Program-made: the position numbers and the translations under genes | Part shown: positions 1-64,000 of the stretch, in pieces | Numbering within the stretch: position 1 is the stretch's first letter | How the letters are laid out: every line of letters starts with the position of its first letter | The notes under the pieces: generated by a model | What the model was told of the DNA's origin: nothing | The model's input: only the letters and a program-made list of their open reading frames with translations | Databases searched by the model: none | Assembly: GCA_945886445.1 (NCBI GenBank) | Contig: CAMCZG010000002.1 | Coordinates: 1-64,000 of the forward strand | DNA length: 64,000 nt | From: Bifidobacterium breve | GTDB lineage: Bacteria > Actinomycetota > Acidimicrobiia > Acidimicrobiales > Ilumatobacteraceae | Direction: 5' to 3'

Positions 1-54
1 CGATGGGGCAACAAGTGTTGCGGCAATTAATGCGTGTGCAAAAAATACACCCAT
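1..54 (-). CDS. Partial unknown gene, N-terminus only
   Basis: An ATG at 54 on the minus strand is preceded by an AGGAG ribosome binding site 6 bases upstream and reads 18 codons to the window edge (MGVFFAHALIAATLVAPS). The start is hydrophobic, suggesting a first membrane segment or signal peptide. It lies 41 bp downstream of ribH on the same strand, so it may be the last gene of the riboflavin operon. Too little is visible to name a family. Confidence 0.55.
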   Translation of the reverse strand, partial: MGVFFAHALIAATLVAPS

Positions 55-95
55 ATACGCTCCTGTCAGATACGTATGTGTGTGCAAAGAGTTGC

Positions 96-578
96 TTAGA
101 GTGCCGCGATTTCTTTCAGGGCCTGCACGGTCATAATTGCCCCAATTGCCGCCTCTTCGCCTTTGTTGCCTTCTGTGCCACACCTGTCGAGTGCTTGCTG
201 AAGGGTATTAACGGTGAGCACGCCAAAGGCGACGTGTACACCCGACTGCAATGCGGCCTGTTGCAAACCAGAAGCAGCCTCGCCTGAGACGTATTCAAAA
301 TGTGGGGTATCTCCGCGAATGACTGCGCCAAGAGCCACAACTGCGTCTACCTTCCCGGACTTCGCTAGCGCCAATGCTGCAACGGGTAGTTCGAATGCCC
401 CGGGCACCCAGATGGTGTGAATGTCTTTTGGGGCAACTCCATGGCTGGTGAACCCTTGAACAGCGCCAACACGCAATGCGTCAACAATGTCAAAGTTAAA
501 AGTTGCACAGAGGATGCCAAAGCGCATTCCGCTTCCATTTACTTTTACGTTGCTGAGTCCATCATTTGGTCCGTGCAT
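96..578 (-). CDS. ribH: 6,7-dimethyl-8-ribityllumazine synthase
   Basis: Condenses 5-amino-6-ribitylamino-uracil with 3,4-dihydroxy-2-butanone 4-phosphate to lumazine, the penultimate step of riboflavin synthesis, in the cytoplasm. The 160-residue protein has the family length. Visible marks are GAFELP near residues 60-65, the phosphate-binding GAVIRGDTPHFEYV stretch with the catalytic His at 93, and a C-terminal GNKGEEAA segment. The ATG is preceded by GGAG. It begins 24 bp after ribBA ends, so it is the third gene of the riboswitch-controlled operon ribD-ribBA-ribH. The family usually forms pentamers or icosahedral shells (family knowledge). Confidence 0.96.
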   Translation of the reverse strand: MHGPNDGLSNVKVNGSGMRFGILCATFNFDIVDALRVGAVQGFTSHGVAPKDIHTIWVPGAFELPVAALALAKSGKVDAVVALGAVIRGDTPHFEYVSGEAASGLQQAALQSGVHVAFGVLTVNTLQQALDRCGTEGNKGEEAAIGAIMTVQALKEIAAL

Positions 579-602
579 TTTTTACTCCATTCTTCAGACG
601 AA

Positions 603-1841
603 TTATTTATCCATATCAATGAGGTGACCCATGCGTTCTTTTTTCGTACGCAGGTACTTCTCATTTTCGGGTGTTGGTGCAATTTCAATTGAAACTCGTT
701 CTACTACTGCAAGTCCGTAACCTTCAAGGCCGCCATATTTTGCGGGGTTGTTGGTCATAAGTCGCAACTCTCTCGCTCCGAGGTCGGCAAGAATTTGTGC
801 ACCAATGCCGTATTCGCGGCTATCAACTGGCAGACCAAGTTCTATGTTGGCATCCACTGTGTCAAGGCCTTCGTCTTGCAAAGAGTATGCGCGAATCTTG
901 TGACCTATTCCAATGCCGCGTCCTTCATGGCCACGTAAATACACAACAACGCCCCGGCCCTCTTCGGAAATTTTCCGCATAGCTGCAGCAAGTTGTGGGC
1001 CACAGTCGCAACGTCGACTACCAAACACGTCACCCGTGAGACATTCGCTATGTACACGAGTAAGTACTGCACCTGGTGCGGAAATATCACCTTGCGTAAA
1101 AGCTAGGTGTTCTATGCCATCAACGGTATTGCGATACGCGTGGCATGTGAAAATACCCCATTCAGTAGGTACGGGAGCAGAACTAATGAATTCCACTAGC
1201 CGCTCGTTGTGACGTCGATGTTCAATGAGCAGAGCAATGGAAGACAACAGCAAATTGTTCTTGGTACAAAATGCGCGCAGGTCATCAAGGCGCGCCATGG
1301 TGCCATCATCATTTTGAATTTCACAAATAACACCTGCAGGCTGGCAGCCAGCAAGTTTGGCAAGGTCCACTGCGGCTTCGGTATGACCTGCTCTTTTCAG
1401 TACGCCACCTTCGCGGGCCCGAAGTGGAAAAATGTGCCCGGGCCGAGCAAATGCTGCATAGTTGGCCTTGGGGTCAGAGAGTGCACGTAATGTAGCGGCG
1501 CGGTCGGCTGCAGATATTCCCGTGGCGATTCCTTCCATGAGGTCTACCGACACGGTGAAAGCAGTGCGGTGACTCTCAGTATTTTGATCAACCATGGCAG
1601 GGAGGCGTAGTTCATCACAACGCTCACCGGTGAGTGGTGCACATACAACACCTGTGGAATGGCGAACGATGAATGCAAGTTTTTCCTGCGTGGCGAATTC
1701 TGCAGCCATGATGAAGTCGCCTTCGTTTTCGCGATCTTCATCGTCAACGATGACCACCATTTCACCGCGAGCAATTGCTGCGAGTACTTCGGGAATGGAA
1801 GCAAACCCGTGGTCTTTGGGTTGGGGGGACGTGCTATTCAT
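603..1841 (-). CDS. ribBA: Bifunctional DHBP synthase / GTP cyclohydrolase II
   Basis: Provides both starting branches of riboflavin synthesis: ribulose-5-phosphate to dihydroxybutanone phosphate (N-terminal RibB) and GTP to the pyrimidine precursor (C-terminal RibA). The RibB half shows DDEDRENEGD at 33-42 and the REGG...GHTEA loop near 143-155. The RibA half shows the zinc cysteines C267, C278 and C280 (GSRRCDC) and the RGHEGRGIG loop. I take the ATG at 1841, 8 codons inside the longest frame, because AAGGAA lies just upstream; this gives 412 residues, normal for RibBA. Its start overlaps the ribD stop by 8 bp, implying translational coupling. Confidence 0.95.
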   Translation of the reverse strand: MNSTSPQPKDHGFASIPEVLAAIARGEMVVIVDDEDRENEGDFIMAAEFATQEKLAFIVRHSTGVVCAPLTGERCDELRLPAMVDQNTESHRTAFTVSVDLMEGIATGISAADRAATLRALSDPKANYAAFARPGHIFPLRAREGGVLKRAGHTEAAVDLAKLAGCQPAGVICEIQNDDGTMARLDDLRAFCTKNNLLLSSIALLIEHRRHNERLVEFISSAPVPTEWGIFTCHAYRNTVDGIEHLAFTQGDISAPGAVLTRVHSECLTGDVFGSRRCDCGPQLAAAMRKISEEGRGVVVYLRGHEGRGIGIGHKIRAYSLQDEGLDTVDANIELGLPVDSREYGIGAQILADLGARELRLMTNNPAKYGGLEGYGLAVVERVSIEIAPTPENEKYLRTKKERMGHLIDMDK

Positions 1842-2853
1842 GGTTTTCCTTTCGCACCTCAACAACGACTTCTATGTCGGTATCGAGTTGTTGAACTGAT
1901 GAAATGGTGCCGCGCCACATGTTGGCAATATCGCCAACTGCGTCGCCGCTGAATATTCCGGGAGCATTGTCGCCGCCGGCAATGGCCGGGGCAAAGTGAA
2001 ATACGTATCTATTCACTAAGCCAGCGCGATGGAATGCGCCAGCTACGTGATGGCCACCTTCAACAAGCAATTGCAGTACATCTTCACTGCCAAGTTTGCG
2101 CAGTAGCGCGGTGAGATCTCCGCTGTATTCAGTGCATGGGTGCACTTTTGCCTGTGGTGGTGCACTACCAAGAACAATGCGTCGTGGTGAAGTTCCTTCT
2201 GCATCGCGAACAGTGAGTTCAGGGTCATCTGCACGAATAGTTCCTGCGCCAACGACGACGGCATCACTTTCTGCACGTAATTCATGAACACGTTGTCGAG
2301 CAGACGCACCAGTAATCCATTGGCTGGTGCCATTTGCCGCCGCAGTTTTACCATCGAGCGTGCTTGCCATTTTGAGAACTACAAATGGCATGCCAGTACT
2401 GCGGTGATGAATGTAGGGAAGAAGCTGTGAGTGCACCTGCCCTGCAAGTACTCCAAGTTCCACTTCAATACCCGCAGCACGTAGAGCACTGATGCCAGTG
2501 CCAGCAACTTTCGGGTCGGGGTCAACTATTCCCACAACAACACGTTGAACGCCTGCGTCGATAATGGCTTGGGTACAGGGGCCAGTTCGACCAGTGTGTG
2601 AGCAGGGCTCAAGAGTGGTGTAGAGAGTGGATCCGCGAGCTACTTCACCAGCGCGGCGCAGGGCGTGAATTTCTGCATGTGGCCCGCCAGGAGCCGAGGT
2701 GCAGCCTTCATAGGTAGAACCATCGACGGCAACGACAACAGCACCCACCCATGGGTTAGGGCGCGATACCAGACGCGCCTGCAACGCCGTGCTGAGTGCA
2801 CGGCGCATGAATTGTTCATCGCGCACGCTAGGCGTGCTCGCATTCTTTGTCAT
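1834..2853 (-). CDS. ribD: Riboflavin-specific deaminase/reductase
   Basis: Carries out two consecutive steps after GTP cyclohydrolase II: pyrimidine ring deamination (N-terminal, zinc-dependent) and ribosyl side-chain reduction (C-terminal, NADPH). The deaminase zinc site is clear: H59-A-E61 and PC84-SHTGRTG-PC93. The reductase half has the LLVEGG glycine motif and a TLDGKTA segment. At 339 residues it is of ordinary length. First gene of the operon, with its ATG only 7 bases from the end of the FMN riboswitch; the GGAGG ribosome site (2855-2859) falls in that gap, so FMN binding probably controls its translation. Confidence 0.95.
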   Translation of the reverse strand: MTKNASTPSVRDEQFMRRALSTALQARLVSRPNPWVGAVVVAVDGSTYEGCTSAPGGPHAEIHALRRAGEVARGSTLYTTLEPCSHTGRTGPCTQAIIDAGVQRVVVGIVDPDPKVAGTGISALRAAGIEVELGVLAGQVHSQLLPYIHHRSTGMPFVVLKMASTLDGKTAAANGTSQWITGASARQRVHELRAESDAVVVGAGTIRADDPELTVRDAEGTSPRRIVLGSAPPQAKVHPCTEYSGDLTALLRKLGSEDVLQLLVEGGHHVAGAFHRAGLVNRYVFHFAPAIAGGDNAPGIFSGDAVGDIANMWRGTISSVQQLDTDIEVVVEVRKENHE

Positions 2854-2860
2854 GCCTCCA

Positions 2861-2983
2861 CCTTGCTCCCATCCGGACTATGACCGTCGGTATTGGAGTT
2901 CCACCAATTCGGCCCAATCACCGAAGTGAAAGGGTTCGCAGACTATGACTGCCGGTTGGGACTTGCACCCATACCCCGCAAGG
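2861..2983 (-). promoter_or_regulatory. FMN riboswitch (RFN element)
   Basis: Read on the minus strand, the segment holds the hallmark RFN blocks: GGGTGCAAGTCCC near the 5' side, ACCGGCAGTCATAGTC, GGTGGAACTCC with ACCGACGGTCATAGTCC, and the 3' GGATGGGAG. The closing P1 helix can form between CCTTGC (2978-2983 region) and GCAAGG (2861-2866 region). The ribD ribosome binding site GGAGG at 2855-2859 directly abuts P1 and no terminator hairpin with a U tract is seen before ribD, so translational rather than transcriptional control is the likelier mode (inference). The ligand FMN represses riboflavin genes in this class. Confidence 0.95.
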
Positions 2984-3064
2984 AGTTGTTTGTAGTTGTA
3001 TTCGTTGTGCGTTATCTATTGCGTTACCTACGTTATAGGCGATCGCAGGCTGTGGCACCTTCTG

Positions 3065-3409
3065 CTAGTCGCGAGGTGACCATTTTTGTTTGGGGTCTGA
3101 GACCTCAGTTGCCTTGCGCTTGTCTGCTCGAATGACATTGCGAAAGATGACGGTAAAAACGATGACAAGGCCAATAATGATGAGCCCGAAAGTGGCGTAC
3201 TGCAAACTTCCACCACGGTCACCAGCTTGGGTGGGGGCTTTCCCGCATCCAGGCTTTGGGTACAGCCCAATACAGTCGCTCGGTTCGCGATCGATGTCAT
3301 AGGTGTAGAGGGGTTCGGTGATGGGTGTCTCTGAGCTGGCAGACACTGATGAGGGAAAAGCGACAGATGGCACTCCGCCATCGTCACACGGCACGGGCGC
3401 AGATGCCAA
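3065..3409 (-). CDS. Hypothetical single-span membrane protein
   Basis: A 114-residue frame with a TTG start, unrecognised by family. It has a hydrophilic N-terminal part with two cysteines (46 and 55), one clear hydrophobic segment at about 71-89 ([16 protein letters not shown]) and a basic tail after it (RADKRK), which suggests the C-terminus is cytoplasmic. It is divergent from guaA, with start codons 21 bp apart. The TTG is the furthest start; an internal GTG at codon 6 is an alternative. Another frame also crosses this region, but only this one shows a membrane segment flanked by charges in the expected way. Confidence 0.55.
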
Positions 3410-3430
3410 ACGGGAACTATGGTCATAGCG

Positions 3431-4978
3431 ATGTCTGATACATATGACACCGTCTTAGTGGTCGATTTTGGGGCTCAATACGCCCAACTCATTGCGCGCC
3501 GTGTGCGCGAGGCCCATGTGTACTCAGAAATAGTGCCGCACCGCATCACGGCAAGCGAAGTTCAGAGGAAAAATCCGCGGGCAATTATTTTGTCGGGTGG
3601 GCCCAAAAGTGTGCATGTTGAAGGTGCTCCGGTGCTTGACCCCGCCATCTATGACTTGGGCATTCCTATCTTCGGAATTTGTTATGGGCACCAACTGATT
3701 GCACAACAACTTGGTGGCGAAGTGTCGCGAGGTGGCCGAGGTGAATATGGCCGTGCACTGTTCACTCGCAATAACGAGACCTCAACGCTGTTGCATGATT
3801 TGCCATCTGAATATTCGGTGTGGATGAGCCATTTCGATTTTGTTGCGCGAATGCCAGAAGGGTTTACTTCGTCGGCCTCTACTCCCGATGCACCTATAGC
3901 GGTCATGGAAAATGCGCAACGCAAAGTGTGGGCAGTGCAGTTCCACCCAGAAGTGGTGCACTCTGAGTACGGACAAAAAATTCTTGAACGTTTCCTCATC
4001 GAGCTCGCTGGCTGCACTCCGAACTGGACAATGGATTCCATCATTGACACTCAGGTTGCAGCAATTCGTGCGCAAGTGGGAAATGCACGCGCTATTTGCG
4101 GCTTATCTGGCGGCGTCGATTCATCTGTTGCCGCTGCGCTTGTTCATAAAGCAATTGGCGCACAGCTCACTTGCGTTTATGTCGATACTGGGCTCATGCG
4201 CAAAGGTGAAAGTGAACAAGTAGTCGAGATGTTCCAGCGCAATATGGGCATTGAACTCATTCATGTGAGTGCCGGTGAAAAGTTTTTCAACAAACTCACA
4301 GGCGTAGTGGAGCCAGAAGCAAAACGTAAAGCAATTGGTGAACTCTTCGTGCGTATTTTTGAAGAAAATACTGGTGGAGTGACCGACGCAGAATTTCTGG
4401 TGCAAGGAACCTTGTACCCCGACGTCATTGAAAGTGGCGGAAGTGATGGCACTGCATCGGTCATTAAAAGCCACCACAACGTAGGTGGCCTGCCAGAAGA
4501 TATGACCTTGAAATTGGTTGAGCCGCTGCGCACACTTTTCAAAGACGAAGTGCGCAAATTGGGTAGTGAACTTGGCCTGCCCGATGAAATGGTGTGGCGT
4601 CAACCGTTCCCGGGCCCAGGGCTTGGCGTGCGCATTATTGGCGAGGTCACCCCCGAACGTGTGGCTATCTTGCAAGAGGCCGATGCCATCGTGCGCGAAG
4701 AGGTACGTCTGGCCGGCCTCGAGCGAGACATCTGGCAGGCCTTTGCCGTTCTTGCCGACATCCGCTCGGTGGGCGTTATGGGCGATGAACGTACCTATGG
4801 GCACCCCATCATCATTCGTGCCGTCACAAGTGACGATGCCATGACGGCCGACTGGGCGCGTTTGCCCTATGACTTATTAGAGAAAATGTCGAACCGCATC
4901 ATCAATGAAGTGCCCGGTATCAATCGTGTGGTGTACGACGTGACCTCAAAACCACCCGGCACGATTGAGTGGGAATAG
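3431..4978 (+). CDS. guaA: GMP synthase (glutamine-hydrolysing)
   Basis: Converts XMP to GMP using glutamine amide nitrogen and ATP. The N-terminal class I amidotransferase shows the nucleophile C84 in GICYGHQ and the partner His/Glu in QFHPEV. The ATP pyrophosphatase domain has the PP-loop SGGVDSS, and the C-terminal dimerisation domain ends in the typical [10 protein letters not shown] prefer the ATG at 3431 (MSDTYDTV...), giving 515 residues; an in-frame ATG at 3419 would add four residues. Neither has a strong ribosome site. It stands alone, divergent from the small membrane protein. Confidence 0.96.
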
Positions 4979-4990
4979 GGTAATTTTTCG

Positions 4991-5022
4991 CTCATTTAGG
5001 CCAATTTTTGGCAAAAAATGAG
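4991..5022. other. Imperfect hairpin after guaA
   Basis: CTCATTT (4991-4997) pairs with AAATGAG (5016-5022), and inside it GCCAA pairs with TTGGC around a TTT loop, separated by a small internal loop. It sits 13 bp after the guaA stop. There is no T run of useful length after it on either strand, so it is not a standard intrinsic terminator. It could be an mRNA 3'-end stabiliser or a weak terminator. Confidence 0.35.
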
Positions 5023-5074
5023 AAATATCGACCCAATATGGCCCCTCACCATGAGCCGCTCGTAGGGTGGGGTC

Positions 5075-6145
5075 ATGTTCGTACGCCCCCGCGCCCGACT
5101 GATCGCCTTGGTGGTCGCTCTCAGCAGTTTTGCTGGGCCTGCGTTGTGGGCCACTGCCCCTGCGTCAGCTGCCTCGAACAATATCCAAAACCAGGTGAAT
5201 GCCATTTTGAACGAACTCGACCAGATCGAAGGGCAAATGGATGCCATTTCTGAAGATTATGCAGCGGCTTTGTCTTTGCAAGATGACCTTGTTGTAGAAA
5301 TTGAATCTTCAAAGGCAAGTGTTGCGCTGAAAGAAGCGCAGTTGGCCGGAATGCGTAAAGACCTCTTTGGAGTCGCCAAGCAGGCGTTTATGAGCGGTGG
5401 TCGAACAAACAGTTTGACCTCGCTCCTCACCGATACGGGTGGACTCAATGCCATGGTGCAGCGTGAACATTATTTATCTGTTGCGGTGAATGCTGGAGCG
5501 AACTCGAGCGACGAGCTGGATGCCCTTGTGGAAGATCTCAACTTGGAGCGCCAGAAGTTAGAGAAGAAAAAAACTGAAGCAGAAAAGCAAGCCCAGGTGG
5601 CAACAAGCCGTTTCAATGCGGCAGAAAACCTGGCGAATGCGTACCAGTCAAAGTTGGGTCGTGCTCAAGCCGACCTAGGAGAAGCGTTACAGATAGAGCG
5701 CAATCGCCGCGATGCAGTGGCACTAGAACAGTCGCGCGCCATTTCGGCGAAGTATCAGTCGCAAGCAATCAATATAAAAGTGAAGTCTCCATCTTCGCGT
5801 GCAGGTATTGCGGTTCAATCTGCGCTGGCACAAATTGGAACCCCTTATCAATTTGCTCGTAGTACGCCAGGTGTTGCATTCGACTGCTCTGGACTCACCT
5901 TGTATGCATGGGGTCAAGCCGGAGTGAGCCTGCCGCATTACTCACGCGCACAATTCCAGCGTGGTCCGAAGATTCCTATTTCTGCCGCTCAGCCAGGTGA
6001 CCTCATCTTTAGCCGAACACCCATTGGGCACGTGAGTCTGTACATCGGAGGCGGCCGAATGGTGCACGCTCCTCGTCGTGGAGATGTGGTGCGCATTGCT
6101 CCAGTCGACTGGGGTCGGGTTGTTGGAGTCACACGTCCGGGTTAA
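5075..6145 (+). CDS. Secreted NlpC/P60 peptidoglycan hydrolase with coiled coil
   Basis: Predicted to cleave peptide cross-links in the cell wall, probably at division or separation, as RipA-type enzymes do. An N-terminal signal peptide (basic start, hydrophobic core 9-28, cleavage near ASA at 31-33) is followed by a long Glu/Lys/Ala-rich coiled-coil region to about residue 225 and a C-terminal NlpC/P60 domain. The catalytic Cys is C271 (FDCSG), with H319 (GHVSLY) and H331 (VHAP) as the other expected residues. The 356-residue architecture matches actinobacterial RipA-like proteins. The coiled coil may hold the enzyme inactive or bind an activator, as in FtsX/RipC systems (inference). Confidence 0.9.
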   Translation: MFVRPRARLIALVVALSSFAGPALWATAPASAASNNIQNQVNAILNELDQIEGQMDAISEDYAAALSLQDDLVVEIESSKASVALKEAQLAGMRKDLFGVAKQAFMSGGRTNSLTSLLTDTGGLNAMVQREHYLSVAVNAGANSSDELDALVEDLNLERQKLEKKKTEAEKQAQVATSRFNAAENLANAYQSKLGRAQADLGEALQIERNRRDAVALEQSRAISAKYQSQAINIKVKSPSSRAGIAVQSALAQIGTPYQFARSTPGVAFDCSGLTLYAWGQAGVSLPHYSRAQFQRGPKIPISAAQPGDLIFSRTPIGHVSLYIGGGRMVHAPRRGDVVRIAPVDWGRVVGVTRPG

Positions 6146-6190
6146 GTCGTCGTGCGCTGCAGTAATCTGTAGTGATGCAAGGTGGCCATC

Positions 6191-7207
6191 ATGATTGAGA
6201 TCAATCGAGTTTCGCAGTGGTTGGAAAGTCATATTGAAGGTCTGCGTGGCCCATTTGAATTCAACATGATTACTGGTGGACGCTCCAACATCACATATCG
6301 CGTTGTAGATGCTGCGGGTACCCAGGTGGTTTTGCGTAGACCTCCTACGGGTCACGTATTGGCCACAGCACACGACATGGCGCGCGAGTATCGCATCATT
6401 TCTGCTGTTGGCAAAACTGAAGTGCCCGTGCCAAAAACACTTGGGGTATGTACAGATTTGGAAGTCAATGGGTCACCGTTCTATGTCATGAGTTATGTGG
6501 AAGGTGAAGTGCTTGATTCGCAATTAAAAGCAAGTGTGATGACTCCTGAGTTGCGTCGCACAGCGAGTGAGAACCTCATCGATGTAATGGTGGCCTTGCA
6601 CAGTGTCAACATTGACGAAGTGGGTCTTGGCGATCTTGCCCGACGCGATGGGTATATCGAAAGGCAAATCAAACGTTGGAGTGCCCAGTGGGAAAACTCT
6701 AAGCAACGCGAGCTTCCTGAAATGGATGAGGTTGAACGGCTGTTGCGTGAGGGAACGCCTGTGCAGCACGGTGCAACAATCGCCCATGGCGATTACCGAT
6801 TTGGTAACTGCCTCACCAACACTGCAACTGGTGAAATTAGAGCAGTTCTCGACTGGGAGTTATGTACTCTGGGCGACCCGCTTGCCGACATTGGCTATTT
6901 GGGTGTGTATTGGAGTGACCCAGGTGCTCTCGCTCGAAAGGAAAATGATCCTTCGGGCTTGGAAGGCTTTCCTACGTATAAAGAAATGGTGGCGATGTAC
7001 GGGCAGAAGTCTGGTCGTGATGTGAGCAACATCGATTACTACGTTGCATTTTCTTCATGGCGGCTCGCAGTCATCTCTGAAGGCGTATATGCACGCTATG
7101 TGCATGGTGCAATGGGGAAATCTGACTTCGACCCAGCACCACTGCAACGTTCTGTTGAAATGATGGTGGAGTCGGCACTGCACGCACTGCAAGGAGGCAA
7201 AAAATGA
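6191..7207 (+). CDS. APH-family phosphotransferase (ACAD10/LvaA-like)
   Basis: A 338-residue kinase-fold protein of the aminoglycoside phosphotransferase superfamily. The ligand-binding ITGGRSN loop, the catalytic HGDYRFGN motif and the metal-binding LDWELCTLGDP motif are all intact. This subgroup resembles the kinase part of ACAD10/11 and bacterial LvaA, which phosphorylate 4-hydroxyacyl-CoA, rather than antibiotic-resistance enzymes (family knowledge; substrate inferred). ATG at 6191 has AAGG upstream; a GTG at 6182 is possible. Its stop overlaps the next start by 4 bp (ATGA), so it is coupled to a dienelactone hydrolase-like gene. Confidence 0.85.
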   Translation: MIEINRVSQWLESHIEGLRGPFEFNMITGGRSNITYRVVDAAGTQVVLRRPPTGHVLATAHDMAREYRIISAVGKTEVPVPKTLGVCTDLEVNGSPFYVMSYVEGEVLDSQLKASVMTPELRRTASENLIDVMVALHSVNIDEVGLGDLARRDGYIERQIKRWSAQWENSKQRELPEMDEVERLLREGTPVQHGATIAHGDYRFGNCLTNTATGEIRAVLDWELCTLGDPLADIGYLGVYWSDPGALARKENDPSGLEGFPTYKEMVAMYGQKSGRDVSNIDYYVAFSSWRLAVISEGVYARYVHGAMGKSDFDPAPLQRSVEMMVESALHALQGGKK

Positions 7208-7971
7208 ATAACGAAACTGCGCAGGAATTAGTGGGTTGGGAACGCAGTTCATTTTCTTCTGCAAATATCACACATGCGTCCTACCGCAAAGGCAGCGGCC
7301 CAGGTGTAGTGGTCGTGCACGAAATTCCCGGCATTACACCCGCTGTTTTACGTTTCGCCGAGGAAGTAGTGCAAGCAGGTTTCACCGTGGTCATGCCATT
7401 GCTTGTTGGTGAAGCAGGTCGAGAGGTGAGCGGCAAATATATTGCGTCGTCAATGTCTAAAATTTGTGTTTCACGAGAGTTCACCACGCTTGCGGCGCAA
7501 CAGACGTCACCAGTGATTTCATGGTTGCGTGCGCTAGCGCGCCAACTTCACGAAGATGTTGGCGGACCTGGTGTAGGGGCTATTGGCATGTGCTTCAGCG
7601 GTGGTTTCGCATTGGGCATGATGCTCGATGAGCGGATGATCGCCCCTGTGCTTTCTCAGCCATCACTTCCGTTTGCTATCGGGAAAAAGAATTCGAGTGA
7701 TCTCAACTTGTCTGCAGATGATGCGGTGGTCATTGCCAATCGCGCGGCAGCAGGATGTGAAGTGTTGGGCTTGAAGTTCAGCGACGACAAACTAGTGGGC
7801 GACCGCTTTTCTGCGCTACGCGCTCTGCTGGGCGCTGCATTCATTGGCATTGAGTTTCCCTCTGCGTCGAAGAAAGATCATTCTGTTCTTACCGAGCAGC
7901 GCGTAGATGAAGGTGTCACTCGCGTTATTTCATTCTTGCAAGAAAAACTACTTACGCAAGCCCAGCAATAG
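7204..7971 (+). CDS. Dienelactone hydrolase family protein
   Basis: An alpha/beta hydrolase of 255 residues in the DLH group, which open lactones or cleave esters with a Cys/Asp/His triad. The nucleophile elbow is GMCFSGG with Cys at 130; a DD pair in the SDDKLVGDR region and the His in KKDHSVL near the C-terminus are the likely partners. It overlaps the upstream APH-like kinase by 4 bp, and its 3' end overlaps the convergent acyl-CoA synthetase by 20 bp. The context suggests a lactone or hydroxyacid substrate, not the classical chlorocatechol product. Confidence 0.85.
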   Translation: MNNETAQELVGWERSSFSSANITHASYRKGSGPGVVVVHEIPGITPAVLRFAEEVVQAGFTVVMPLLVGEAGREVSGKYIASSMSKICVSREFTTLAAQQTSPVISWLRALARQLHEDVGGPGVGAIGMCFSGGFALGMMLDERMIAPVLSQPSLPFAIGKKNSSDLNLSADDAVVIANRAAAGCEVLGLKFSDDKLVGDRFSALRALLGAAFIGIEFPSASKKDHSVLTEQRVDEGVTRVISFLQEKLLTQAQQ

Positions 7972-9577
7972 CCATATCACGAGCTGTTTTGTAGTCGGCC
8001 TTGCCGTTTGGTGCCCGAGGAATTTGAGTAACAAACACCACTCGCTTTGGTGCTTTATAGCCTGCTAGCTGAGTTTTTACATTGGCAATGATGGTTGCTT
8101 CTTCTACCTTGGCTCCGGGCGACAGTGAGGCAACGGCAGTTACTGCCTGGCCGAATTTTTCGTCATCAATGCCAACAACGAGACAGTCGAGAACACCGTC
8201 AACGCGCTTGACTGCTTCTTCAACTTCCTCTGGAAATATTTTTTCACCAGCAGAGTTGATGACCTGGCTTCCGCGGCCAAGAAGGGTGAGAGAGCCGTCG
8301 GCTTCTACTGTTGCCATGTCGCCAGGAAATGAATAGCGCACACCATTGATGGTGCGGAATGTTTTGCTCGACTTCTCTGGGTCTTTGTAATATCCAATAG
8401 GCACCGCACCGCCTGCTGCAACTTTGCCAATTTCACCAGAGCCAGGTTGAACTTCGCGGTCGTCTTCGGTGAAAACCTTTGTGGTGGGGGCAACGGCAAA
8501 TTTTGCAGTTTTTGGCGGGACGCCTTTCATGCTGATGGAAGTGCCCATGGAGCCTTCACTTGAACCCATGGCATCGAGAAGCACTACGTGTTCGATGCGC
8601 TCAAGTAATGCTTCTTTCACTTCTGAAGTCCACATCACCCCAGATGAGGCAATCATTTTTAAACTGCTCGCATCGTAAGAGGTGCCTTTTGCGGTGGCTT
8701 CGTCAAGCGCTCGAATCATTGGTTTCACAAATGAGTCACCAACAACAACGGCAAGCGTTGCTTTTTTGTCTTGTATTACCTGAAACAATTCATGCGCATC
8801 AAAACTGCGCTTTTGCAAAGTGATGACGTGTGCCCCACCAGATTGCGGCATCATTGCGCCAATCCACATTCCGGTGCCGTGCATGATGGGGCAACCAGGA
8901 ATGGTGATAGGCCGAATGCCATTTGCGTGTGCATCGCGAACAGTTGTGCTGAGTTGCGAAAACTCTGACGGTGGTGTCATGCCAATAAAAGCCAAACCTC
9001 CATTCACGAAACCTTCGGCCAACGAACCCATTTGGTACATGACGCCTTTCGGCATGCCTGTGGTTCCGCCGGTGTAGAGCATGTAAATGTCGTCTTCATC
9101 GCGCGTGATGCGTGGCATGGGGTCGTAGTCAGCGACGAGAGTGTTGTACGGAACCGCGGTGACAACATGGTGCTCGCCGTCGTCGCTCACCTCAACAAGC
9201 AATTTCAATTTGGGGAGTCGGTCAACGACGCGTGCAACACGATCTCCGAGTGATGAGTGAAAGAAGAGCGCTTCGGCATCGCTGTTGTCGAGGAGGTAGA
9301 GCAACTCTTCGTCGAGATAGCGATAGTTGACATTGACGGGCACGCCACGAAATTTGAACGTGGCAAATTGTGCCTCTAAATACTCATTTGAGTTATAGAG
9401 GTAGAGACCCACTTTGCTTTGTGGCTGGAGGCCAGCATCAACAAGTGCACTTGCAATTCGTGCGGCGCGCTGATCGTATTCACTCCAAGTGCGCGTGACC
9501 GTTCCTTGGGTGACGGCAGGTGAGTCGCCAATGGAGTCGGCAATAGATTCCCAAATGGTTGCAAACTGTTTTTCCAT
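7952..9577 (-). CDS. Acyl-CoA synthetase (FadD19-like AMP-forming ligase)
   Basis: Activates a carboxylic acid to its CoA thioester via an acyl-adenylate. The 541-residue protein has the AMP-binding P-loop YTGGTTGMPKG, the FRTINGVRYSFPGD segment, the LGRGSQVINSAGEK hinge and a C-terminal NGKADY lysine. These stretches resemble mycobacterial FadD17/FadD19-type enzymes that act on sterol side chains and branched acids (from memory, not aligned). The ATG at 9577 lies 9 bp from the yaaA-like stop, so both may share a transcript starting near 10.38 kb. Substrate not determinable from sequence. Confidence 0.9.
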   Translation of the reverse strand: MEKQFATIWESIADSIGDSPAVTQGTVTRTWSEYDQRAARIASALVDAGLQPQSKVGLYLYNSNEYLEAQFATFKFRGVPVNVNYRYLDEELLYLLDNSDAEALFFHSSLGDRVARVVDRLPKLKLLVEVSDDGEHHVVTAVPYNTLVADYDPMPRITRDEDDIYMLYTGGTTGMPKGVMYQMGSLAEGFVNGGLAFIGMTPPSEFSQLSTTVRDAHANGIRPITIPGCPIMHGTGMWIGAMMPQSGGAHVITLQKRSFDAHELFQVIQDKKATLAVVVGDSFVKPMIRALDEATAKGTSYDASSLKMIASSGVMWTSEVKEALLERIEHVVLLDAMGSSEGSMGTSISMKGVPPKTAKFAVAPTTKVFTEDDREVQPGSGEIGKVAAGGAVPIGYYKDPEKSSKTFRTINGVRYSFPGDMATVEADGSLTLLGRGSQVINSAGEKIFPEEVEEAVKRVDGVLDCLVVGIDDEKFGQAVTAVASLSPGAKVEEATIIANVKTQLAGYKAPKRVVFVTQIPRAPNGKADYKTARDMAIAGLA

Positions 9578-9586
9578 GAAAGGAAT

Positions 9587-10354
9587 CTAGTTGACTTTTG
9601 TCACAACCTTAAATTGCTGGTGCGAAAAACTCGTGATGTGGTCAAGAATGTTCTCGACACTTCGCAGGCTTTTTGGTGCGGCGAATAAATGGCGCACAAG
9701 GAGCCCTTTGGCGGCTTTTGCGTCGTGCCCGCCAGCTTTTCCGTTCGATTTTGTAACAAGGTCAACCGAAATATAGCCCTGTAACTGTGACTGGCTGGGG
9801 AGGAATATTCCGCGGTGGTCTTGTGGCAACACATCAACAACAATGTGGCCGGCACACAAGTTGTTGATTGCCGTTGTGACGGGCTCGCGCCACAGCTTCG
9901 ACATCGTTTGCACAGGAGCATTTTCGACAGCAAGCCTGGCGCCCATTTTTAATTTGTAGTCGGGGGTGGGGTCGGCACCGAGCACTGCACCCAGCAGACC
10001 GCTCAATACGACAATGTGGTCATTGGCAAAGTTCCGCTGTGCTGTTGTGAGAGTGGGTAGATCGAGATGCCCCCACACCACCCCGGTGTAGCGCTCGCAG
10101 GCCACAAGAGTGGGCGAGCCGACAAGAGACGAGTTTGCGGCTTGGGCGCGTTCAAGGTGTTTGCCCGATACGCCGAGGAGCGCCGCAGAGCCACCGTCTG
10201 CTTCGCGAAGAGCAGTAGCAATTGTTTTGCGCTGAGCGCCTAGAGCCTTTCCGAATACCCCTTGGGAGGGTGACCATTTCGTACGGGCGAGACCACCGTC
10301 GGCCTTTCCTTCTGAAGGGGGAAGAAGTACAAACATGTTTTTCGTTACAGGCAT
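9587..10354 (-). CDS. yaaA: YaaA (DUF328) peroxide-stress protein
   Basis: Family linked to limiting free iron and oxidative DNA damage during peroxide stress. The N-terminus FVLLPPSEGKADGG is the family signature, and the C-terminal half carries the usual ANDHIVVLSGLLG-type segment. Start is ambiguous: ATG at 10354 or ATG at 10336 (MFVLLPPSEGK); I give the longer of the two, while the still longer frame to 10381 lacks support. It is upstream of the acyl-CoA synthetase and divergent from the ferredoxin-P450 pair. Confidence 0.88.
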   Translation of the reverse strand: MPVTKNMFVLLPPSEGKADGGLARTKWSPSQGVFGKALGAQRKTIATALREADGGSAALLGVSGKHLERAQAANSSLVGSPTLVACERYTGVVWGHLDLPTLTTAQRNFANDHIVVLSGLLGAVLGADPTPDYKLKMGARLAVENAPVQTMSKLWREPVTTAINNLCAGHIVVDVLPQDHRGIFLPSQSQLQGYISVDLVTKSNGKAGGHDAKAAKGLLVRHLFAAPKSLRSVENILDHITSFSHQQFKVVTKVN

Positions 10355-10445
10355 ACAACTTTTTTCTCTCGTTTTCGACAAGGAATGTAACTTACCTACC
10401 GAAGGGTAATAAGGTGTTGAGGTATCTAGGGGTCGGGGACGTTTT

Positions 10446-10640
10446 ATGAAAGTACAAGTAGATCAATCGAAGTGCCAAGGGCACAACCGATGCTATGCCA
10501 TTGCCCCCGAACTTTTTGATGTCGATGACATGGGCAACGCTTTTGCAATTGGAGATGGGGTCGTTGAGCCGCACCTTGCAGAAAAAGCACGCCTGGCAGT
10601 TGCTAATTGTCCTGAGTACGCCATCAGCATTGTTGAATAG
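10446..10640 (+). CDS. Small ferredoxin, P450 electron donor
   Basis: A 64-residue ferredoxin with C10, C16 and C55 in the pattern C-x5-C...C-P. The position that would hold another cluster cysteine is His (CQGHNRC), so a [3Fe-4S] cluster is expected. Such proteins donate electrons to bacterial P450s. It is separated from the following P450 by only 14 bp and is probably cotranscribed, supporting that role. No ferredoxin reductase lies nearby. Confidence 0.92.
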   Translation: MKVQVDQSKCQGHNRCYAIAPELFDVDDMGNAFAIGDGVVEPHLAEKARLAVANCPEYAISIVE

Positions 10641-10654
10641 CAAAGAAAGTTTTT

Positions 10655-11896
10655 ATGACAACACTTGACGAAAAATCTATTTATGGCCCAGTAACAAACT
10701 GGCAGACCGACTTCGACCATGCCGACCCGTCGTATAACGAAAATGCGCATGAAATTTGGAGTGAATTGCGCGGCACATGCCCGGTCGCTCACACCGAACG
10801 TTACGGCGGTACATGGTTGCCGGTCACGCATGAGCTCGTGCATGAAATTGCCTACGACACTGAGCACTTTTCCAGCAGAGGTGTAGTAGTTGCCACCGTC
10901 AAACCAAGTGATTTGCCCGATGCCATTCCTGCACCCATTGGCGGCGCACCTCCAATTACGTCTGACCCCCCATTTCATCAAGATGCACGTCGCATTTTGT
11001 TGCCCGCATTTTCTCCAAAAATTATTGATCTCTGGGAACCAGAAATTCGCTTATTGTGTCGCGAACTCATTGCCGACATGAAAGCAGCCGATGTGGTCGA
11101 TGCTGCTACGCAATTTGCACAGCACATTCCGGTCAACGTCATCGCTCGCATGTTGGGCTTCCCGCCAGAAGACGGTTCAGTATTCCGTGGTTTCGTGCAC
11201 GATGTTTTGGAGGCCATCAACTTGGAGCCTGGGAAACGGGCAGAAGCTTTTATGGCACTCGATGCCTATGTTGCGAAGCAAGTGCAAGATCACATCGACA
11301 ACCCACGTGATGACCTCACGAACTTTTTGTTGAATGCAAAAATTTACGATCAGCCACTCAGCCTTCAGCATGTCGGTGGAAGCATCATCTTGTTGCTCAT
11401 TGCCGGCATCGACACAACGTGGAGTTCAATCGGTTCAAGTTTGTGGCACTTAGCAACGAACCCTGTCGATCGTCGTCGATTGGTTGATAACCCTGCTCTC
11501 ATGCCAACAGCGATTGAAGAGTTTCTTCGTGCATATGCGCCGGTCACCATGGCGCGTGTCGTGAAAGACGACTACAACTTCCACGGAAATGAAATGAAGC
11601 AGAACGACTGGGTGCTTTTGCCGTTCCCTGCAGCAAACCGTGACCCGGAAGAATTTGAGAATGCCGACCAGGTACTCATCGACCGTGAAGTGAATCGACA
11701 TGCTGCATTCGGTCTTGGTATTCACCGTTGTTTGGGCTCTAACTTGGCACGACTCGAACTGCGCGTTGCAGTTGAAGAGTTCCTTGCGGCCTTCCCCGAT
11801 TTCGAGCTTGCACCCGATGAAGTAGTGAAATGGAGCGTTGGTCAAATTCGCGGCCCACGTGAATTGCCAGTTCGCATTAACGCCCGTACCCTCTAG
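10655..11896 (+). CDS. Cytochrome P450 (class I, soluble)
   Basis: Haem monooxygenase of 413 residues with no membrane anchor. The haem-binding loop FGLGIHRCLGSN places the axial thiolate at C359, the I-helix reads AGIDTTWSS with a canonical Asp-Thr oxygen-activating pair, and EFLR supplies the ExxR helix-K motif. Ferredoxin immediately upstream is the likely redox partner. Neighbouring FadD-like, kinase and hydrolase genes hint at hydroxylation of a lipid or terpenoid, but the substrate is unknown. The gene ends 2 bp before the helicase start. Confidence 0.93.
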   Translation: MTTLDEKSIYGPVTNWQTDFDHADPSYNENAHEIWSELRGTCPVAHTERYGGTWLPVTHELVHEIAYDTEHFSSRGVVVATVKPSDLPDAIPAPIGGAPPITSDPPFHQDARRILLPAFSPKIIDLWEPEIRLLCRELIADMKAADVVDAATQFAQHIPVNVIARMLGFPPEDGSVFRGFVHDVLEAINLEPGKRAEAFMALDAYVAKQVQDHIDNPRDDLTNFLLNAKIYDQPLSLQHVGGSIILLLIAGIDTTWSSIGSSLWHLATNPVDRRRLVDNPALMPTAIEEFLRAYAPVTMARVVKDDYNFHGNEMKQNDWVLLPFPAANRDPEEFENADQVLIDREVNRHAAFGLGIHRCLGSNLARLELRVAVEEFLAAFPDFELAPDEVVKWSVGQIRGPRELPVRINARTL

Positions 11897-11898
11897 GA

Positions 11899-14127
11899 GT
11901 GCTCGACCTCGGTTCTCTCAACCCCGATCAATACGATGCGGTGGTGCACCGAGGCGGGCCCCTCTTGGTGGTTGCGGGGGCGGGTTCAGGAAAAACACGA
12001 GTATTAACCCAGCGCATTGCATGGCTCATTGAGGGTGGTGTTCACCCCATGCGTGTTCTTGCTATTACTTTCACCAACAAAGCTGCTGGTGAAATGCGCG
12101 ACCGCGTGGAAGCGTTGGTTGGTCCAGTTGCACGCCAAATGTGGGTATCGACGTTTCACGCAGCATGTGTTCGCATTCTTCGTGCCCATGCCGACCTTCT
12201 CGGTTTCCCAAAAACCTTTTCTATCTACGATCAATCTGATGCTCAGCGTCTCGTCAGTTACGTCATTCGCGATCTTGGGCTCGATGTAAAGCGATTTCCA
12301 GCACGTGGTGTTCAGGCACGAATCAGTTTGTGGAAAAACGAATTGCTCTCACCAGGTAAAGCAAAAGATCGTTCTACCGGAATGCTCGAGTCAAAGCACG
12401 CCGATGTTTACATTGAGTATCAGTTGCGTTTAGAGCGCGCCGGGGCAATGGACTTCGACGATTTGCTCATGCGTACAGTGCAACTCTTCAAGCAGCATCC
12501 CGATGTGCTGGGTATGTACCAAGAGCGATTTGAACACATTTTGATAGACGAATATCAAGACACCAACATTTCCCAAAATGAAATTGTTCTTATGCTTGGC
12601 GCAAAGCATCACAACGTTTGTGTTGTGGGCGATACCGACCAATCGGTTTATCGTTTTCGTGGAGCAGATTTTCGCAACATCATGCAGTTCGAGGAAGCAT
12701 TTCCTGATGTCACCACTGTGGTGTTGGCACAGAACTACCGCAGTACACAAAATATTTTAAATGCAGCCAATGCGGTTATTTCCAACAATATTGAGCGGAA
12801 ACCAAAGAACTTGTGGAGTGACTCCGGAGCAGGTGACCCCATCGTGCGTTATTACGCCGATGATGAGCACGACGAAGCACGCTGGATTGCGCAACAAATT
12901 CATGAGGCACACGAAACCGATGCGCGCCAATGGGGCGAAATGGCCATTTTCTATCGTGCGAATGCGCAAAGTCGTATTCTTGAAGAGTCGCTCATGCGTT
13001 TTGGTGTTCCCTACAAAATTATTGGAGGAACTCGTTTCTACGAGCGTCGTGAAGTGAAAGATGCTCTTGCATATTTGCGCGCTGCTATTAATGAGGCCGA
13101 TGAAGTCAATGTGAAACGTGTTCTCAATGTTCCTAAGCGTGGCATTGGCGACACCAGCGTCGACAAACTCGATACATATGCCCGCAATCACGGCCAGGGG
13201 TTTTCTTTTGCACTTCATCATGCGGCTGCGGCTTCGGTCGGAGGAGCAGCGTTAAAAGGTGTTACCGCATTTCTGGCATCGCTCGATGAAGCCGGCAACC
13301 ATCAAAGCGAAGGCCCTGCTGAAGTACTGCGGTTAGTGCTCAAAAGCTCGGGTTACATGACAGAGCTAGAAAACGAAGACACAGTAGAGTCGGCAGGTCG
13401 ATTAGAGAACCTTGCTGAGCTCATTGGCTTTGCAGAAGAGTTCGACTCCGTTGACGATTTTCTTGAACGAGTTGCACTGGTTGCCGATACCGACCAAATA
13501 GATGGTGAAAACCGCGTCATGCTCATGACCCTGCATGCTGCAAAAGGCCTGGAATTTCCCGTGGTGTTTCTTGCAGGATTCGAAGAAGGTGTATTCCCAC
13601 ACAGCCGAAGCCTTGCAGAACCTGAAGAGATGGAAGAAGAGCGACGCCTTGCATATGTTGGCATTACGCGTGCTCGTGAGCTTCTCAACGTTTCGCATGC
13701 GTGGAGCCGTAGTTTGTATGGCAATACTCAATACAACCCGCCGTCTCGTTTTTTGGAAGAAATACCCCACGAACTTTTCCGCATTGAAGGCAATGCGAAT
13801 GCGCAAAGTTTTTCCGGCGGAACTTCTTCATTCGGTGCAGGCGGTTCAAGCCGCCGTGAACGCACCTATGGCAATTCATTTTCAGACGAACATACGAATC
13901 GCGTTGTTGATGCGGCCATTGCTGCAGGCCGTACCGCTGCACCAGTAGTCAATGCCAATGTTTTGTCCGATATCAAGGTGGGTGAAGATGTTATGCATCC
14001 AACATTTGGTGAAGGTGTGGTCATCGACATTAAAGGCGCCGGCGAAAAGGCTGAAGTAACCATTCGCTTTCGCGACAAGGGCACAAAAATACTTGCCTTG
14101 GCCTGGGCGCCGTTGAAAAGACTCTAA
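11899..14127 (+). CDS. pcrA: UvrD/PcrA-type ATP-dependent DNA helicase
   Basis: Superfamily 1A 3'-5' helicase for repair and replication-fork maintenance. Seen in order: Q-motif region LNPDQ, Walker A AGAGSGKT at 26-33, TFTNKAA motif Ia, Walker B IDEYQDTN, motif III GDTDQSVYRFRGA, motif IV QNYRS, motif V TLHAAKGLEF and motif VI YVGITRAR. After a Gly/Ser-rich linker, the C-terminus has the HPTFGEGVV Tudor-like domain known to bind RNA polymerase in PcrA. 742 residues is usual. GTG start, with an AGGA directly at the preceding P450 stop. Confidence 0.93.
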   Translation: MLDLGSLNPDQYDAVVHRGGPLLVVAGAGSGKTRVLTQRIAWLIEGGVHPMRVLAITFTNKAAGEMRDRVEALVGPVARQMWVSTFHAACVRILRAHADLLGFPKTFSIYDQSDAQRLVSYVIRDLGLDVKRFPARGVQARISLWKNELLSPGKAKDRSTGMLESKHADVYIEYQLRLERAGAMDFDDLLMRTVQLFKQHPDVLGMYQERFEHILIDEYQDTNISQNEIVLMLGAKHHNVCVVGDTDQSVYRFRGADFRNIMQFEEAFPDVTTVVLAQNYRSTQNILNAANAVISNNIERKPKNLWSDSGAGDPIVRYYADDEHDEARWIAQQIHEAHETDARQWGEMAIFYRANAQSRILEESLMRFGVPYKIIGGTRFYERREVKDALAYLRAAINEADEVNVKRVLNVPKRGIGDTSVDKLDTYARNHGQGFSFALHHAAAASVGGAALKGVTAFLASLDEAGNHQSEGPAEVLRLVLKSSGYMTELENEDTVESAGRLENLAELIGFAEEFDSVDDFLERVALVADTDQIDGENRVMLMTLHAAKGLEFPVVFLAGFEEGVFPHSRSLAEPEEMEEERRLAYVGITRARELLNVSHAWSRSLYGNTQYNPPSRFLEEIPHELFRIEGNANAQSFSGGTSSFGAGGSSRRERTYGNSFSDEHTNRVVDAAIAAGRTAAPVVNANVLSDIKVGEDVMHPTFGEGVVIDIKGAGEKAEVTIRFRDKGTKILALAWAPLKRL

Positions 14128-14182
14128 GTTTTGAGCCGTAGTGGTGTCTTGCCGAGACACGCGCCAGAAGTAGAGTGAAGGT

Positions 14183-14611
14183 ATGAAGGCAGCACTACTT
14201 GTAGAGAGTTTGACGGGAAATACCTGGAAGGCCGCTGAAATGATTGGCGCAAATTTGCAACAATCAGGCTGGAGCATCACGGGGTTGTCGCCAGTGCGTA
14301 AACCAGATCATGGCTCTATTCAAAATGCCGACATCGTGTTGGTAGGAACTTGGGTGCATGGCCTTTTTGTTGTTGGGCAAGCACCATGGGGTGCAGGTGC
14401 ACTGGCAAAACTTCCTGCAATGCGCGATAAAAAAGTTGCTGCGTTTTGCACCTTTGCATTGAACCCAGCAAAAACCCTCGACACCATGACTCGTATTTTG
14501 GAATCACGTGGTGCAGAAGTGGTGGGTGGCCTTGCGCTTCACCGTGGCAAGTTGGGCGAGCACACAGAAATTTTTGCCGATCGCTTAGTGTCGGTACTTG
14601 CTACTTCGTAG
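14183..14611 (+). CDS. Flavodoxin-like protein
   Basis: A 142-residue flavodoxin fold. The N-terminal phosphate loop (LVESLTGNTWKAA) contains the TGNT motif typical for FMN binding; GTWVHG and FCTFAL stretches match the isoalloxazine loops. It may carry electrons or sense redox state. Its 3' end overlaps the convergent membrane protein gene by 11 bp. Partner unknown; with P450 genes in the window a redox role is conceivable but not shown. Confidence 0.75.
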   Translation: MKAALLVESLTGNTWKAAEMIGANLQQSGWSITGLSPVRKPDHGSIQNADIVLVGTWVHGLFVVGQAPWGAGALAKLPAMRDKKVAAFCTFALNPAKTLDTMTRILESRGAEVVGGLALHRGKLGEHTEIFADRLVSVLATS

Positions 14612-15083
14612 CCCGCAAGTCGATATATAAAGTGGTGCGGTTCTCTACAAGAGGTCGAACATCTGTGGGCTTTGCAAGATCTTCCAATTGCACATTGCGA
14701 CCCGAACAATCGGTGAAAGTGCGCGTCTCTTTTATTTGAGTAGCAAGACAGGTCTCATCGCGATCGGCTGGGTAGGCATAGAACACCCGCCAACCCTTGG
14801 CAGGGTCGGCGCCTTGGTGGTCGAGAACAATGCTGCGCTTGCCATCGGGGTCACGTAGGTCGGGGTAGAGAACGGGGCCAGACTCTGTGACAGTTTTCGC
14901 AACTTGAGTGACTGAGCCCACGCGAAAGGTTTGAGCGCCGAGGTTGGTGATGCTCTCGGGGTTGCGGGAAATAAGGGAAGCTGCACCCCATAAGGCCAAA
15001 AAGAGCAGTGCAAAAAAGACAATTCCTGCCCCAACGGGGCCAAAAGCTCTTGCGAGGGGAGACTTGAGTCGAGAAGATGCCAC
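14601..15083 (-). CDS. Membrane-anchored protein of unknown function
   Basis: About 160 residues with one N-terminal transmembrane segment at roughly 16-37 (GAGIVFFALLFLALWGAA) and an extracytoplasmic domain containing two cysteines in CLATQ and DCSGR, perhaps a disulfide. The outer domain vaguely recalls a Rieske fold without cluster ligands, a weak impression only. The reading frame stays open to 15470, but that part lies under the divergent B12-binding gene, so I place the start at GTG 15083 (GTG 15089 is possible). Confidence 0.6.
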   Translation of the reverse strand: MASSRLKSPLARAFGPVGAGIVFFALLFLALWGAASLISRNPESITNLGAQTFRVGSVTQVAKTVTESGPVLYPDLRDPDGKRSIVLDHQGADPAKGWRVFYAYPADRDETCLATQIKETRTFTDCSGRNVQLEDLAKPTDVRPLVENRTTLYIDLRATK

Positions 15084-15140
15084 CCCCACAGTGTGGCGGG
15101 TTAGAAGGAAGATGCCACAACGGCGTAGGGTTTCTTTCTT

Positions 15141-15542
15141 GTGAAGAGGCCTTACCGAGTTGTCGTAGCTAAACCGGGCCTCGATGGTCACGACCGTGGT
15201 GCAAAAACCATTACGCGTGCCCTTCGAGACCATGGATTCGAAGTCATCTATACGGGTTTGCATCAAACCCCAGAGCAAATTGCAGAGACGGCTCTGCAAG
15301 AAGATGTCGATGCTGTGGGGTTGTCGCTGTTGTCGGGCGCCCACCTCACGTTGTTTCCCCGTGTCATGGAAGAACTCCGTGCTCGCGATCTTGGAGACAT
15401 TCTCATTTTTGGCGGTGGAGTCATTCCCGATGCCGATGCGCGAACATTGAAAGAACAAGGCGTGAGCCAAGTGTTCGGCCCTGGTTCATCGTTGAAAGCC
15501 ATTTGTGCTTGGCTAGAGGAGGCGCTCGACGCAGCGCAATAA
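15141..15542 (+). CDS. Cobalamin-binding domain protein (methylmalonyl-CoA mutase C-terminal type)
   Basis: A 133-residue stand-alone B12 domain. The base-off cobalamin signature D15-G-H17-D-R-G20 followed by SLLSGAH and GGGVIP matches the small subunit of split acyl-CoA mutases (methylmalonyl-, isobutyryl- or 2-hydroxyisobutyryl-CoA type). Its catalytic large subunit is not in the window. GTG start; 62 bp before sucC. Feeding of succinyl-CoA from a methylmalonyl-CoA mutase into sucCD would make sense of the placement (inference). Confidence 0.88.
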   Translation: MKRPYRVVVAKPGLDGHDRGAKTITRALRDHGFEVIYTGLHQTPEQIAETALQEDVDAVGLSLLSGAHLTLFPRVMEELRARDLGDILIFGGGVIPDADARTLKEQGVSQVFGPGSSLKAICAWLEEALDAAQ

Positions 15543-15604
15543 TTTTCTGAAGTAGTTACACGTTATTTTTCAACCAAGATCTCAATTAATAATAAGGAGT
15601 AAGA

Positions 15605-16756
15605 GTGGACCTCTTTGAATATCAAGGCAAACAATATTTTGCCAAGTTCGGTATTCCCGTATCAGCCGGTGGTGTAGCAGTCACTGTTGACGAAGCAGTG
15701 AAAGTTGCCGACGCATCGCAGTACCCAGTTGTAGTGAAAGCTCAAGTGCAAGTAGGCGGTCGCGGAAAAGCTGGCGGCATTAAGTTGGCCAATAACGCCG
15801 ACGAAGTGCGTTTGCATGCAGGAAATATTCTGGGAATGGATATTAAAGGCCACGTGGTCAAGCGCATTTGGGTAGAGCATGCGTCCGACATAGACGAAGA
15901 GTATTACGCATCATTCTCGCTCGATCGTGCTGCGAAGAAGCATCTTTTAATGTTGTCTGCTCAAGGTGGCGTTGAAATTGAAGAAGTAGCAGAAAAAGAT
16001 CCCGACGCAATTGTGAAGTTGTACATCAACCCCGTAGATGGCCTCAGCGAAAAAGTTGCCCGTCAGGCAGCTGTCGATGCAAAGATCCCTGCAAAGGCAC
16101 TTGAGGGCGTGGCAAAGATTTTGGTTCAGTTGTACGACTGCTTTACTGCAGGCGACTGTGACCTCGCAGAAATTAACCCTCTTATTTTGAAGCCAACTGG
16201 CGAAGTGCATGCGCTTGACGCAAAAGTGAGCCTCGATGGAAACGCTGAATATCGTCACCCAGAATGGGCCGAATACAGCGCAACTGAAGAACTCGACGAT
16301 CGTGAGCAACTCGCTCGTGAAAAAGGCTTGCAGTACATTGGTCTTTCAGGAACTGTTGGCATCATTGCTAACGGTGCCGGCTTGGCAATGAGCACGCTCG
16401 ACGTTGTGAACCAAGTAGGCGGCACTGCAGCAAACTTCCTCGATATTGGTGGTGGAGCAAATGCCGATCAAATGGCAGCAGCACTTGAAGTAATTAACTT
16501 CGACAAAGATGTGAAGAGTATTTTCATCAATATCTTTGGTGGCATCACACGAGGCGAAGAAGTTGCCAAAGGAATTGTTGAAGCAATGAAGCGCGTCGAC
16601 TTGCGCGCACCCATTGTTATTCGACTCGATGGCACCAACGCCGAAGAAGGACGTGAAATTTTGGCTTCTGCAGGAATTCCAGAATCGAAATTAATGAGTA
16701 AGCCAACAATGCTTGAAGCAGCCCGTGCTGCGGTAGCACTTGCGAACGGAAAGTAG
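15605..16756 (+). CDS. sucC: Succinyl-CoA synthetase beta subunit
   Basis: ATP-grasp subunit of the TCA enzyme that interconverts succinyl-CoA and succinate with nucleoside-triphosphate formation. The N-terminal MDLFEYQGKQYFAKFGIP and KAQVQVGGRGKAGGIK segments bind nucleotide; the C-terminal flavodoxin-like domain has the GGANAD and NIFGGITR stretches. 383 residues is normal. GTG start with a good AAGGAG ribosome site. sucD follows after 8 bp. Confidence 0.97.
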   Translation: MDLFEYQGKQYFAKFGIPVSAGGVAVTVDEAVKVADASQYPVVVKAQVQVGGRGKAGGIKLANNADEVRLHAGNILGMDIKGHVVKRIWVEHASDIDEEYYASFSLDRAAKKHLLMLSAQGGVEIEEVAEKDPDAIVKLYINPVDGLSEKVARQAAVDAKIPAKALEGVAKILVQLYDCFTAGDCDLAEINPLILKPTGEVHALDAKVSLDGNAEYRHPEWAEYSATEELDDREQLAREKGLQYIGLSGTVGIIANGAGLAMSTLDVVNQVGGTAANFLDIGGGANADQMAAALEVINFDKDVKSIFINIFGGITRGEEVAKGIVEAMKRVDLRAPIVIRLDGTNAEEGREILASAGIPESKLMSKPTMLEAARAAVALANGK

Positions 16757-16764
16757 AAAACACC

Positions 16765-17664
16765 ATGGCCATTTTTGTAAACGAGAACACCAAGGTGATT
16801 GTTCAAGGACTCACCGGAGGTCAAGGAAAATTTCATGGTTTGCGCAACCGTGCCTACGGAACCAATGTTGTTGGAGGCGTAACACCAGGTAAGGGTGGGC
16901 AAGATGTCGAAGGCATTCCTGTTTTCGACTCCGTTGCCGATGCTGTAAAAGCGACAGGTGCCGATGCCTCATTTATTGCTGTTCCACCAAAAGCAGCCGC
17001 TGCAGCAATTTTAGAAGCAGCAAAAGCCGGAATCACTTTCATCGTGTGCATCACCGAGGGCATCCCAGCCCAAGACGAAGCGAAAGTGTTCAACACGCTT
17101 CTTCGTGATTATCCAAAAGTGCGTTTGCTCGGACCAAACTGCCCAGGAATTATTAGCCCAGGGAAATGCAACATCGGTATTACTGCTGGTGAAATTGCAG
17201 AGTTGCCTTCAGCAAAAGGTCCAAACGTGGGCATCGTTTCACGTTCAGGAACACTCACGTATCAGGCGCTCTACGAATTGAAGCAGCAGGGAATTGGCGT
17301 GAGCACCTGCGTAGGAATTGGTGGAGACCCGGTACCAGGAACTTCATTTGTTGACTGTCTTGCAGAGTTCCAAAAAGATCCAGAGACACACGCAATCATC
17401 ATGATTGGTGAAATTGGTGGGTCTGCAGAAGAAGAAGCTGCAGAGTTCATTAAAGCCAATGTGACAAAACCAATGAGCGCATACATCGCTGGTGTTACTG
17501 CACCAGCTGGTAAAAAAATGGGCCACGCCGGAGCAATTGTTTCTGGCGGCAAAGGAACGGCACAAGGCAAGATGGATGCATTGCGTGAAGCAGGCGTACA
17601 AATTGGTTTGAACCCCACTGAAGCTGGCTCGCTCATGGCAGAAATTGTCAAGGGCTTAAAGTAA
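16765..17664 (+). CDS. sucD: Succinyl-CoA synthetase alpha subunit
   Basis: CoA-binding and phosphohistidine-bearing subunit of succinyl-CoA synthetase. The Rossmann CoA site is near GLTGGQGKFH, and the active phosphohistidine is H254 in GHAGAIVSGG. GEIGGSAEEEAAEFI is the interface helix that reaches the histidine. Length 299 is typical. Follows sucC by 8 bp and precedes purH by 23 bp, so all may be on one transcript. Confidence 0.97.
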   Translation: MAIFVNENTKVIVQGLTGGQGKFHGLRNRAYGTNVVGGVTPGKGGQDVEGIPVFDSVADAVKATGADASFIAVPPKAAAAAILEAAKAGITFIVCITEGIPAQDEAKVFNTLLRDYPKVRLLGPNCPGIISPGKCNIGITAGEIAELPSAKGPNVGIVSRSGTLTYQALYELKQQGIGVSTCVGIGGDPVPGTSFVDCLAEFQKDPETHAIIMIGEIGGSAEEEAAEFIKANVTKPMSAYIAGVTAPAGKKMGHAGAIVSGGKGTAQGKMDALREAGVQIGLNPTEAGSLMAEIVKGLK

Positions 17665-17687
17665 GTCACCAAGGTAATTCAGAAAGT

Positions 17688-19181
17688 TTGACCACAGTGC
17701 CCCGCGCTCTTCTCAGTGTCTATAACAAAACAGGCATAGAAGAATTTGCGCGGGGCCTTGTTGCATCTGGGTGGAGCATCATCTCGAGCGGTGGAACAGC
17801 AAAGGCGCTCATCGAAGCGGGCGTCAACGTGACTGACGTAGCCGACCTCACTGGCGTACCCGCAATTCTCGATCACCGCGTGGTCACGCTGCACCCCAAA
17901 GTGCACGGAGGGATACTTGCCGATACTGCGCTGCCGCATCATGTAGCCGATATGGCCGAGTACGGCATTGAAGCCATCGACCTAGTTGTGGTGAACCTGT
18001 ATCCGTTTTCTAGTAACCCCAGTATTGACCTCATTGATGTTGGTGGCCCAGCAATGATTCGCGCAGCTGCGAAAAACTTTGCGCGAGTAGGTGTAGTAGT
18101 CGAACCATCTCAGTACGCGCCAGTACTTGCTGAAATTACGGCAAATGGAGTTTTGAGTTTAGAAACACGACGCCAGCTTTCAGCACAAGCATTTGCTACT
18201 ACCCGTGATTACGACAAAGCAATTGAGCAATGGATGAGTGGAGATGAGAAGTCTTCGTTGTCTTTGCAGCTAGAGCATGTTTCAGATTTGCGCTACGGAG
18301 AGAACCCACATCAAACGGGTACCTTGTATCGACTAGAAGGAAGCCACAGTTGGTGGAGCTCCGCAGAACAACTTGGTGGCAAAGAGATGTCGTATCTCAA
18401 TGTTTTCGATGCCGACGCAGCTTGGAAGTTGGTGCATCAATTTTCTGATGCTGCAGCGGTCGTTGTAAAGCACGCCAACCCCTGTGGTGTAGCAACTGGG
18501 CCAACTCTGAGCGGCGCGTATCAACGCGCACATGCTTGTGACCCAGTGAGCGCATTTGGTGGAATCATTGCTCTCAACCGCGAGGTTGATGAAGTAACCG
18601 CTCAAGAAATTTGCAATGTGTTTACTGAGGTAGTTATTGCTCCGGCATATTCAGAGTCAGCACTTCACGTTCTTCAAAGTAAGAAAAATTTGCGCATCAT
18701 GCGTGCCACTGCTCCACAGCTTCCTGAGTACGAGCTCCGTAGTGTGAGTGGTGGTGTTCTTGTGCAAAGCCCCGATGGCGTCAATGATGACCCGGCAACA
18801 TGGACTGTGGCGAGTAGCACCCAGCCCACCCCAGAGCAGTTACAGCAGGCCGGCTTTGCGTGGAAGGTCTGTGCCGCGGTGAGCTCGAATGCCATTGTGG
18901 TCACACAAAATAATGAAGCGGTGGGTATTGGCGGGGGCCAGCAAAACCGTCTCGACGCAGCGCGGTTGGCGTGCGAACGCGCAGGGACCCGAGCCATTGG
19001 TGGGGTAGCGGCAAGTGATGCTTTTTTCCCGTTCCGTGATGGGCTCGATATGTTGGCAGCCGCTGGGGTTCATGTCGTTGTCGAGCCAGGGGGCAGTGTT
19101 CGTGACGAGGAAGTCATTGCCGCAGCAAATGAACATGGCATTGTGCTCCTCTTCACTGGCGCACGCCACTTCCGTCACTAA
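17688..19181 (+). CDS. purH: AICAR transformylase / IMP cyclohydrolase
   Basis: Final two steps of purine synthesis: formylation of AICAR with 10-formyl-THF and ring closure to IMP. The N-terminal MGS-like cyclohydrolase domain shows SVYNKTG and SSGGTAK; the transformylase has RYGENPHQ and the catalytic KHANPCG motif. 497 residues, slightly short for the family. Start is TTG 17688 or GTG 17697. It ends 9 bp before metF, linking two folate-dependent genes. Confidence 0.95.
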   Translation: MTTVPRALLSVYNKTGIEEFARGLVASGWSIISSGGTAKALIEAGVNVTDVADLTGVPAILDHRVVTLHPKVHGGILADTALPHHVADMAEYGIEAIDLVVVNLYPFSSNPSIDLIDVGGPAMIRAAAKNFARVGVVVEPSQYAPVLAEITANGVLSLETRRQLSAQAFATTRDYDKAIEQWMSGDEKSSLSLQLEHVSDLRYGENPHQTGTLYRLEGSHSWWSSAEQLGGKEMSYLNVFDADAAWKLVHQFSDAAAVVVKHANPCGVATGPTLSGAYQRAHACDPVSAFGGIIALNREVDEVTAQEICNVFTEVVIAPAYSESALHVLQSKKNLRIMRATAPQLPEYELRSVSGGVLVQSPDGVNDDPATWTVASSTQPTPEQLQQAGFAWKVCAAVSSNAIVVTQNNEAVGIGGGQQNRLDAARLACERAGTRAIGGVAASDAFFPFRDGLDMLAAAGVHVVVEPGGSVRDEEVIAAANEHGIVLLFTGARHFRH

Positions 19182-19190
19182 ACTATTGCG

Positions 19191-20063
19191 ATGGCCCGCA
19201 TTACGGAACTCCTCGCTCGTGGTCGTACATTCTCTTTCGAGTTCTTCCCGCCAAAGACCGACGCTGCGCAATTATCCTTAGGTCGAACAATTGCGGAATT
19301 AGAAACTTTGCATCCCAGTTTTGTGTCGGTTACTTATGGTGCTGGTGGAAGTACCCGCGAACGAACTCGCGATCTCGTTACGTGGATGCGTCGCGAAACT
19401 TCTATCTCGCCGATGGCGCATCTCACCTGCGTAGGGCACACGCGCGGCGATATTGAAGAAATCCTTCAGGCGTATACAGAAGCAGGTGTTGAAAACATTC
19501 TGGCTCTTGGCGGCGACCCACCAACAGACCCTGCCGATGTGCGCCCGAGCGACTATCGCTTTGCGTCTGATCTCGTTAATGAACTTCAAGCTGCTGGTCA
19601 GTTCAGCATTGGCGTTGCCGCACACCCAGAAGTGCATCCGCGCAGTACATCACGCAGCGATGACCGCAAATTCTTGGCAGAAAAACTACGTACGGCCGAC
19701 TTCGCCATTACCCAATTTTTCTTTGAAGTAGAACACTATGTGCGCCTTGTTGAAGAACTTGCGGCACTCGGAATTAATAAGCCCGTCATTCCGGGCATTA
19801 TGCCTGTGACCAACAAAAGTCAAGTACAACGCATGGCAGAAATGTCGGGGGCGGCTTTCCCACAAGATTTAGCTCATCGGCTCGCCAAAGTAGATGACCC
19901 AGAAGAAGTACGGCGTATTGGAGTAGAAGCAGCAACTGAGTTGTGTGCCCAATTACTCGATGCGGGTGCACCAGGGTTGCATTTTTATACGTTGAATCGG
20001 TCAAGTGCGACGCGTGAGATCTATGCAAACTTGGGGTTACCGGTTGTCTCGTCTGCCACCTGA
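19191..20063 (+). CDS. metF: 5,10-methylenetetrahydrofolate reductase
   Basis: Flavin enzyme reducing methylene-THF to methyl-THF for methionine synthesis. The 290-residue TIM-barrel starts with the family sequence FSFEFFPPKTD and shows VSVTYGAGGSTR, HLTCVG and LALGGDPP. The late QFFFEV and PGIMP segments are also conserved. Follows purH closely, and its 3' end overlaps the most likely start region of the acyltransferase gene. Confidence 0.95.
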   Translation: MARITELLARGRTFSFEFFPPKTDAAQLSLGRTIAELETLHPSFVSVTYGAGGSTRERTRDLVTWMRRETSISPMAHLTCVGHTRGDIEEILQAYTEAGVENILALGGDPPTDPADVRPSDYRFASDLVNELQAAGQFSIGVAAHPEVHPRSTSRSDDRKFLAEKLRTADFAITQFFFEVEHYVRLVEELAALGINKPVIPGIMPVTNKSQVQRMAEMSGAAFPQDLAHRLAKVDDPEEVRRIGVEAATELCAQLLDAGAPGLHFYTLNRSSATREIYANLGLPVVSSAT

Positions 20064-22098
20064 TTCCGCGGGAGGCTCGCGTACGCCAGTAGTGGTGCCC
20101 TATCTGCCTGGGCTCGATGGGTTGCGCGCCGTAGCTGTCATTGCAGTCATTTTTTATCACGCAAACCATTCTTGGTTAGAGGGTGGATTTTTAGGCGTCG
20201 AAGTATTTTTTGTGATTAGTGGTTATCTCATCACGCTTCTTTTAGTTGCCGAATCGCAGCGCACGGGCACAATTAATTTGAGAGAATTTTGGCTACGCCG
20301 CGCGCGTCGCTTGTTGCCAGCGCTATGGACATTGCTTGTAGGTATCACTGTTTATGTTTCGTTATTTAAACGTAATGAGTTAGGAACGCTGCGCGGTGAC
20401 GTGCTTGCAGGTTTTTTCTATATTTCTAATTGGTTTCAAATCCACACCGGTAGCTCTTATTTCAGTGCTTTTGCTTTTGCGCCTCTGCGCCATCTGTGGT
20501 CGCTTGCAGTTGAAGAGCAGTTTTATTTTATATGGCCTCTTCTGATGTTTGTGCTACTGAAATTGTCACGACGTCGACTGCCGCTTATTGGTTTATGTTT
20601 TTTTCTCTCTGCAGTGGGCATTGCAGTACTAACTGCGGTGATGTATCGCACCGGGCCAATTTCTAACGCAACCGATACGGCGAATCAGTACTTCACGTTT
20701 CTTGGTCGCGATGTGGCACGAATTGATTTTGTGTACCTGTCTACCATCACTCGAGCGAGTGGATTGTTCCTTGGTGCTGCACTTGGTGTGTGGTGGCGTC
20801 CGTGGTATATCTCGCAGGCGCGTATTGCTCAACGATCAGTACTTGTAGATGTAGTTGGGGTCCTTGGCTTGGTTTCGCTTGCATTCATGGCATGGCGCTT
20901 TACCAATGTGGTTACTGGAGCAGAAACGGGAAGTCATGGTTATGACCTTTTGTATCGTGGCGGCTTCTTCCTTGTGGCATTAGCAACGGTTGCAGTTATT
21001 GCTGCAGTAACGCATCCTTCAACTTTTCTTGGAAGAGTTGTTTTAGGAAATAAAGTTTTTGTTTGGCTTGGTGTTCGCTCGTACGGTTTGTACCTCTATC
21101 ACTGGCCTATTTTTCAAATTTCTCGCCATATTGCCGGTAACGCCCTGAGTTGGGGCCGTTTTATATTTTTGATGGCCTGTACCTTGCTTGTTACCGAAGC
21201 GTCTTATCGATTCATCGAGACTCCTATCAGAAAAGGGAAACTTGGTGTTTGGTTGCGCACATGGCGCGGTGCGCCTACTCCGGAGCGCCAATTGCATCGG
21301 CGAAAAATGGTGGGTATAGGAGTAGTGCTTTCTTTAGCTCCAGTTTTCGCCATTGCAAATTTGTCAACGGCAAAAATTGAACTTGATGCAATCAGCCAAA
21401 GCTTGGTTGATGCCGATGGTTTCATTACTAATCTCATGCCCACCACCGTGCCATCAACCATTCCTACAAGTTCCATCGCGGGTCAAGTAACAACATCAAC
21501 CGTTGCTCCAACAACGGTGCCTGCTGAACGGATAGACATTTTGGCAATCGGTGACTCCGTCATGTTGGGTGCTGCACCTGAAATGACAAAATATGGGGTG
21601 ACGGTCGATGCGCAAAAGAGCCGCGCTTTTAAAGCCGCCTTGCCAATTGTGAACTATGTGAAATCCATTAACGCTCTCGGCAGTGCTGTGGTCATTCACT
21701 TGGGCACCAACAGCGGTACTTCACAAGAAACAATTGACAGCATTGTGAGCGTGTTGTCCGATGTTCCTCGGGTGGTGGTGCTCACCAATGCAGTACCCGG
21801 AAAAGGCTGGGAGGCATCGAATAACCGTCTCATTCGCGCATTGCCCGAGCGTTACCCCAATGTGCAGATCGTCGATTGGAAGAAGTACGCCACAGAGCAC
21901 CCCAAATGGCTCTACGACGACCTCACGCACCTGCGCCCTATGGGTCAGCGCAAGTACACCGCGCTCATTATGGAGGCTTTAGGACGTCCTGGGCCGCAAT
22001 TCGAAGACGCGGTCTTAACGGCCCCGGGGCAAACGACGAGCACCTCAAGCACTACCTCCTCAGTTGCCCCGATGGCAACCACCACTTCCGTGAAATAG
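20023..22098 (+). CDS. OafA-type acyltransferase with SGNH domain
   Basis: Integral membrane acyltransferase-3 domain with about ten hydrophobic segments, fused to an extracytoplasmic SGNH hydrolase-like domain; such proteins O-acetylate cell-surface glycans. The entry motif YLPGLDGLRA and the catalytic His in FYHANHS are clear, as are FFVISGYLIT and an RRARRLLPAL loop. In the C-terminal domain AIGDSVMLG is SGNH block I and DDLTHLRPMG gives the Asp/His pair. A Ser/Thr-rich linker precedes it and another ends the protein. Start uncertain: ATG 20023 (overlapping metF by 41 bp), TTG 20044 or GTG 20092. Confidence 0.85.
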   Translation: MQTWGYRLSRLPPDSAGGSRTPVVVPYLPGLDGLRAVAVIAVIFYHANHSWLEGGFLGVEVFFVISGYLITLLLVAESQRTGTINLREFWLRRARRLLPALWTLLVGITVYVSLFKRNELGTLRGDVLAGFFYISNWFQIHTGSSYFSAFAFAPLRHLWSLAVEEQFYFIWPLLMFVLLKLSRRRLPLIGLCFFLSAVGIAVLTAVMYRTGPISNATDTANQYFTFLGRDVARIDFVYLSTITRASGLFLGAALGVWWRPWYISQARIAQRSVLVDVVGVLGLVSLAFMAWRFTNVVTGAETGSHGYDLLYRGGFFLVALATVAVIAAVTHPSTFLGRVVLGNKVFVWLGVRSYGLYLYHWPIFQISRHIAGNALSWGRFIFLMACTLLVTEASYRFIETPIRKGKLGVWLRTWRGAPTPERQLHRRKMVGIGVVLSLAPVFAIANLSTAKIELDAISQSLVDADGFITNLMPTTVPSTIPTSSIAGQVTTSTVAPTTVPAERIDILAIGDSVMLGAAPEMTKYGVTVDAQKSRAFKAALPIVNYVKSINALGSAVVIHLGTNSGTSQETIDSIVSVLSDVPRVVVLTNAVPGKGWEASNNRLIRALPERYPNVQIVDWKKYATEHPKWLYDDLTHLRPMGQRKYTALIMEALGRPGPQFEDAVLTAPGQTTSTSSTTSSVAPMATTTSVK

Positions 22099-22151
22099 GT
22101 TGTGTCGCTTCGGCTTGGGTGGCGGGCACGTGCGACCTACGATAGAGGTCT

Positions 22152-23138
22152 ATGACAACCCCCGTACGAGTCGCCGTTACCGGCGCAGCAGGCCAAATTG
22201 GCTACAGCCTTTTATTCCGCATCGCATCTGGCGCAATGTTGGGACCAAACACACCCATCATTTTGCAGTTGCTTGAAATTACCCCAGCACTTGGCGCACT
22301 CGAGGGCGTCAAAATGGAACTCGAAGATTGCGCATTCCCGCTTCTCCAGCAAGTGGTGTGCACCGATTCTGGCGACGTTGCCTTCGGCGATGCCGATGTA
22401 GCAATGCTTGTTGGTGCAATGCCTCGCAAAGACGGCATGGAGCGAGCCGATTTGTTGTCGGCAAACGGTGGCATCTTTAAACCACAAGGTCAAGCAATTG
22501 CTGCGAATGCAAAAAAGAACATCAAAGTGCTTGTGGTGGGCAACCCCGCAAACACCAATGCTCTCATTGCAATGAATAACGCAAAGGGAATGAACCCAGG
22601 TCAGTTCACAGCAATGACCCGCCTCGACCACAACCGCGCTATTTCGCAGTTGGCAGCAAAACTCAATAAGCCAGTGTCGTCTATTAAAAAGATGACCATT
22701 TGGGGCAACCACTCCACTACTCAGTACCCCGATCTTTTCCATTGCGAAGTTGATGGCAAGAATGCTGCAGCAGCAGTGAACGACCAACAATGGCTCGATG
22801 AAACTTTTATCCCCACCGTTGCCAAGCGTGGCGCTGCCATTATTAAGGCCCGCGGTTTGTCGTCGGCAGCCTCGGCAGCAAATGCGGCTATCGACCACGT
22901 TCGCTCATGGGCTACCGATACGCCAGAAGGCGATTGGGTTTCAATGGCAGTTCCCTCCGATGGCTCATATGGCGTACCTGAAGGACTCATTTCGTCTTTC
23001 CCATGTGTGTGCAAGAACGGTGAATACAAAATTGTTCAGGGTCTCGACATCGATGCATACAGCCGAGCCAAAATTGATGCATCGGTTGCAGAGCTTGTTG
23101 AAGAGCGCGACGCAGTGCGCGAACTTGGGCTGATCTAG
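22152..23138 (+). CDS. mdh: Malate dehydrogenase
   Basis: NAD-dependent oxidation of malate to oxaloacetate in the TCA cycle. The Rossmann loop [17 protein letters not shown], the TRLDHNRA substrate-binding motif and the active-site His in [11 protein letters not shown] are all present. 328 residues fits the actinobacterial/cytosolic-like MDH group. Its own intergenic region (53 bp) precedes it; the oxygenase gene begins 20 bp after it. Confidence 0.96.
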
Positions 23139-23158
23139 CACTAACGAAAATATTTGCA

Positions 23159-23941
23159 ATGTCAGTAGTAGCCCTCGTGAACACTAACGAGTGGCCGCTT
23201 TCTGATTTTCAGACCATTACGCAATTACGTGAAATGTTTCAGCGTGATGGCGTGGTGGTGTTGCCAGACTTCGTTTCGCGCGATGTAGTTCTGCGCATGG
23301 TGGCAGAAACTGAAGAACTCATTGCGCTGGCTCACCGCTCGGAGTCTCATAAAACCGCTTATTTAAGTGCTCCAGACGACTCTTTTCCTGTTGGTCACCC
23401 CCGCCGCACCGTGCAGTCGTCTGCAGTCGAAGTGATTGCTTATGACCATGTACCAGCACATCATGCGGTGCGTGAACTGTATGAGTCTGATGAGCTCATG
23501 ACTTTTATTGCCGGTGTTCTTGGGCAAGAAAAGCTTTATCGGTACGCCGATCCCTTTGGTGCATTGAATCTTGCCGTCATGGGCGAAGGCGATCAATTGG
23601 GTTGGCATTTCGATATGACCGACTTCGTGGTATCGCTTGCATTACAGCCCTCGCAAGCAGGCGGCAAATTTGAAAATGCACAAAAACTTCGCACGGCAAC
23701 CGATGAAAATTATGACGGTGTGCAAAGTGTGTTATCGGGCAACGCGCATGACCGTATTCGTATAGAGCCAATGCACGCCGGCACGCTCATGATTTTCAAT
23801 GGTCGTACATCACTGCACAAAGTGACACCTATTCAGGGAAGCACCTTGCGCATTGTTGCACTGTTGGCCTACGACACAAAGAGTGGCACCGATTCGTCAA
23901 ATGAATTGAAGCTCTCACGATACGGAAGGTTGCCTCAATGA
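23159..23941 (+). CDS. 2-oxoglutarate/Fe(II) oxygenase (phytanoyl-CoA dioxygenase-like)
   Basis: A 260-residue double-stranded beta-helix oxygenase. The iron triad is visible as H150-F-D152 and H220 (SLHKVTP), with R231 as the expected 2-oxoglutarate anchor. Such enzymes hydroxylate or oxidatively demethylate small molecules, the latter releasing formaldehyde. The gene overlaps the next start by 4 bp (ATGA), so it is translationally coupled to a formaldehyde-activating-enzyme homologue; this suggests its reaction generates formaldehyde (inference). Substrate unknown. Confidence 0.85.
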   Translation: MSVVALVNTNEWPLSDFQTITQLREMFQRDGVVVLPDFVSRDVVLRMVAETEELIALAHRSESHKTAYLSAPDDSFPVGHPRRTVQSSAVEVIAYDHVPAHHAVRELYESDELMTFIAGVLGQEKLYRYADPFGALNLAVMGEGDQLGWHFDMTDFVVSLALQPSQAGGKFENAQKLRTATDENYDGVQSVLSGNAHDRIRIEPMHAGTLMIFNGRTSLHKVTPIQGSTLRIVALLAYDTKSGTDSSNELKLSRYGRLPQ

Positions 23942-24372
23942 AATCTGAATACGGAGAATCATTCGTCGGAGAAGGAGCCAACGCCGCACACATCAATACG
24001 GTGCTGGGCGACAGGGAAGGCGCAGTGGGAACCGCGTGGGCAACAGGGTTGGCAACGCCAAGCGCTGGGCACACGCGTTTTGTGGCGGTTGCTGCGCCAA
24101 ACCAACCGTTACAGCCAATGACGCTTTTTGTGAACAAGGCAACCATTGAAACCGAACATCATGGTGATCTCACATGGGGGGCTGCTCAGCATGGAGTGGC
24201 GCGGGGTGTGCAAAAAGCACGCAACAGCGGTGTCTTTGGTACAAATGATTTACATGACCTGGCACTCATTGTGGCCGTGTGGGTGAACCCGCTTGCCGAT
24301 GACGCTGCACAAGTTGAAGAAAATAATGCCGAGGCAACATATCTTGCATTGAAGTCGGGCAGTTATTTGTAA
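23938..24372 (+). CDS. fae: Formaldehyde-activating enzyme homologue
   Basis: A 144-residue protein matching Fae, which condenses formaldehyde with tetrahydromethanopterin. Segments corresponding to family landmarks are GESFVGEGANAAHIN (with H18 at the catalytic-His position), VAVAAPNQPLQPMTLFVNK, WGAAQHGVARGVQKA and VAVWVNPLADDA. Classic methylotroph Fae is about 170 residues; this copy lacks the C-terminal tail. No H4MPT pathway genes are in the window, so the acceptor may be a different pterin or the protein may be a Fae-like paralogue. Coupled to the oxygenase upstream; 3' end overlaps the SCP2-like gene by 10 bp. Confidence 0.85.
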   Translation: MKSEYGESFVGEGANAAHINTVLGDREGAVGTAWATGLATPSAGHTRFVAVAAPNQPLQPMTLFVNKATIETEHHGDLTWGAAQHGVARGVQKARNSGVFGTNDLHDLALIVAVWVNPLADDAAQVEENNAEATYLALKSGSYL

Positions 24373-24761
24373 ACGGTGATTTGCGCTACTTCTTCGAAGA
24401 TGGGGTCGAGCGCCGCAAAAATTTCTTGGCTGTGCAAAAGCATTTGTGCGTCACCTCCAATACGTATTGCTCCAGTTATGAATGCGTCTTCGGCAGCCAT
24501 TTCACCAGTAGCTACCGCAACGGCGGTTTCCCATTCTTGTTCAAGACGCACATGTTCTGGGTCGGCTGGGCCGGCACCAAATGTGACTGCGTTGTCGCTT
24601 ACTTGAAGGTGGTACAAGACGGTGTCCTCCGGGCCGTCGCTGACCATTTGGGTAATACCAATGTTCAAGGTGGAACCGAGTGACTGTAGGTACGCATTTT
24701 CTGCAGCCCGTGTGCCAATTGCTTCAATCCAGTCGAGGCTGAGGTAGCGAACAGTACTCAT
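24363..24761 (-). CDS. SCP2-like sterol/lipid carrier domain protein
   Basis: A 132-residue protein with the features of a sterol-carrier-protein-2 fold: a beta-rich half followed by GEMAAEDAFITGAIRIGGDAQ, the helix/strand signature where SCP2 proteins read like G(x)lKvsGD. These proteins bind hydrophobic ligands or act as accessory domains. Expressed after dedA on the minus strand, 5 bp downstream. The family call rests on motif resemblance only. Confidence 0.65.
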   Translation of the reverse strand: MSTVRYLSLDWIEAIGTRAAENAYLQSLGSTLNIGITQMVSDGPEDTVLYHLQVSDNAVTFGAGPADPEHVRLEQEWETAVAVATGEMAAEDAFITGAIRIGGDAQMLLHSQEIFAALDPIFEEVAQITVYK

Positions 24762-24766
24762 GCGTC

Positions 24767-25384
24767 TTACTTCTGGTGTGACGCGCGCCGGTGGCGAATA
24801 AATTCAATGGCAATGGGGGCAATGGAGAGTGCCACAATGGCAAGGCTGGCTACTTCAATGTTCTCTTTGACGAAGTTCACTTCGCCGAGGAAATAACCAA
24901 GAGTGGTCACGCCTCCACCCCAAACGACACCGCCGATGATGTTGTAGAGAACGAATGTGCGGTAGTTCATTTTTCCCACACCGGCAACAATGGGTGCAAA
25001 GGTGCGTACTACAGGAACAAAGCGCGCGAGAACAATTGTCTTGGCGCCATATTTTTCTAGAAAGGCGTGAGCTTTCTCGACATTTTTAGGATTAAAAACA
25101 CGCGACTTTGGACGGTCAAATAATGCTGGCCCCACGCGATGGCCAAACCAATAGCCGACTTGGTCACCAGCAATGGCGCACAGTGTGGTGACGAGAGCAA
25201 CCAAGGGGAGTGGGGGAAGAACATTGCTTCCTGCACTTGACGACAAAAACCCCGCAATAAATAACAGTGAGTCGCCGGGCAAAAAGAATCCGATGAGTAA
25301 ACCAGATTCTGCAAAAACGATTAATCCGAGCAGTACCAGCCCGCCGCTCTCCAACCAGTTTTGAATGTTGAAGAGGGCGAGCAT
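24767..25384 (-). CDS. DedA/SNARE-associated family membrane protein
   Basis: A 205-residue polytopic protein with the DedA signatures: FFLPGDSLLF near residues 33-42, GDQVGYWFGHRVG, and the conserved Arg-containing RFVPVVRTFAP segment. DedA proteins include flippases for undecaprenyl-phosphate and phosphatidylethanolamine, and are linked to envelope homeostasis. Lies 19 bp downstream of hppA and 5 bp upstream of the SCP2-like gene, so the three could share a transcript. Confidence 0.92.
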   Translation of the reverse strand: MLALFNIQNWLESGGLVLLGLIVFAESGLLIGFFLPGDSLLFIAGFLSSSAGSNVLPPLPLVALVTTLCAIAGDQVGYWFGHRVGPALFDRPKSRVFNPKNVEKAHAFLEKYGAKTIVLARFVPVVRTFAPIVAGVGKMNYRTFVLYNIIGGVVWGGGVTTLGYFLGEVNFVKENIEVASLAIVALSIAPIAIEFIRHRRASHQK

Positions 25385-25403
25385 GGTATTGCGTAGTTCG
25401 GAA

Positions 25404-27773
25404 TTACTTAGCTACAGGTGAGCTAACAAGTGATGGTGCTTTACGACTTGAAAAGGCGAGTGCACCAATCAAGATGATGAGCGCTGCACCTGCAATAGCA
25501 AATCGTGCACCGTCGTTGTCGCGCAAGCTGATGACAGCTGGCAAAACGAGGAGTGATACCAAGTTCATTACCTTGATGAGCGGGTTCAATGCAGGACCAG
25601 CTGTGTCTTTGAATGGGTCACCAACAGTGTCGCCAATAACTGCAGCTTTGTGAGCATCGCTGCCCTTGCCACCATGGTGTCCGTCTTCGATGTACTTCTT
25701 GGCATTGTCCCATGCACCACCAGCATTGCTGAGGTAGTTCGCCATGAGCTGGCCGGTCACAATTACTGCTGCAAGGAATGCACCAAGAGCGGTGTAGTTA
25801 ATGCCGAATCCAACAATGACTGGGGTGAGTACTGCAAGAAGTGCAGGAGTGGTGAGCTCACGCAATGATGCTGCTGTACAAATGTCAATGACTGGGCCGT
25901 AGTCGGGCTTTTTGGTTCCCGCCATAATGCCGCCATCTGCAAACTGGTTGCGCACTTCTTGTACAACTACACCAGCAGTACGGCCAACGGCGCGAATAGC
26001 AAGTGCAGAGAAAAGGAATGCAACCGAGCCGCCAATGAGGAGACCAATAAAGGTCTTCACGTCGGCAACGTTAATTTGCGTTTCAATCGCTTTGAATACG
26101 TCACTGCCTTCAAGACGCTCACCGATGTATTCAGTTGTCTTGCCGTAGAGCGCAAGGTTTCCTTCGCTGTAGCGAAGCCCAAGTTCACCAGCAATGGTTT
26201 CAATGTACGACGCAAACAGTGCAACAGCTGCAATAACAGCAGAGCCAATTGCGAAGCCTTTTGTTACCGCTTTTGTTGTGTTACCAACAGCATCGAGGCT
26301 CACCATGATGCGTTGCGGTTCACCATGGAACTCGCCGCTCATTTCAGCAATACCTGCGGCGTTGTCTGAAACAGGGCCGAACGTATCTTCCGAAACAATG
26401 ACACCAGTGGTGGCGAGCATTCCCATGCCACACAAAGCAACAAGGTAAAGCGAGAACTGCAAGTTGCCGCCGCCAAGCATCAATGTGCCCGCAAGTGAAA
26501 GTGCAATTGCAATTGCTGCATATACCGACGACTCAAGACCCGACGCAGTTCCTGCAAGAACAACAGTTGCCGGGCCAGTTTGGGTTGCTTCAGCAATTTC
26601 TTGCACTGGACCGTATTCGGTTCCGGTGTAGTACTCGGTGAGACGACTTACTGCTTGAGCAAGTACGAGCCCAATGAGTACTGCGCCAAAGACGCGCCAA
26701 CCTACATTCGACATCACCGTTGATTCGTTGCCTACGTAGCCAAGTGCAAGGAAAAGTGTTCCGATAACGGTGATAATTCCAGCAGTTAAAAAGCCACGGT
26801 TAATTGGCTTCAAAGCATTGGTTTCGCCTTCTTTAGCCTTGACGGCAAAGATGCCAGCGATTGATGCAATGACACCAATGGCACGTGCGGCGAGTGGAAA
26901 TACCAAGCCGAGTGCTGGGTTCATGTCGACCGACTTGAACGCTGCAACACCCAAGATGATGGATGCAACAAGTGTTACTTCGTAGCTTTCAAACAAGTCG
27001 GCAGCCATACCGGCACAGTCGCCTACGTTGTCACCTACGTTGTCGGCAATTGTGGCCGGGTTACGTGGGTCGTCTTCGGGAATGCCTGCTTCAACTTTGC
27101 CCACAAGGTCTGCACCTACGTCGGCAGCTTTAGTGAAGATTCCGCCACCTACGCGCAAGAAGAGTGCAAGGAGTGATCCACCAAAACCAAAGCCGATGAG
27201 CATTGCTGATGATGTGTTTTGGAATACTGCAATGATGAGTGTTGCACCGAGAAGTCCGAGACCAACGGTGAACATTCCTGCAATACCGCCAGTGCGGAAA
27301 GCAATTTGCAATGCTTTTGGCATGGAGCCAGTTAATGCAGCAGCTGCTGTTCGCACGTTGCCTCGAGTTGCCAAGGTCATACCGATATAGCCAGTAAGAC
27401 CAGATGCAAAACATCCGAGGATGAATGAGATGGTGCGGAAGGTACCTGAAGCCATGTAGCTCAGTTTTTCAACACCGTCTGCGTTCTCAATTGATACCGA
27501 GGTGAGAAACACCACGATGGCAACGGGAACAAGGATGATTGCAATAGTGCGAAACTGACGCTTGAGGTATGCCCACGCGCCTTCTTGAATCAACAAAGCA
27601 ATTTCTTTCATTTTTGGCGTACCTTCATCTTCGGCAAGTACCGATTTCATGAGATAAAAACCAACTGCGATGGCAAGTAATGCTGACAAAGCAGAAAGAA
27701 GCAAGATGAGCCACTCTCCGCCTTGCAGTGTGAATTCCTGCCAACCGCCTTCAGATGCGAGAAGTCCTGTCAC
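25404..27773 (-). CDS. hppA: K+-independent H+-translocating pyrophosphatase
   Basis: Integral membrane pump using pyrophosphate hydrolysis to export protons. Pyrophosphate-binding residues appear in DVGADLVGKVEAG and in DNVGDNVGDCAGMAADLFE. The stretch GNTTKAVTKG carries Lys and Thr where K+-dependent enzymes have Ala and Gly, so K+ independence and proton (not sodium) transport are predicted. The frame is open to 28058, but I choose GTG 27773 (789 residues) since GAAAGG lies 9 bp upstream and the rest crosses the divergent sdhC start. A structured leader precedes it. Confidence 0.94.
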   Translation of the reverse strand: MTGLLASEGGWQEFTLQGGEWLILLLSALSALLAIAVGFYLMKSVLAEDEGTPKMKEIALLIQEGAWAYLKRQFRTIAIILVPVAIVVFLTSVSIENADGVEKLSYMASGTFRTISFILGCFASGLTGYIGMTLATRGNVRTAAAALTGSMPKALQIAFRTGGIAGMFTVGLGLLGATLIIAVFQNTSSAMLIGFGFGGSLLALFLRVGGGIFTKAADVGADLVGKVEAGIPEDDPRNPATIADNVGDNVGDCAGMAADLFESYEVTLVASIILGVAAFKSVDMNPALGLVFPLAARAIGVIASIAGIFAVKAKEGETNALKPINRGFLTAGIITVIGTLFLALGYVGNESTVMSNVGWRVFGAVLIGLVLAQAVSRLTEYYTGTEYGPVQEIAEATQTGPATVVLAGTASGLESSVYAAIAIALSLAGTLMLGGGNLQFSLYLVALCGMGMLATTGVIVSEDTFGPVSDNAAGIAEMSGEFHGEPQRIMVSLDAVGNTTKAVTKGFAIGSAVIAAVALFASYIETIAGELGLRYSEGNLALYGKTTEYIGERLEGSDVFKAIETQINVADVKTFIGLLIGGSVAFLFSALAIRAVGRTAGVVVQEVRNQFADGGIMAGTKKPDYGPVIDICTAASLRELTTPALLAVLTPVIVGFGINYTALGAFLAAVIVTGQLMANYLSNAGGAWDNAKKYIEDGHHGGKGSDAHKAAVIGDTVGDPFKDTAGPALNPLIKVMNLVSLLVLPAVISLRDNDGARFAIAGAALIILIGALAFSSRKAPSLVSSPVAK

Positions 27774-27795
27774 GTGGGGTGACCTTTCGTATGGG

Positions 27796-27864
27796 GGGGT
27801 AAGGCGAACCTTCCCCTGGGTTTGTTTCCGACCTTGAGAGTGTAGGTAACTCACCCACCTCAGG
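27796..27864 (-). promoter_or_regulatory. Structured leader of hppA, two hairpins
   Basis: On the minus strand, CCTGAGGTGGGT (27853-27864) can pair with ACCTACACTCTCAAGG (27832-27847 region) around a GAGTT loop, with one or two bulges. Then GGGGAAGG and CCTTACCCC (27796-27816) close a TTCG tetraloop with one bulged A. The hppA ribosome site GAAAGG follows about 10 bases later. No U tract follows, so translational control would be the option. It matches no riboswitch class that I know; it may simply be a stable leader. Confidence 0.4.
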
Positions 27865-27991
27865 GCGAATATGGTCACAAAACAGTCCATCAATGTTACT
27901 GACTGGTAATAAAGACAGCGTGAATTGTGTCGCCCTCTTTGAAGAAGTTCACTTGAGCGTGTCGTGGGGGCTACCGTTTTCAACGCAATGG

Positions 27992-28021
27992 CTCTTCTCG
28001 GCTTTCCGAGCGAGTTTTTTT
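27992..28021 (+). terminator. Terminator-like hairpin just upstream of sdhC
   Basis: CTC-tt-CTCGG (27992-28001) pairs with CCGAG-c-GAG (28006-28014) around a CTTT loop, followed at once by seven T residues (28015-28021). This is a compact intrinsic-terminator shape. The sdhC ribosome site GAAAGG starts at 28022 and the ATG is at 28037, so termination here would silence sdhCAB: an attenuator. AGAAG in 27942-27947 could pair with the CTTCT of the left arm as an antiterminator (inference). Confidence 0.5.
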
Positions 28022-28036
28022 GAAAGGTACGTCTCG

Positions 28037-28801
28037 ATGGCACAAGTACTCGAATCACAGCGTGGACCCGTGACGGGCACCGCTGTAGCGAAAAAGAAGC
28101 GTCGTCCGTTTTTGCTCGACCTCTACAGCACAGCTGTGGGCAAAAAGTACGTCATGGCTCTCACCGGAATTGGCCTCATAGGTTTTGTGGTGTTCCACAT
28201 GATTGGCAACTTGAAGATGTACCTAGGTCAAGCAGACATGGACCATTACGCAGAGTTCCTCAAAGCTCTGCTGTATCCCATAGCGCCCAAAGGCGTTGTG
28301 TTGTGGCTGTTGCGCGGTGGGTTGCTCACCATGGTGGCGTTACACATCCATGCTGCGTATTCATTAACGCAGTTGAATCACAAGGCGCGCCCAGTGAAAT
28401 ACCAAAGTGAGCGCGACTATCAAGTGGCCAATTTTGCAAGTCGCTCAATGCGCTACACCGGTGTCACGGTGCTGTTGTTTGTTATTTGGCACTTGCTCGA
28501 TCTCACATGGGGAGTTGTCAACACCGTCGGAGCCGATGGCGAGTTTATTAAGGCTGATGTTTACGACAATGTGGTGCGCAGTTTCGAACGCTGGCCAGTT
28601 GCTTTGTTTTATATTTTGGCCAACATCATGTTAGGAATCCATCTCTTTCACGGAGTATGGAGCCTTTTTCAGTCGATGGGCTGGAATAGCCCGCGCTTCA
28701 ATGAATGGCGACGTTCAATTGCAGCAGGAATTGCAACCATCGTTGTTGTAGGAAATGTTTCATTCCCCGTTGCGGTGCTTGCCGGCATCGTGGGCGGCTG
28801 A
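28037..28801 (+). CDS. sdhC: Succinate dehydrogenase cytochrome b subunit
   Basis: Membrane anchor of complex II that carries haem and passes electrons to quinone. The 254-residue protein has about five hydrophobic segments with histidines in likely haem-ligand positions (FHMIGN, HIHAAY, IWHLLD, GIHLFHG). It is the single-anchor type, so no sdhD is needed. Start: ATG 28037 with GAAAGG upstream. The frame is open to 27893, but that extension has no ribosome site and would make the preceding terminator-like hairpin coding. First of sdhC-sdhA-sdhB. Confidence 0.93.
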
Positions 28802-28824
28802 GAGAGCAGGACAAAGGAAAAATC

Positions 28825-30747
28825 ATGAGCACACAATTGAACTCAAAAATCCCTGCCGGCCCACTTGGTGACAAGTGGTCCTCGTACAAAGAAGATGTGA
28901 AGTTGGTGAACCCCAACAACAAGCGCAAATTCAAAGTGATTGTGGTGGGAACCGGTCTTGCCGGAGCATCTGCAGCGGCAACGCTCGCAGAGCTTGGTTA
29001 CCAAGTAGACGCATTTACTTTTCACGACTCACCTCGTCGTGCGCACTCCATTGCTGCACAAGGTGGCATTAACGCTGCGAAGAACTACCAAGGCGACGGA
29101 GACAGCGTGCATCGCTTGTTCCACGACACCATTAAAGGTGGCGACTTCCGTTCGCGCGAAGCAAACGTGCATCGCTTGGCGGAAGTATCGGTCAACATCA
29201 TCGACCAGATGGTGGCCCAAGGTGTTCCATTTGCTCGTGAATACGGTGGCCTTCTCGATAACCGCTCATTTGGTGGTGCTCAAGTAAGCAGAACTTTTTA
29301 CGCCCGTGGTCAAACTGGTCAGCAGTTGTTACTGGGTGCGTATCAGCAACTTGCACGACAAATTGGTTTGGGTGGTGTGCGCCTGTTTAATCGCACTGAA
29401 TTAGTTGATGTGGTCACAGTAGAAGGGCGTGCAGCCGGAATTGTTGTGCGCGACTTGATAACCGGAGAAGTTACTTCACACGCAGCGCATGCTGTGGTCA
29501 TGGCAACTGGTGGTTACGGAAACGCATTTTTCTTGTCGACAAATGCAATGTCGTGCAACGTCACTGCTGCCTGGCGCGCACACCGTAAGGGTGCATATTT
29601 CGCTAACCCTTGTTACACGCAAATTCACCCAACGTGTATTCCGCAGAGCGATGAGTTTCAGTCGAAGCTCACACTGATGTCAGAGTCACTGCGTAACGAC
29701 GGTCGTGTTTGGGTACCGAAGAGTCCCGATGAGAGTCGCAGGGTTGCCGATATTCCTGAAGAAGATCGCGATTACTACCTTGAGCGCCTGTACCCATCGT
29801 TTGGAAACTTGGCACCGCGAGACATTTCGTCTCGTGCGGCAAAGCGTTTGGTAGATAAAGGTCAGGGTGTAGGGCCACTGAAAAATGGTGTGTATCTCGA
29901 CTTCGCCGATGCAATTGCGCGCTTGGGCATAGATGTGGTGAAAGAGCGCTACGGCAACCTTTTCGACATGTACGAGCGCATTGCCGGTGAGAATCCTTAC
30001 GACATTCCTATGCGCATTTATCCTGCATCGCACTACACCATGGGTGGCTTGTGGGTTGACTACGAACTGATGACCAGCATCCCTGGCTTGTATGCAGCGG
30101 GCGAAGCAAACTTCTCCGACCACGGCGCAAACCGATTGGGTGCATCTGCATTGATGCAAGGTCTTTCCGACGGTTACTTCGTGTTGCCTTACACCATTGG
30201 TAATTATTTGGCACCAATGTTGAATAAGGCAATTCCGAGTGTGGATCACCCTGAATTCAAAGCTGCTGAACTTGCAGCACGTGAACGATTCGCTGGGTAT
30301 CTCAATATTGGTGGAACACGTTCACCCGATTGGTTCCATCGTGAAGTAGGAAAAATTATTTGGGACTATTGCGGCATGGAGCGCACCGAACAAGGTTTGG
30401 AAAAAGCCCTGTCGGAACTTCCTGCCTTGTACGACGAGTTCAAAAAAGATCTTCGTGTAACAGGTAGCGGAGAAAGCCTCAACCAAACGTTAGAAAAAGC
30501 AGGTCGCGTCGACGACTTCTTCCAACTCGGCATGTTGATGTGCCGCGATGCACTCGAGCGTCAAGAAAGTTGCGGCGGTCACTTCCGCACCGAGTATCAA
30601 ACAGAAGAAGGCGAAGCGTTGCGTGACGACGACAAGTTCTGTCACGTAGCCGCCTGGGAATGGTCGGGCGATCCGATGACCGCAAAACGCAACATTGAAG
30701 AACTTGAATTTGAAAATGTCCACCTCGCAACACGGAGCTACAAGTGA
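28825..30747 (+). CDS. sdhA: Succinate dehydrogenase flavoprotein subunit
   Basis: Oxidises succinate to fumarate. The Rossmann motif [17 protein letters not shown], the FAD-linking His at 74 in [12 protein letters not shown], and the [10 protein letters not shown]-like active region ([11 protein letters not shown]) with the later GAN-RLGA loop are seen. 640 residues, matching the actinobacterial SdhA type paired with a one-piece SdhC. ATG 28825 has AAAGGA upstream and lies 23 bp after sdhC. Its stop overlaps sdhB by 4 bp. Confidence 0.96.
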
Positions 30748-31520
30748 GTAATCATCTCAAGGACATCATCCTTAAAATTTGGCGTCAAAATGGCCCGCAA
30801 GACTCAGGTCGTTTTGAAACATATAAAGTCGACGAAATTAGCGACGAAGCGTCGTTTCTTGAAATGCTCGACTACCTCAATGAGCAACTCATTACCGATG
30901 GAAAAGAAGCCATTGTTTTCGACCACGACTGCCGTGAGGGCATTTGTGGAACATGTTCACTCATGATCAATGGTCAAGCGCATGGTCCAGAGCGCAGTAC
31001 CGCTACATGCCAATTGCACATGCGCAAGTTCTCAAGTGGAGCGGAAATTGTTATTGAGCCATGGCGTGCTGCAGCGTTCCCCATCATTAAAGACCTCATG
31101 GTCGATCGCTCTGCATTTGACCGCATTATCGAGTCGGGTGGCTTCATTACCTCCGTCACCGGTGGTGCTCCAGACGCAAACCTCATTCCCATTCCGAAGC
31201 CAGTAGCCGATTCTGCAATGGACTCTGCGGCGTGCATTGGCTGTGGTGCATGTGTGGCAGCGTGCCCGAATGGTGCCGCCAACCTATTTACCTCGGCAAA
31301 AATTGCGCACCTCAACTTGCTTCCCCAAGGTCAAGCAGAGCGCTATAAGCGTGCTGAATCAATGATTGAAAAAATGGATGAATATTTCGGCTCCTGCACG
31401 AATCACGGGGAATGTGAAGCTGCTTGTCCAAAAGAGATTTCCATCGATGTCATTGCCTTGGCAAATGCCGATTATCGCAAGGCAAAACTTAAGAACAGGA
31501 AATTCATTAGTCGAATCTAG
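30744..31520 (+). CDS. sdhB: Succinate dehydrogenase iron-sulfur subunit
   Basis: Electron wire of complex II with three clusters. The [2Fe-2S] ligands are C63, C68 and C71 ([10 protein letters not shown]), with a further Cys in TATCQL; the second block [12 protein letters not shown] and third block [12 protein letters not shown] hold the [4Fe-4S] and [3Fe-4S] clusters. 258 residues. GTG start overlapping the sdhA stop (GTGA), typical translational coupling for equal subunit amounts. Confidence 0.96.
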
Positions 31521-31537
31521 TGGGCTAACGTGAGGCT

Positions 31538-32977
31538 ATGACCCTCCATGTCGCGCCTTCTCATTTACCCACCACGCTAGGTGGGCTCCGTACATCGGGC
31601 TGGATATCGCGTCCAGTCAAAGAAGAATTACGGCGTAATGCCATTGCAAAAATCGCAAAAGGCGAACCACTTTTTGCTGGCGTATTGGGATTCGAAAATA
31701 CCGTCATGCCGCAGTTAGAGAACGCGCTTCTTGCTGGGCACGATGTGGTGTTTCTTGGTGAGCGTGGGCAAGCAAAGTCACGCATTATTCGTTCACTCAC
31801 TGGGTTGCTCGACGAGTGGATGCCCATCATTGAGGGCAGTGAAATTAATGACGACCCGTATGCACCTGTCTCACGACATGCGCGAGATCTTGTTGAGCAA
31901 TTAGGTGAGTCAACACCTATTGCGTGGGTGCATCACTCCGAGCGTTTCGGCGAAAAACTTGCTACACCCGATACATCAATTGCCGACCTCATTGGTGAAG
32001 TTGACCCCATCAAAGTTGCAGAGGGTCGCTACCTGAGCGACGAACTTACTTTGCATTACGGGTTGGTGCCCCGCACGAATCGTGGAATTTTTGCCATCAA
32101 CGAATTGCCAGACCTTGCTGAACGCATTCAAGTGGGTTTATTAAACGTGTTGGAAGAGCGAGACGTTCAAATTCGTGGATACAAAATTCGACTTCCACTC
32201 GATGTGCTGTTGGTGGCATCGGCAAACCCCGATGACTACACAAACCGCGGACGCATTATCACTCCGTTGAAAGATCGTTTTGGAAGTCAAATACGTACGC
32301 ACTACCCGTTGGAAGTGGCAACGGAAGTAGCCATTATTGAACAAGAATCTCGGCCCGCAAGTATTGGCGATGTTGAGGTCGTGGTTCCCGACTTCATGAA
32401 AGAAGTCATTGCAACGTTCAGTCATCTTGCGCGTCAAAGCAATCACATCAGCCAACGCAGTGGCGTCAGTGTTCGTTTATCGGTAAGCAACTTTGAAATT
32501 ATGTGCGCCAATGCTGTTCGTCGTGCATTGCGAGCTGGTGAAACCAATGTTGCCCCACGTGTGAGCGACCTGGAAGCACTTGCTGCATCTACATCTGGAA
32601 AAGTAGAAATTGAATCGCTTGAAGAGGGCCGCGAAGGCGCAATTCTTGAGCAAATTGTGAAAGCAGCTGTATTGCAGGTCTACAAACGTCTTGCTACTCC
32701 TGCCACTGTGCACATCGACAAAGTCAATGAAATTCTTGCTGCCTTTGAGTCGGGCACGCTGGCCCATGCAGGCGAAGACATCACTTCGTCGCAACTCGTG
32801 CAGTTACTTTCCGATATTCCTGCATTGAAGTCGGTCGTAGAAGTATTTGTAGGCACCAATGCAAACCCGGCAGTTTTAGCGAGTGGTGTGGAGTTTGTGC
32901 TTGAGGGTCTGCACCTCTCCAAACGATTGAATAAAGATTCTTCAGGAGTGCGTGCTACGTATCGCGCTAAAGCGTGA
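31538..32977 (+). CDS. MoxR/Mg-chelatase-I-like AAA+ ATPase
   Basis: A 479-residue AAA+ ATPase resembling Rv0958-type proteins annotated as magnesium chelatase. Walker A is GERGQAKS at about 74-81, Walker B is IFAINELPDL, and the sensor stretch ANPDDYTNRGRIITPLKDRF is chelatase/MoxR-like. Partners in this family carry a VWA metal-binding domain and act together as a chaperone or metal-insertion machine; the likely partner here is the VWA protein at 48605-50608, unusually distant. It starts 17 bp after sdhB. No porphyrin or chlorophyll genes are nearby, so chelation is unlikely. Confidence 0.85.
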   Translation: MTLHVAPSHLPTTLGGLRTSGWISRPVKEELRRNAIAKIAKGEPLFAGVLGFENTVMPQLENALLAGHDVVFLGERGQAKSRIIRSLTGLLDEWMPIIEGSEINDDPYAPVSRHARDLVEQLGESTPIAWVHHSERFGEKLATPDTSIADLIGEVDPIKVAEGRYLSDELTLHYGLVPRTNRGIFAINELPDLAERIQVGLLNVLEERDVQIRGYKIRLPLDVLLVASANPDDYTNRGRIITPLKDRFGSQIRTHYPLEVATEVAIIEQESRPASIGDVEVVVPDFMKEVIATFSHLARQSNHISQRSGVSVRLSVSNFEIMCANAVRRALRAGETNVAPRVSDLEALAASTSGKVEIESLEEGREGAILEQIVKAAVLQVYKRLATPATVHIDKVNEILAAFESGTLAHAGEDITSSQLVQLLSDIPALKSVVEVFVGTNANPAVLASGVEFVLEGLHLSKRLNKDSSGVRATYRAKA

Positions 32978-32993
32978 GTAGTCAGATCATTTT

Positions 32994-33728
32994 GTGAAGA
33001 ACCTCATCATCACCGGTGGCTGGGCACATGAGTTTTCAGACAGCGCTGTAGTTTTGAGTGAGGTTTTAGCGGCGCAACCTGTCAATGGCGCTTCTGTACA
33101 TTCCACGGTTGTTGATGGCATCGACAATGCAATTCAGGCATTGCAAGAAGGTCAATTTGATGTGGTCACGGTGTATGCCTGCTGGTTCACCATGACCGAC
33201 GAGCGCTACACCCCTGAACAGCGTGCGCAGTGGGCAAGAACGACCCCAGTAGAACTACGTGAGGCTATTGCAGCACATGTGAAGCGGGGTGGCGGGTTGC
33301 TGGTGCTGCATACGGGCATCATTTGCTTCACCGACTGGCCGGAATGGCCGCACTACATCGGAGGAAGTTGGAACTGGGGTGCATCGTGGCACCCTGCCGT
33401 TGAAGTATTCGCAGCACGATGGGCAAGCGAGTTACGTGCACCGCAACAGCATCCCATCGTGCATGATCTCGGCGAAATTGTGGTGGAAGACGAGCGATAT
33501 TGCGAACTTGGTGTGGGTCCCCACGCGCAGGTGCTTTTAGAGTCCGATGGCCCAGAGGGTATTCAGGCCTCCATGTGGACACATGAACAGGGCTCGTCAC
33601 GCGCCGTTTTTAGTTCACTGGGGCACGACCACCGGTCGCTCAATAATCTGCAACATGGCCGGCTTCTGCGCCGCAGTATTGCGTGGGTCGGGCAACTTTC
33701 CGACACCGTTGTACGAGAGGTGCATTAA
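32994..33728 (+). CDS. ThuA-like domain protein
   Basis: A 244-residue protein of the ThuA/glutamine-amidotransferase-like fold found in sugar-utilisation loci. N-terminal LIITGGWAHEF, the central VKRGGGLLVLHTG turn and the late SSLGHDHRSLNN segment (typical of ThuA proteins, which read like GHD) support the call. Its biochemical activity is unsettled in the family. GTG start 16 bp after the MoxR-like gene. Confidence 0.82.
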   Translation: MKNLIITGGWAHEFSDSAVVLSEVLAAQPVNGASVHSTVVDGIDNAIQALQEGQFDVVTVYACWFTMTDERYTPEQRAQWARTTPVELREAIAAHVKRGGGLLVLHTGIICFTDWPEWPHYIGGSWNWGASWHPAVEVFAARWASELRAPQQHPIVHDLGEIVVEDERYCELGVGPHAQVLLESDGPEGIQASMWTHEQGSSRAVFSSLGHDHRSLNNLQHGRLLRRSIAWVGQLSDTVVREVH

Positions 33729-33769
33729 GCAACTACCATTCCATCGTCTGTTACAACAGGGGGAATTGA

Positions 33770-36082
33770 ATGTCGTTAGTTGGAGCACGTGTACTTCGTA
33801 AAGAAGACCCAAATCTCATTACCGGAAATGGACAATATGTCGACGACCTACAGCCAGCGGGTTGTACGTCAATGGTGTTTGTTCGCTCAACCGAAGCACA
33901 TGCAAAAATTCGGTCCATAGATACGGCTGAAGCATTGGCCTTGCCAGGCGTGCTTGCCGTATGGACTTCAGCAAATATTGCGCAACTCGCCAACTGCCCA
34001 GGTGGGCTGCCAGGTCTCGACCAACCATTACTTGCAAAAGATATTGTTCGTTTTGTTGGTGAAGGTGTTGCAGTCGTGGTTGCAACCGATCGGTATATTG
34101 CTGCCGACGCAGCTGAACTCATTATTGTCGATTATGAACCACTGCCTGCTGTAGCAAGTTTGAGTGCAGCGATGGCACCAGGTGCTGTTGTGCTTCACGA
34201 AGTCCTTGGCGGCAACACCGTACATTTCCAAGATTTTGAGAATCCACTCAATGAGGCATTCGCAGCAGCACCTCGCACTGCATCGCTGCATATTGTGAAC
34301 AACCGCTGCGCACCTTCACCTATTGAACCCAATGTGTGTCTTGCCGATTGGGGACGCAGCGGCCTCACGCTCTGGGCAGCTTTTCAAGCTCCTCACCATT
34401 TGCGCAACACCATTGCTCAGTACTTTGGCATTCCGCAAGACTCCACTCGCGTTGTAGCCCCCGACGTAGGCGGTGGATTCGGCGCAAAAATTAACTTCGT
34501 ACCTGAATTTTTCTTAACGGCATTGTTGTCGAAAGAAATTGGCAAGCCAGTGAAGTACACCCAAACACGCAGCGAATGTTTGGTAGCGATGTTGCACGGT
34601 CGTGCCCAAGAGCACGATGCAAGTGTTGCGTTCGACAACGATGGTCGTATTTTGGCTTTGAAGTTAACGGTTACTCAAGATCAAGGTGCATACCCAAATG
34701 GCACTGGCATGGGTCTTCCCGTTCTCACCACCGCAATGGCTGCTGGGTGCTATCGCATTCCTGCTGTTGCCATTTCGTGGCGAAATGTTGTTACCAACAC
34801 CACTCCAGTTGCTGCTTACCGTGGTGCGGGGCGTCCAGAAGCGTCTTTTACCATCGAGCGTCTCATCGACCTCATTGCCGATGAAACTGGTGTTGACCCA
34901 GTGGAAGTACGTCGCCGAAACTTTATTCCGGTTGATGCATTTCCTTACGCAACGCATAGCCCGCTTGCCATGTACGACAGTGGCAACTTTGCCGGAGCGC
35001 TCGATGAATTGTTGAAGCATGTGAATTATGACGAATTGAAAAAAGAACAAGAAAAGCGTCGTCAAGATCCTGCTGCAAAACTTCTTGGTATTGGTTTTGC
35101 ATCGTGGTTAGAAATTGCTGGGTTTGGGCCACCTGGGTCGCTCGAAGCTTTCGGGCACTTGGCGTCGTGGGAATCGGCACAAGTACGTATTCAGCCTGAC
35201 GGCAGCGCCATTATTTTCACCGGTGCGTCGCCTCATGGTCAAGGCACTGTTACCACCTATGCACAAATTGCAGCCGATGAACTCGGAATCGATTTTGATC
35301 GCATCAGCGTGAAACACGGTGATACGGCGGTTGTCCCGCAAGGTATCGGAACCATGGGTTCGCGTGCGGTTGCTGTTGGTGGCGAAGGTGTAAAAACTGC
35401 AAGTGGTCGTGTGTATGAAAATGCAAAACGTATTGCTGCGCATTTGTTGGAAGCAAGCGCTGAAGACATCATCATCGAAGATGAAAAATTCTTTGTGAAA
35501 GGAACGCCTGCACGAAGCGTTCCATGGAGTGAGGTGGCATGGAAGAGTTTTCAACCATTGGAACTTCCCGGTGGAATGGAACCTGGCGCACTCGACTCCA
35601 CAGTTTTCCAGCAAGTTCCTAACTTCAGTTTCCCCTCCGGCGCATATTGCTGTGTCGTGGAAATTGATCGCGAGACTGGCGGGGTCAACATTGTCAACAT
35701 GTATCTCGTTGACGATTGCGGAACAGTAATCAACCCACTCTTGGTAGAAGGCCAAGTGCACGGCGGGGTAGCCCAAGGCATTGCCCAGGCGCTCTACGAG
35801 CACATGTTGTACGACCCAAGTGGCGTTCCACGCACGTCTACATTTATGGACTATCTCGTGCCGGCAGCATCAGATCTGCCCGGGTACATCACGGGTCGCA
35901 TCAATACACCAAACCCCAGCAACACTCTTGGGGCCAAAGGTGTAGGCGAGTCGGGTTCAGTTGGCGCACCACCTGCAGTAGTGAATGCAGTTGTCGATGC
36001 ACTCAGCCACCTTGGCGTGAAACACATTGACATGCCAGTAACACCAATCAAAGTATGGAACATCTTAGAAGGGGCAAAGTGA
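33770..36082 (+). CDS. Molybdenum hydroxylase large subunit, CoxL form II-like
   Basis: Large subunit (770 residues) of a xanthine-oxidase-family enzyme binding molybdopterin cytosine dinucleotide. The active-site loop reads AYRGAGR at 349-355, the form II signature, not AYxCSFR of true CO dehydrogenase; GGGFGAK and the catalytic Glu in GVGESG near the C-terminus are intact. Oxidation of an aldehyde, N-heterocycle or other small substrate is likelier than CO. Order here is L-S-M, with the small-subunit start overlapping its stop by one base (TGATG). Confidence 0.9.
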
Positions 36083-36573
36083 TGACTATTCGTACCTCAA
36101 TCACAGTGAACGGTAAAGACACTTCGCGCGAAGTAGAAGCTCGCACGCTTCTCGTTCATTACCTGCGTGAAGAATTAGGTTTGACCGGTACCCATGTGGG
36201 GTGCGACACCTCAAACTGTGGTGCATGCACTGTTCTCCTCGATGGAGAAGCAGTCAAGTCGTGCACCGTGTTTGCCGCACAAATTCACGATTGCAATATC
36301 ACCACCATTGAAGGTGCAGCACAGGCCGATGGGTCATTTAGTCCTGTTCAAGAAGGATTCCGTCAAGAGCACGGCCTGCAGTGCGGCTACTGCACACCAG
36401 GAATGATTATGGCTTCTACGGCGTTGTTAACAGAAAACCCGAACCCAACAGAAGAAGAAATTCGCCACGCACTTGAGGGCAACCTCTGTCGTTGCACCGG
36501 CTACGAAATGATTGTTAATGCGGTTCGCTGGGCAGCAGAAAATCCAAACTTCACATCTGGAGGTGCCAAGTGA
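36082..36573 (+). CDS. Molybdenum hydroxylase [2Fe-2S] small subunit (CoxS-like)
   Basis: A 163-residue electron-transfer subunit with two [2Fe-2S] domains: the plant-ferredoxin-like block CDTSNCGAC with a following Cys, and the helical block CGYCTPG...GNLCRCTGY. It passes electrons from the molybdenum centre to FAD in the M subunit. ATG 36082 shares a base with the L stop, and its own stop overlaps the M start by 4 bp. Confidence 0.94.
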
Positions 36574-37391
36574 TACCTGCACAATTTGACTACGTTGAAG
36601 CTACATCGGTAGCCGATGCAATTCGTTTACTTGCAGAACACGGTGATGAAGCAAAACTTCTTGCAGGTGGGCACTCGCTCATTCCTCTCATGAAGTTGCG
36701 TTTGGTGACGCCGGCAACACTCATTGACGTCACGCACATTAAAGAGTTGTCGTACATTAAAGAAGATGGCAACAACATCGTCATTGGTGCCCTCACGCGC
36801 CACCGCGATATTGAAGAGTCCGACCTGGTGAAGAAGCATCTTCCTCTCGTCGCACATGTTGCTGGCGAAGTGGGCGACCCTCAAGTACGTAATCGTGGAA
36901 CCATTGGTGGTTCATTGGTGCACGGCGACCCAGCAGCAGATCTTCCTGCAGCTGCGTTGGCAACAGGTGCGACCATGGTCATTGCTGGCAAAAATGGTGA
37001 GCGCCGTATTTCAGCGCAAGACTTCTTCGTCGACTTTCTAGAAACCGATGTTCAGCCAGGAGAAATACTTGTCGCAATTGAGTTTCCTAAGCACACCGAT
37101 GCCGGTTGGGCATATGAAAAGTTTGTGCGTCGCGCAATGGACTATTCCATTGTTGGCGTTGCACTTCAACTAGGAGCAAAACCTGGTGTTGCGCTTGTCA
37201 ATATGTCGAACAAACCGCATCTTGCAGTGTCGGCTTCACAGGCAATTGGTAAAGGTGCAGCAATTGCCGATGTGCTTGCGGTCATTAATGACGACACAAA
37301 CCCACCAGAAGACCTCAATGCCACTGTGGAGTACCGTCAACATCTTGCACGCGTGCTCACGCAACGCGCATTTGCCACTGCTTCAAAATAG
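36570..37391 (+). CDS. Molybdenum hydroxylase FAD subunit (CoxM-like)
   Basis: A 273-residue FAD-binding subunit. The two FAD motifs [13 protein letters not shown] near residues 32-44 and TIGGSL near 111-116 are conserved. Completes an L-S-M operon with the two preceding genes and is followed after 2 bp by a small ferredoxin, the likely acceptor or donor of electrons. GTG start overlapping the S stop. Confidence 0.93.
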
Positions 37392-37393
37392 TT

Positions 37394-37615
37394 ATGCCTA
37401 TCCGTGCCGAGGTTCTGAAAGACCGTTGCATTAGTTCCGGGCGCTGTGTTGGCGACGAACCAACCGCTTTTCGTTTCGATGCCGATGAACTAGTAGAACT
37501 TCTCGATGGCGTCACAACGATGAGCGAGCAAAGGCTTCTGCGCATTGCGCGCGATTGCCCTGGTGAAGCAATTGTGTTGTATGACGACAACAATGAAGTG
37601 ATTGAACTGCACTAG
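37394..37615 (+). CDS. Small [3Fe-4S]-type ferredoxin
   Basis: A 73-residue ferredoxin with cysteines at 12, 18 and 55 (CISSGRC ... DCPGEA). The middle position of the usual CxxCxxC is Ser, so a [3Fe-4S] cluster is expected, as in ferredoxins serving P450s. It lies 2 bp after the CoxM-like gene and is presumably cotranscribed with the molybdenum hydroxylase, yet two P450s start only a few kb away on the other strand; it could serve either. Confidence 0.85.
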   Translation: MPIRAEVLKDRCISSGRCVGDEPTAFRFDADELVELLDGVTTMSEQRLLRIARDCPGEAIVLYDDNNEVIELH

Positions 37616-37620
37616 CTGAA

Positions 37621-38331
37621 ATGTCACATTCATTCGTTCGACGATTAGCACCTGTTGTGCTGCTGCTCATGATTTTTTCCTCCTGTGGGGGAGCATCATC
37701 TGCGAGCACTACTACTACTTTGCCACCGAAAATATACAAAGTTGGCGACACTGGTCCTGGTGGGGGAACCATTTTTTATAAGGCTGCCACATCATTTAAA
37801 TGTATTGACAATGATGGACTTGATAAAAATAATTGCACTTATCTAGAAGTAGCTCCAGAAGATGTGCACGTAGGCGGGGTCCGAGCTTCTACAACGTGGA
37901 CCTGTTTCGACTTCATTGGTGGAACGAGAACTGGCATTGGAGCAGGGGAACTTAATACAGAACAAATAATCGGTAGTTGTACAAAGCCAGATGGTCCTGC
38001 TCAACTTGCGCGTGCGTACGCTACGACCGTAGGCGTCAATACCTATCGCGACTGGTTTCTGCCTTCTCTCGAAGAAGTCGACTTGTTGTGTCTCATGTTT
38101 GCAAACGACCCGAAGAGTGTTTACTCCGATGAAGGGTGGTGGACAAAAGCGCAAATCGGTGGCTGTAAAGGATCGTATACACCTGCTGCAAATTTTACGG
38201 CCGGCGCATATTGGTCTTCATCAGAAAAAGCAGAGTCATACGGTTGGCATGTGCATTTATACTGCGGCGTTAATGACAACCACTTAGATAAATATTACGC
38301 AGCTTGGGTGCGCACAGTTCGCGCGTTCTAA
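37621..38331 (+). CDS. Lipoprotein with DUF1566-like domain
   Basis: A 236-residue secreted protein. The signal peptide ends in a lipobox (FSSC, Cys near residue 22), followed by a Ser/Thr-rich spacer. The domain shows GDTGPGGGTIFY, DWFLPSLEEVDLL and AYWSSSEKAESYGWHVHL, the pattern of DUF1566/Lcl C-terminal surface domains, a lectin-like fold of uncertain role. The base composition looks A/T-richer than flanking genes, with rarer codons such as ATA and AGA, so recent transfer is possible. The 3' end overlaps the convergent amidohydrolase by 4 bp. Confidence 0.75.
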   Translation: MSHSFVRRLAPVVLLLMIFSSCGGASSASTTTTLPPKIYKVGDTGPGGGTIFYKAATSFKCIDNDGLDKNNCTYLEVAPEDVHVGGVRASTTWTCFDFIGGTRTGIGAGELNTEQIIGSCTKPDGPAQLARAYATTVGVNTYRDWFLPSLEEVDLLCLMFANDPKSVYSDEGWWTKAQIGGCKGSYTPAANFTAGAYWSSSEKAESYGWHVHLYCGVNDNHLDKYYAAWVRTVRAF

Positions 38332-39347
38332 GTGATTTTGAAAATGCGTTTGGCGTTGCCGCCAAGAATTTTTGCCTTGTCACTTGATGACAATTGCAAA
38401 GCCTCAATTTTTTCCATGTACTTGTCTTCAAGGTCCCAACCAGCGAAGTTGCTGCCCAGCAGCACCTTGTCGGGGCCTTCAGTTTCCACCAAAAAGGCCA
38501 AGGCATCTTGGCGGTGTACAGCGGTATCGAAAGAGATCTGAGCCCACTGGTCGGCAAAGGGGCGTGTGAGGAGCCCCTTGCCCCACGGGCGTCGCTCGAG
38601 GGCTTGCTCGAGGCGTCCCTTTTGGAAGGCCGCAAAACCGCCTCCGTGGGCCACATGGACGTGCAAACCGGGGTGGCGGTCGAGAATGCCACTGAAGAGA
38701 AAATGAGCAACAGCCAAGCCCTCGTCCATGGCAAAGCCAAAAATGATGTCGAGATCCCAAGGGTCAAAGAAAGGGTCGGAGCCCCCGTAACCCGTACGTG
38801 GTTCGGGGTGCAAGACAACTGGAACGCCAAGGCGTTCGTGTTCGGCCCATAGTTCTTCAAACTGCGGATGCGACAGGGGGGTGCCATTGATGTCGGTACC
38901 GATGTACGAGCACAAGAGCCCCAGTTCGCTCACTGCACGGTTCAGTTCTTTGCATGCCTCTTCAGGGCTTTGCATGGGCAAAGTGGCTGCACCAAGTAGG
39001 CGCGGGTGACGGTCGCCGGTAAGAGCAATTTCGTCATTCGTGCGTTGGTGGAAACCCAATGCATCGGCAATTGGTTGATGATAAAAGTACGTGATGGGGT
39101 TTGGTGAAACGAGTTGCTTATCGAGGCCAAGTGCGTCCATTTGTTCAATGCGCATTTGTGCATTGGAAAATGCACTGTTCACAAACTTCACATTTTCCAA
39201 AACATAATCTGCTGCACGAAAGAACTGGGTTCCGTCATCGCGAACTCCCATTTCAGGGCCGGCGTGTCCGCAGGTGTTCATGACTCCTTCTAAAAGAATG
39301 TGGGCGTGTACGTCGACCACTTCATGATGTGCGTCTGCAAGAGTCAT
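38328..39347 (-). CDS. Amidohydrolase family 2 (ACMSD-like) enzyme
   Basis: A 339-residue TIM-barrel metal enzyme of the amidohydrolase_2 group, which includes decarboxylases and lactone or C-C hydrolases. The metal-binding H14-A-H16 near the N-terminus (VDVHAH), histidines in VVLHPEP and VHVAHGGGF, and an Asp-containing GSNFAGWD near the end are seen. ATG 39347 overlaps the P450 stop by 4 bp; the longer frame to 39572 lies inside that P450. Likely last gene of the SDR-SDR-P450-P450 transcript. Confidence 0.85.
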   Translation of the reverse strand: MTLADAHHEVVDVHAHILLEGVMNTCGHAGPEMGVRDDGTQFFRAADYVLENVKFVNSAFSNAQMRIEQMDALGLDKQLVSPNPITYFYHQPIADALGFHQRTNDEIALTGDRHPRLLGAATLPMQSPEEACKELNRAVSELGLLCSYIGTDINGTPLSHPQFEELWAEHERLGVPVVLHPEPRTGYGGSDPFFDPWDLDIIFGFAMDEGLAVAHFLFSGILDRHPGLHVHVAHGGGFAAFQKGRLEQALERRPWGKGLLTRPFADQWAQISFDTAVHRQDALAFLVETEGPDKVLLGSNFAGWDLEDKYMEKIEALQLSSSDKAKILGGNAKRIFKIT

Positions 39348-40543
39348 GAAACAAAACTTACTGGGTAGTGCTTCCACACAGGGCGTCGTGTAGCAACGTC
39401 TAGCTCTGGTTGATGCGAGAGGTGGGGTATTCCTCCGCGTTGCAATACCGCTTGCAACATCACCACAATTGCGCCGTATAACGGGGTTTCTTGTTGCTGG
39501 TCTTCGCCGAGGCCCCCCGCAAGTTCTTGACCTAAACAGGCATGAAACCCGGTGCCAAAGGTGAGCCCCCAACGAGGTGCTTGAGTAGGTGTAATGCGGT
39601 GTGGGTCGAATGTGTCGGCCGTTGACCCAAATATTTCAGGGTCGCGATTCGCACTCACCATATTGATAACAACAGTTGCACCGGCTGGAATGTGCACGCC
39701 GCAGGGTAGTTGAACATCGGCAGTTGCTATACGTGTTGCTTCGGGGCTCGCCGGATGTAGTCGTAACGACTCGTGAACAAAGCGTTGTAACAGTGCGGCG
39801 TTGGTGGCTAACTCAGACAAGGTTCCGTGGTGTTCAGACTCCCATGTAAAACAGTGATGAAGCGCATGCACTAGTGCAGCAGAAGTGGAGTGAGAGCCCA
39901 CCCAAGGGAAATAAGCAATTTCACGAGCAATTATATTGTCTGGTAGATCGAGGTTGTCTTGGTTTGTGAGCAACACCGTCAGCACATCGGCGGGCAGATC
40001 GCTCCACTCCATTGCACCTTGTGTTGCCTGTGCAATGAGATGTTCTCTACGTTGTCGCGACGTGGCAAAGTACTCCGCAAGAAAAGTATTTAAGGCCGCA
40101 TTTCCTTCAGCAATGATGTCGTTCTTATTTCCCGTCGCGTGTACAACAGTCGAAGCCGCTGCAAGTTTCGCCATGAGGCCACTCATTTTCTCAAAGCTTG
40201 CAAGATCTGCACCAATGTCAATTCCTGCAACGAGTGATGACAAGCGCATCATGGTGCGTCGTGCAATTTGCACCATGTCACCCTCGGTGGGGTCGGCAAG
40301 CTGGCTGAAAACATCGTTGATGAGTTGAGGAATCAGTAGTTGTTCCCACTGCAGGAAAGTGTCACGCCGGAAAAGTCGGTTTTCTAAGCGCCGACGCGCA
40401 AGGTGGTCGCTGCCATGGAGGTTCACAATGACACCGTCCATGAGTGCACTACCTTCGTCGTACAGACCTTGACGCAAATCGCGATGACGCAAAGCATCGC
40501 GAGCCTCATTCCACGCGGAGAGGCGTACAACAGACTGTTGCAT
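39344..40543 (-). CDS. Cytochrome P450, second of a tandem pair
   Basis: A 399-residue P450 with haem loop FGTGFHACLGQE (axial C336) and helix-K ESLR. The I-helix reads VGSHSTSAA: the usual Asp/Glu is His and the first motif residue is Val, so oxygen activation may differ. It is clearly paralogous to the preceding P450 (both share NLHG..H.ARRRLENRLFRR). ATG 40543 is 4 bp after the paralogue's stop; the frame open to 40663 is not used. Overlaps the amidohydrolase by 4 bp. Confidence 0.9.
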   Translation of the reverse strand: MQQSVVRLSAWNEARDALRHRDLRQGLYDEGSALMDGVIVNLHGSDHLARRRLENRLFRRDTFLQWEQLLIPQLINDVFSQLADPTEGDMVQIARRTMMRLSSLVAGIDIGADLASFEKMSGLMAKLAAASTVVHATGNKNDIIAEGNAALNTFLAEYFATSRQRREHLIAQATQGAMEWSDLPADVLTVLLTNQDNLDLPDNIIAREIAYFPWVGSHSTSAALVHALHHCFTWESEHHGTLSELATNAALLQRFVHESLRLHPASPEATRIATADVQLPCGVHIPAGATVVINMVSANRDPEIFGSTADTFDPHRITPTQAPRWGLTFGTGFHACLGQELAGGLGEDQQQETPLYGAIVVMLQAVLQRGGIPHLSHQPELDVATRRPVWKHYPVSFVS

Positions 40544-40547
40544 GCAG

Positions 40548-41756
40548 TTAGCCGAGGAGAACTGAGTAAGAGCCCCAATAGGGGCGGCTCGTTGCCGTGT
40601 CCATTTGCGGTGGATGTGCGGGGTCGGGTCGAACACCACGGTCAAACATTGATTGCACAGCAACGGTGGAAAGCCCGTATTCGTAGTCGGATGTTTCTTG
40701 TGAGCGTTCGTTCAGACCAGCTGCAAGTTCTTGGCCAATGCACGCATGCATACCCGAACCAAAGGAAAGGCCCCAGCGACTCACAGTGGAATCGGCGGGT
40801 TGACGATGAGGGTTGAACTCTGCTGCGTCGGCTCCATACATGGCTACATCGCGGTTCACTGCCATGAGATCTATTACAACGGTGGAGCCTTCCTTGATGA
40901 CAAGACCGCTGCGTAGGGTGACGTCTTCAAGTGCTCGGCGCATTGCAATAGGGCTTGAAGGGTTGAGGCGAATGGTTTCGTAAACAGCATGTTGAACAAA
41001 CTCGCGGTTGGTGTGAACGAGCTCGCTATCTTCAGGGTGCTTTTCAAGCCAGGAAAATAAGTTGTCGAGTGTGCGCACAAATGCAGTAGCCGACGTGTGT
41101 GCACCAGCAAGAAGGAAAAAAGCAATTTCACGTACGAGCGTATGGTGCTCAATATGAAGGGAGTCTTCATTGCGCAGTAGCACGGTGAGAATATCAAGTG
41201 GCAGCGTGCTCTCGGGGGCATTGCCTGCAGCTACTTCAGCAATTAGTGCTTGTCGTCGCTGCACGGAAGGAGCAATGAATTCAGCATCAAATAGTGACAT
41301 CGACTCTGTAATTTCGCCCTTGACGACTTCAGGATCACGTGTGGTGTGAGCAAGTGTTGCACCTTCAATGAATTTCATCATGTAGTTGTACAAACGATCA
41401 GTTTCTTCAGGTGTTCCTGTGGGGCGGTCTACACCTGCGTTATGTGCAGCGAGGTTCATCATGAGTTGATGCGACATGTGTACAAGTTCTGCTGAACCCT
41501 GGGCAACGTATGGCTTCAAAGTGGCATCAATAATTGAAGGAAAAAAATCGCGTTCGTAGCTCACGAGAGTTTCGCGACGGAATAAACGGTTTTCAAGTCG
41601 ACGTCGGGCGCGGTGTTCGTCGCCGTGAAGGTTCACCAAAACACCAGACATCACTATTTCGCCCGCGTCGTACAGCGCCTGGCGCAAACCCTTTTGACGA
41701 TAAATTTCTTTTGCTTCGTCAAATGTGTTGACGGTCATTGTTGTTGCTTCGCTCAT
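40548..41756 (-). CDS. Cytochrome P450, first of a tandem pair
   Basis: A 402-residue soluble P450. Haem loop FGSGMHACIGQE with axial C339, helix-K ETIR and an I-helix AGAHTSAT where the acid before Thr is His. A His-Thr pair is known from CYP51 sterol demethylases (family knowledge), but overall identity to CYP51 is not claimed. Starts 16 bp after the SDR gene. It and the next gene arose by duplication. Electron donor unknown; a [3Fe-4S] ferredoxin lies at 37394. Confidence 0.92.
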   Translation of the reverse strand: MSEATTMTVNTFDEAKEIYRQKGLRQALYDAGEIVMSGVLVNLHGDEHRARRRLENRLFRRETLVSYERDFFPSIIDATLKPYVAQGSAELVHMSHQLMMNLAAHNAGVDRPTGTPEETDRLYNYMMKFIEGATLAHTTRDPEVVKGEITESMSLFDAEFIAPSVQRRQALIAEVAAGNAPESTLPLDILTVLLRNEDSLHIEHHTLVREIAFFLLAGAHTSATAFVRTLDNLFSWLEKHPEDSELVHTNREFVQHAVYETIRLNPSSPIAMRRALEDVTLRSGLVIKEGSTVVIDLMAVNRDVAMYGADAAEFNPHRQPADSTVSRWGLSFGSGMHACIGQELAAGLNERSQETSDYEYGLSTVAVQSMFDRGVRPDPAHPPQMDTATSRPYWGSYSVLLG

Positions 41757-41772
41757 GATGCCTCAATTCGCT

Positions 41773-42531
41773 TTAAATAGTGACGCCAAGGCCAAGGCCA
41801 CCGTCAATTGCCAGTACGTCTCCTGTAACCCACTCGGCACACGTGAGATAGGCAATGCCTTCAGCAATTTCTCGTGCTGTTCCCGTGCGACCAAGTACAT
41901 GTTGATTTGCCATCGACTCTAAGCGTGCCGCAGCTTCTTCATGCGTGAAGTCGCCAGAGCGTTCGTTAATTTCCGTCAGTACAGCCCCAGGGCGCACAGC
42001 ACCAACTCGAACCCCTTGTGGGCCAACTTCCGAAGCGAGCACTTTGACGAGTGCTTCAAGCGCACCTTTGGTAGCGGCATAGGGGGCCGCGCCAGGGAAA
42101 GCACGCTGTGTGTAAACCGAACCAATGAAAATGATGCAGCCTTTTCTTTGCACGAGGTGTGGCAACGCTTCTTGGCTAAGCAACATGCCAGCAACAACAT
42201 TGGTGTGGAAAATATCGAGTAACGATTCTTCGGTCCAATCACCAATAGAGCGGCGCAACATGTTGCCTGCATTTGAAATGAGTGCATCGATGCCACCACC
42301 ATGTTCAACGCAGCGTGCAACAATATTTTTGAGATCGGCTGTTTTTGTTACGTCGGCCACAACCCAAGTGCACAGTGGTCCAATACTTTGTGCAACGGCA
42401 CGAATTTTCTCTTCTCGCCGGCCACAAATTGTTACTTTCGCGCCATTCTCTGCGTAGTAGCGAGCGGCCTCTTCACCAATACCTGAACCACCACCAGTAA
42501 TGAGAACAGACATGTCTTTCATTGAACGCAT
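41773..42531 (-). CDS. Short-chain dehydrogenase/reductase
   Basis: Classical SDR of 252 residues: cofactor loop TGGGSGIG, NAG in SNAGN, catalytic Ser in IGSVYT and YAATKGA. It would oxidise an alcohol or reduce a ketone with NAD(P). ATG 42531 has AGGA formed at the stop of the upstream SDR gene (6 bp gap). Two later in-frame ATGs exist. Followed by the P450 pair. Confidence 0.92.
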   Translation of the reverse strand: MRSMKDMSVLITGGGSGIGEEAARYYAENGAKVTICGRREEKIRAVAQSIGPLCTWVVADVTKTADLKNIVARCVEHGGGIDALISNAGNMLRRSIGDWTEESLLDIFHTNVVAGMLLSQEALPHLVQRKGCIIFIGSVYTQRAFPGAAPYAATKGALEALVKVLASEVGPQGVRVGAVRPGAVLTEINERSGDFTHEEAAARLESMANQHVLGRTGTAREIAEGIAYLTCAEWVTGDVLAIDGGLGLGVTI

Positions 42532-42537
42532 GGTGTC

Positions 42538-43323
42538 CTACTTCTTTTGAGAATCTTTAATGCCGACGGAGTCAACACTTGCAGGGCGAGGAAGGCTAGA
42601 GATAACGCTCATGGTGACACCGCCATCGATGAGTAAATTTTGGCCAGTCATATACGACGATTGATCGGATGACAAAAAGACAACCGTGTTGGCGATATCT
42701 TCTGCTGTTCCTAAACGGCCAAGTGGAACACGCGACTCGCGAGCTTCGCGTACAACTGGGTCGGCGTAAATGGGGTCGCTCATGCCAGCAAGGATGAGTC
42801 CTGGTGCAATGGCATTGACGCGGATGCCCAAAGGGCCCCATTCAATTGCCATTTGTTGAGTCATGAGCGCAATAGCCGATTTTGTTGCACCGTAGGCGCC
42901 TGCATTTGGCCCAGGTGCAACACCGTTCATAGAAGTGATATTGATGATGGTGCCCGGAATGTGTGCGTCAATCATTTTTTGAGCGACAGCGCGAGCCATA
43001 TTGAAAGTACCAACGAGATTCACATTGACTACTGCCGAGAAATCGCTATGGCTGAGTGTGAGTAAAGGCCCAAAGCGCACAATGCCGGCGTTGTTCACAA
43101 GGCAGTGTGGTGCTTCTCCAAAAGTTTCCAAAGCAGCAGCGATGGAATCGGGTTGCGAGATGTCTGCAACGAGTGCAATGGAGCGTGGAATGTCTGCAAT
43201 AGCTTTTGCTACATCGGCTTCGTTGGTATCGAGAACACCCACAACCCAGCCTTCGGCAGCGAGTCGTTGTGCAATGGCGAGCCCAATGCCACGGGCGGCA
43301 CCAGTGACTATTGCTCGTTTCAT
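42538..43323 (-). CDS. Short-chain dehydrogenase/reductase
   Basis: Classical SDR of 261 residues: TGAARGIG cofactor loop, VNNAGI, catalytic Ser in ITSMNG and YGATKSA. Probably first gene of the minus-strand run SDR-SDR-P450-P450-amidohydrolase. It is divergent from the epoxide hydrolase-like gene, with starts 35 bp apart, so both may be controlled from the same short region. Confidence 0.92.
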   Translation of the reverse strand: MKRAIVTGAARGIGLAIAQRLAAEGWVVGVLDTNEADVAKAIADIPRSIALVADISQPDSIAAALETFGEAPHCLVNNAGIVRFGPLLTLSHSDFSAVVNVNLVGTFNMARAVAQKMIDAHIPGTIINITSMNGVAPGPNAGAYGATKSAIALMTQQMAIEWGPLGIRVNAIAPGLILAGMSDPIYADPVVREARESRVPLGRLGTAEDIANTVVFLSSDQSSYMTGQNLLIDGGVTMSVISSLPRPASVDSVGIKDSQKK

Positions 43324-43358
43324 ATGTTCCCCTTACGTTTCGTTGTACTCTGTCGGCA

Positions 43359-43751
43359 ATGACCCCTGAACAGATTGTGCTCAGTCTATTTACTGCAGTG
43401 GAAAGCGGCGATCTTGGCGCAATTGGGGCCCATTTTGCCGAAAATGCCACGTATTGCAACGTTCCCTATGAGCCAGCCGAGGGGAGAAGCGCGATTGTTG
43501 AAATGTTTCGCCCCATTGTGACGCGCAGCGAACGCATCGAATGGCAAATTCGCTCCATTGCGACCCGTGAACATCGAGTGCACTGCGAACGGCTCGACTG
43601 TTTTTGGATCAAGGGCCAAAAATATGCGGTGCCCTGCCATTGTGTGGTTGAAGTTGACATAGTCGCGCAGAAAATTACTGCTTTTCGTGACTACGTAGAT
43701 ATTGGTAAGTGGCGCGAGACCTTAGGCAACGCACTTACTTCTGATGAATGA
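43359..43751 (+). CDS. Limonene-1,2-epoxide hydrolase-like enzyme
   Basis: A 130-residue protein of the LEH/SnoaL-like fold. All five LEH active-site residues have counterparts: Y32 and N34 (TYCNVP), R78 and D80 (ERLD), and D111 (FRDYVD). It should open an epoxide by direct water attack, giving a diol. ATG 43359 is used; the frame runs to 43311 but that overlaps the SDR. Divergent from the SDR/P450 operon, so a P450-made epoxide is a reasonable substrate (inference). 3' end overlaps the convergent amidohydrolase by 17 bp. Confidence 0.82.
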   Translation: MTPEQIVLSLFTAVESGDLGAIGAHFAENATYCNVPYEPAEGRSAIVEMFRPIVTRSERIEWQIRSIATREHRVHCERLDCFWIKGQKYAVPCHCVVEVDIVAQKITAFRDYVDIGKWRETLGNALTSDE

Positions 43752-45063
43752 GGTCCCATTTCAACAGTTGTGCCGACCATGGCTCAATGCGTTCTCCACG
43801 CAGTAGTGAGCGCTCAGGAACTTCAGCCAAAGTAATAGCGCGTCCTTTTTTGAAAAGATGACGAAAGGAACTTTTGTTTCCCAAGACCGCAACATCTTTT
43901 TCAGGGTGGCCATCGAGCACCAAAATGTCGGCTTGTGCGCCAGGGGCGATGATGCCTACTTGACCAAATTGCTGGATTGCGTGTGCATTGGTATAGGTGG
44001 CACACGAAATTGCTTGCAGTGGGGTGAGACCCATGTGCTGTACGAATACTTCCATTTCGCGCGCATGCCAGTTGCCGTAAGGAGTAATGGAGAAGCCACT
44101 TTCGGAGCCACAAAGGAGTGGAACCCCAGCATCGTAGGCTTGGCGTAGACGTGCACCGGTGTGTTCCAACTCGCCGGCAAAAGTAGATTGGACGCTTGCT
44201 GTTGCGCCTACTTTGGCACCGTATTCGGCGAGGTTTGCAAGGAAGGTGAATACAGGCCCAACGGCAGTTTTCTTATCGATGATTGCTTCAAGTGCTCGAT
44301 CTCCAAGAAACGAAGCGTGCCAAATAATGTCTACACCAGCAAGAACAGCATCGAGGGTTGCTTGGTCGCCGCGACAATGTGCGGTAACGGGAATGCCTAA
44401 GTCGTGTGCGGTATCGCAAACTGTTTTCAACTCATCACGAGTCCACACTTGAATTTCTCCACTGCGTGCGGGAATGACGCCAGTGACATGAATTTTAATG
44501 ATGTCGGCGCCATCTTTAATTTGGCGCCGCACAACGCGCACCATTTCATCGCGGTTGTGAACAACTTCGGCGTAACCAGCAGTGCCATGATCGGGAATCA
44601 TGCGACCTGCAGTGCCACCCACTGCGGTCATAAGCGCAAAAGTGCCCGACTTCATTGAAGGTCCTTCAGTGATTCCGGCATTGATGGCATCGCGCAAGGC
44701 GGGCCCAATATTAAAAATGCCATCTACATCGAGAATGCTGGTGACGCCTGCTTGCAATATTTTCTTTACGTTGTGGGCGGCAATAAGAGCAGCTGTTGCC
44801 GGCTCGCGATGGTGGAAAAGCTCGTCGTTACTGGCTGGTTCTCCCAAGGTCACGTGAGTATGGGCGTCAATGAGTCCGGGCATCACGGTGAGACCAGAGA
44901 CATCAATTTTCTGCACATCTTTGTGAGACTGAGCAAGAGCATCGGCCTCGGTGCCCACTGCAACTATTTTTTCACCTTCAATGAGAACCGATGTATTGAG
45001 TTGCGGTGCGGAACCTGTTCCATCAATAACTGCGCCGCTATGAAGCAATGTTGTTGTCGACAT
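43735..45063 (-). CDS. Metal-dependent amidohydrolase (imidazolonepropionase/prolidase-like)
   Basis: A 442-residue composite-domain amidohydrolase. The N-terminal beta-sandwich precedes GLIDAHTHV (metal His pair near 67-69), HCRGDQ and IWHASF supply later metal histidines. The usual Asp of GTD-G is Glu here (GSESGF), a notable exchange. The group includes Xaa-Pro dipeptidases and mycotoxin-type hydrolases; the substrate is not evident. It is 50 bp downstream of the acetoacetyl-CoA synthetase. Confidence 0.85.
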   Translation of the reverse strand: MSTTTLLHSGAVIDGTGSAPQLNTSVLIEGEKIVAVGTEADALAQSHKDVQKIDVSGLTVMPGLIDAHTHVTLGEPASNDELFHHREPATAALIAAHNVKKILQAGVTSILDVDGIFNIGPALRDAINAGITEGPSMKSGTFALMTAVGGTAGRMIPDHGTAGYAEVVHNRDEMVRVVRRQIKDGADIIKIHVTGVIPARSGEIQVWTRDELKTVCDTAHDLGIPVTAHCRGDQATLDAVLAGVDIIWHASFLGDRALEAIIDKKTAVGPVFTFLANLAEYGAKVGATASVQSTFAGELEHTGARLRQAYDAGVPLLCGSESGFSITPYGNWHAREMEVFVQHMGLTPLQAISCATYTNAHAIQQFGQVGIIAPGAQADILVLDGHPEKDVAVLGNKSSFRHLFKKGRAITLAEVPERSLLRGERIEPWSAQLLKWDLIHQK

Positions 45064-45113
45064 ATAGGGATGTTAGGTGGTGCAACTCTTGGTTTCCATA
45101 CCTGAGGGGCTTT

Positions 45114-47036
45114 TCAGACGGTAATTGCAAATTCCTGCAGGCATTCAGGATTTGCCAGCGCTTCAGTATTGCGAACAGGGCGGCCATGAACGATGTCGGT
45201 GACTGCTAACTCGCTGATCTTTCCTGAACGGGTGCGGGGAATGTCGGAAACAGGAATGATGAGTGCTGGTACGTGGCGTGGCGAAATGAATTGACGTAAA
45301 CGCTTGCGCAGGGCTTGTTCTAGCTCCGGTGTGCATTGTGCGTTGTTGGTCATGCGCAGGAAAAGAACGATGCGCGTATCGTCATCCCATTCCTGGGCAA
45401 TGGCAACCGACTCAATAATTTCTGTAAACGTCTCGACCTGTGAATAAATTTCCGCCGTTCCCATACGTACTCCGCCCACATTTAATGTGGCGTCAGATCG
45501 TCCGTGAATGACAAAGCCATTATGTTCAGTACGCGATGCGAAGTCGCCATGAGTCCAAGTGTTTTCAAAGCGCGAGAAGTATGTGTTGTGATATTTCTCG
45601 CCTGTTGTATCTCCCCAAAATCCAATTGGCATCGAGGGAAACGCATTGCGGCAAACAAGCTCTCCGGTGCCTGTGAGCAGTTCTTTACCACTGTCGTTAA
45701 AAATAGAAACATCCATGCCCAACATGGCGCCCTGAATTTCCCCTGAATAAACGGGGCGGGTGGGGTCGCCACCCACAAAACATCCGCAGAGGTCTGTGCC
45801 TCCAGAAATAGAAGCAAGGTGTGCATCGGTAGCAAAGTGTTCGTACACCCATTCAAAACCTGCAGCGTTTAACGGAGACCCAGTAGAGCAGATGGTGCGT
45901 AGGGCAGGGAAACGGTGAGTACTTGTGGGTGCAAGCTCGGCCTTGCGACACGAATCAATAAATTTTGCCGACGTGCCAAAAAGTGTAATTTCTTCTTGCT
46001 CGCAGAGATCAAACAACGTATTCAAGTTGGGGTATGCGGGGTTGCCGTCGAAGAGCACAATGGTGGCACCCGATGCAAGCGCAGAAGTTAACCAGTTCCA
46101 CATCATCCACCCGCATGTAGTGAAGTAAAAAACAGTGTCGCCAGGGTGAATATCGCAATGCAGTTGCTGTTCTTTGAGATGCGTCAGAAGAACACCTGCG
46201 GCCTTATGAACAATGCACTTTGGCATCCCCGTTGTTCCCGATGAGTACAAAATGAGACCTGGATGATTGAAAGGAAAGAGCGGCCGCTCAACTGGAACAT
46301 CGCTCCCTGAGGCAAGAAAATCATTCCAACTTTTTGCCAGGGGCAAAGAGTTTACTTGTGTGCTTGACGTCTCTACATAAATGACATGTTCAAGTGATGG
46401 CAAAGCCTCAACAATTTCTTGCAACCTTTCACTGCAGGAAAAGCTTTTCCCCCCGTACGAGTACGCGTCTGCAGCAAGTAAAACGCGAGGTGTGGTTTGG
46501 CTGAATCGGTCTACAACTCCTTGCACTCCAAAGTCTGATGACGTTGAGGTAAAGATTGCGCCGAGTGCTTGCGATGCAAGGTACAAGACGATGGTCTCTG
46601 GCCTATTGGGCATCCAAGCCGCTACGCGGTCGCCCGCCTGCACGCCGTACTGGCGCAGTGCATGAGTTGCTCTATTCACATCTGCATGTAGTTGTCCCCA
46701 CGTAATGCAGTGTCGTTCGCCCGATTCTGAAACGTAAACCATTGCATCGTCATTGGCATTGTCGCGAGGTTGCAAAAAAGTGTCAACAATGTTGAGCATG
46801 GCATGCGGGAAGAATTCTGTTTCTACAATGCTCTTTGAAGATAAACGAACGGCGGGTTCACCCGGTGAACCAACAATGCCAGTGGCGTTCCAGACGGCTT
46901 GCCAGAATTCGTTTGGTTCGCGCACACTCCATTCCATTGCATGGGTAAATGACAAGAGATTATGTTGTGTAAAAAATTGAGTGAGCGCAAGGCCTGGCCT
47001 CTTCTCATCAGATACTTGCCAGATGGGGGTGCTCAT
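45114..47036 (-). CDS. Acetoacetyl-CoA synthetase
   Basis: AMP-forming ligase of 640 residues. The N-terminal ACAS-type domain, the P-loop YSSGTTGMPK, the CGWMMWN segment (characteristic of acetoacetate ligases), the GGTDLCGCF stretch and the late TRSGKISE lysine are visible. It would activate acetoacetate, or a similar beta-keto acid, for catabolism. 17 bp after the GH1-like gene and 50 bp before the amidohydrolase, so cotranscription is likely. Confidence 0.9.
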   Translation of the reverse strand: MSTPIWQVSDEKRPGLALTQFFTQHNLLSFTHAMEWSVREPNEFWQAVWNATGIVGSPGEPAVRLSSKSIVETEFFPHAMLNIVDTFLQPRDNANDDAMVYVSESGERHCITWGQLHADVNRATHALRQYGVQAGDRVAAWMPNRPETIVLYLASQALGAIFTSTSSDFGVQGVVDRFSQTTPRVLLAADAYSYGGKSFSCSERLQEIVEALPSLEHVIYVETSSTQVNSLPLAKSWNDFLASGSDVPVERPLFPFNHPGLILYSSGTTGMPKCIVHKAAGVLLTHLKEQQLHCDIHPGDTVFYFTTCGWMMWNWLTSALASGATIVLFDGNPAYPNLNTLFDLCEQEEITLFGTSAKFIDSCRKAELAPTSTHRFPALRTICSTGSPLNAAGFEWVYEHFATDAHLASISGGTDLCGCFVGGDPTRPVYSGEIQGAMLGMDVSIFNDSGKELLTGTGELVCRNAFPSMPIGFWGDTTGEKYHNTYFSRFENTWTHGDFASRTEHNGFVIHGRSDATLNVGGVRMGTAEIYSQVETFTEIIESVAIAQEWDDDTRIVLFLRMTNNAQCTPELEQALRKRLRQFISPRHVPALIIPVSDIPRTRSGKISELAVTDIVHGRPVRNTEALANPECLQEFAITV

Positions 47037-47053
47037 GGTGCGAAAGGGTACAA

Positions 47054-48046
47054 CTACTTTGTGAGTGAAGAGAAAGCAGGCAATGAGGTAAGGCCCGCAG
47101 TGCGCTCAAGGCTGCTGAGCCAAACATGTTGAAGCGCTAAGCCATCACTCTTCAGATCATCCACCATTTGAGAAGCGAACGAGAGCAATTCGGTCAGTTC
47201 ACCGTCGGCGCTCGTCGAGGGAATACCAGAAACACTGAGCGGTGTTCCCGAAAAAGCCTCGTATGCCCACTGCAAAGTTTCTATTGCTTGGTCACGCCAA
47301 CGTGGTGGCTCAAGTCGTTCACCGCGAGGTGGCAGGTGGGTGAGCGAGAGTGCAATTTCATCGGCACTGCGTAGTAAGCCGTCGAGTTCTCGTTCATAGT
47401 GACCAGGTAGCGAGACGCGGCCGCGCGTAATGGCCGACTGCCATACCGTGCGTACCTCTGCATTTGCGCCTGGGTGAGTTGCGTCTAACGACAGTGCAAT
47501 TGGCGAACCCTTGAGTAATCGACATGCGTGATTCCACGAATGCAAAACGTTGGTGAATGCATCGGCAAATTTGCCATCGTCAGAAATAAATGGAGCGATG
47601 CTTCCGATACGCCACCCATCGTGAACTAAGGCGATAGGTGCTTCAAAGGGCATCCACCCGGCAACGTGATTGCCCACCACTTCAGCAACGGTGTCGACAT
47701 ACCGCGGCCACCACTTTTCAGTCGCCTTGTTATCGGAAAATGCACCTTCGTTCAAAAACCAATGGGGAAGGGTAGTTCCACACAGCGTGACCCAGGTTTC
47801 TATGCCGGCATCGGCGAATGCAGAGGCGTGCCCTTCAAGTAGTTCTAAATGTTTCCCGCTCGGTTTTCCTTGCTGTGGAAATACGTCGTTCCACGACAGA
47901 CGCCAACGCAGAGAGGTGAGACCGTGTTCTTTGAGAGCCAGCAATTCAGAAAGAAGTATCTCTACGTTCTGTTCTGGAGAAAAGGTGAGGTGAGTTCCAA
48001 AAATAGGCACGAGGTGCGTTACATCACAAACGGTGAACGCGTCCAC
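47054..48046 (-). CDS. Degenerate GH1 (beta-glucosidase-fold) protein
   Basis: A 330-residue protein with the GH1 barrel outline (LRWRLSWNDVFPQQG, GIETWVTLCGTTLPHWF, YVDTVAEVVGNHVAGW) but without the catalytic pair. The acid/base motif TFNEP reads PFEAP at 133-137, Glu replaced by A136; the nucleophile motif ITENG reads VSGIP at 272-276, Glu replaced by G274. It is also 100 or more residues short of usual GH1. No retaining glycosidase activity is expected. GTG 48046 lies inside the cyclase gene (28 bp overlap); GTG 48013 is an alternative. Confidence 0.75.
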   Translation of the reverse strand: MDAFTVCDVTHLVPIFGTHLTFSPEQNVEILLSELLALKEHGLTSLRWRLSWNDVFPQQGKPSGKHLELLEGHASAFADAGIETWVTLCGTTLPHWFLNEGAFSDNKATEKWWPRYVDTVAEVVGNHVAGWMPFEAPIALVHDGWRIGSIAPFISDDGKFADAFTNVLHSWNHACRLLKGSPIALSLDATHPGANAEVRTVWQSAITRGRVSLPGHYERELDGLLRSADEIALSLTHLPPRGERLEPPRWRDQAIETLQWAYEAFSGTPLSVSGIPSTSADGELTELLSFASQMVDDLKSDGLALQHVWLSSLERTAGLTSLPAFSSLTK

Positions 48047-48570
48047 AATTCACCGGTGTCGTTACGGTCGGTGAGAACCGGGTCGCCAGTAACTGAACAC
48101 ACTTCAACAGGCTCAGCGAATCCGCGTAACACGAGGGGCTCGTGAGCAACGATGCGCACGCCTTCAGGAAGTTCTTCAATTTGATCAGTAGGAATAAGTA
48201 CTTCAAATGCGCCAGCGGCATCGCAGAGTCGCGCCGCAGTGTTGACAGCAGAACCGATGTAGTCGTCGCCTTCAAAGAGAAGTGCATAGCCCGTTGCAAG
48301 GCCAATGCGCAGTGTGAGCGGGGCACAGGCTGTTGCCGACCTGCGCTGGAGCTCCATTGAAAAGACGATGCCATCAGATTGCTCCATGGCAACGATCATG
48401 AGACCGTCTCCGAGCCACTTTGCGATGCGCACACCGCGCTCAGAGGCCACGTCGCGCGCTACAGACCGAAAGGCAGCCAAAAGGCGCCCTGCGGCGTCGT
48501 CCCCTTGGGTTTCCGTGAAATGCGTGAAACCGGAAAGGTCAACGAAGATGAAAGTACGTGGCACGCGCAT
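48019..48570 (-). CDS. Class III adenylate/guanylate cyclase-domain protein
   Basis: A 183-residue protein made almost only of one cyclase homology domain. The metal aspartates are D11 (FVDLSGFT) and D55 (WLGDG), a purine-contacting Lys is at 51, and the transition-state Asn/Arg are in GSAVNTAAR. Such a unit would act as a homodimer making cAMP or another cyclic nucleotide. No membrane, HAMP or receiver domain is attached. Overlaps the dead GH1 gene by 28 bp; divergent from the VWA gene with only 34 bp between starts. Confidence 0.85.
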   Translation of the reverse strand: MRVPRTFIFVDLSGFTHFTETQGDDAAGRLLAAFRSVARDVASERGVRIAKWLGDGLMIVAMEQSDGIVFSMELQRRSATACAPLTLRIGLATGYALLFEGDDYIGSAVNTAARLCDAAGAFEVLIPTDQIEELPEGVRIVAHEPLVLRGFAEPVEVCSVTGDPVLTDRNDTGELWTRSPFVM

Positions 48571-48604
48571 GCACCCCCTAGGTTAGGCGAACTAGGTTGG
48601 TTTC

Positions 48605-50608
48605 ATGACCACAAGGTTCACCTATTCCCGCTGGGACGGCACTCAAAAGGGCTTTGAGGTCGATGCAGAGTCGCTTTTGGAAGCGGTCACTGACGACCTT
48701 TTGTATCACGGAGACGTCAATAGCGCCTTGAGGCGACTCATGCAGCAGGGCCTCACCGACCGCAATGGTGAGCGTATTGAGGGCATGCGCGACATGATGA
48801 ACAAAATTCGTGAGCGTCGCGAGGAATTATTAGAGCGTTCCGATCTCGGTGGCGTGTACAGCGAAATTTCCGAGGCACTCGACGACATCATCGACGAAGA
48901 ACGTCACAAGCTCGACCAAAATGTTGCCGATGCGCAAGCGAGTGGCGATGAGCGTCGTCTCGACACAGCGCAAGAGTCTGCTGTTGAGCATCATCTCGAA
49001 CTTGAAATGCTTCCGCAAGATCTTGCGGGCAAGGTCAAGGGTTTACAAAATTACGATTTTCAGTCGAATGAGGCTGCAGCACGTTTTGAAGAACTCATGG
49101 AAAAACTTCGTGAGCAACTCATGCAGCAATATGTCGATCAGATGAGTGGCGAAATGCAAAATATGTCGCCAGAAGATATGCAGCGCACGAAAGACATGAT
49201 GGCTGCCTTAAACGACATGCTCGATAAACGTGAGCAAGGTGAAGACCCGCAATTTGAAAAGTTCATGAATGAATTCGGCGATTTCTTCCCCGAGAACCCG
49301 CAGACACTCGATGAACTTTTAGAAATCATGGCCCAACGCATGGCGGCAATGCAGGCGATGATGAATTCCATGACCCCCGAGCAGCGGGCACAAATGCAGC
49401 AACTTTCCGAGCAGTTGCTAGAAGATATGGATCTTCGTTGGCAGGCCGATCGGTTGAGCGAGCGCTTACAAAACCTTGTTCCTGGCGCGGGGTGGGAGCG
49501 TCAATACCAGTTCAATGGCGATGAACCGATGGGCATGGGTGAAGCCATGAAAACCATGCAGCAACTCGGCGAACTCGACCAAATGGAAAGCTTTATGCGC
49601 AATGCCACCACTCCTGGTGCACTTGCTGAAGCCGACCTCGATCGAGTGCGAGAACTACTGGGTGAAGACTCCGCGCGCTCGCTTGAGCGCCTGGCTGAAC
49701 TCACCAAAATGCTTGAAGAAGCAGGCTTAATTAACCAAAAAGAAGGCAAGTTAGAGCTCACGCCAAAAGGCTTGCGCAAAATTGGGGCCAATGCTTTGCG
49801 CGACCTTTTTGGCAAGTTGGCAAAAGACAAAATTGGTCAGCATCAAATGCGCGAAAGCGGTGGTGGCCATGAGCGTCGCTACGAAACAAAGCCGTATGAG
49901 TATGGCGACCCATTCCGGCTCGATCTTCAACAAACTCTGCGCAACGCAATTCGCCGTCAGGGTGGGGGAACTCCGGTTCAACTCTCTCCTGAAGATTTTG
50001 AGATTGAACGCACGGAACATGTCACGTCCTCATCGACAGTGGTGATGATTGACCTTTCTATGTCTATGCCCATGCGAGATAACTTCTTGCCTGCAAAAAA
50101 AGTTGCAATGGCCCTGTACTCACTCATCACTTCGCAATACCCGCGCGATTACTTAGGGCTCGTTGGGTTCAGTGAAACTGCCCGCATCTTGACTCCAGAA
50201 CAGTTACCACCGGTCTCGTGGGATTTTGCGTACGGAACAAATATGCAACACGGATTTATGCTGGCTCGTCAATTGCTGTCTAAGCAACACGGAACAAAGC
50301 AAATCATCATGATCACCGATGGTGAACCCACTGCACATATCACTCCGCAAGGAGATGTATTTTTCAATTACCCACCAGTGCGAGAAACGGTGGAGTCGAC
50401 CTTGGCCGAAGTAATGAAGTGCACCCGCGAGGGCATTGTCATCAACACCTTCATGCTCGATGCCAACGGGGGTCTACGTCAGTTCATTGAACGGCTCACA
50501 GAAATCAATAAGGGCCGTGCCTTTTTCACCACCCCAGAAACTTTGGGCGACTATGTGCTCGTCGACTTCATTGAGCACAAGCGTCGGCTCAGCCGCTCGC
50601 GACAGTAG
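48605..50608 (+). CDS. VWA-domain protein (Rv0959-like), MoxR partner
   Basis: A 667-residue cytoplasmic protein: long helical, Met- and Glu-rich region (about 60-420) and a C-terminal von Willebrand A domain with the MIDAS start D483-L-S-M-S. Similar proteins are coded next to MoxR/Mg-chelatase-like ATPases and are thought to recruit substrates for them. The cognate ATPase in this window is at 31538-32977, about 15.6 kb upstream on the same strand. ATG 48605. A strong terminator follows. Confidence 0.85.
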   Translation: MTTRFTYSRWDGTQKGFEVDAESLLEAVTDDLLYHGDVNSALRRLMQQGLTDRNGERIEGMRDMMNKIRERREELLERSDLGGVYSEISEALDDIIDEERHKLDQNVADAQASGDERRLDTAQESAVEHHLELEMLPQDLAGKVKGLQNYDFQSNEAAARFEELMEKLREQLMQQYVDQMSGEMQNMSPEDMQRTKDMMAALNDMLDKREQGEDPQFEKFMNEFGDFFPENPQTLDELLEIMAQRMAAMQAMMNSMTPEQRAQMQQLSEQLLEDMDLRWQADRLSERLQNLVPGAGWERQYQFNGDEPMGMGEAMKTMQQLGELDQMESFMRNATTPGALAEADLDRVRELLGEDSARSLERLAELTKMLEEAGLINQKEGKLELTPKGLRKIGANALRDLFGKLAKDKIGQHQMRESGGGHERRYETKPYEYGDPFRLDLQQTLRNAIRRQGGGTPVQLSPEDFEIERTEHVTSSSTVVMIDLSMSMPMRDNFLPAKKVAMALYSLITSQYPRDYLGLVGFSETARILTPEQLPPVSWDFAYGTNMQHGFMLARQLLSKQHGTKQIIMITDGEPTAHITPQGDVFFNYPPVRETVESTLAEVMKCTREGIVINTFMLDANGGLRQFIERLTEINKGRAFFTTPETLGDYVLVDFIEHKRRLSRSRQ

Positions 50609-50616
50609 GTACATTC

Positions 50617-50645
50617 CGAAAACCCCAATGAATACAGGGGTTTTT
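50617..50645 (+). terminator. Intrinsic terminator after the VWA gene
   Basis: AAAACCCC (50619-50626) pairs perfectly with GGGGTTTT (50637-50644) around a 10-base AT-rich loop, ending in a run of five T (50641-50645). Starts about 10 bp after the stop. It is the only classic terminator after a gene that I could find in the window. Confidence 0.85.
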
Positions 50646-50817
50646 GGCGTCGGTCCGAAAAGCTCAGATTCTCTCGGGATGGTCCTGGCGGGCCCAGAAT
50701 ATGCGCACTTGCTTATTTCATAAGGATTTGGCAGAATGACAGCAATGTAATTACAGCCCTGCCATCACTGCATGCCATTTCTGGATGTTGGTGATCTGCA
50801 GAGCGGGAGGCAAGTGA

Positions 50818-51090
50818 ATGCAATTCCCAGAAACGGATGAATTGAGTACAGAACGTGGTTGGCAAGATCAGGCCAACTGTCTTGGTGTTGACCCCGATCT
50901 CTTCTTCCCCGAAAGGGGCGCTTCTACTCGTGAAGCAAAAGAAGTGTGTCGTGGTTGTGTTGTGCGAGGCGAATGTCTTGAGTACGCATTAGTCAACGGA
51001 GAAAAGTTTGGTATTTGGGGTGGGCTCTCAGAGCGTGAGCGTCGTCGCTTGCGCCGTGCTCGTGCTCAAGCAACTCGCCAAGCAATCTAA
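50818..51090 (+). CDS. WhiB-family regulator
   Basis: A 90-residue iron-sulfur regulator unique to Actinobacteria. The cluster ligands are C21, C44, C47 and C53 (Cx22Cx2Cx5C), followed by the GIWGG turn and a basic tail (SERERRRLRRARAQ) for DNA contact. These proteins bind the primary sigma factor and sense oxygen or NO. Resembles WhiB1/WhiB2-type in layout; the subgroup is not assigned. The ATG has GGGAGG upstream in a 172 bp leader after the terminator. Confidence 0.94.
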   Translation: MQFPETDELSTERGWQDQANCLGVDPDLFFPERGASTREAKEVCRGCVVRGECLEYALVNGEKFGIWGGLSERERRRLRRARAQATRQAI

Positions 51091-51096
51091 TAACGT

Positions 51097-51891
51097 TTAC
51101 TGCACTTTAAACAATGTATCGAAGCGTGCTTCGATGGTTTTGTCGGCTCCAATGTTGAGTTGACTCCAGCGACTTTGTTCTATTTTCGTTAGAGCACTCA
51201 ACGGCATCAGCCCGACGAGTTCTGCACGTGCGATGTTGCCGAATTGAGCAACGATGTCGTATGCCGTGTCCACATTGATGGTGTCTAAATCTGTCAGATT
51301 CATGCTGATTTGTGCATGTCCATCTACCAAAAAACTCAATGCGCGCAGGCCCGGTTGGCGAATGTTCAGCACAATCTCATGTGCAGTTTTCATTGTGGTG
51401 TCGGCGAGAAAAATGTTGTAGGCAACTAAAACTTCTCTGACACCTACACATATCGCCCCAGCTGTTGGGTGCGCGATGCGCGGCCCAACATCTGGAAAAA
51501 GTGACGTCCATGCCGTGCGGCGAATATCGGGAAGCGTGCGTTCTGGCCCGTAGTAAAAACTGGGAACACCAAGTTCATTTGCGACCCATTGTGCAAATGA
51601 ATTGCGTTCACGAATTGCTTCGTCGAATGTGGTATCGCCCAGTGGAATGAAGGGAACCACATCAACCACTCCGAGGCGTGGGTGTACACCTGCGTGTTCA
51701 TGAATATTGAGGAGGTCGACGGCGTGCGCGGCAAGGAGCCTGGGGGCGTGCGTGCCGCGCAGAGTAAATACGCTGCGGTGATGGTCGGGGTCGGAATGAA
51801 CGTCGAGGAGATCGGCGGCTACAGCTGCGCTCATATTGGCAAGTGTTTCGGGGCTTTGACCCTCACTGATATTGACGACGCACTCGAGCAC
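51097..51891 (-). CDS. Glutamate formimidoyltransferase
   Basis: Transfers a formimino group from formiminoglutamate to tetrahydrofolate (end of histidine breakdown). The 264-residue protein starts with ECVVNISEG and carries the active His in GVHPRLGVVDVVPF (H70), with an AYNIFL segment and YYGPERTLPDIRR matching the FTCD N-terminal part. Somewhat short for the full two-subdomain unit. No fused cyclodeaminase. GTG start. No other hut genes are present, so its role in histidine use is not confirmed. Confidence 0.88.
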   Translation of the reverse strand: MLECVVNISEGQSPETLANMSAAVAADLLDVHSDPDHHRSVFTLRGTHAPRLLAAHAVDLLNIHEHAGVHPRLGVVDVVPFIPLGDTTFDEAIRERNSFAQWVANELGVPSFYYGPERTLPDIRRTAWTSLFPDVGPRIAHPTAGAICVGVREVLVAYNIFLADTTMKTAHEIVLNIRQPGLRALSFLVDGHAQISMNLTDLDTINVDTAYDIVAQFGNIARAELVGLMPLSALTKIEQSRWSQLNIGADKTIEARFDTLFKVQ

Positions 51892-51940
51892 AGGGTTATT
51901 TTTACCTCATCTCCGTGCTGGGCGGTGGTAGGTTAAAGGC

Positions 51941-52117
51941 ATGTTCGCATTTCTCGAAGGCCCAGAACTCATCATCGTGGCTGTTGTTGTACTCGTTCTT
52001 TTTGGCGGCACTCAACTACCGAAGTTTGCAAAGAACCTTGGTCAGGCACAAAAAGAATTTAAAAAAGGTCTTGCAGACGGCCAATCCGACAAGTCTGGCG
52101 ATTCCGACTCCAAGTAA
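51941..52117 (+). CDS. tatA: Sec-independent translocase subunit TatA
   Basis: A 58-residue protein. An N-terminal hydrophobic segment (LIIVAVVVLVLFGGTQLP, residues 10-27) ends in the FGGTQLP hinge, then an amphipathic helix (FAKNLGQAQKEFKKG) and an acidic, hydrophilic tail. This is the standard TatA layout; the protein forms the pore for folded proteins exported with twin-arginine signals. ATG preceded by TTAAAGGC. Divergent from the formimidoyltransferase gene; tatB/tatC are not in the window. Confidence 0.9.
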   Translation: MFAFLEGPELIIVAVVVLVLFGGTQLPKFAKNLGQAQKEFKKGLADGQSDKSGDSDSK

Positions 52118-52133
52118 TTCGCTTTCGCGTTGC

Positions 52134-52415
52134 TTATGCAGCGCGTCGTTGAGACTTCAAACGTCGGCGGGCACGTTCACTCATGCCGCCCCACACGCCG
52201 TGTTCAATCTGCTCCGACAATGCGTATTCCAAACAATGGTCGCGAACGGGGCATGTAGAACAAATCTTGCGTGCCTTGTCGACCCCAACACCATCCGAGG
52301 GAAAGAAGACGTCGGGCTCAACAAGGCGGCAATTGCCAAGCGACATCCATTCAGTTGAACGATAAGAACCGAGGTTGCCTTGGTTTTCATAGTGCTGGAT
52401 GTCGGTTGTGGTCAT
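52134..52415 (-). CDS. WhiB-family regulator
   Basis: A 93-residue WhiB protein with cluster ligands C29, C52, C55 and C61, the GVWGG turn and a basic end (SERARRRLKSQRR). N-terminus MTTTDIQHYENQG. Start at ATG 52415, with AAAGG upstream; the frame runs on to 52616 but that crosses the divergent gene. It is convergent with tatA (16 bp gap). The upstream region contains a likely ECF sigma promoter. Second WhiB within 1.4 kb of the first. Confidence 0.94.
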   Translation of the reverse strand: MTTTDIQHYENQGNLGSYRSTEWMSLGNCRLVEPDVFFPSDGVGVDKARKICSTCPVRDHCLEYALSEQIEHGVWGGMSERARRRLKSQRRAA

Positions 52416-52459
52416 GGGGAGCCTTTGCTGGGGGAGAATTTCGGTCGTACAAGGGTTCT

Positions 52460-52485
52460 GACGCTGCGGGCTCCTAATAAGTTCC
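52460..52485 (-). promoter_or_regulatory. Candidate ECF-sigma promoter of whiB
   Basis: Read on the minus strand: GGAAC, 17 bases, CGTC. This matches the general ECF pattern of GGAAC/CGTC with 16-17 bp spacing. A transcript would start about 8 bp further, leaving a 40-base leader to the ATG at 52415. A second near copy of the -35 block (CGGGAAC...TAGGAGC) lies 52 bp upstream without a CGTC. Pattern-based only. Confidence 0.4.
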
Positions 52486-52538
52486 CGAGAGGTCATATGG
52501 CCACTCTGCGGTATCCTGATCGCTCCTAGGAGGTTCCC

Positions 52539-52805
52539 GTGTCCGATATCAATGCCAGCCCAGAAGCGCCACGCGCACATGCCCGCATCGTGTATCTCGG
52601 CCCTGTTGCTCCCCATTGGGAGGTTTACGGCGCCTACGGCGACCAGGCCCTCATTGACGAATTCCGCACTCGTGTGTTGGCCCGTTTGGTGCTACTTACC
52701 CGCGACGACCCACAATTTCGCCGCAATAGCGAGCGCATTGCCCGAGATGCTGAGCGTGAACTCATCACCATCGAGTGGGACCTTGGCGATTCCGTCAAGC
52801 TCTAA
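52539..52805 (+). CDS. Conserved-looking small protein of unknown function
   Basis: 88 residues, GTG start with AGGAGG 6 bases upstream. Not recognised. The sequence is hydrophilic with a Glu/Arg-rich second half (FRRNSERIARDAEREL), ending in EWDLGDSVKL; an early VYLGPVAPHWEVYG segment looks beta-like. No cysteines, no membrane segment. Lies divergent from whiB and 67 bp upstream of ppk. Confidence 0.6.
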   Translation: MSDINASPEAPRAHARIVYLGPVAPHWEVYGAYGDQALIDEFRTRVLARLVLLTRDDPQFRRNSERIARDAERELITIEWDLGDSVKL

Positions 52806-52872
52806 ACACTCGTAGTGTGCAAATTACCCGAGTAGCAACTCTGCGTTCATTTTGTATTCAAGGAAATGACCT

Positions 52873-54960
52873 ATGACGCAACGCGAAAGAACCTACTCTG
52901 CTGTAATCGACGAACGCTTTTTCAACCGTGATCTCAGCTGGCTCGCATTTAACGAGCGAGTATTGGCGTTGGCGCGAGAAGAAGGAATTCCACTTCTTGA
53001 GCGGGTCAAGTTTCTTGCTATTTTTTCTTCGAACCTTGATGAGTTTTTTCAAGTGCGTGTTGCGGCATTAAAAAATCAAATTGATGCTGGAGCAACACAC
53101 CGCAGTGCCGATGGCCGCCGACCGCATGAACTCGATCTCGATATCAGCAACAAAGTTCATCAGTTAGTAGCCGACCAAGAGTCGCTATTGCGCGAACACA
53201 TTCTGCCGGAACTCAAAAATAATGACATTATTTTGCAGCGCTGGGAAGATGTATCGGCTGAAGAAAAAGCAATGCTGTCTCGAGAATTTGAGCAGCGTAT
53301 TTTCCCCATTCTCACCCCACTCGTTGTTGACCCAGCACACCCTTTCCCCTATGTGTCGGGCCTAGCACTCAGCATCGCGGTCATGCTGCGTGACCCTGTT
53401 AATGGCGAGGAACGTTTCGCCCGCCTTAAAGTTCCGCCACTTTTACCGCGGCTATTGAAACTCGAAAACTCTCTACATTTCATTCCAATTGAAGAGGTCA
53501 TCATTGCGCATCTTCCTACGTTGTTTGAAGGGATGGAAGTGAAAAGTGCAACTACCTTCCGTGTCTCGCGCGATGCCGACCTCGATGTAGACGATGAAGA
53601 AGCCGAAGACCTGCTTGAGGCGATAGAAGCCGAATTACGCCGTCGGCGCTTTGGAAGGGCAGTGCGTCTTGAGGTTCGTGATTCCATTGACGACACAGTT
53701 TTAGATCTTCTGGTTGATGAATTTGAAGTGGAAAATCACGATGTCTATAAATTCAATCTTCCTCTCGATCTCACCAGCTTGTTTGCAATTAGCGCTTTGC
53801 CGGTTCCCGCATTACGCGACACGCCTTGGCCGGCTGTTACTGCGGGTCGACTAGCGGCGGCAAGTGATCAAGACCGCTCCATCTTCAGCGTTATTCGTGA
53901 ACGTGACCTCTTAGTGCATCATCCATATGAAAGTTTTGTTACCTCCACGCAAGCATTCATTGAAGAAGCGGCAAACGACCCTCGCGTGCAGTCAATTAAA
54001 ATGACCTTGTATCGCACCTCTGGCGATAGTCCTATTGCTCAGAGTCTCATTCGTGCAGCAGAGCGTGGTGTGCAAGTGGTGGCGCTTATTGAGCTCAAAG
54101 CACGTTTCGATGAGGCAGTGAACGTTACATGGGCCAAGCAACTTGAACGTGCAGGAGTGCACGTGATGTATGGAATTGTTGGTTTGAAGACTCACGTGAA
54201 GTGTGCGTTAGTCGTACGTGAAGATGGCGACGGGCTACGGCGTTATGTTCATTTTGGAACGGGTAACTACAACTCAAAAACCGCAGGGCTCTACGAAGAT
54301 CTTGCAATTTTTACTTGCAATCCTGAACTCGCCTCTGATGCGTCGCGCCTTTTCAATCACCTCACTGGCTTCAGCAGAAATGATCATTATCAACATTTGC
54401 TGGTTGCACCAAACTATTTGAAATCGGGTCTCATCGACCTCATTCGCCAAGAAGCACGTGCGGGGCAAAACGGTCATATTCGACTGAAATTGAATTCCCT
54501 TGCTGACTCTCAAATGATTGAGGCACTGTATGAAGCAAGTGAAGCAGGCGTAAAAATTGACATCACTGTGCGTGGAATCTGCGGAATACGGCCAGGCGTA
54601 CCCGGAATGTCGAGCAACATTACGGTGCGTTCTATTTTGGGAAGGTACCTAGAACATTCGCGTATTTACATGTTCGGAAATGGAAATGGACCAGGAGTAC
54701 CGCGTTGGTATACCGGTTCTGCCGATCTCATGTCACGCAACCTCGACCGACGTGTTGAGGCGCTCGTGCCCGTATTGCAGGAAAAGCACCAACAATGGTG
54801 CGAAAAAGTGCTTTCCGATCTCAGTAATGTCACTGCGCCACATTTCGTTCTCAATAACACAGGAAACTGGGCTCGCGAAGGTGACTCTTTTGCTTCGCGA
54901 AATGCTCAAGAAGACCTTTATGTATGGGCTAAAAATCAACAAGAGCGTCGTAACCCATAA
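52873..54960 (+). CDS. ppk1: Polyphosphate kinase 1
   Basis: Makes polyphosphate reversibly from ATP. Domains: N-terminal helical (NRDLSWLAFNERVL), head, and two phospholipase-D-like catalytic domains. The phosphorylated His is H441 (KTHVKCALV) and the second His is H595 (EHSRIYMFG); YVHFGTGNYN, which binds phosphate, is present. 695 residues is normal. Upstream of phoU-senX3-regX3 in the same direction, pointing to phosphate regulation. ACACT-CGT-AGTGT at 52806-52818 is a short palindrome in the leader. Confidence 0.96.
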   Translation: MTQRERTYSAVIDERFFNRDLSWLAFNERVLALAREEGIPLLERVKFLAIFSSNLDEFFQVRVAALKNQIDAGATHRSADGRRPHELDLDISNKVHQLVADQESLLREHILPELKNNDIILQRWEDVSAEEKAMLSREFEQRIFPILTPLVVDPAHPFPYVSGLALSIAVMLRDPVNGEERFARLKVPPLLPRLLKLENSLHFIPIEEVIIAHLPTLFEGMEVKSATTFRVSRDADLDVDDEEAEDLLEAIEAELRRRRFGRAVRLEVRDSIDDTVLDLLVDEFEVENHDVYKFNLPLDLTSLFAISALPVPALRDTPWPAVTAGRLAAASDQDRSIFSVIRERDLLVHHPYESFVTSTQAFIEEAANDPRVQSIKMTLYRTSGDSPIAQSLIRAAERGVQVVALIELKARFDEAVNVTWAKQLERAGVHVMYGIVGLKTHVKCALVVREDGDGLRRYVHFGTGNYNSKTAGLYEDLAIFTCNPELASDASRLFNHLTGFSRNDHYQHLLVAPNYLKSGLIDLIRQEARAGQNGHIRLKLNSLADSQMIEALYEASEAGVKIDITVRGICGIRPGVPGMSSNITVRSILGRYLEHSRIYMFGNGNGPGVPRWYTGSADLMSRNLDRRVEALVPVLQEKHQQWCEKVLSDLSNVTAPHFVLNNTGNWAREGDSFASRNAQEDLYVWAKNQQERRNP

Positions 54961-55003
54961 GCAGGGTATTCTGTGGGCGACGGGAAATAGAGGAGATTCA
55001 GAA

Positions 55004-55747
55004 ATGGAAGAACTGCGTAAAGGTTTTCACCACGAACTAGACGAAGTTCGACTCTCGCTCGCGCGCCTTGCGGCTTCGGTCATTGAAGCTATTCCTCGTG
55101 CAACAAACGTGCTGTTATCTGGAGACCTTGAAGGTGCCGAGTACCTCATTTTGGCCGATGACGAAATTGACTCACGGTCTGTTGCGCTTGAAGACCGCTG
55201 TTATCAACTGCTGGCTCTACAGGCTCCGGTAGCAGGCGATCTACGCCAACTCATTTCTATTCTTAAAATGGTGGGTGAAATTGAACGCTCTGCCGACCTC
55301 ACGGTCAACATTGCAAAGGCAGCTCGCCGAATTTATGGTCATGCTCTCGATCCAAAGTTGCGTGGCATCATCACCAAAATGGGTGAGCAGGCGCAACAAC
55401 TATTTACTTCTGCTCTGCAATCATTCGAAGAGAATGATGTTGCGATTGCAGGAGCAATTGACGACATGGACTCGTATCTCGACAGCTTGCAACGTCAATT
55501 TGTGCAGGCAATTTTTGAAAGTCATGCTGCCGGAAACATCGATCTACAAGTAGCTGTTCAACTAGCTGTCGTGGCTCGTTTCTACGAACGTATTGGAGAC
55601 CATGCGGTGAACATTGGCGAACGCGTACTGTTTATTGTGAGTGGATGGCGCCCAGAGCATAAAGGCGCTGCTCGTCACGATGCTAAAACAGCTCACGACG
55701 ATACATACGGTATCCCTCTTCCCAATTCCAACACCTCCGAAGGTTAG
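55004..55747 (+). CDS. phoU: Phosphate signalling regulator PhoU
   Basis: A 247-residue all-helical protein made of two PhoU repeats. The metal-binding signatures EIERSADLTVNI and YERIGDHAVNI are intact. PhoU links phosphate uptake to the sensor kinase, keeping it in phosphatase mode when phosphate is high. ATG 55004 with AGGAG upstream; a longer frame to 54680 lies inside ppk. The kinase gene begins 5 bp after it. Confidence 0.94.
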   Translation: MEELRKGFHHELDEVRLSLARLAASVIEAIPRATNVLLSGDLEGAEYLILADDEIDSRSVALEDRCYQLLALQAPVAGDLRQLISILKMVGEIERSADLTVNIAKAARRIYGHALDPKLRGIITKMGEQAQQLFTSALQSFEENDVAIAGAIDDMDSYLDSLQRQFVQAIFESHAAGNIDLQVAVQLAVVARFYERIGDHAVNIGERVLFIVSGWRPEHKGAARHDAKTAHDDTYGIPLPNSNTSEG

Positions 55748-55752
55748 CTTTT

Positions 55753-56898
55753 ATGCTTGTCGGGGGAATTGCCGTTGGTCTCATTGTGGGCTTCATCGTT
55801 TCGCGAATTTTTTTTCTACGTAAATCAACTACCGCTAACACCCAACCAATTGTTCCGATAGTTGAAACGGCCCCATCAGAGGCAGAAGTACATGTTGCTG
55901 AACTCGATTCAGTATTGAATGCAATTCCACTTGGTGTTGTAGTGACCGATGAACAAGGAAATATTATTTTAGGGAATCACGTCGCTGCTGGTGTTGAAAT
56001 TTCGCGGCATATTGACGTGTTGGTTAATGAAGCCGCAGAACGAATTATTAAAAAATCGCGAGAGACCGGTTCGTCGGTGCGTGAAACTCTCGAGTTGTTC
56101 GGGCCCCCACCACGAACTCTGGTAATTGAGGCGAGGCCTCTCGAGGGCTCGAAGTCCATTGCAATTATTGAAGATATTTCGGAACGAACTCGCATCGATG
56201 CTGTTCGCACCGACTTTGTGGCAAACATCAGCCATGAACTCAAAACTCCAGTAGGAGCACTGTCAATATTGGCCGACACCATTCGTGATGAAGACGACCT
56301 GAAAGTCATCCATCGGTTGTCATCAAAGATGGTGAAGGAAGCGAACCGTATGGCTAAAACCATCGACGACTTGCTTGAGCTATCGCGCATTGAACTTGAT
56401 GCCTCTGCTGTTCCAGAGCCAGTCAGTATTTTCTCAGTTATTGCAGAGTCCATTGACCGCATGGCTTACTTTGCAGCTCAGGCGGGTATCAGCATCGTTT
56501 CGCAACTGCCCGAAGCCGATTGTGTTGTAAAAGGCGATCGGCTCCAATTAGTTTCTGCCGTATCGAATCTCATTGATAATGCAGTGAAGTACAGCGAAAA
56601 GGGTGACGAAGTCACTGTCCGTGTATCTCCACAAGATGAAACCGTAGATATTTCGGTGAGTGATGAAGGTATTGGCATACCCCCAAGTGACGTCGACCGC
56701 ATCTTTGAGCGTTTCTATCGGGTTGACCGCGCCCGCAGCCGCGGCACGGGAGGAACGGGGCTTGGGCTCTCTATTGTGCGTCACGTGATGAACAATCATG
56801 GTGGTTCGGTGAACGTAACCTCACAAGAAGGTGAAGGTTCAACTTTCGTGCTCACTCTTTTGCGTCCGAGCGGTAATACTGCAGTGAACAACATATGA
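55753..56898 (+). CDS. senX3: SenX3/PhoR-type sensor histidine kinase
   Basis: A 381-residue kinase with one N-terminal membrane segment (residues 2-23), a PAS domain (about 50-145), a HisKA dimer domain with H161 (NISHELKTP) and a HATPase domain with the N box (NLIDNAVKYS), G1 (DEGIGIP), F box and G2 (GTGGTGLGLS). No periplasmic sensor loop, like mycobacterial SenX3. Overlaps the regulator by 4 bp. Sensing probably runs via PhoU and a phosphate transporter (family knowledge). Confidence 0.9.
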   Translation: MLVGGIAVGLIVGFIVSRIFFLRKSTTANTQPIVPIVETAPSEAEVHVAELDSVLNAIPLGVVVTDEQGNIILGNHVAAGVEISRHIDVLVNEAAERIIKKSRETGSSVRETLELFGPPPRTLVIEARPLEGSKSIAIIEDISERTRIDAVRTDFVANISHELKTPVGALSILADTIRDEDDLKVIHRLSSKMVKEANRMAKTIDDLLELSRIELDASAVPEPVSIFSVIAESIDRMAYFAAQAGISIVSQLPEADCVVKGDRLQLVSAVSNLIDNAVKYSEKGDEVTVRVSPQDETVDISVSDEGIGIPPSDVDRIFERFYRVDRARSRGTGGTGLGLSIVRHVMNNHGGSVNVTSQEGEGSTFVLTLLRPSGNTAVNNI

Positions 56899-57608
56899 AC
56901 GCCTCCACCACCTCCCACACTGTTCTCGTCGTTGAAGATGAGGAATCTTTTGTAGATGCTCTACTCGTTGGCCTAAAAAAAGAAGGCTTTCGTGTTGAAG
57001 TTGCCCGCGATGGCTTGGAAGCGCTCGAAATGTTCGACCGCATCCAGCCCGACATTATTCTTCTCGATGTGATGTTGCCGAAAGTGTCGGGCATCGATGT
57101 ATGTCGGCAACTACGCAAAAAATCACAAGTACCAATCATTATGGTCACTGCAAAAGCTGCAGAAATCGACACCGTCGTTGGCTTGGAAGTAGGAGCCGAC
57201 GATTACATCACTAAGCCTTACCGACTTCGTGAACTCGTTGCCCGTATGCGCGCCGTGTTACGCCGAGCTCCTCTCGACCATGCTGGTGAACTCACTGAAG
57301 GTGCATTGCAGGTAGGTGACATTGCGCTCGACCCGGAACAACATGAAGTAGTTATCCGTGGTGAAAAAACGGCCTTGCCTCTGAAGGAATTTGAATTGCT
57401 GCATCTGCTACTAGCGAATGCTGGGCGAGTACTGCCTCGAGAAACACTCATCGACCGCATTTGGGGCAACGACTATGTGGGCGACACCAAAACACTCGAC
57501 GTACATATCAAACGGTTGCGAGCAAAAATAGAGTCCGACCCTGCGAACCCAGCAAAAATCATCACTATTCGCGGTCTTGGCTACAAGTTCGAGCGCATTC
57601 GTAACTAA
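56895..57608 (+). CDS. regX3: RegX3/PhoB-type response regulator
   Basis: A 237-residue OmpR-family regulator. The receiver domain has the acidic pair ED, phospho-acceptor D58 (ILLDVMLP), and switch residues in MVTAKA; the C-terminal winged helix shows LPLKEFELL and the GYKFERI end. Cognate of the preceding kinase. It likely controls phosphate-starvation genes and perhaps ppk and phoU themselves. Confidence 0.93.
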   Translation: MNASTTSHTVLVVEDEESFVDALLVGLKKEGFRVEVARDGLEALEMFDRIQPDIILLDVMLPKVSGIDVCRQLRKKSQVPIIMVTAKAAEIDTVVGLEVGADDYITKPYRLRELVARMRAVLRRAPLDHAGELTEGALQVGDIALDPEQHEVVIRGEKTALPLKEFELLHLLLANAGRVLPRETLIDRIWGNDYVGDTKTLDVHIKRLRAKIESDPANPAKIITIRGLGYKFERIRN

Positions 57609-57644
57609 CTACTTGCTGCAACAACGTGTGCCTATCATGGCAGT

Positions 57645-58889
57645 GTGAGCAACGGTCGTCCATCTAAAAGTGCAGGATCAATTGGGCTTCCTGCTCGACC
57701 ATTGTTCTTCTCGCTTGCGAGAACCCATGTCCTTATGACCGCAGGCGAAGCCGCAATGACGGTGGCGCTTGCCAATTCCCTGTTTTTATCAATGAGCCCC
57801 GATGCGGCGCGTGGAAAGGTTGTTCTCTTCCTTGCGCTGAGTTTGGCCCCATTTGCCGTGGTATCGCCGCTCATTGGTCCGGTAATCGACCGCATGAAAG
57901 GCGGCAGACGACTTGTTGTATGTCTTGCTGCTGCTGGCAGAGCAATTGTGACTTTGCTCATGATTGGACGCATCGATTCGCTCACTCTTTTTCCACTCGC
58001 TTTTGCGGCGATGGTGTTGTCAAAAACCTATTCCATTTCCAAATCGGCACTGGTTCCTACGGTGGTGAAATCAGACTCTGATCTAGTGGAAGCGAATAGC
58101 AGGTTGGGTCTGTTAGCTGGTGTTGTGGGCTTTGCTGTGGCTGTTCCTGCTGGTTTACTGCAACTCATTTCCGATAGTGCCCCGTTGTTTCTTGCAATCG
58201 TTTTCTTTATCGGTGCTGTGGTGTCGGCAACACAATTGCCCCGAGGTGAGCGAGTATCGCAAGCCCCACCAACACAAGCCGAGCGAGATGAACTTCATTC
58301 TCCACGGTTGCTTCGCGCCTCGCGCACGATGTGGCTGATGCGAGGTGTTGTTGGGTTCATGTTTTTCCATCTTGCTTTTTGGTTGCGTGACCAGAAAGCA
58401 GGAACATTGTGGTTTGGTTTTGCAGTAGGGCTTTCCACACTTGCAACCATGGCGGGTAATGCACTGTCGCCAATGCTGCGTCGTAAGTTGCATGAAGAAA
58501 CCATGATGTTGTCGGCGCTCTTAGCGCTTACCATTTGCGGCTTTGTCACCACTTATGTTGGCGGAGTGACAGGAGGCGTTATTTTGGCTGCAACTGTTAA
58601 CTGCTCAGCGGCTATTTGTCGCCTGGCCTTTGAGTCGGTTGTGCAAAGCGATGCACCCGATGCAAACCGAGCGCGCGCCTTTGCAGTTTTCGAAACACAA
58701 AATCAGCTGGCGTGGGTTCTGGCGGGGTTGCTACCGGTACTTTTTCGCATACCTGGTGATGTAGGTTTTGCACTTATTGGAATTGCAACAGCATTAGGAA
58801 TGCTGATTTTTATAATGTGGGGTCGGTTTTCTATTCGCATTCAAGGCGGGCGAGCCATAGGCCTGGGGCGTCGACCTCGGCGGGGGTAG
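57645..58889 (+). CDS. MFS-type transporter
   Basis: A 414-residue polytopic protein of the major facilitator type. An early TAGEAAMTVALANSLF helix, a GPVIDRMKGGRR loop in the place of the MFS signature between helices 2 and 3, and about 11-12 hydrophobic segments are seen. Direction and substrate cannot be told. GTG start 36 bp after regX3. Its 3' end runs 59 bp into the opposing gene. Confidence 0.8.
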   Translation: MSNGRPSKSAGSIGLPARPLFFSLARTHVLMTAGEAAMTVALANSLFLSMSPDAARGKVVLFLALSLAPFAVVSPLIGPVIDRMKGGRRLVVCLAAAGRAIVTLLMIGRIDSLTLFPLAFAAMVLSKTYSISKSALVPTVVKSDSDLVEANSRLGLLAGVVGFAVAVPAGLLQLISDSAPLFLAIVFFIGAVVSATQLPRGERVSQAPPTQAERDELHSPRLLRASRTMWLMRGVVGFMFFHLAFWLRDQKAGTLWFGFAVGLSTLATMAGNALSPMLRRKLHEETMMLSALLALTICGFVTTYVGGVTGGVILAATVNCSAAICRLAFESVVQSDAPDANRARAFAVFETQNQLAWVLAGLLPVLFRIPGDVGFALIGIATALGMLIFIMWGRFSIRIQGGRAIGLGRRPRRG

Positions 58890-60030
58890 GAAGAGCCGAT
58901 TCACGTGAAAGTACACCGAGAAGCGTGTCGGGTGAACTGCGTTCAATAACCCCAGCAACAAAACTTTTGCCTCGTGATACCACTGCACGCGTATAACGCA
59001 CGCCTAAGAGGTGCTCTACGAAAATGTCGGCAGGCGATTCTTCAATGCGGCGTCGACGAACGGCTTCTGCAATAGCACCTGCTCCGCCCAAAACTCGTTG
59101 AGCCACGGTGTCAACTGTCCAGTCGATAATGCCAACAAGAGTGGCAAGAAGGGCATCGAGTGCGGGCATCATGGCTTCTTGTTCGGGTGAGATAACAGCC
59201 CCAAGCATAATTTCAGGCTGCGAAAAAGCATGTTGAAGCGCAGCCATGGGGTTATCGGAGTCGACCTCAAGATGTGTCATGCGCTCAAATGCAGCTGTTG
59301 GGTCGGGGCGAAATGCTTTCACATGTTGTTCCACAGACTGCAATAGCCGACGGCGAATATGCGGAACCTGCAGAACTGCATGTGCAGCAAGTTCGTGAAT
59401 GAGCACCCACATGCGCATGTCGGCACTTGGCAAACTCCAATTTTCTGCAAAGGCATCGATGGTGCCAGGAACAAGTAAGACGGTGTTCTCTGGGCTTCGC
59501 GGCAACAGCAGATCGTATTGCCCAAAAGCCTTTTGTGCCAGTTGCCCAATCATGGAGCCCACAGTCATGCCGAGAAGTGAGGGAGCCATCATGCTTGTGA
59601 GGTTGCGCATCATCTGCGCCATCGGGTCGGAGTTTTCGAGGTCAAGGTCGGTATGGGCATCAGCATCAACAGACGACGGCTGGCTGAGGGCAACAGCGAG
59701 TTCATTGAAAAGTGGTTGATAAGCATTGAGCGTTGACTGGCACCATTGAGATGGAGTGCAGTATTCAAACTTTGCCTGGCTCAACGAGTGTTGTGCTTGG
59801 TCGCCAAGCACATCGCCTACATGCATGACGGCAATGGGGATGAGTTGTTCCATTGCGATGCGAGCAGCAGGGTCAACATTGGGCTGACCACCTTCAGTAG
59901 AAGTACCCATGAGCGCGAACTGCTGTGCGATATCCCAATTGAGGGGGCCTTGACCGGCCATTGCTTTCATCATGTCGCCAAAAAATGGCAACCCGCCAAA
60001 GGGGTTATCGCCCATGCTGTTTTCACCCAT
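58831..60030 (-). CDS. DUF2342-family protein (zincin-like, altered motif)
   Basis: A 399-residue protein of the actinobacterial family annotated as putative hydrolase or zinc-dependent metalloprotease (DUF2342). MG-rich N-terminus, a GMTVGSMIGQLAQKAFG membrane-like segment, LLVPGTIDAF, then the helix IHELAAHAVLQVPHIRR. The zincin HExxH is HELAAH (212-217): Ala at the normal second His and His one step later. Function unknown. Convergent with the MFS gene (59 bp overlap) and divergent from moaE, starts 11 bp apart. Confidence 0.8.
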   Translation of the reverse strand: MGENSMGDNPFGGLPFFGDMMKAMAGQGPLNWDIAQQFALMGTSTEGGQPNVDPAARIAMEQLIPIAVMHVGDVLGDQAQHSLSQAKFEYCTPSQWCQSTLNAYQPLFNELAVALSQPSSVDADAHTDLDLENSDPMAQMMRNLTSMMAPSLLGMTVGSMIGQLAQKAFGQYDLLLPRSPENTVLLVPGTIDAFAENWSLPSADMRMWVLIHELAAHAVLQVPHIRRRLLQSVEQHVKAFRPDPTAAFERMTHLEVDSDNPMAALQHAFSQPEIMLGAVISPEQEAMMPALDALLATLVGIIDWTVDTVAQRVLGGAGAIAEAVRRRRIEESPADIFVEHLLGVRYTRAVVSRGKSFVAGVIERSSPDTLLGVLSRESALPTPAEVDAPGLWLARLECE

Positions 60031-60041
60031 AGGGCGATGTT

Positions 60042-60590
60042 ATGCCTCGTCGAAGTGAAACACATGACGCAGAGATGATTGGGAGGAAGAGGTACGCTGA
60101 ACTTGTGCACGGCCCTGTCGATTCCTCGCTCTGGATCGCGGTCACAAATGAAGATTTGCCTGTAACTGCTGCATACGAATGGAGCATTTTGCCAAGCTGC
60201 GGCGCGGTCGTTCTCTTTTCGGGCACAATGCGTAATCATGCTGATGGGCGTGACGAGGTGAAAAAGTTAACGTACGAAGCCTACGAAGAACAGGCCGTTG
60301 TTCGCATGCGCGCCATTGCAGAAGAAGCGCAAAAATCATGGACCGGCATTGGAAGAATTGCCATGATCCACCGACTCGGTGACCTTGAGCTAGGCGACAG
60401 TGCTGTCATTGTGTGCGTTTCATCGGGTCATCGTCCCGAGGCTTTCGAGGCAGCGCGTTTTTGCATTGATGCTTTGAAGGCTTCTGTTCCTATTTGGAAA
60501 AAAGAAGAATGGGCAGGCGGCTCCGACTGGGGAACACGTAGTCAAGACATCGGAAAAGTAACTTCGCCTACAACAGAAAGTGCGCGATAA
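60042..60590 (+). CDS. moaE: Molybdopterin synthase catalytic subunit
   Basis: Large subunit that inserts sulfur into precursor Z to make molybdopterin. FSGTMRNH near 59-66, the LTYEAYEEQA strand, IHRLGDLELGD and the catalytic lysines K153-K154 in VPIWKKEEW are all in place. The first 35 or so residues precede the normal MoaE start and may be an artefact of start choice (ATG 60042; no strong ribosome site). Product required by the CoxL-type enzyme at 33.8 kb. moaD is not in the window. Confidence 0.9.
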   Translation: MPRRSETHDAEMIGRKRYAELVHGPVDSSLWIAVTNEDLPVTAAYEWSILPSCGAVVLFSGTMRNHADGRDEVKKLTYEAYEEQAVVRMRAIAEEAQKSWTGIGRIAMIHRLGDLELGDSAVIVCVSSGHRPEAFEAARFCIDALKASVPIWKKEEWAGGSDWGTRSQDIGKVTSPTTESAR

Positions 60591-60594
60591 CGCC

Positions 60595-60813
60595 ATGCAA
60601 GCAGCAATGTATATTTTCACTTTTCTGGCAGTGTTGTGTGCTGCTGCACTGGGCATCATTCTTTTGCGTGAAAATCGTAAGACAGGAATTTACGATGGCA
60701 TCGATAATTTCCGACGCCATATTGATGCGTTATCACCCGATGCTCGACGAAATGTTGTGGCTCGTCAAATCAAAAATGACGATTCTGGACAGAGTCGCTC
60801 ACCACGCTTGTAA
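60595..60813 (+). CDS. Small single-span membrane protein, unknown
   Basis: 72 residues from ATG 60595, 4 bp after the moaE stop. One N-terminal transmembrane segment (IFTFLAVLCAAALGIILL, about 6-23), then a basic and polar cytoplasmic tail (REN-RKTGIYDGIDNFRRHID...). Not recognised. Sits just before mreB (24 bp), so a link to the cell envelope is possible, though only suggested by position. Confidence 0.6.
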   Translation: MQAAMYIFTFLAVLCAAALGIILLRENRKTGIYDGIDNFRRHIDALSPDARRNVVARQIKNDDSGQSRSPRL

Positions 60814-60837
60814 TACGGCGTACACTAGAAACATCTC

Positions 60838-61842
60838 ATGGCACGCGACCTTGCAATAGACCTTGGCACCGCCAACACCCTTGTATACATGAAGGGCAAG
60901 GGCATTGTGCTCAATGAACCATCGGTCATCGCAGTCAACCGTAAAACGGGTGAAGTGCTGGCAACTGGCCATGAAGCATGGAACATGATTGGTCGTACAC
61001 CGGGGTACATCGTGGCTGTTCGCCCATTACGTGGTGGCGCCATTACCGACTTCGATATCACCGAGCGGATGATTCGATTGTTACTGCAACGTGTTGGTGT
61101 CTCGCGTTTTACCCGACCAAAAGTGGTTATTTGTGTGCCATCGGCAATTACGGAAGTAGAACGCCGTGCGGTTACCGACGCCACGCGTCGCGCAGGAGCT
61201 TCCGATGCACAGCTCATTGAGCAGCCAATGGCAGCAGCAATTGGCGCCGAGTTGCCCATTGACGAACCTGTGGGAAACATGATCATCGATATTGGTGGCG
61301 GAACCAGCGAAACCGCGGTTATTTCTCTTGGCGGCGTGGTTGCCCTAGAGGCAATTCGCGTAGGCAGTTTCGACATCGATGCTGCAATTCAAACCTATGT
61401 GCGTCGCGAACACGGAATAGCTATTGGTGAACGCACTGCAGAAGACATTAAAATTCAAATTGGCACGGCTACTCCTATGCCCAATGAACGTGGTGCACAA
61501 GTACGTGGGCGCGACCTTGTTACAGGTCTGCCAAAAAATATTATGTTGACCCCAGAAGAAGTGCGTTTCGCCATCGATGAAGTGGTGTCTCAAATTGTGA
61601 ACTCGGTAACGCGCTGCTTATCTAAAGTGCCGCCAGAAATGGCGCAAGATTTTCTGCAGCGGGGCATGTACCTAGTAGGTGGTGGTGGGCTGTTGCGCGG
61701 TCTTGCACAACGTATTGAAAAAGAAACCGACGTTCCCGTACGAATGTCACCGATGCCACTGGAAGCAGTGGTGTTGGGTGCGGGTCACTGCGTAGAGAAC
61801 TATCAAGTGCTGCGCAGTATGTTCATGGGCGCTCGCCGCTAA
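60838..61842 (+). CDS. mreB: Rod-shape actin homologue MreB
   Basis: Bacterial actin that guides lateral wall synthesis. Phosphate 1 loop DLGTANTLVY at 8-17, connect and phosphate 2 motif DIGGGTSETAVISLG, and the adenosine motif VGGGGLLRGL are clear. 334 residues is standard. mreC, mreD and rodA, which normally follow, are not here: the next gene points the other way, 3 bp after its stop. Confidence 0.95.
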   Translation: MARDLAIDLGTANTLVYMKGKGIVLNEPSVIAVNRKTGEVLATGHEAWNMIGRTPGYIVAVRPLRGGAITDFDITERMIRLLLQRVGVSRFTRPKVVICVPSAITEVERRAVTDATRRAGASDAQLIEQPMAAAIGAELPIDEPVGNMIIDIGGGTSETAVISLGGVVALEAIRVGSFDIDAAIQTYVRREHGIAIGERTAEDIKIQIGTATPMPNERGAQVRGRDLVTGLPKNIMLTPEEVRFAIDEVVSQIVNSVTRCLSKVPPEMAQDFLQRGMYLVGGGGLLRGLAQRIEKETDVPVRMSPMPLEAVVLGAGHCVENYQVLRSMFMGARR

Positions 61843-61845
61843 TAC

Positions 61846-62925
61846 TTAGCCTTGAACAAGTTGTAGAACTTTGCCATCCAAGGTGAGTACAAAAACTTTT
61901 CCCTGAGTAGTGCTTCGTACGGCAGTAATTGATCCAACATCACGCTGCATGATGGTTTGTTTTTGCGTGGTTTCACCAGACACCCAAATTGCAGTCACTC
62001 GTCCGCTGCAGTAGTCACCAAAAATAAACCAGTCTTTCCAAGCAGGTAGTTGCGGGTCGCGAACTCGCGTACCGCCGGAAATAGAGCAACCTGCATCTCC
62101 GTGTTTGTAAGTAAAAACAGGCTTTTGATGAGGTTGTGCGGGTTCGTCTTCATTGAAGCGGGTGTTGGCTTCCCAGGCGCTCCAACCGAAACTGATGTTT
62201 TTGCCGGCGCCTTTTGATGCCCAGGCAACGTTCACTTCTTCCCACATATTTTGCCCGACATCTGCAATCCATAAATTATTCGCAGAGTCAAACTCGAAAC
62301 GCCATGGGTTGCGCAGCCCGCGCGACCACACCTTGAGGTCATTTGCCTTTTCATTTTTTGCGGTGGGCGAGAGCGAAAGAATCTTTCCTAACGGAGAGCT
62401 TGTTTGTAGTGCCACGCGTTGCGGGTCTCCACCAGAGCCACCATCACCCGTACCAACGTAAAGGCGACCTTCTGGACCGAAAGCAAGCCCGCCACCGTTG
62501 TGGTTGGCATACGGCTGTTTCACCGTGAGCAACAGGGTGCGCGTGGAAACATTTGCAGTGTTGGCTGCGCTCATTGCATAGCGAACTACTTCTGTATTTC
62601 CTTGCTGGTTGGTGTAGTTGACATACAAATATTTGCCATTCGGATGAAACACAATGCCAAGAAGTCCGCGTTCACCACTTGCCGATGTGTATTTCCTCAG
62701 GTCTAAAGCAGTAGTTTTCTTGCCTTTGATAATTCGTTGTACAACCCCATCTTGCTCTGCAATGTACAAAGCAGAGTCGTTGATGCGTGTAGCAATATCA
62801 ACCGGCAATTTCGCTTGAGCCACAAGAACAAGTTTGGTGCTGTTTGCGCTAGCTAAAACTGGCAACACACTCAGTAGGCATGTGGCACTCAGCAGTACAC
62901 CGACGAGGAGCAGTTTTTTATGCAT
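61846..62925 (-). CDS. Secreted PQQ-type sugar dehydrogenase-like protein
   Basis: A 359-residue six-bladed propeller of the aldose/glucose-sorbosone dehydrogenase (YliI/HIPL) family. Signal peptide 1-27 (core LLLVGVLLSATCLLSVL). Blade motifs ERGLLGIVFHPNG, NHNGGGLAFGPEGRLYVGTGDGG (active His), RGLRNPWRFEFD and DVGQNMWEEVN are as in the family. Oxidises sugars with pyrroloquinoline quinone if the cofactor is available; no pqq genes are in the window. Start overlaps tesB stop by 8 bp. Confidence 0.9.
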   Translation of the reverse strand: MHKKLLLVGVLLSATCLLSVLPVLASANSTKLVLVAQAKLPVDIATRINDSALYIAEQDGVVQRIIKGKKTTALDLRKYTSASGERGLLGIVFHPNGKYLYVNYTNQQGNTEVVRYAMSAANTANVSTRTLLLTVKQPYANHNGGGLAFGPEGRLYVGTGDGGSGGDPQRVALQTSSPLGKILSLSPTAKNEKANDLKVWSRGLRNPWRFEFDSANNLWIADVGQNMWEEVNVAWASKGAGKNISFGWSAWEANTRFNEDEPAQPHQKPVFTYKHGDAGCSISGGTRVRDPQLPAWKDWFIFGDYCSGRVTAIWVSGETTQKQTIMQRDVGSITAVRSTTQGKVFVLTLDGKVLQLVQG

Positions 62926-63778
62926 CGTGGTTGATGCGTATGAGTCCTTCTTGAATGACAGTCACAGCGAGTTCGCCACTAGCAGTGTAAATAGAGCCAC
63001 CAGCAAGGCCTCGTGCATTTGATGTTGAAATGGAGTACTGGTCGTAGAGCATCCATTCATCGGCGCGGAACGGGCGGTGAAACCACATGGCATGGTCGAG
63101 GCTTGCCATTTGTACTCCCTTGGAGTTCCATGAAAGTCCATGAGGCAACAAGGTGGTGTCGAGCAGTGTGAAGTCGCTCGCGTATGTAGCAATACACGTG
63201 TGTAAAACCTGGTCATCGGGAAGTCGTCCGTCTGCACGCATCCAAACTCGTTGTCCGAGCGAGGGGTTCCCTTCACGAGCAAATGGGTCAGAGTCGACAT
63301 AGCGCAGGTCGATAGGGCGCGGACGGTCGTACCACTCGCCGATGATGTCTTTATATGGAGCCATGCGCTCTTTGAAGTCGGGGAGTGTCTCTGGGTCTGG
63401 TACGCCCGATGGACCCTTAATTTGATGTTCGGCGCCAGGCTCAACGGTGTGAAACGAAGCCTGCAAGTTGAAAATAACTTTGCCATGCTGAATGGCAACC
63501 ACGCGGCGGGTGGTGAAACTGCGTCCATCGCGGAGGCGGTCTACCTCATACAAAATAGGTTTGCCAGGGTCGCCGGGCCGCAAGAAATATGCATGGAGCG
63601 AATGAACTTGGCGGTCGGTTTCATCAACAGTGCGAGCGGCAGCAACAAGAGCCTGGCCAGCAACTTGCCCACCAAAGACACGTTGGCGGTTTTCATCGGG
63701 TGATTTTCCGCGAAAGATATTGACCTCAATGGGTTCAAGATCCAAGAGATCGACAAGGTCATTGAGTGAAGAATTCAT
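62918..63778 (-). CDS. tesB: Acyl-CoA thioesterase II
   Basis: Double hot-dog thioesterase of 286 residues, hydrolysing medium/long acyl-CoA. RVFGGQVAGQAL and SLHAYFLRPGD in the first hot-dog, and SLDHAMWFHRPFRADEW in the second, with the conserved Asp of LDHAMWFH, are family marks. First gene of a two-gene minus transcript with the sugar dehydrogenase-like gene, an odd pairing. 89 bp separate it from the divergent GH1 gene. Confidence 0.94.
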   Translation of the reverse strand: MNSSLNDLVDLLDLEPIEVNIFRGKSPDENRQRVFGGQVAGQALVAAARTVDETDRQVHSLHAYFLRPGDPGKPILYEVDRLRDGRSFTTRRVVAIQHGKVIFNLQASFHTVEPGAEHQIKGPSGVPDPETLPDFKERMAPYKDIIGEWYDRPRPIDLRYVDSDPFAREGNPSLGQRVWMRADGRLPDDQVLHTCIATYASDFTLLDTTLLPHGLSWNSKGVQMASLDHAMWFHRPFRADEWMLYDQYSISTSNARGLAGGSIYTASGELAVTVIQEGLIRINHDA

Positions 63779-63867
63779 GTTCCTCTATGTTGCCACTTTT
63801 TGGGGTAAAAAACTCTGCTCATTTCCGAGAATTCACCTCTCGCGATGCTGATCTACAGTAGGTACTT

Positions 63868-64000
63868 ATGGAAAACACTCAAACTTCATTTCCCAAAGGG
63901 TTCCTGTGGGGCACTGCCACAGCAGCGCATCAAGTGGAGGGAAACAACACCAATAACGATTGGTGGGAGTGGGAACACCGTGCCGATACGCCATGTAAAG
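63868..64000 (+). CDS. GH1 beta-glucosidase, N-terminal part
   Basis: ATG 63868 opens 44 codons to the window edge. FPKGFLWGTATAAHQVEGNN is the GH1 N-terminal signature, with Gln-Val-Glu-Gly where the sugar-binding Gln sits; NDWWEWE follows. Unlike the GH1-like protein at 47.1 kb, this one starts as a normal enzyme, but its catalytic residues lie outside the window. Confidence 0.88.
   Translation, partial: MENTQTSFPKGFLWGTATAAHQVEGNNTNNDWWEWEHRADTPCK

Follow-up and report, generated by a model that had tools for sequence, protein, structure and literature searches.

Two overlapping genes in the window, which is the whole stretch of 64,000 nucleotides that was analysed, encode an Fe(II)/2-oxoglutarate oxygenase and a homologue of formaldehyde-activating enzyme (Fae), and we are strongly confident that the two proteins form one functional unit. 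The folds and families are known and the pairing is new. The pair is apparently undescribed so far, as no description of it or of the methanopterin-free (Asn24) Fae subfamily was found in the open-licence literature. As an overall proposal, to which we give about an even chance, the genes would be coupled in translation and make up an oxidation module that works independently of methanopterin.

The oxygenase and the Fae-like protein

The oxygenase gene (260 aa; 23159-23941, + strand) and the Fae-like gene (144 aa; 23938-24372, +) overlap by 4 bp as the earlier note had described, with an ATGA at 23938-23941 (+) that combines the Fae start codon and the oxygenase stop codon. The motif GGAAGG lies 8 nt ahead of the Fae start (23924-23929, +); overlap and motif were both read from the sequence. 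No oxygenase-Fae fusion protein was found, and the long frames around Fae in two other loci (L002 and L003) read as upstream non-coding sequence in GC-rich DNA.

Profile search identified the first gene product as an oxygenase of the HalD/BesD family (PF23169, HalD: 62.5 bits, E=5.2e-17, cut-off 26). The PhyH family (PF05721), which had been suggested earlier, was rejected with 17.7 bits against a cut-off of 22 over 42 residues only, and the 2OG-FeII_Oxy_3 profile also stayed below its cut-off. The metal-binding triad is intact, as previously noted: the ligands H150 and D152 (codons of H150-F151-D152 at 23606-23614, +) and H220 (23816-23818, +), together with R231 (23849-23851, +), the likely 2-oxoglutarate-binding arginine, are unchanged across 15 aligned distant homologues with 41-54% identity to the window protein. 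The HxD pair H150/D152 was found in 47/47 rows of the oxygenase comparison set. Since the HxD triad retains its Asp, the window oxygenase is of the hydroxylase type and not a halogenase. In BesD-type halogenases the metal-binding Asp is replaced by Gly or Ala, which makes space for the halide; here Asp152 is invariant, and the BesD halogenase equivalog NF042920 gave 26.2 bits (cut-off 450). The nearest solved structures are lysine hydroxylases and BesD-type halogenases (E ~1e-5); the lysine-contact positions of BesD had no confident mapping onto the window oxygenase, and a structure model from eight close relatives reached a pLDDT of 34. On a Klebsiella plasmid (L100, 7016-8865), a 36%-identical oxygenase has as neighbours a DUF2817 gene and one for an ABC binding protein of the amino-acid type, and a similar oxygenase/DUF2817 neighbourhood was seen again on Pantoea plasmids.

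The second gene product matched PF08714 (144.9 bits, E=2.7e-42, cut-off 27), TIGR03126 (127.5 bits, cut-off 118.05) and the Methylobacterium extorquens Fae structure (PDB 1Y5Y, E=1.1e-24), and it is the single Fae in the window's genome (2.1-Mb assembly, 92.7% complete). The retained catalytic histidine reported earlier was recovered, as His18 aligns to His22 of M. extorquens Fae; in this alignment the codons of H18-I19-N20 (23989-23997, +) correspond to the kept His22 and to Asp24, which is now Asn. The C terminus is ~20 residues shorter than in most homologues, which is not a sequencing error because it is common to close relatives.

Eight reference Faes, none of them archaeal, all carry His22, Asp24, Leu53, Phe69, Lys71, Gln88 and Phe119 (M. 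extorquens numbering), and seven of the eight carry Thr73. Residues 22, 24, 53, 71, 73 and 88 are those that, going by the UniProt entry, we take to touch the substrate in the M. extorquens Fae complex. Among 72 non-canonical sequences, near-identical ones counted, His22 (67/72), Lys71 (68/72) and Gln88 (70/72) are retained, and the substitutions Asn24 (68/72), Val69 (66/72) and Trp119 (67/72) predominate. The window protein has Asn24, Val53, Val69 and Trp119 and retains Thr73. A phylogenetic tree separated the canonical group (Phyllobacterium, Azospirillum, Thiodictyon, Methylocystis, Methylovirgula, Paraburkholderia and M. extorquens) from all Acidimicrobiia and catabolic-cluster sequences by a branch of length 2.5 with support 100/100; the Phyllobacterium, Azospirillum and Thiodictyon Faes adjoin mch and methylene-H4MPT dehydrogenase genes. 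The change to Asn24, Val69 and Trp119 was probably one event on one branch that was then held, so the Asn24 count does not represent 68 independent events. Judged from these comparisons, the Fae-like protein is a true member of the Fae family but not the methylotroph enzyme. Because Asp24, Phe69 and Phe119 are lost in a separate subfamily, formaldehyde capture cannot be read from the Fae name. In four other Acidimicrobiia loci (L170, L174, L176 and L022), Fae homologues have lost the catalytic His to Ser, Arg or Leu, and two of these are second copies in their genome.

The earlier expectation of an organism lacking the tetrahydromethanopterin pathway was borne out. No mch (PF02289) was detected in 58 Fae-positive actinobacterial genomes (0/22 and 0/36), and no ftr (PF02741) in 22 of them (0/22), and the archaeal positive controls were found. 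A hidden methanopterin pathway was ruled out on these grounds, and the Fae-like protein very likely does not use tetrahydromethanopterin. TIGR03126, an equivalog model of NCBI, nevertheless scores the window protein above cut-off as a methanopterin Fae, and such genomes may be called methylotroph-like without having the pathway.

Conservation of the pair in Acidimicrobiia

Of the two computational points on which the earlier note's reading could fail, the Fae profile match held, and conservation in relatives was found in genomes of the order and then of the class. The order sample comprised 298 genomes, 22 of them with Fae over cut-off. The window's oxygenase picked out 19 genomes at E<1e-58, with the next matches at ~1e-47 and weaker, and this close oxygenase occurred in 17/22 Fae-positive and 2/276 Fae-negative genomes (Fisher p ~2e-21, genomes being counted without correction for relatedness). 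In all 17 genomes with both genes, the oxygenase lies directly upstream of Fae on the same strand. The class sample added 28 Fae-positive Acidimicrobiia genomes, in which 14 pairs were collinear and one was divergent. The oxygenase thus adjoins Fae in 32 of the 50 Acidimicrobiia genomes that have Fae, and these belong to several families and to more than a single order. The commonest spacing is the 4-bp overlap, and others range from ~16 bp overlap to ~70 bp gap. Adjacency holds at 40-55% protein identity while the outer neighbours differ. Of the genes further out, mdh, SCP2-like and VTT are conserved only inside the window's own family, and this limited range serves as an internal control.

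In the oxygenase tree, the 35 clade members form one group with support 100/98, and 33 of them are located beside Fae; the two without it (G250 and G265) are not sisters. The single clade with two non-sister exceptions needs one gain and two losses. In both exceptions, an aspartase/fumarase-superfamily gene directly follows the oxygenase in Fae's place (L082, end of contig; L083, 6186-7295). Its signature loop is diverged (GSTFFASKTNP), and it scored far under the aspartase equivalog cut-off. This replacement can be read both ways: the gene product may deaminate an amino acid that has been demethylated, or act as another lyase for the same multi-carbon product.

Purifying selection acts on both genes, with dN/dS against close relatives at 0.04-0.07 in Fae and at 0.06-0.19 in the oxygenase. 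The pair is dispensable, since it is absent from a same-genus genome (G810, 96% complete) that is without Fae. One close relative has an in-frame stop in the oxygenase with Fae intact (L028, 3222-4001) and another an in-frame deletion within Fae (L031, 4001-4339), each of which may be either a MAG error or real decay. The close relatives of the window are actinobacterial MAGs, several of them labelled Ilumatobacteraceae or Acidimicrobiales. Carriage by viruses was rejected, as no relative was found in viral contigs. Taken as a whole, the pair is an old two-gene unit.

A proposed reaction and its alternatives

Following the proposed mechanism, the HalD/BesD-type oxygenase would hydroxylate a small substrate using Fe(II), O2 and 2-oxoglutarate. 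The most likely site is a carbon adjacent to nitrogen or to a different heteroatom, and the product would be either a carbinolamine (a hemiaminal) or an aldehyde in free form. If a methyl carbon is the one attacked, formaldehyde would be the leading candidate product; that it is the intermediate shared by the two enzymes is a tentative suggestion, which we place somewhat below an even chance. The Fae-like protein may then catalyse the reversible condensation/dehydration of the reactive carbonyl with an amine and hand the carbonyl to some acceptor that is not tetrahydromethanopterin, such as tetrahydrofolate or a thiol or amine carrier. Alternatively, its step may be to resolve the carbinolamine. 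Carbonyl/amine chemistry is suggested by the retention of His22, Lys71 and Gln88, and aldehyde chemistry is favoured because Fae-like relatives cluster with aldehyde dehydrogenase (ALDH), alcohol dehydrogenase (ADH), aldo-keto reductase (AKR) and HIBADH-type genes.

These clusters were examined at loci outside the pair, with genes from a simple home-made caller and with some proteins checked by family and others read by eye. In Caballeronia and Burkholderia, Fae is found in a cluster with an aldo-keto reductase, a succinate-semialdehyde-type ALDH and an MFS transporter, and the Streptomyces clavuligerus cluster has an OpuAC-type ABC transporter, Fae, a HIBADH-type reductase and an ALDH. Other Actinomycetota clusters include an MR/MLE-type enzyme, ALDH, Zn-ADH of the NDMA-dependent/class III type and dipeptide or betaine transporters, and one of them also has agmatinase and GABA enzymes. 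Neither the oxygenase nor an obvious formaldehyde source was seen in the Fae-like clusters elsewhere, and their recurring theme is aldehyde/alcohol redox chemistry, not one-carbon folate chemistry. At three loci (L034, L048 and L108), the Fae-like gene adjoins a Zn-alcohol dehydrogenase whose relatives are the NDMA-dependent and S-(hydroxymethyl)mycothiol dehydrogenases, with no oxygenase.

The earlier note had also seen one-carbon genes around the pair. Indeed, metF (19191-20063), purH (17688-19181) and a formiminotransferase (51097-51891, -) are present in the window, but the last is 27 kb from the pair and none of the three is a conserved partner beyond the window's own family, to which the metF/purH adjacency is limited. 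The window's genome contains folD, and no mycothiol-dependent formaldehyde dehydrogenase above cut-off was found in it. Elsewhere in the window, an FMN riboswitch (2857-2987, -; RF00050, 98.3 bits) precedes what appear to be riboflavin genes, also on the minus strand. Two adjoining ORFs at 39344-41756 (-) are alike at the N terminus; the first matches cytochrome P450 (PF00067) and the second, judged by eye, looks like a duplicate of it.

In the earlier note's version, the oxygenase would be an N- or O-demethylase, and Fae would trap the formaldehyde that it releases. Tetrahydrofolate, or a different one-carbon carrier, would take it up and so supply the folate pool. The 2-oxoglutarate oxygenases include known demethylases, the genome has folD, metF and purH, the catalytic His of Fae is retained, and the aspartase-like gene in place of Fae fits the deamination of a demethylated amino acid. 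However, HalD/BesD relatives of known activity hydroxylate or halogenate amino-acid carbons, the metF and purH adjacency is confined to one family, Asp24, Phe69 and Phe119 are altered, and Fae relatives elsewhere are without a formaldehyde source. We consider this explanation credible but rather unlikely. For the source-and-sink idea of the note as a whole, the Fae family assignment, the hydroxylase-type oxygenase and the conserved pair stood, while the separate Fae subfamily and its relatives lacking an obvious formaldehyde source count against it, and such formaldehyde chemistry is one plausible hypothesis.

The Fae-like subfamily may instead have been repurposed, with formaldehyde uninvolved; its members would then be lyases, isomerases or imine hydrolases, and the oxygenase would supply them with a multi-carbon product. 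The loss of Asp24, Phe69 and Phe119 on a branch of length 2.5 would fit such a change. So would the gene clusters, in which MR-type enzyme, ALDH, AKR and ADH occur together with transporters for betaine or dipeptides, and the two genomes in which a gene of another lyase family replaces Fae. Against this, the kept catalytic His, Lys71 and Gln88 favour retained carbonyl/amine chemistry; repurposing of this kind is in our view doubtful. Accidental adjacency of unrelated neighbours could explain why some Fae-like genes are without the oxygenase and why the pair is patchy and absent from a same-genus genome, but it is very improbable and largely refuted, chance neighbours being ruled out by the oxygenase tree and by conservation at 40-55% identity, which spans several families, goes beyond a single order and holds while the outer neighbours change.

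Significance and relation to known systems

Returning to the methanopterin-independent module, we tentatively propose a new use of the Fae fold, in which the subfamily would resolve or capture a carbinolamine or aldehyde from a dedicated 2-oxoglutarate oxygenase; the two enzymes would make up an oxidative system, so far undescribed, that extends across Acidimicrobiia, and in Actinomycetes and Proteobacteria the subfamily would have other partners. The function of the subfamily probably differs from that of known Fae at least in the acceptor. If the module works in this way, common freshwater and soil Acidimicrobiia could oxidise a small compound that contains a heteroatom, and a second function would be shown for a protein family so far linked to tetrahydromethanopterin. 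Orphan Fae homologues that lack an explanation become directly testable via a small two-protein system.

By profile, the oxygenase is of the same family as the HalD/BesD halogenases and lysine hydroxylases (PF23169; PDB 7JSD, 7U6I and 6NIE), and it shares the HxD...H triad with the hydroxylase members. It is remote from them (E ~1e-5), forming its own clade with Glu109, Met141 and Asp155, and unlike the BesD-type halogenases it has Asp at the metal site and hence is not a halogenase. The Fae-like protein likewise shares its family, by profile, and His22, Lys71 and Gln88 with the Fae of methylotrophs and methanogens (M. extorquens, PDB 1Y5Y). It differs from the M. extorquens enzyme in the replacement of Asp24 by Asn, Phe69 by Val and Phe119 by Trp, in its separate clade and, within the window's species group, in the shorter C terminus (~20 residues); in contrast to methylotroph and methanogen Fae, it is found without methanopterin genes and is partnered with an oxygenase. 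The Fae-like genes of Caballeronia, Burkholderia and S. clavuligerus belong to the same Asn24 subfamily as that of the window, but have an AKR or HIBADH-type reductase, an SSADH-like ALDH and transporters as partners, and no oxygenase. Non-canonical Fae paralogues are already known from methylotrophs as Fae2 and Fae3, and single deletions of fae2 and fae3 in Methyloversatilis caused no growth defect on C1 compounds (PMC5023235). The hosts of Fae2 and Fae3, unlike that of the window, have the methanopterin pathway.
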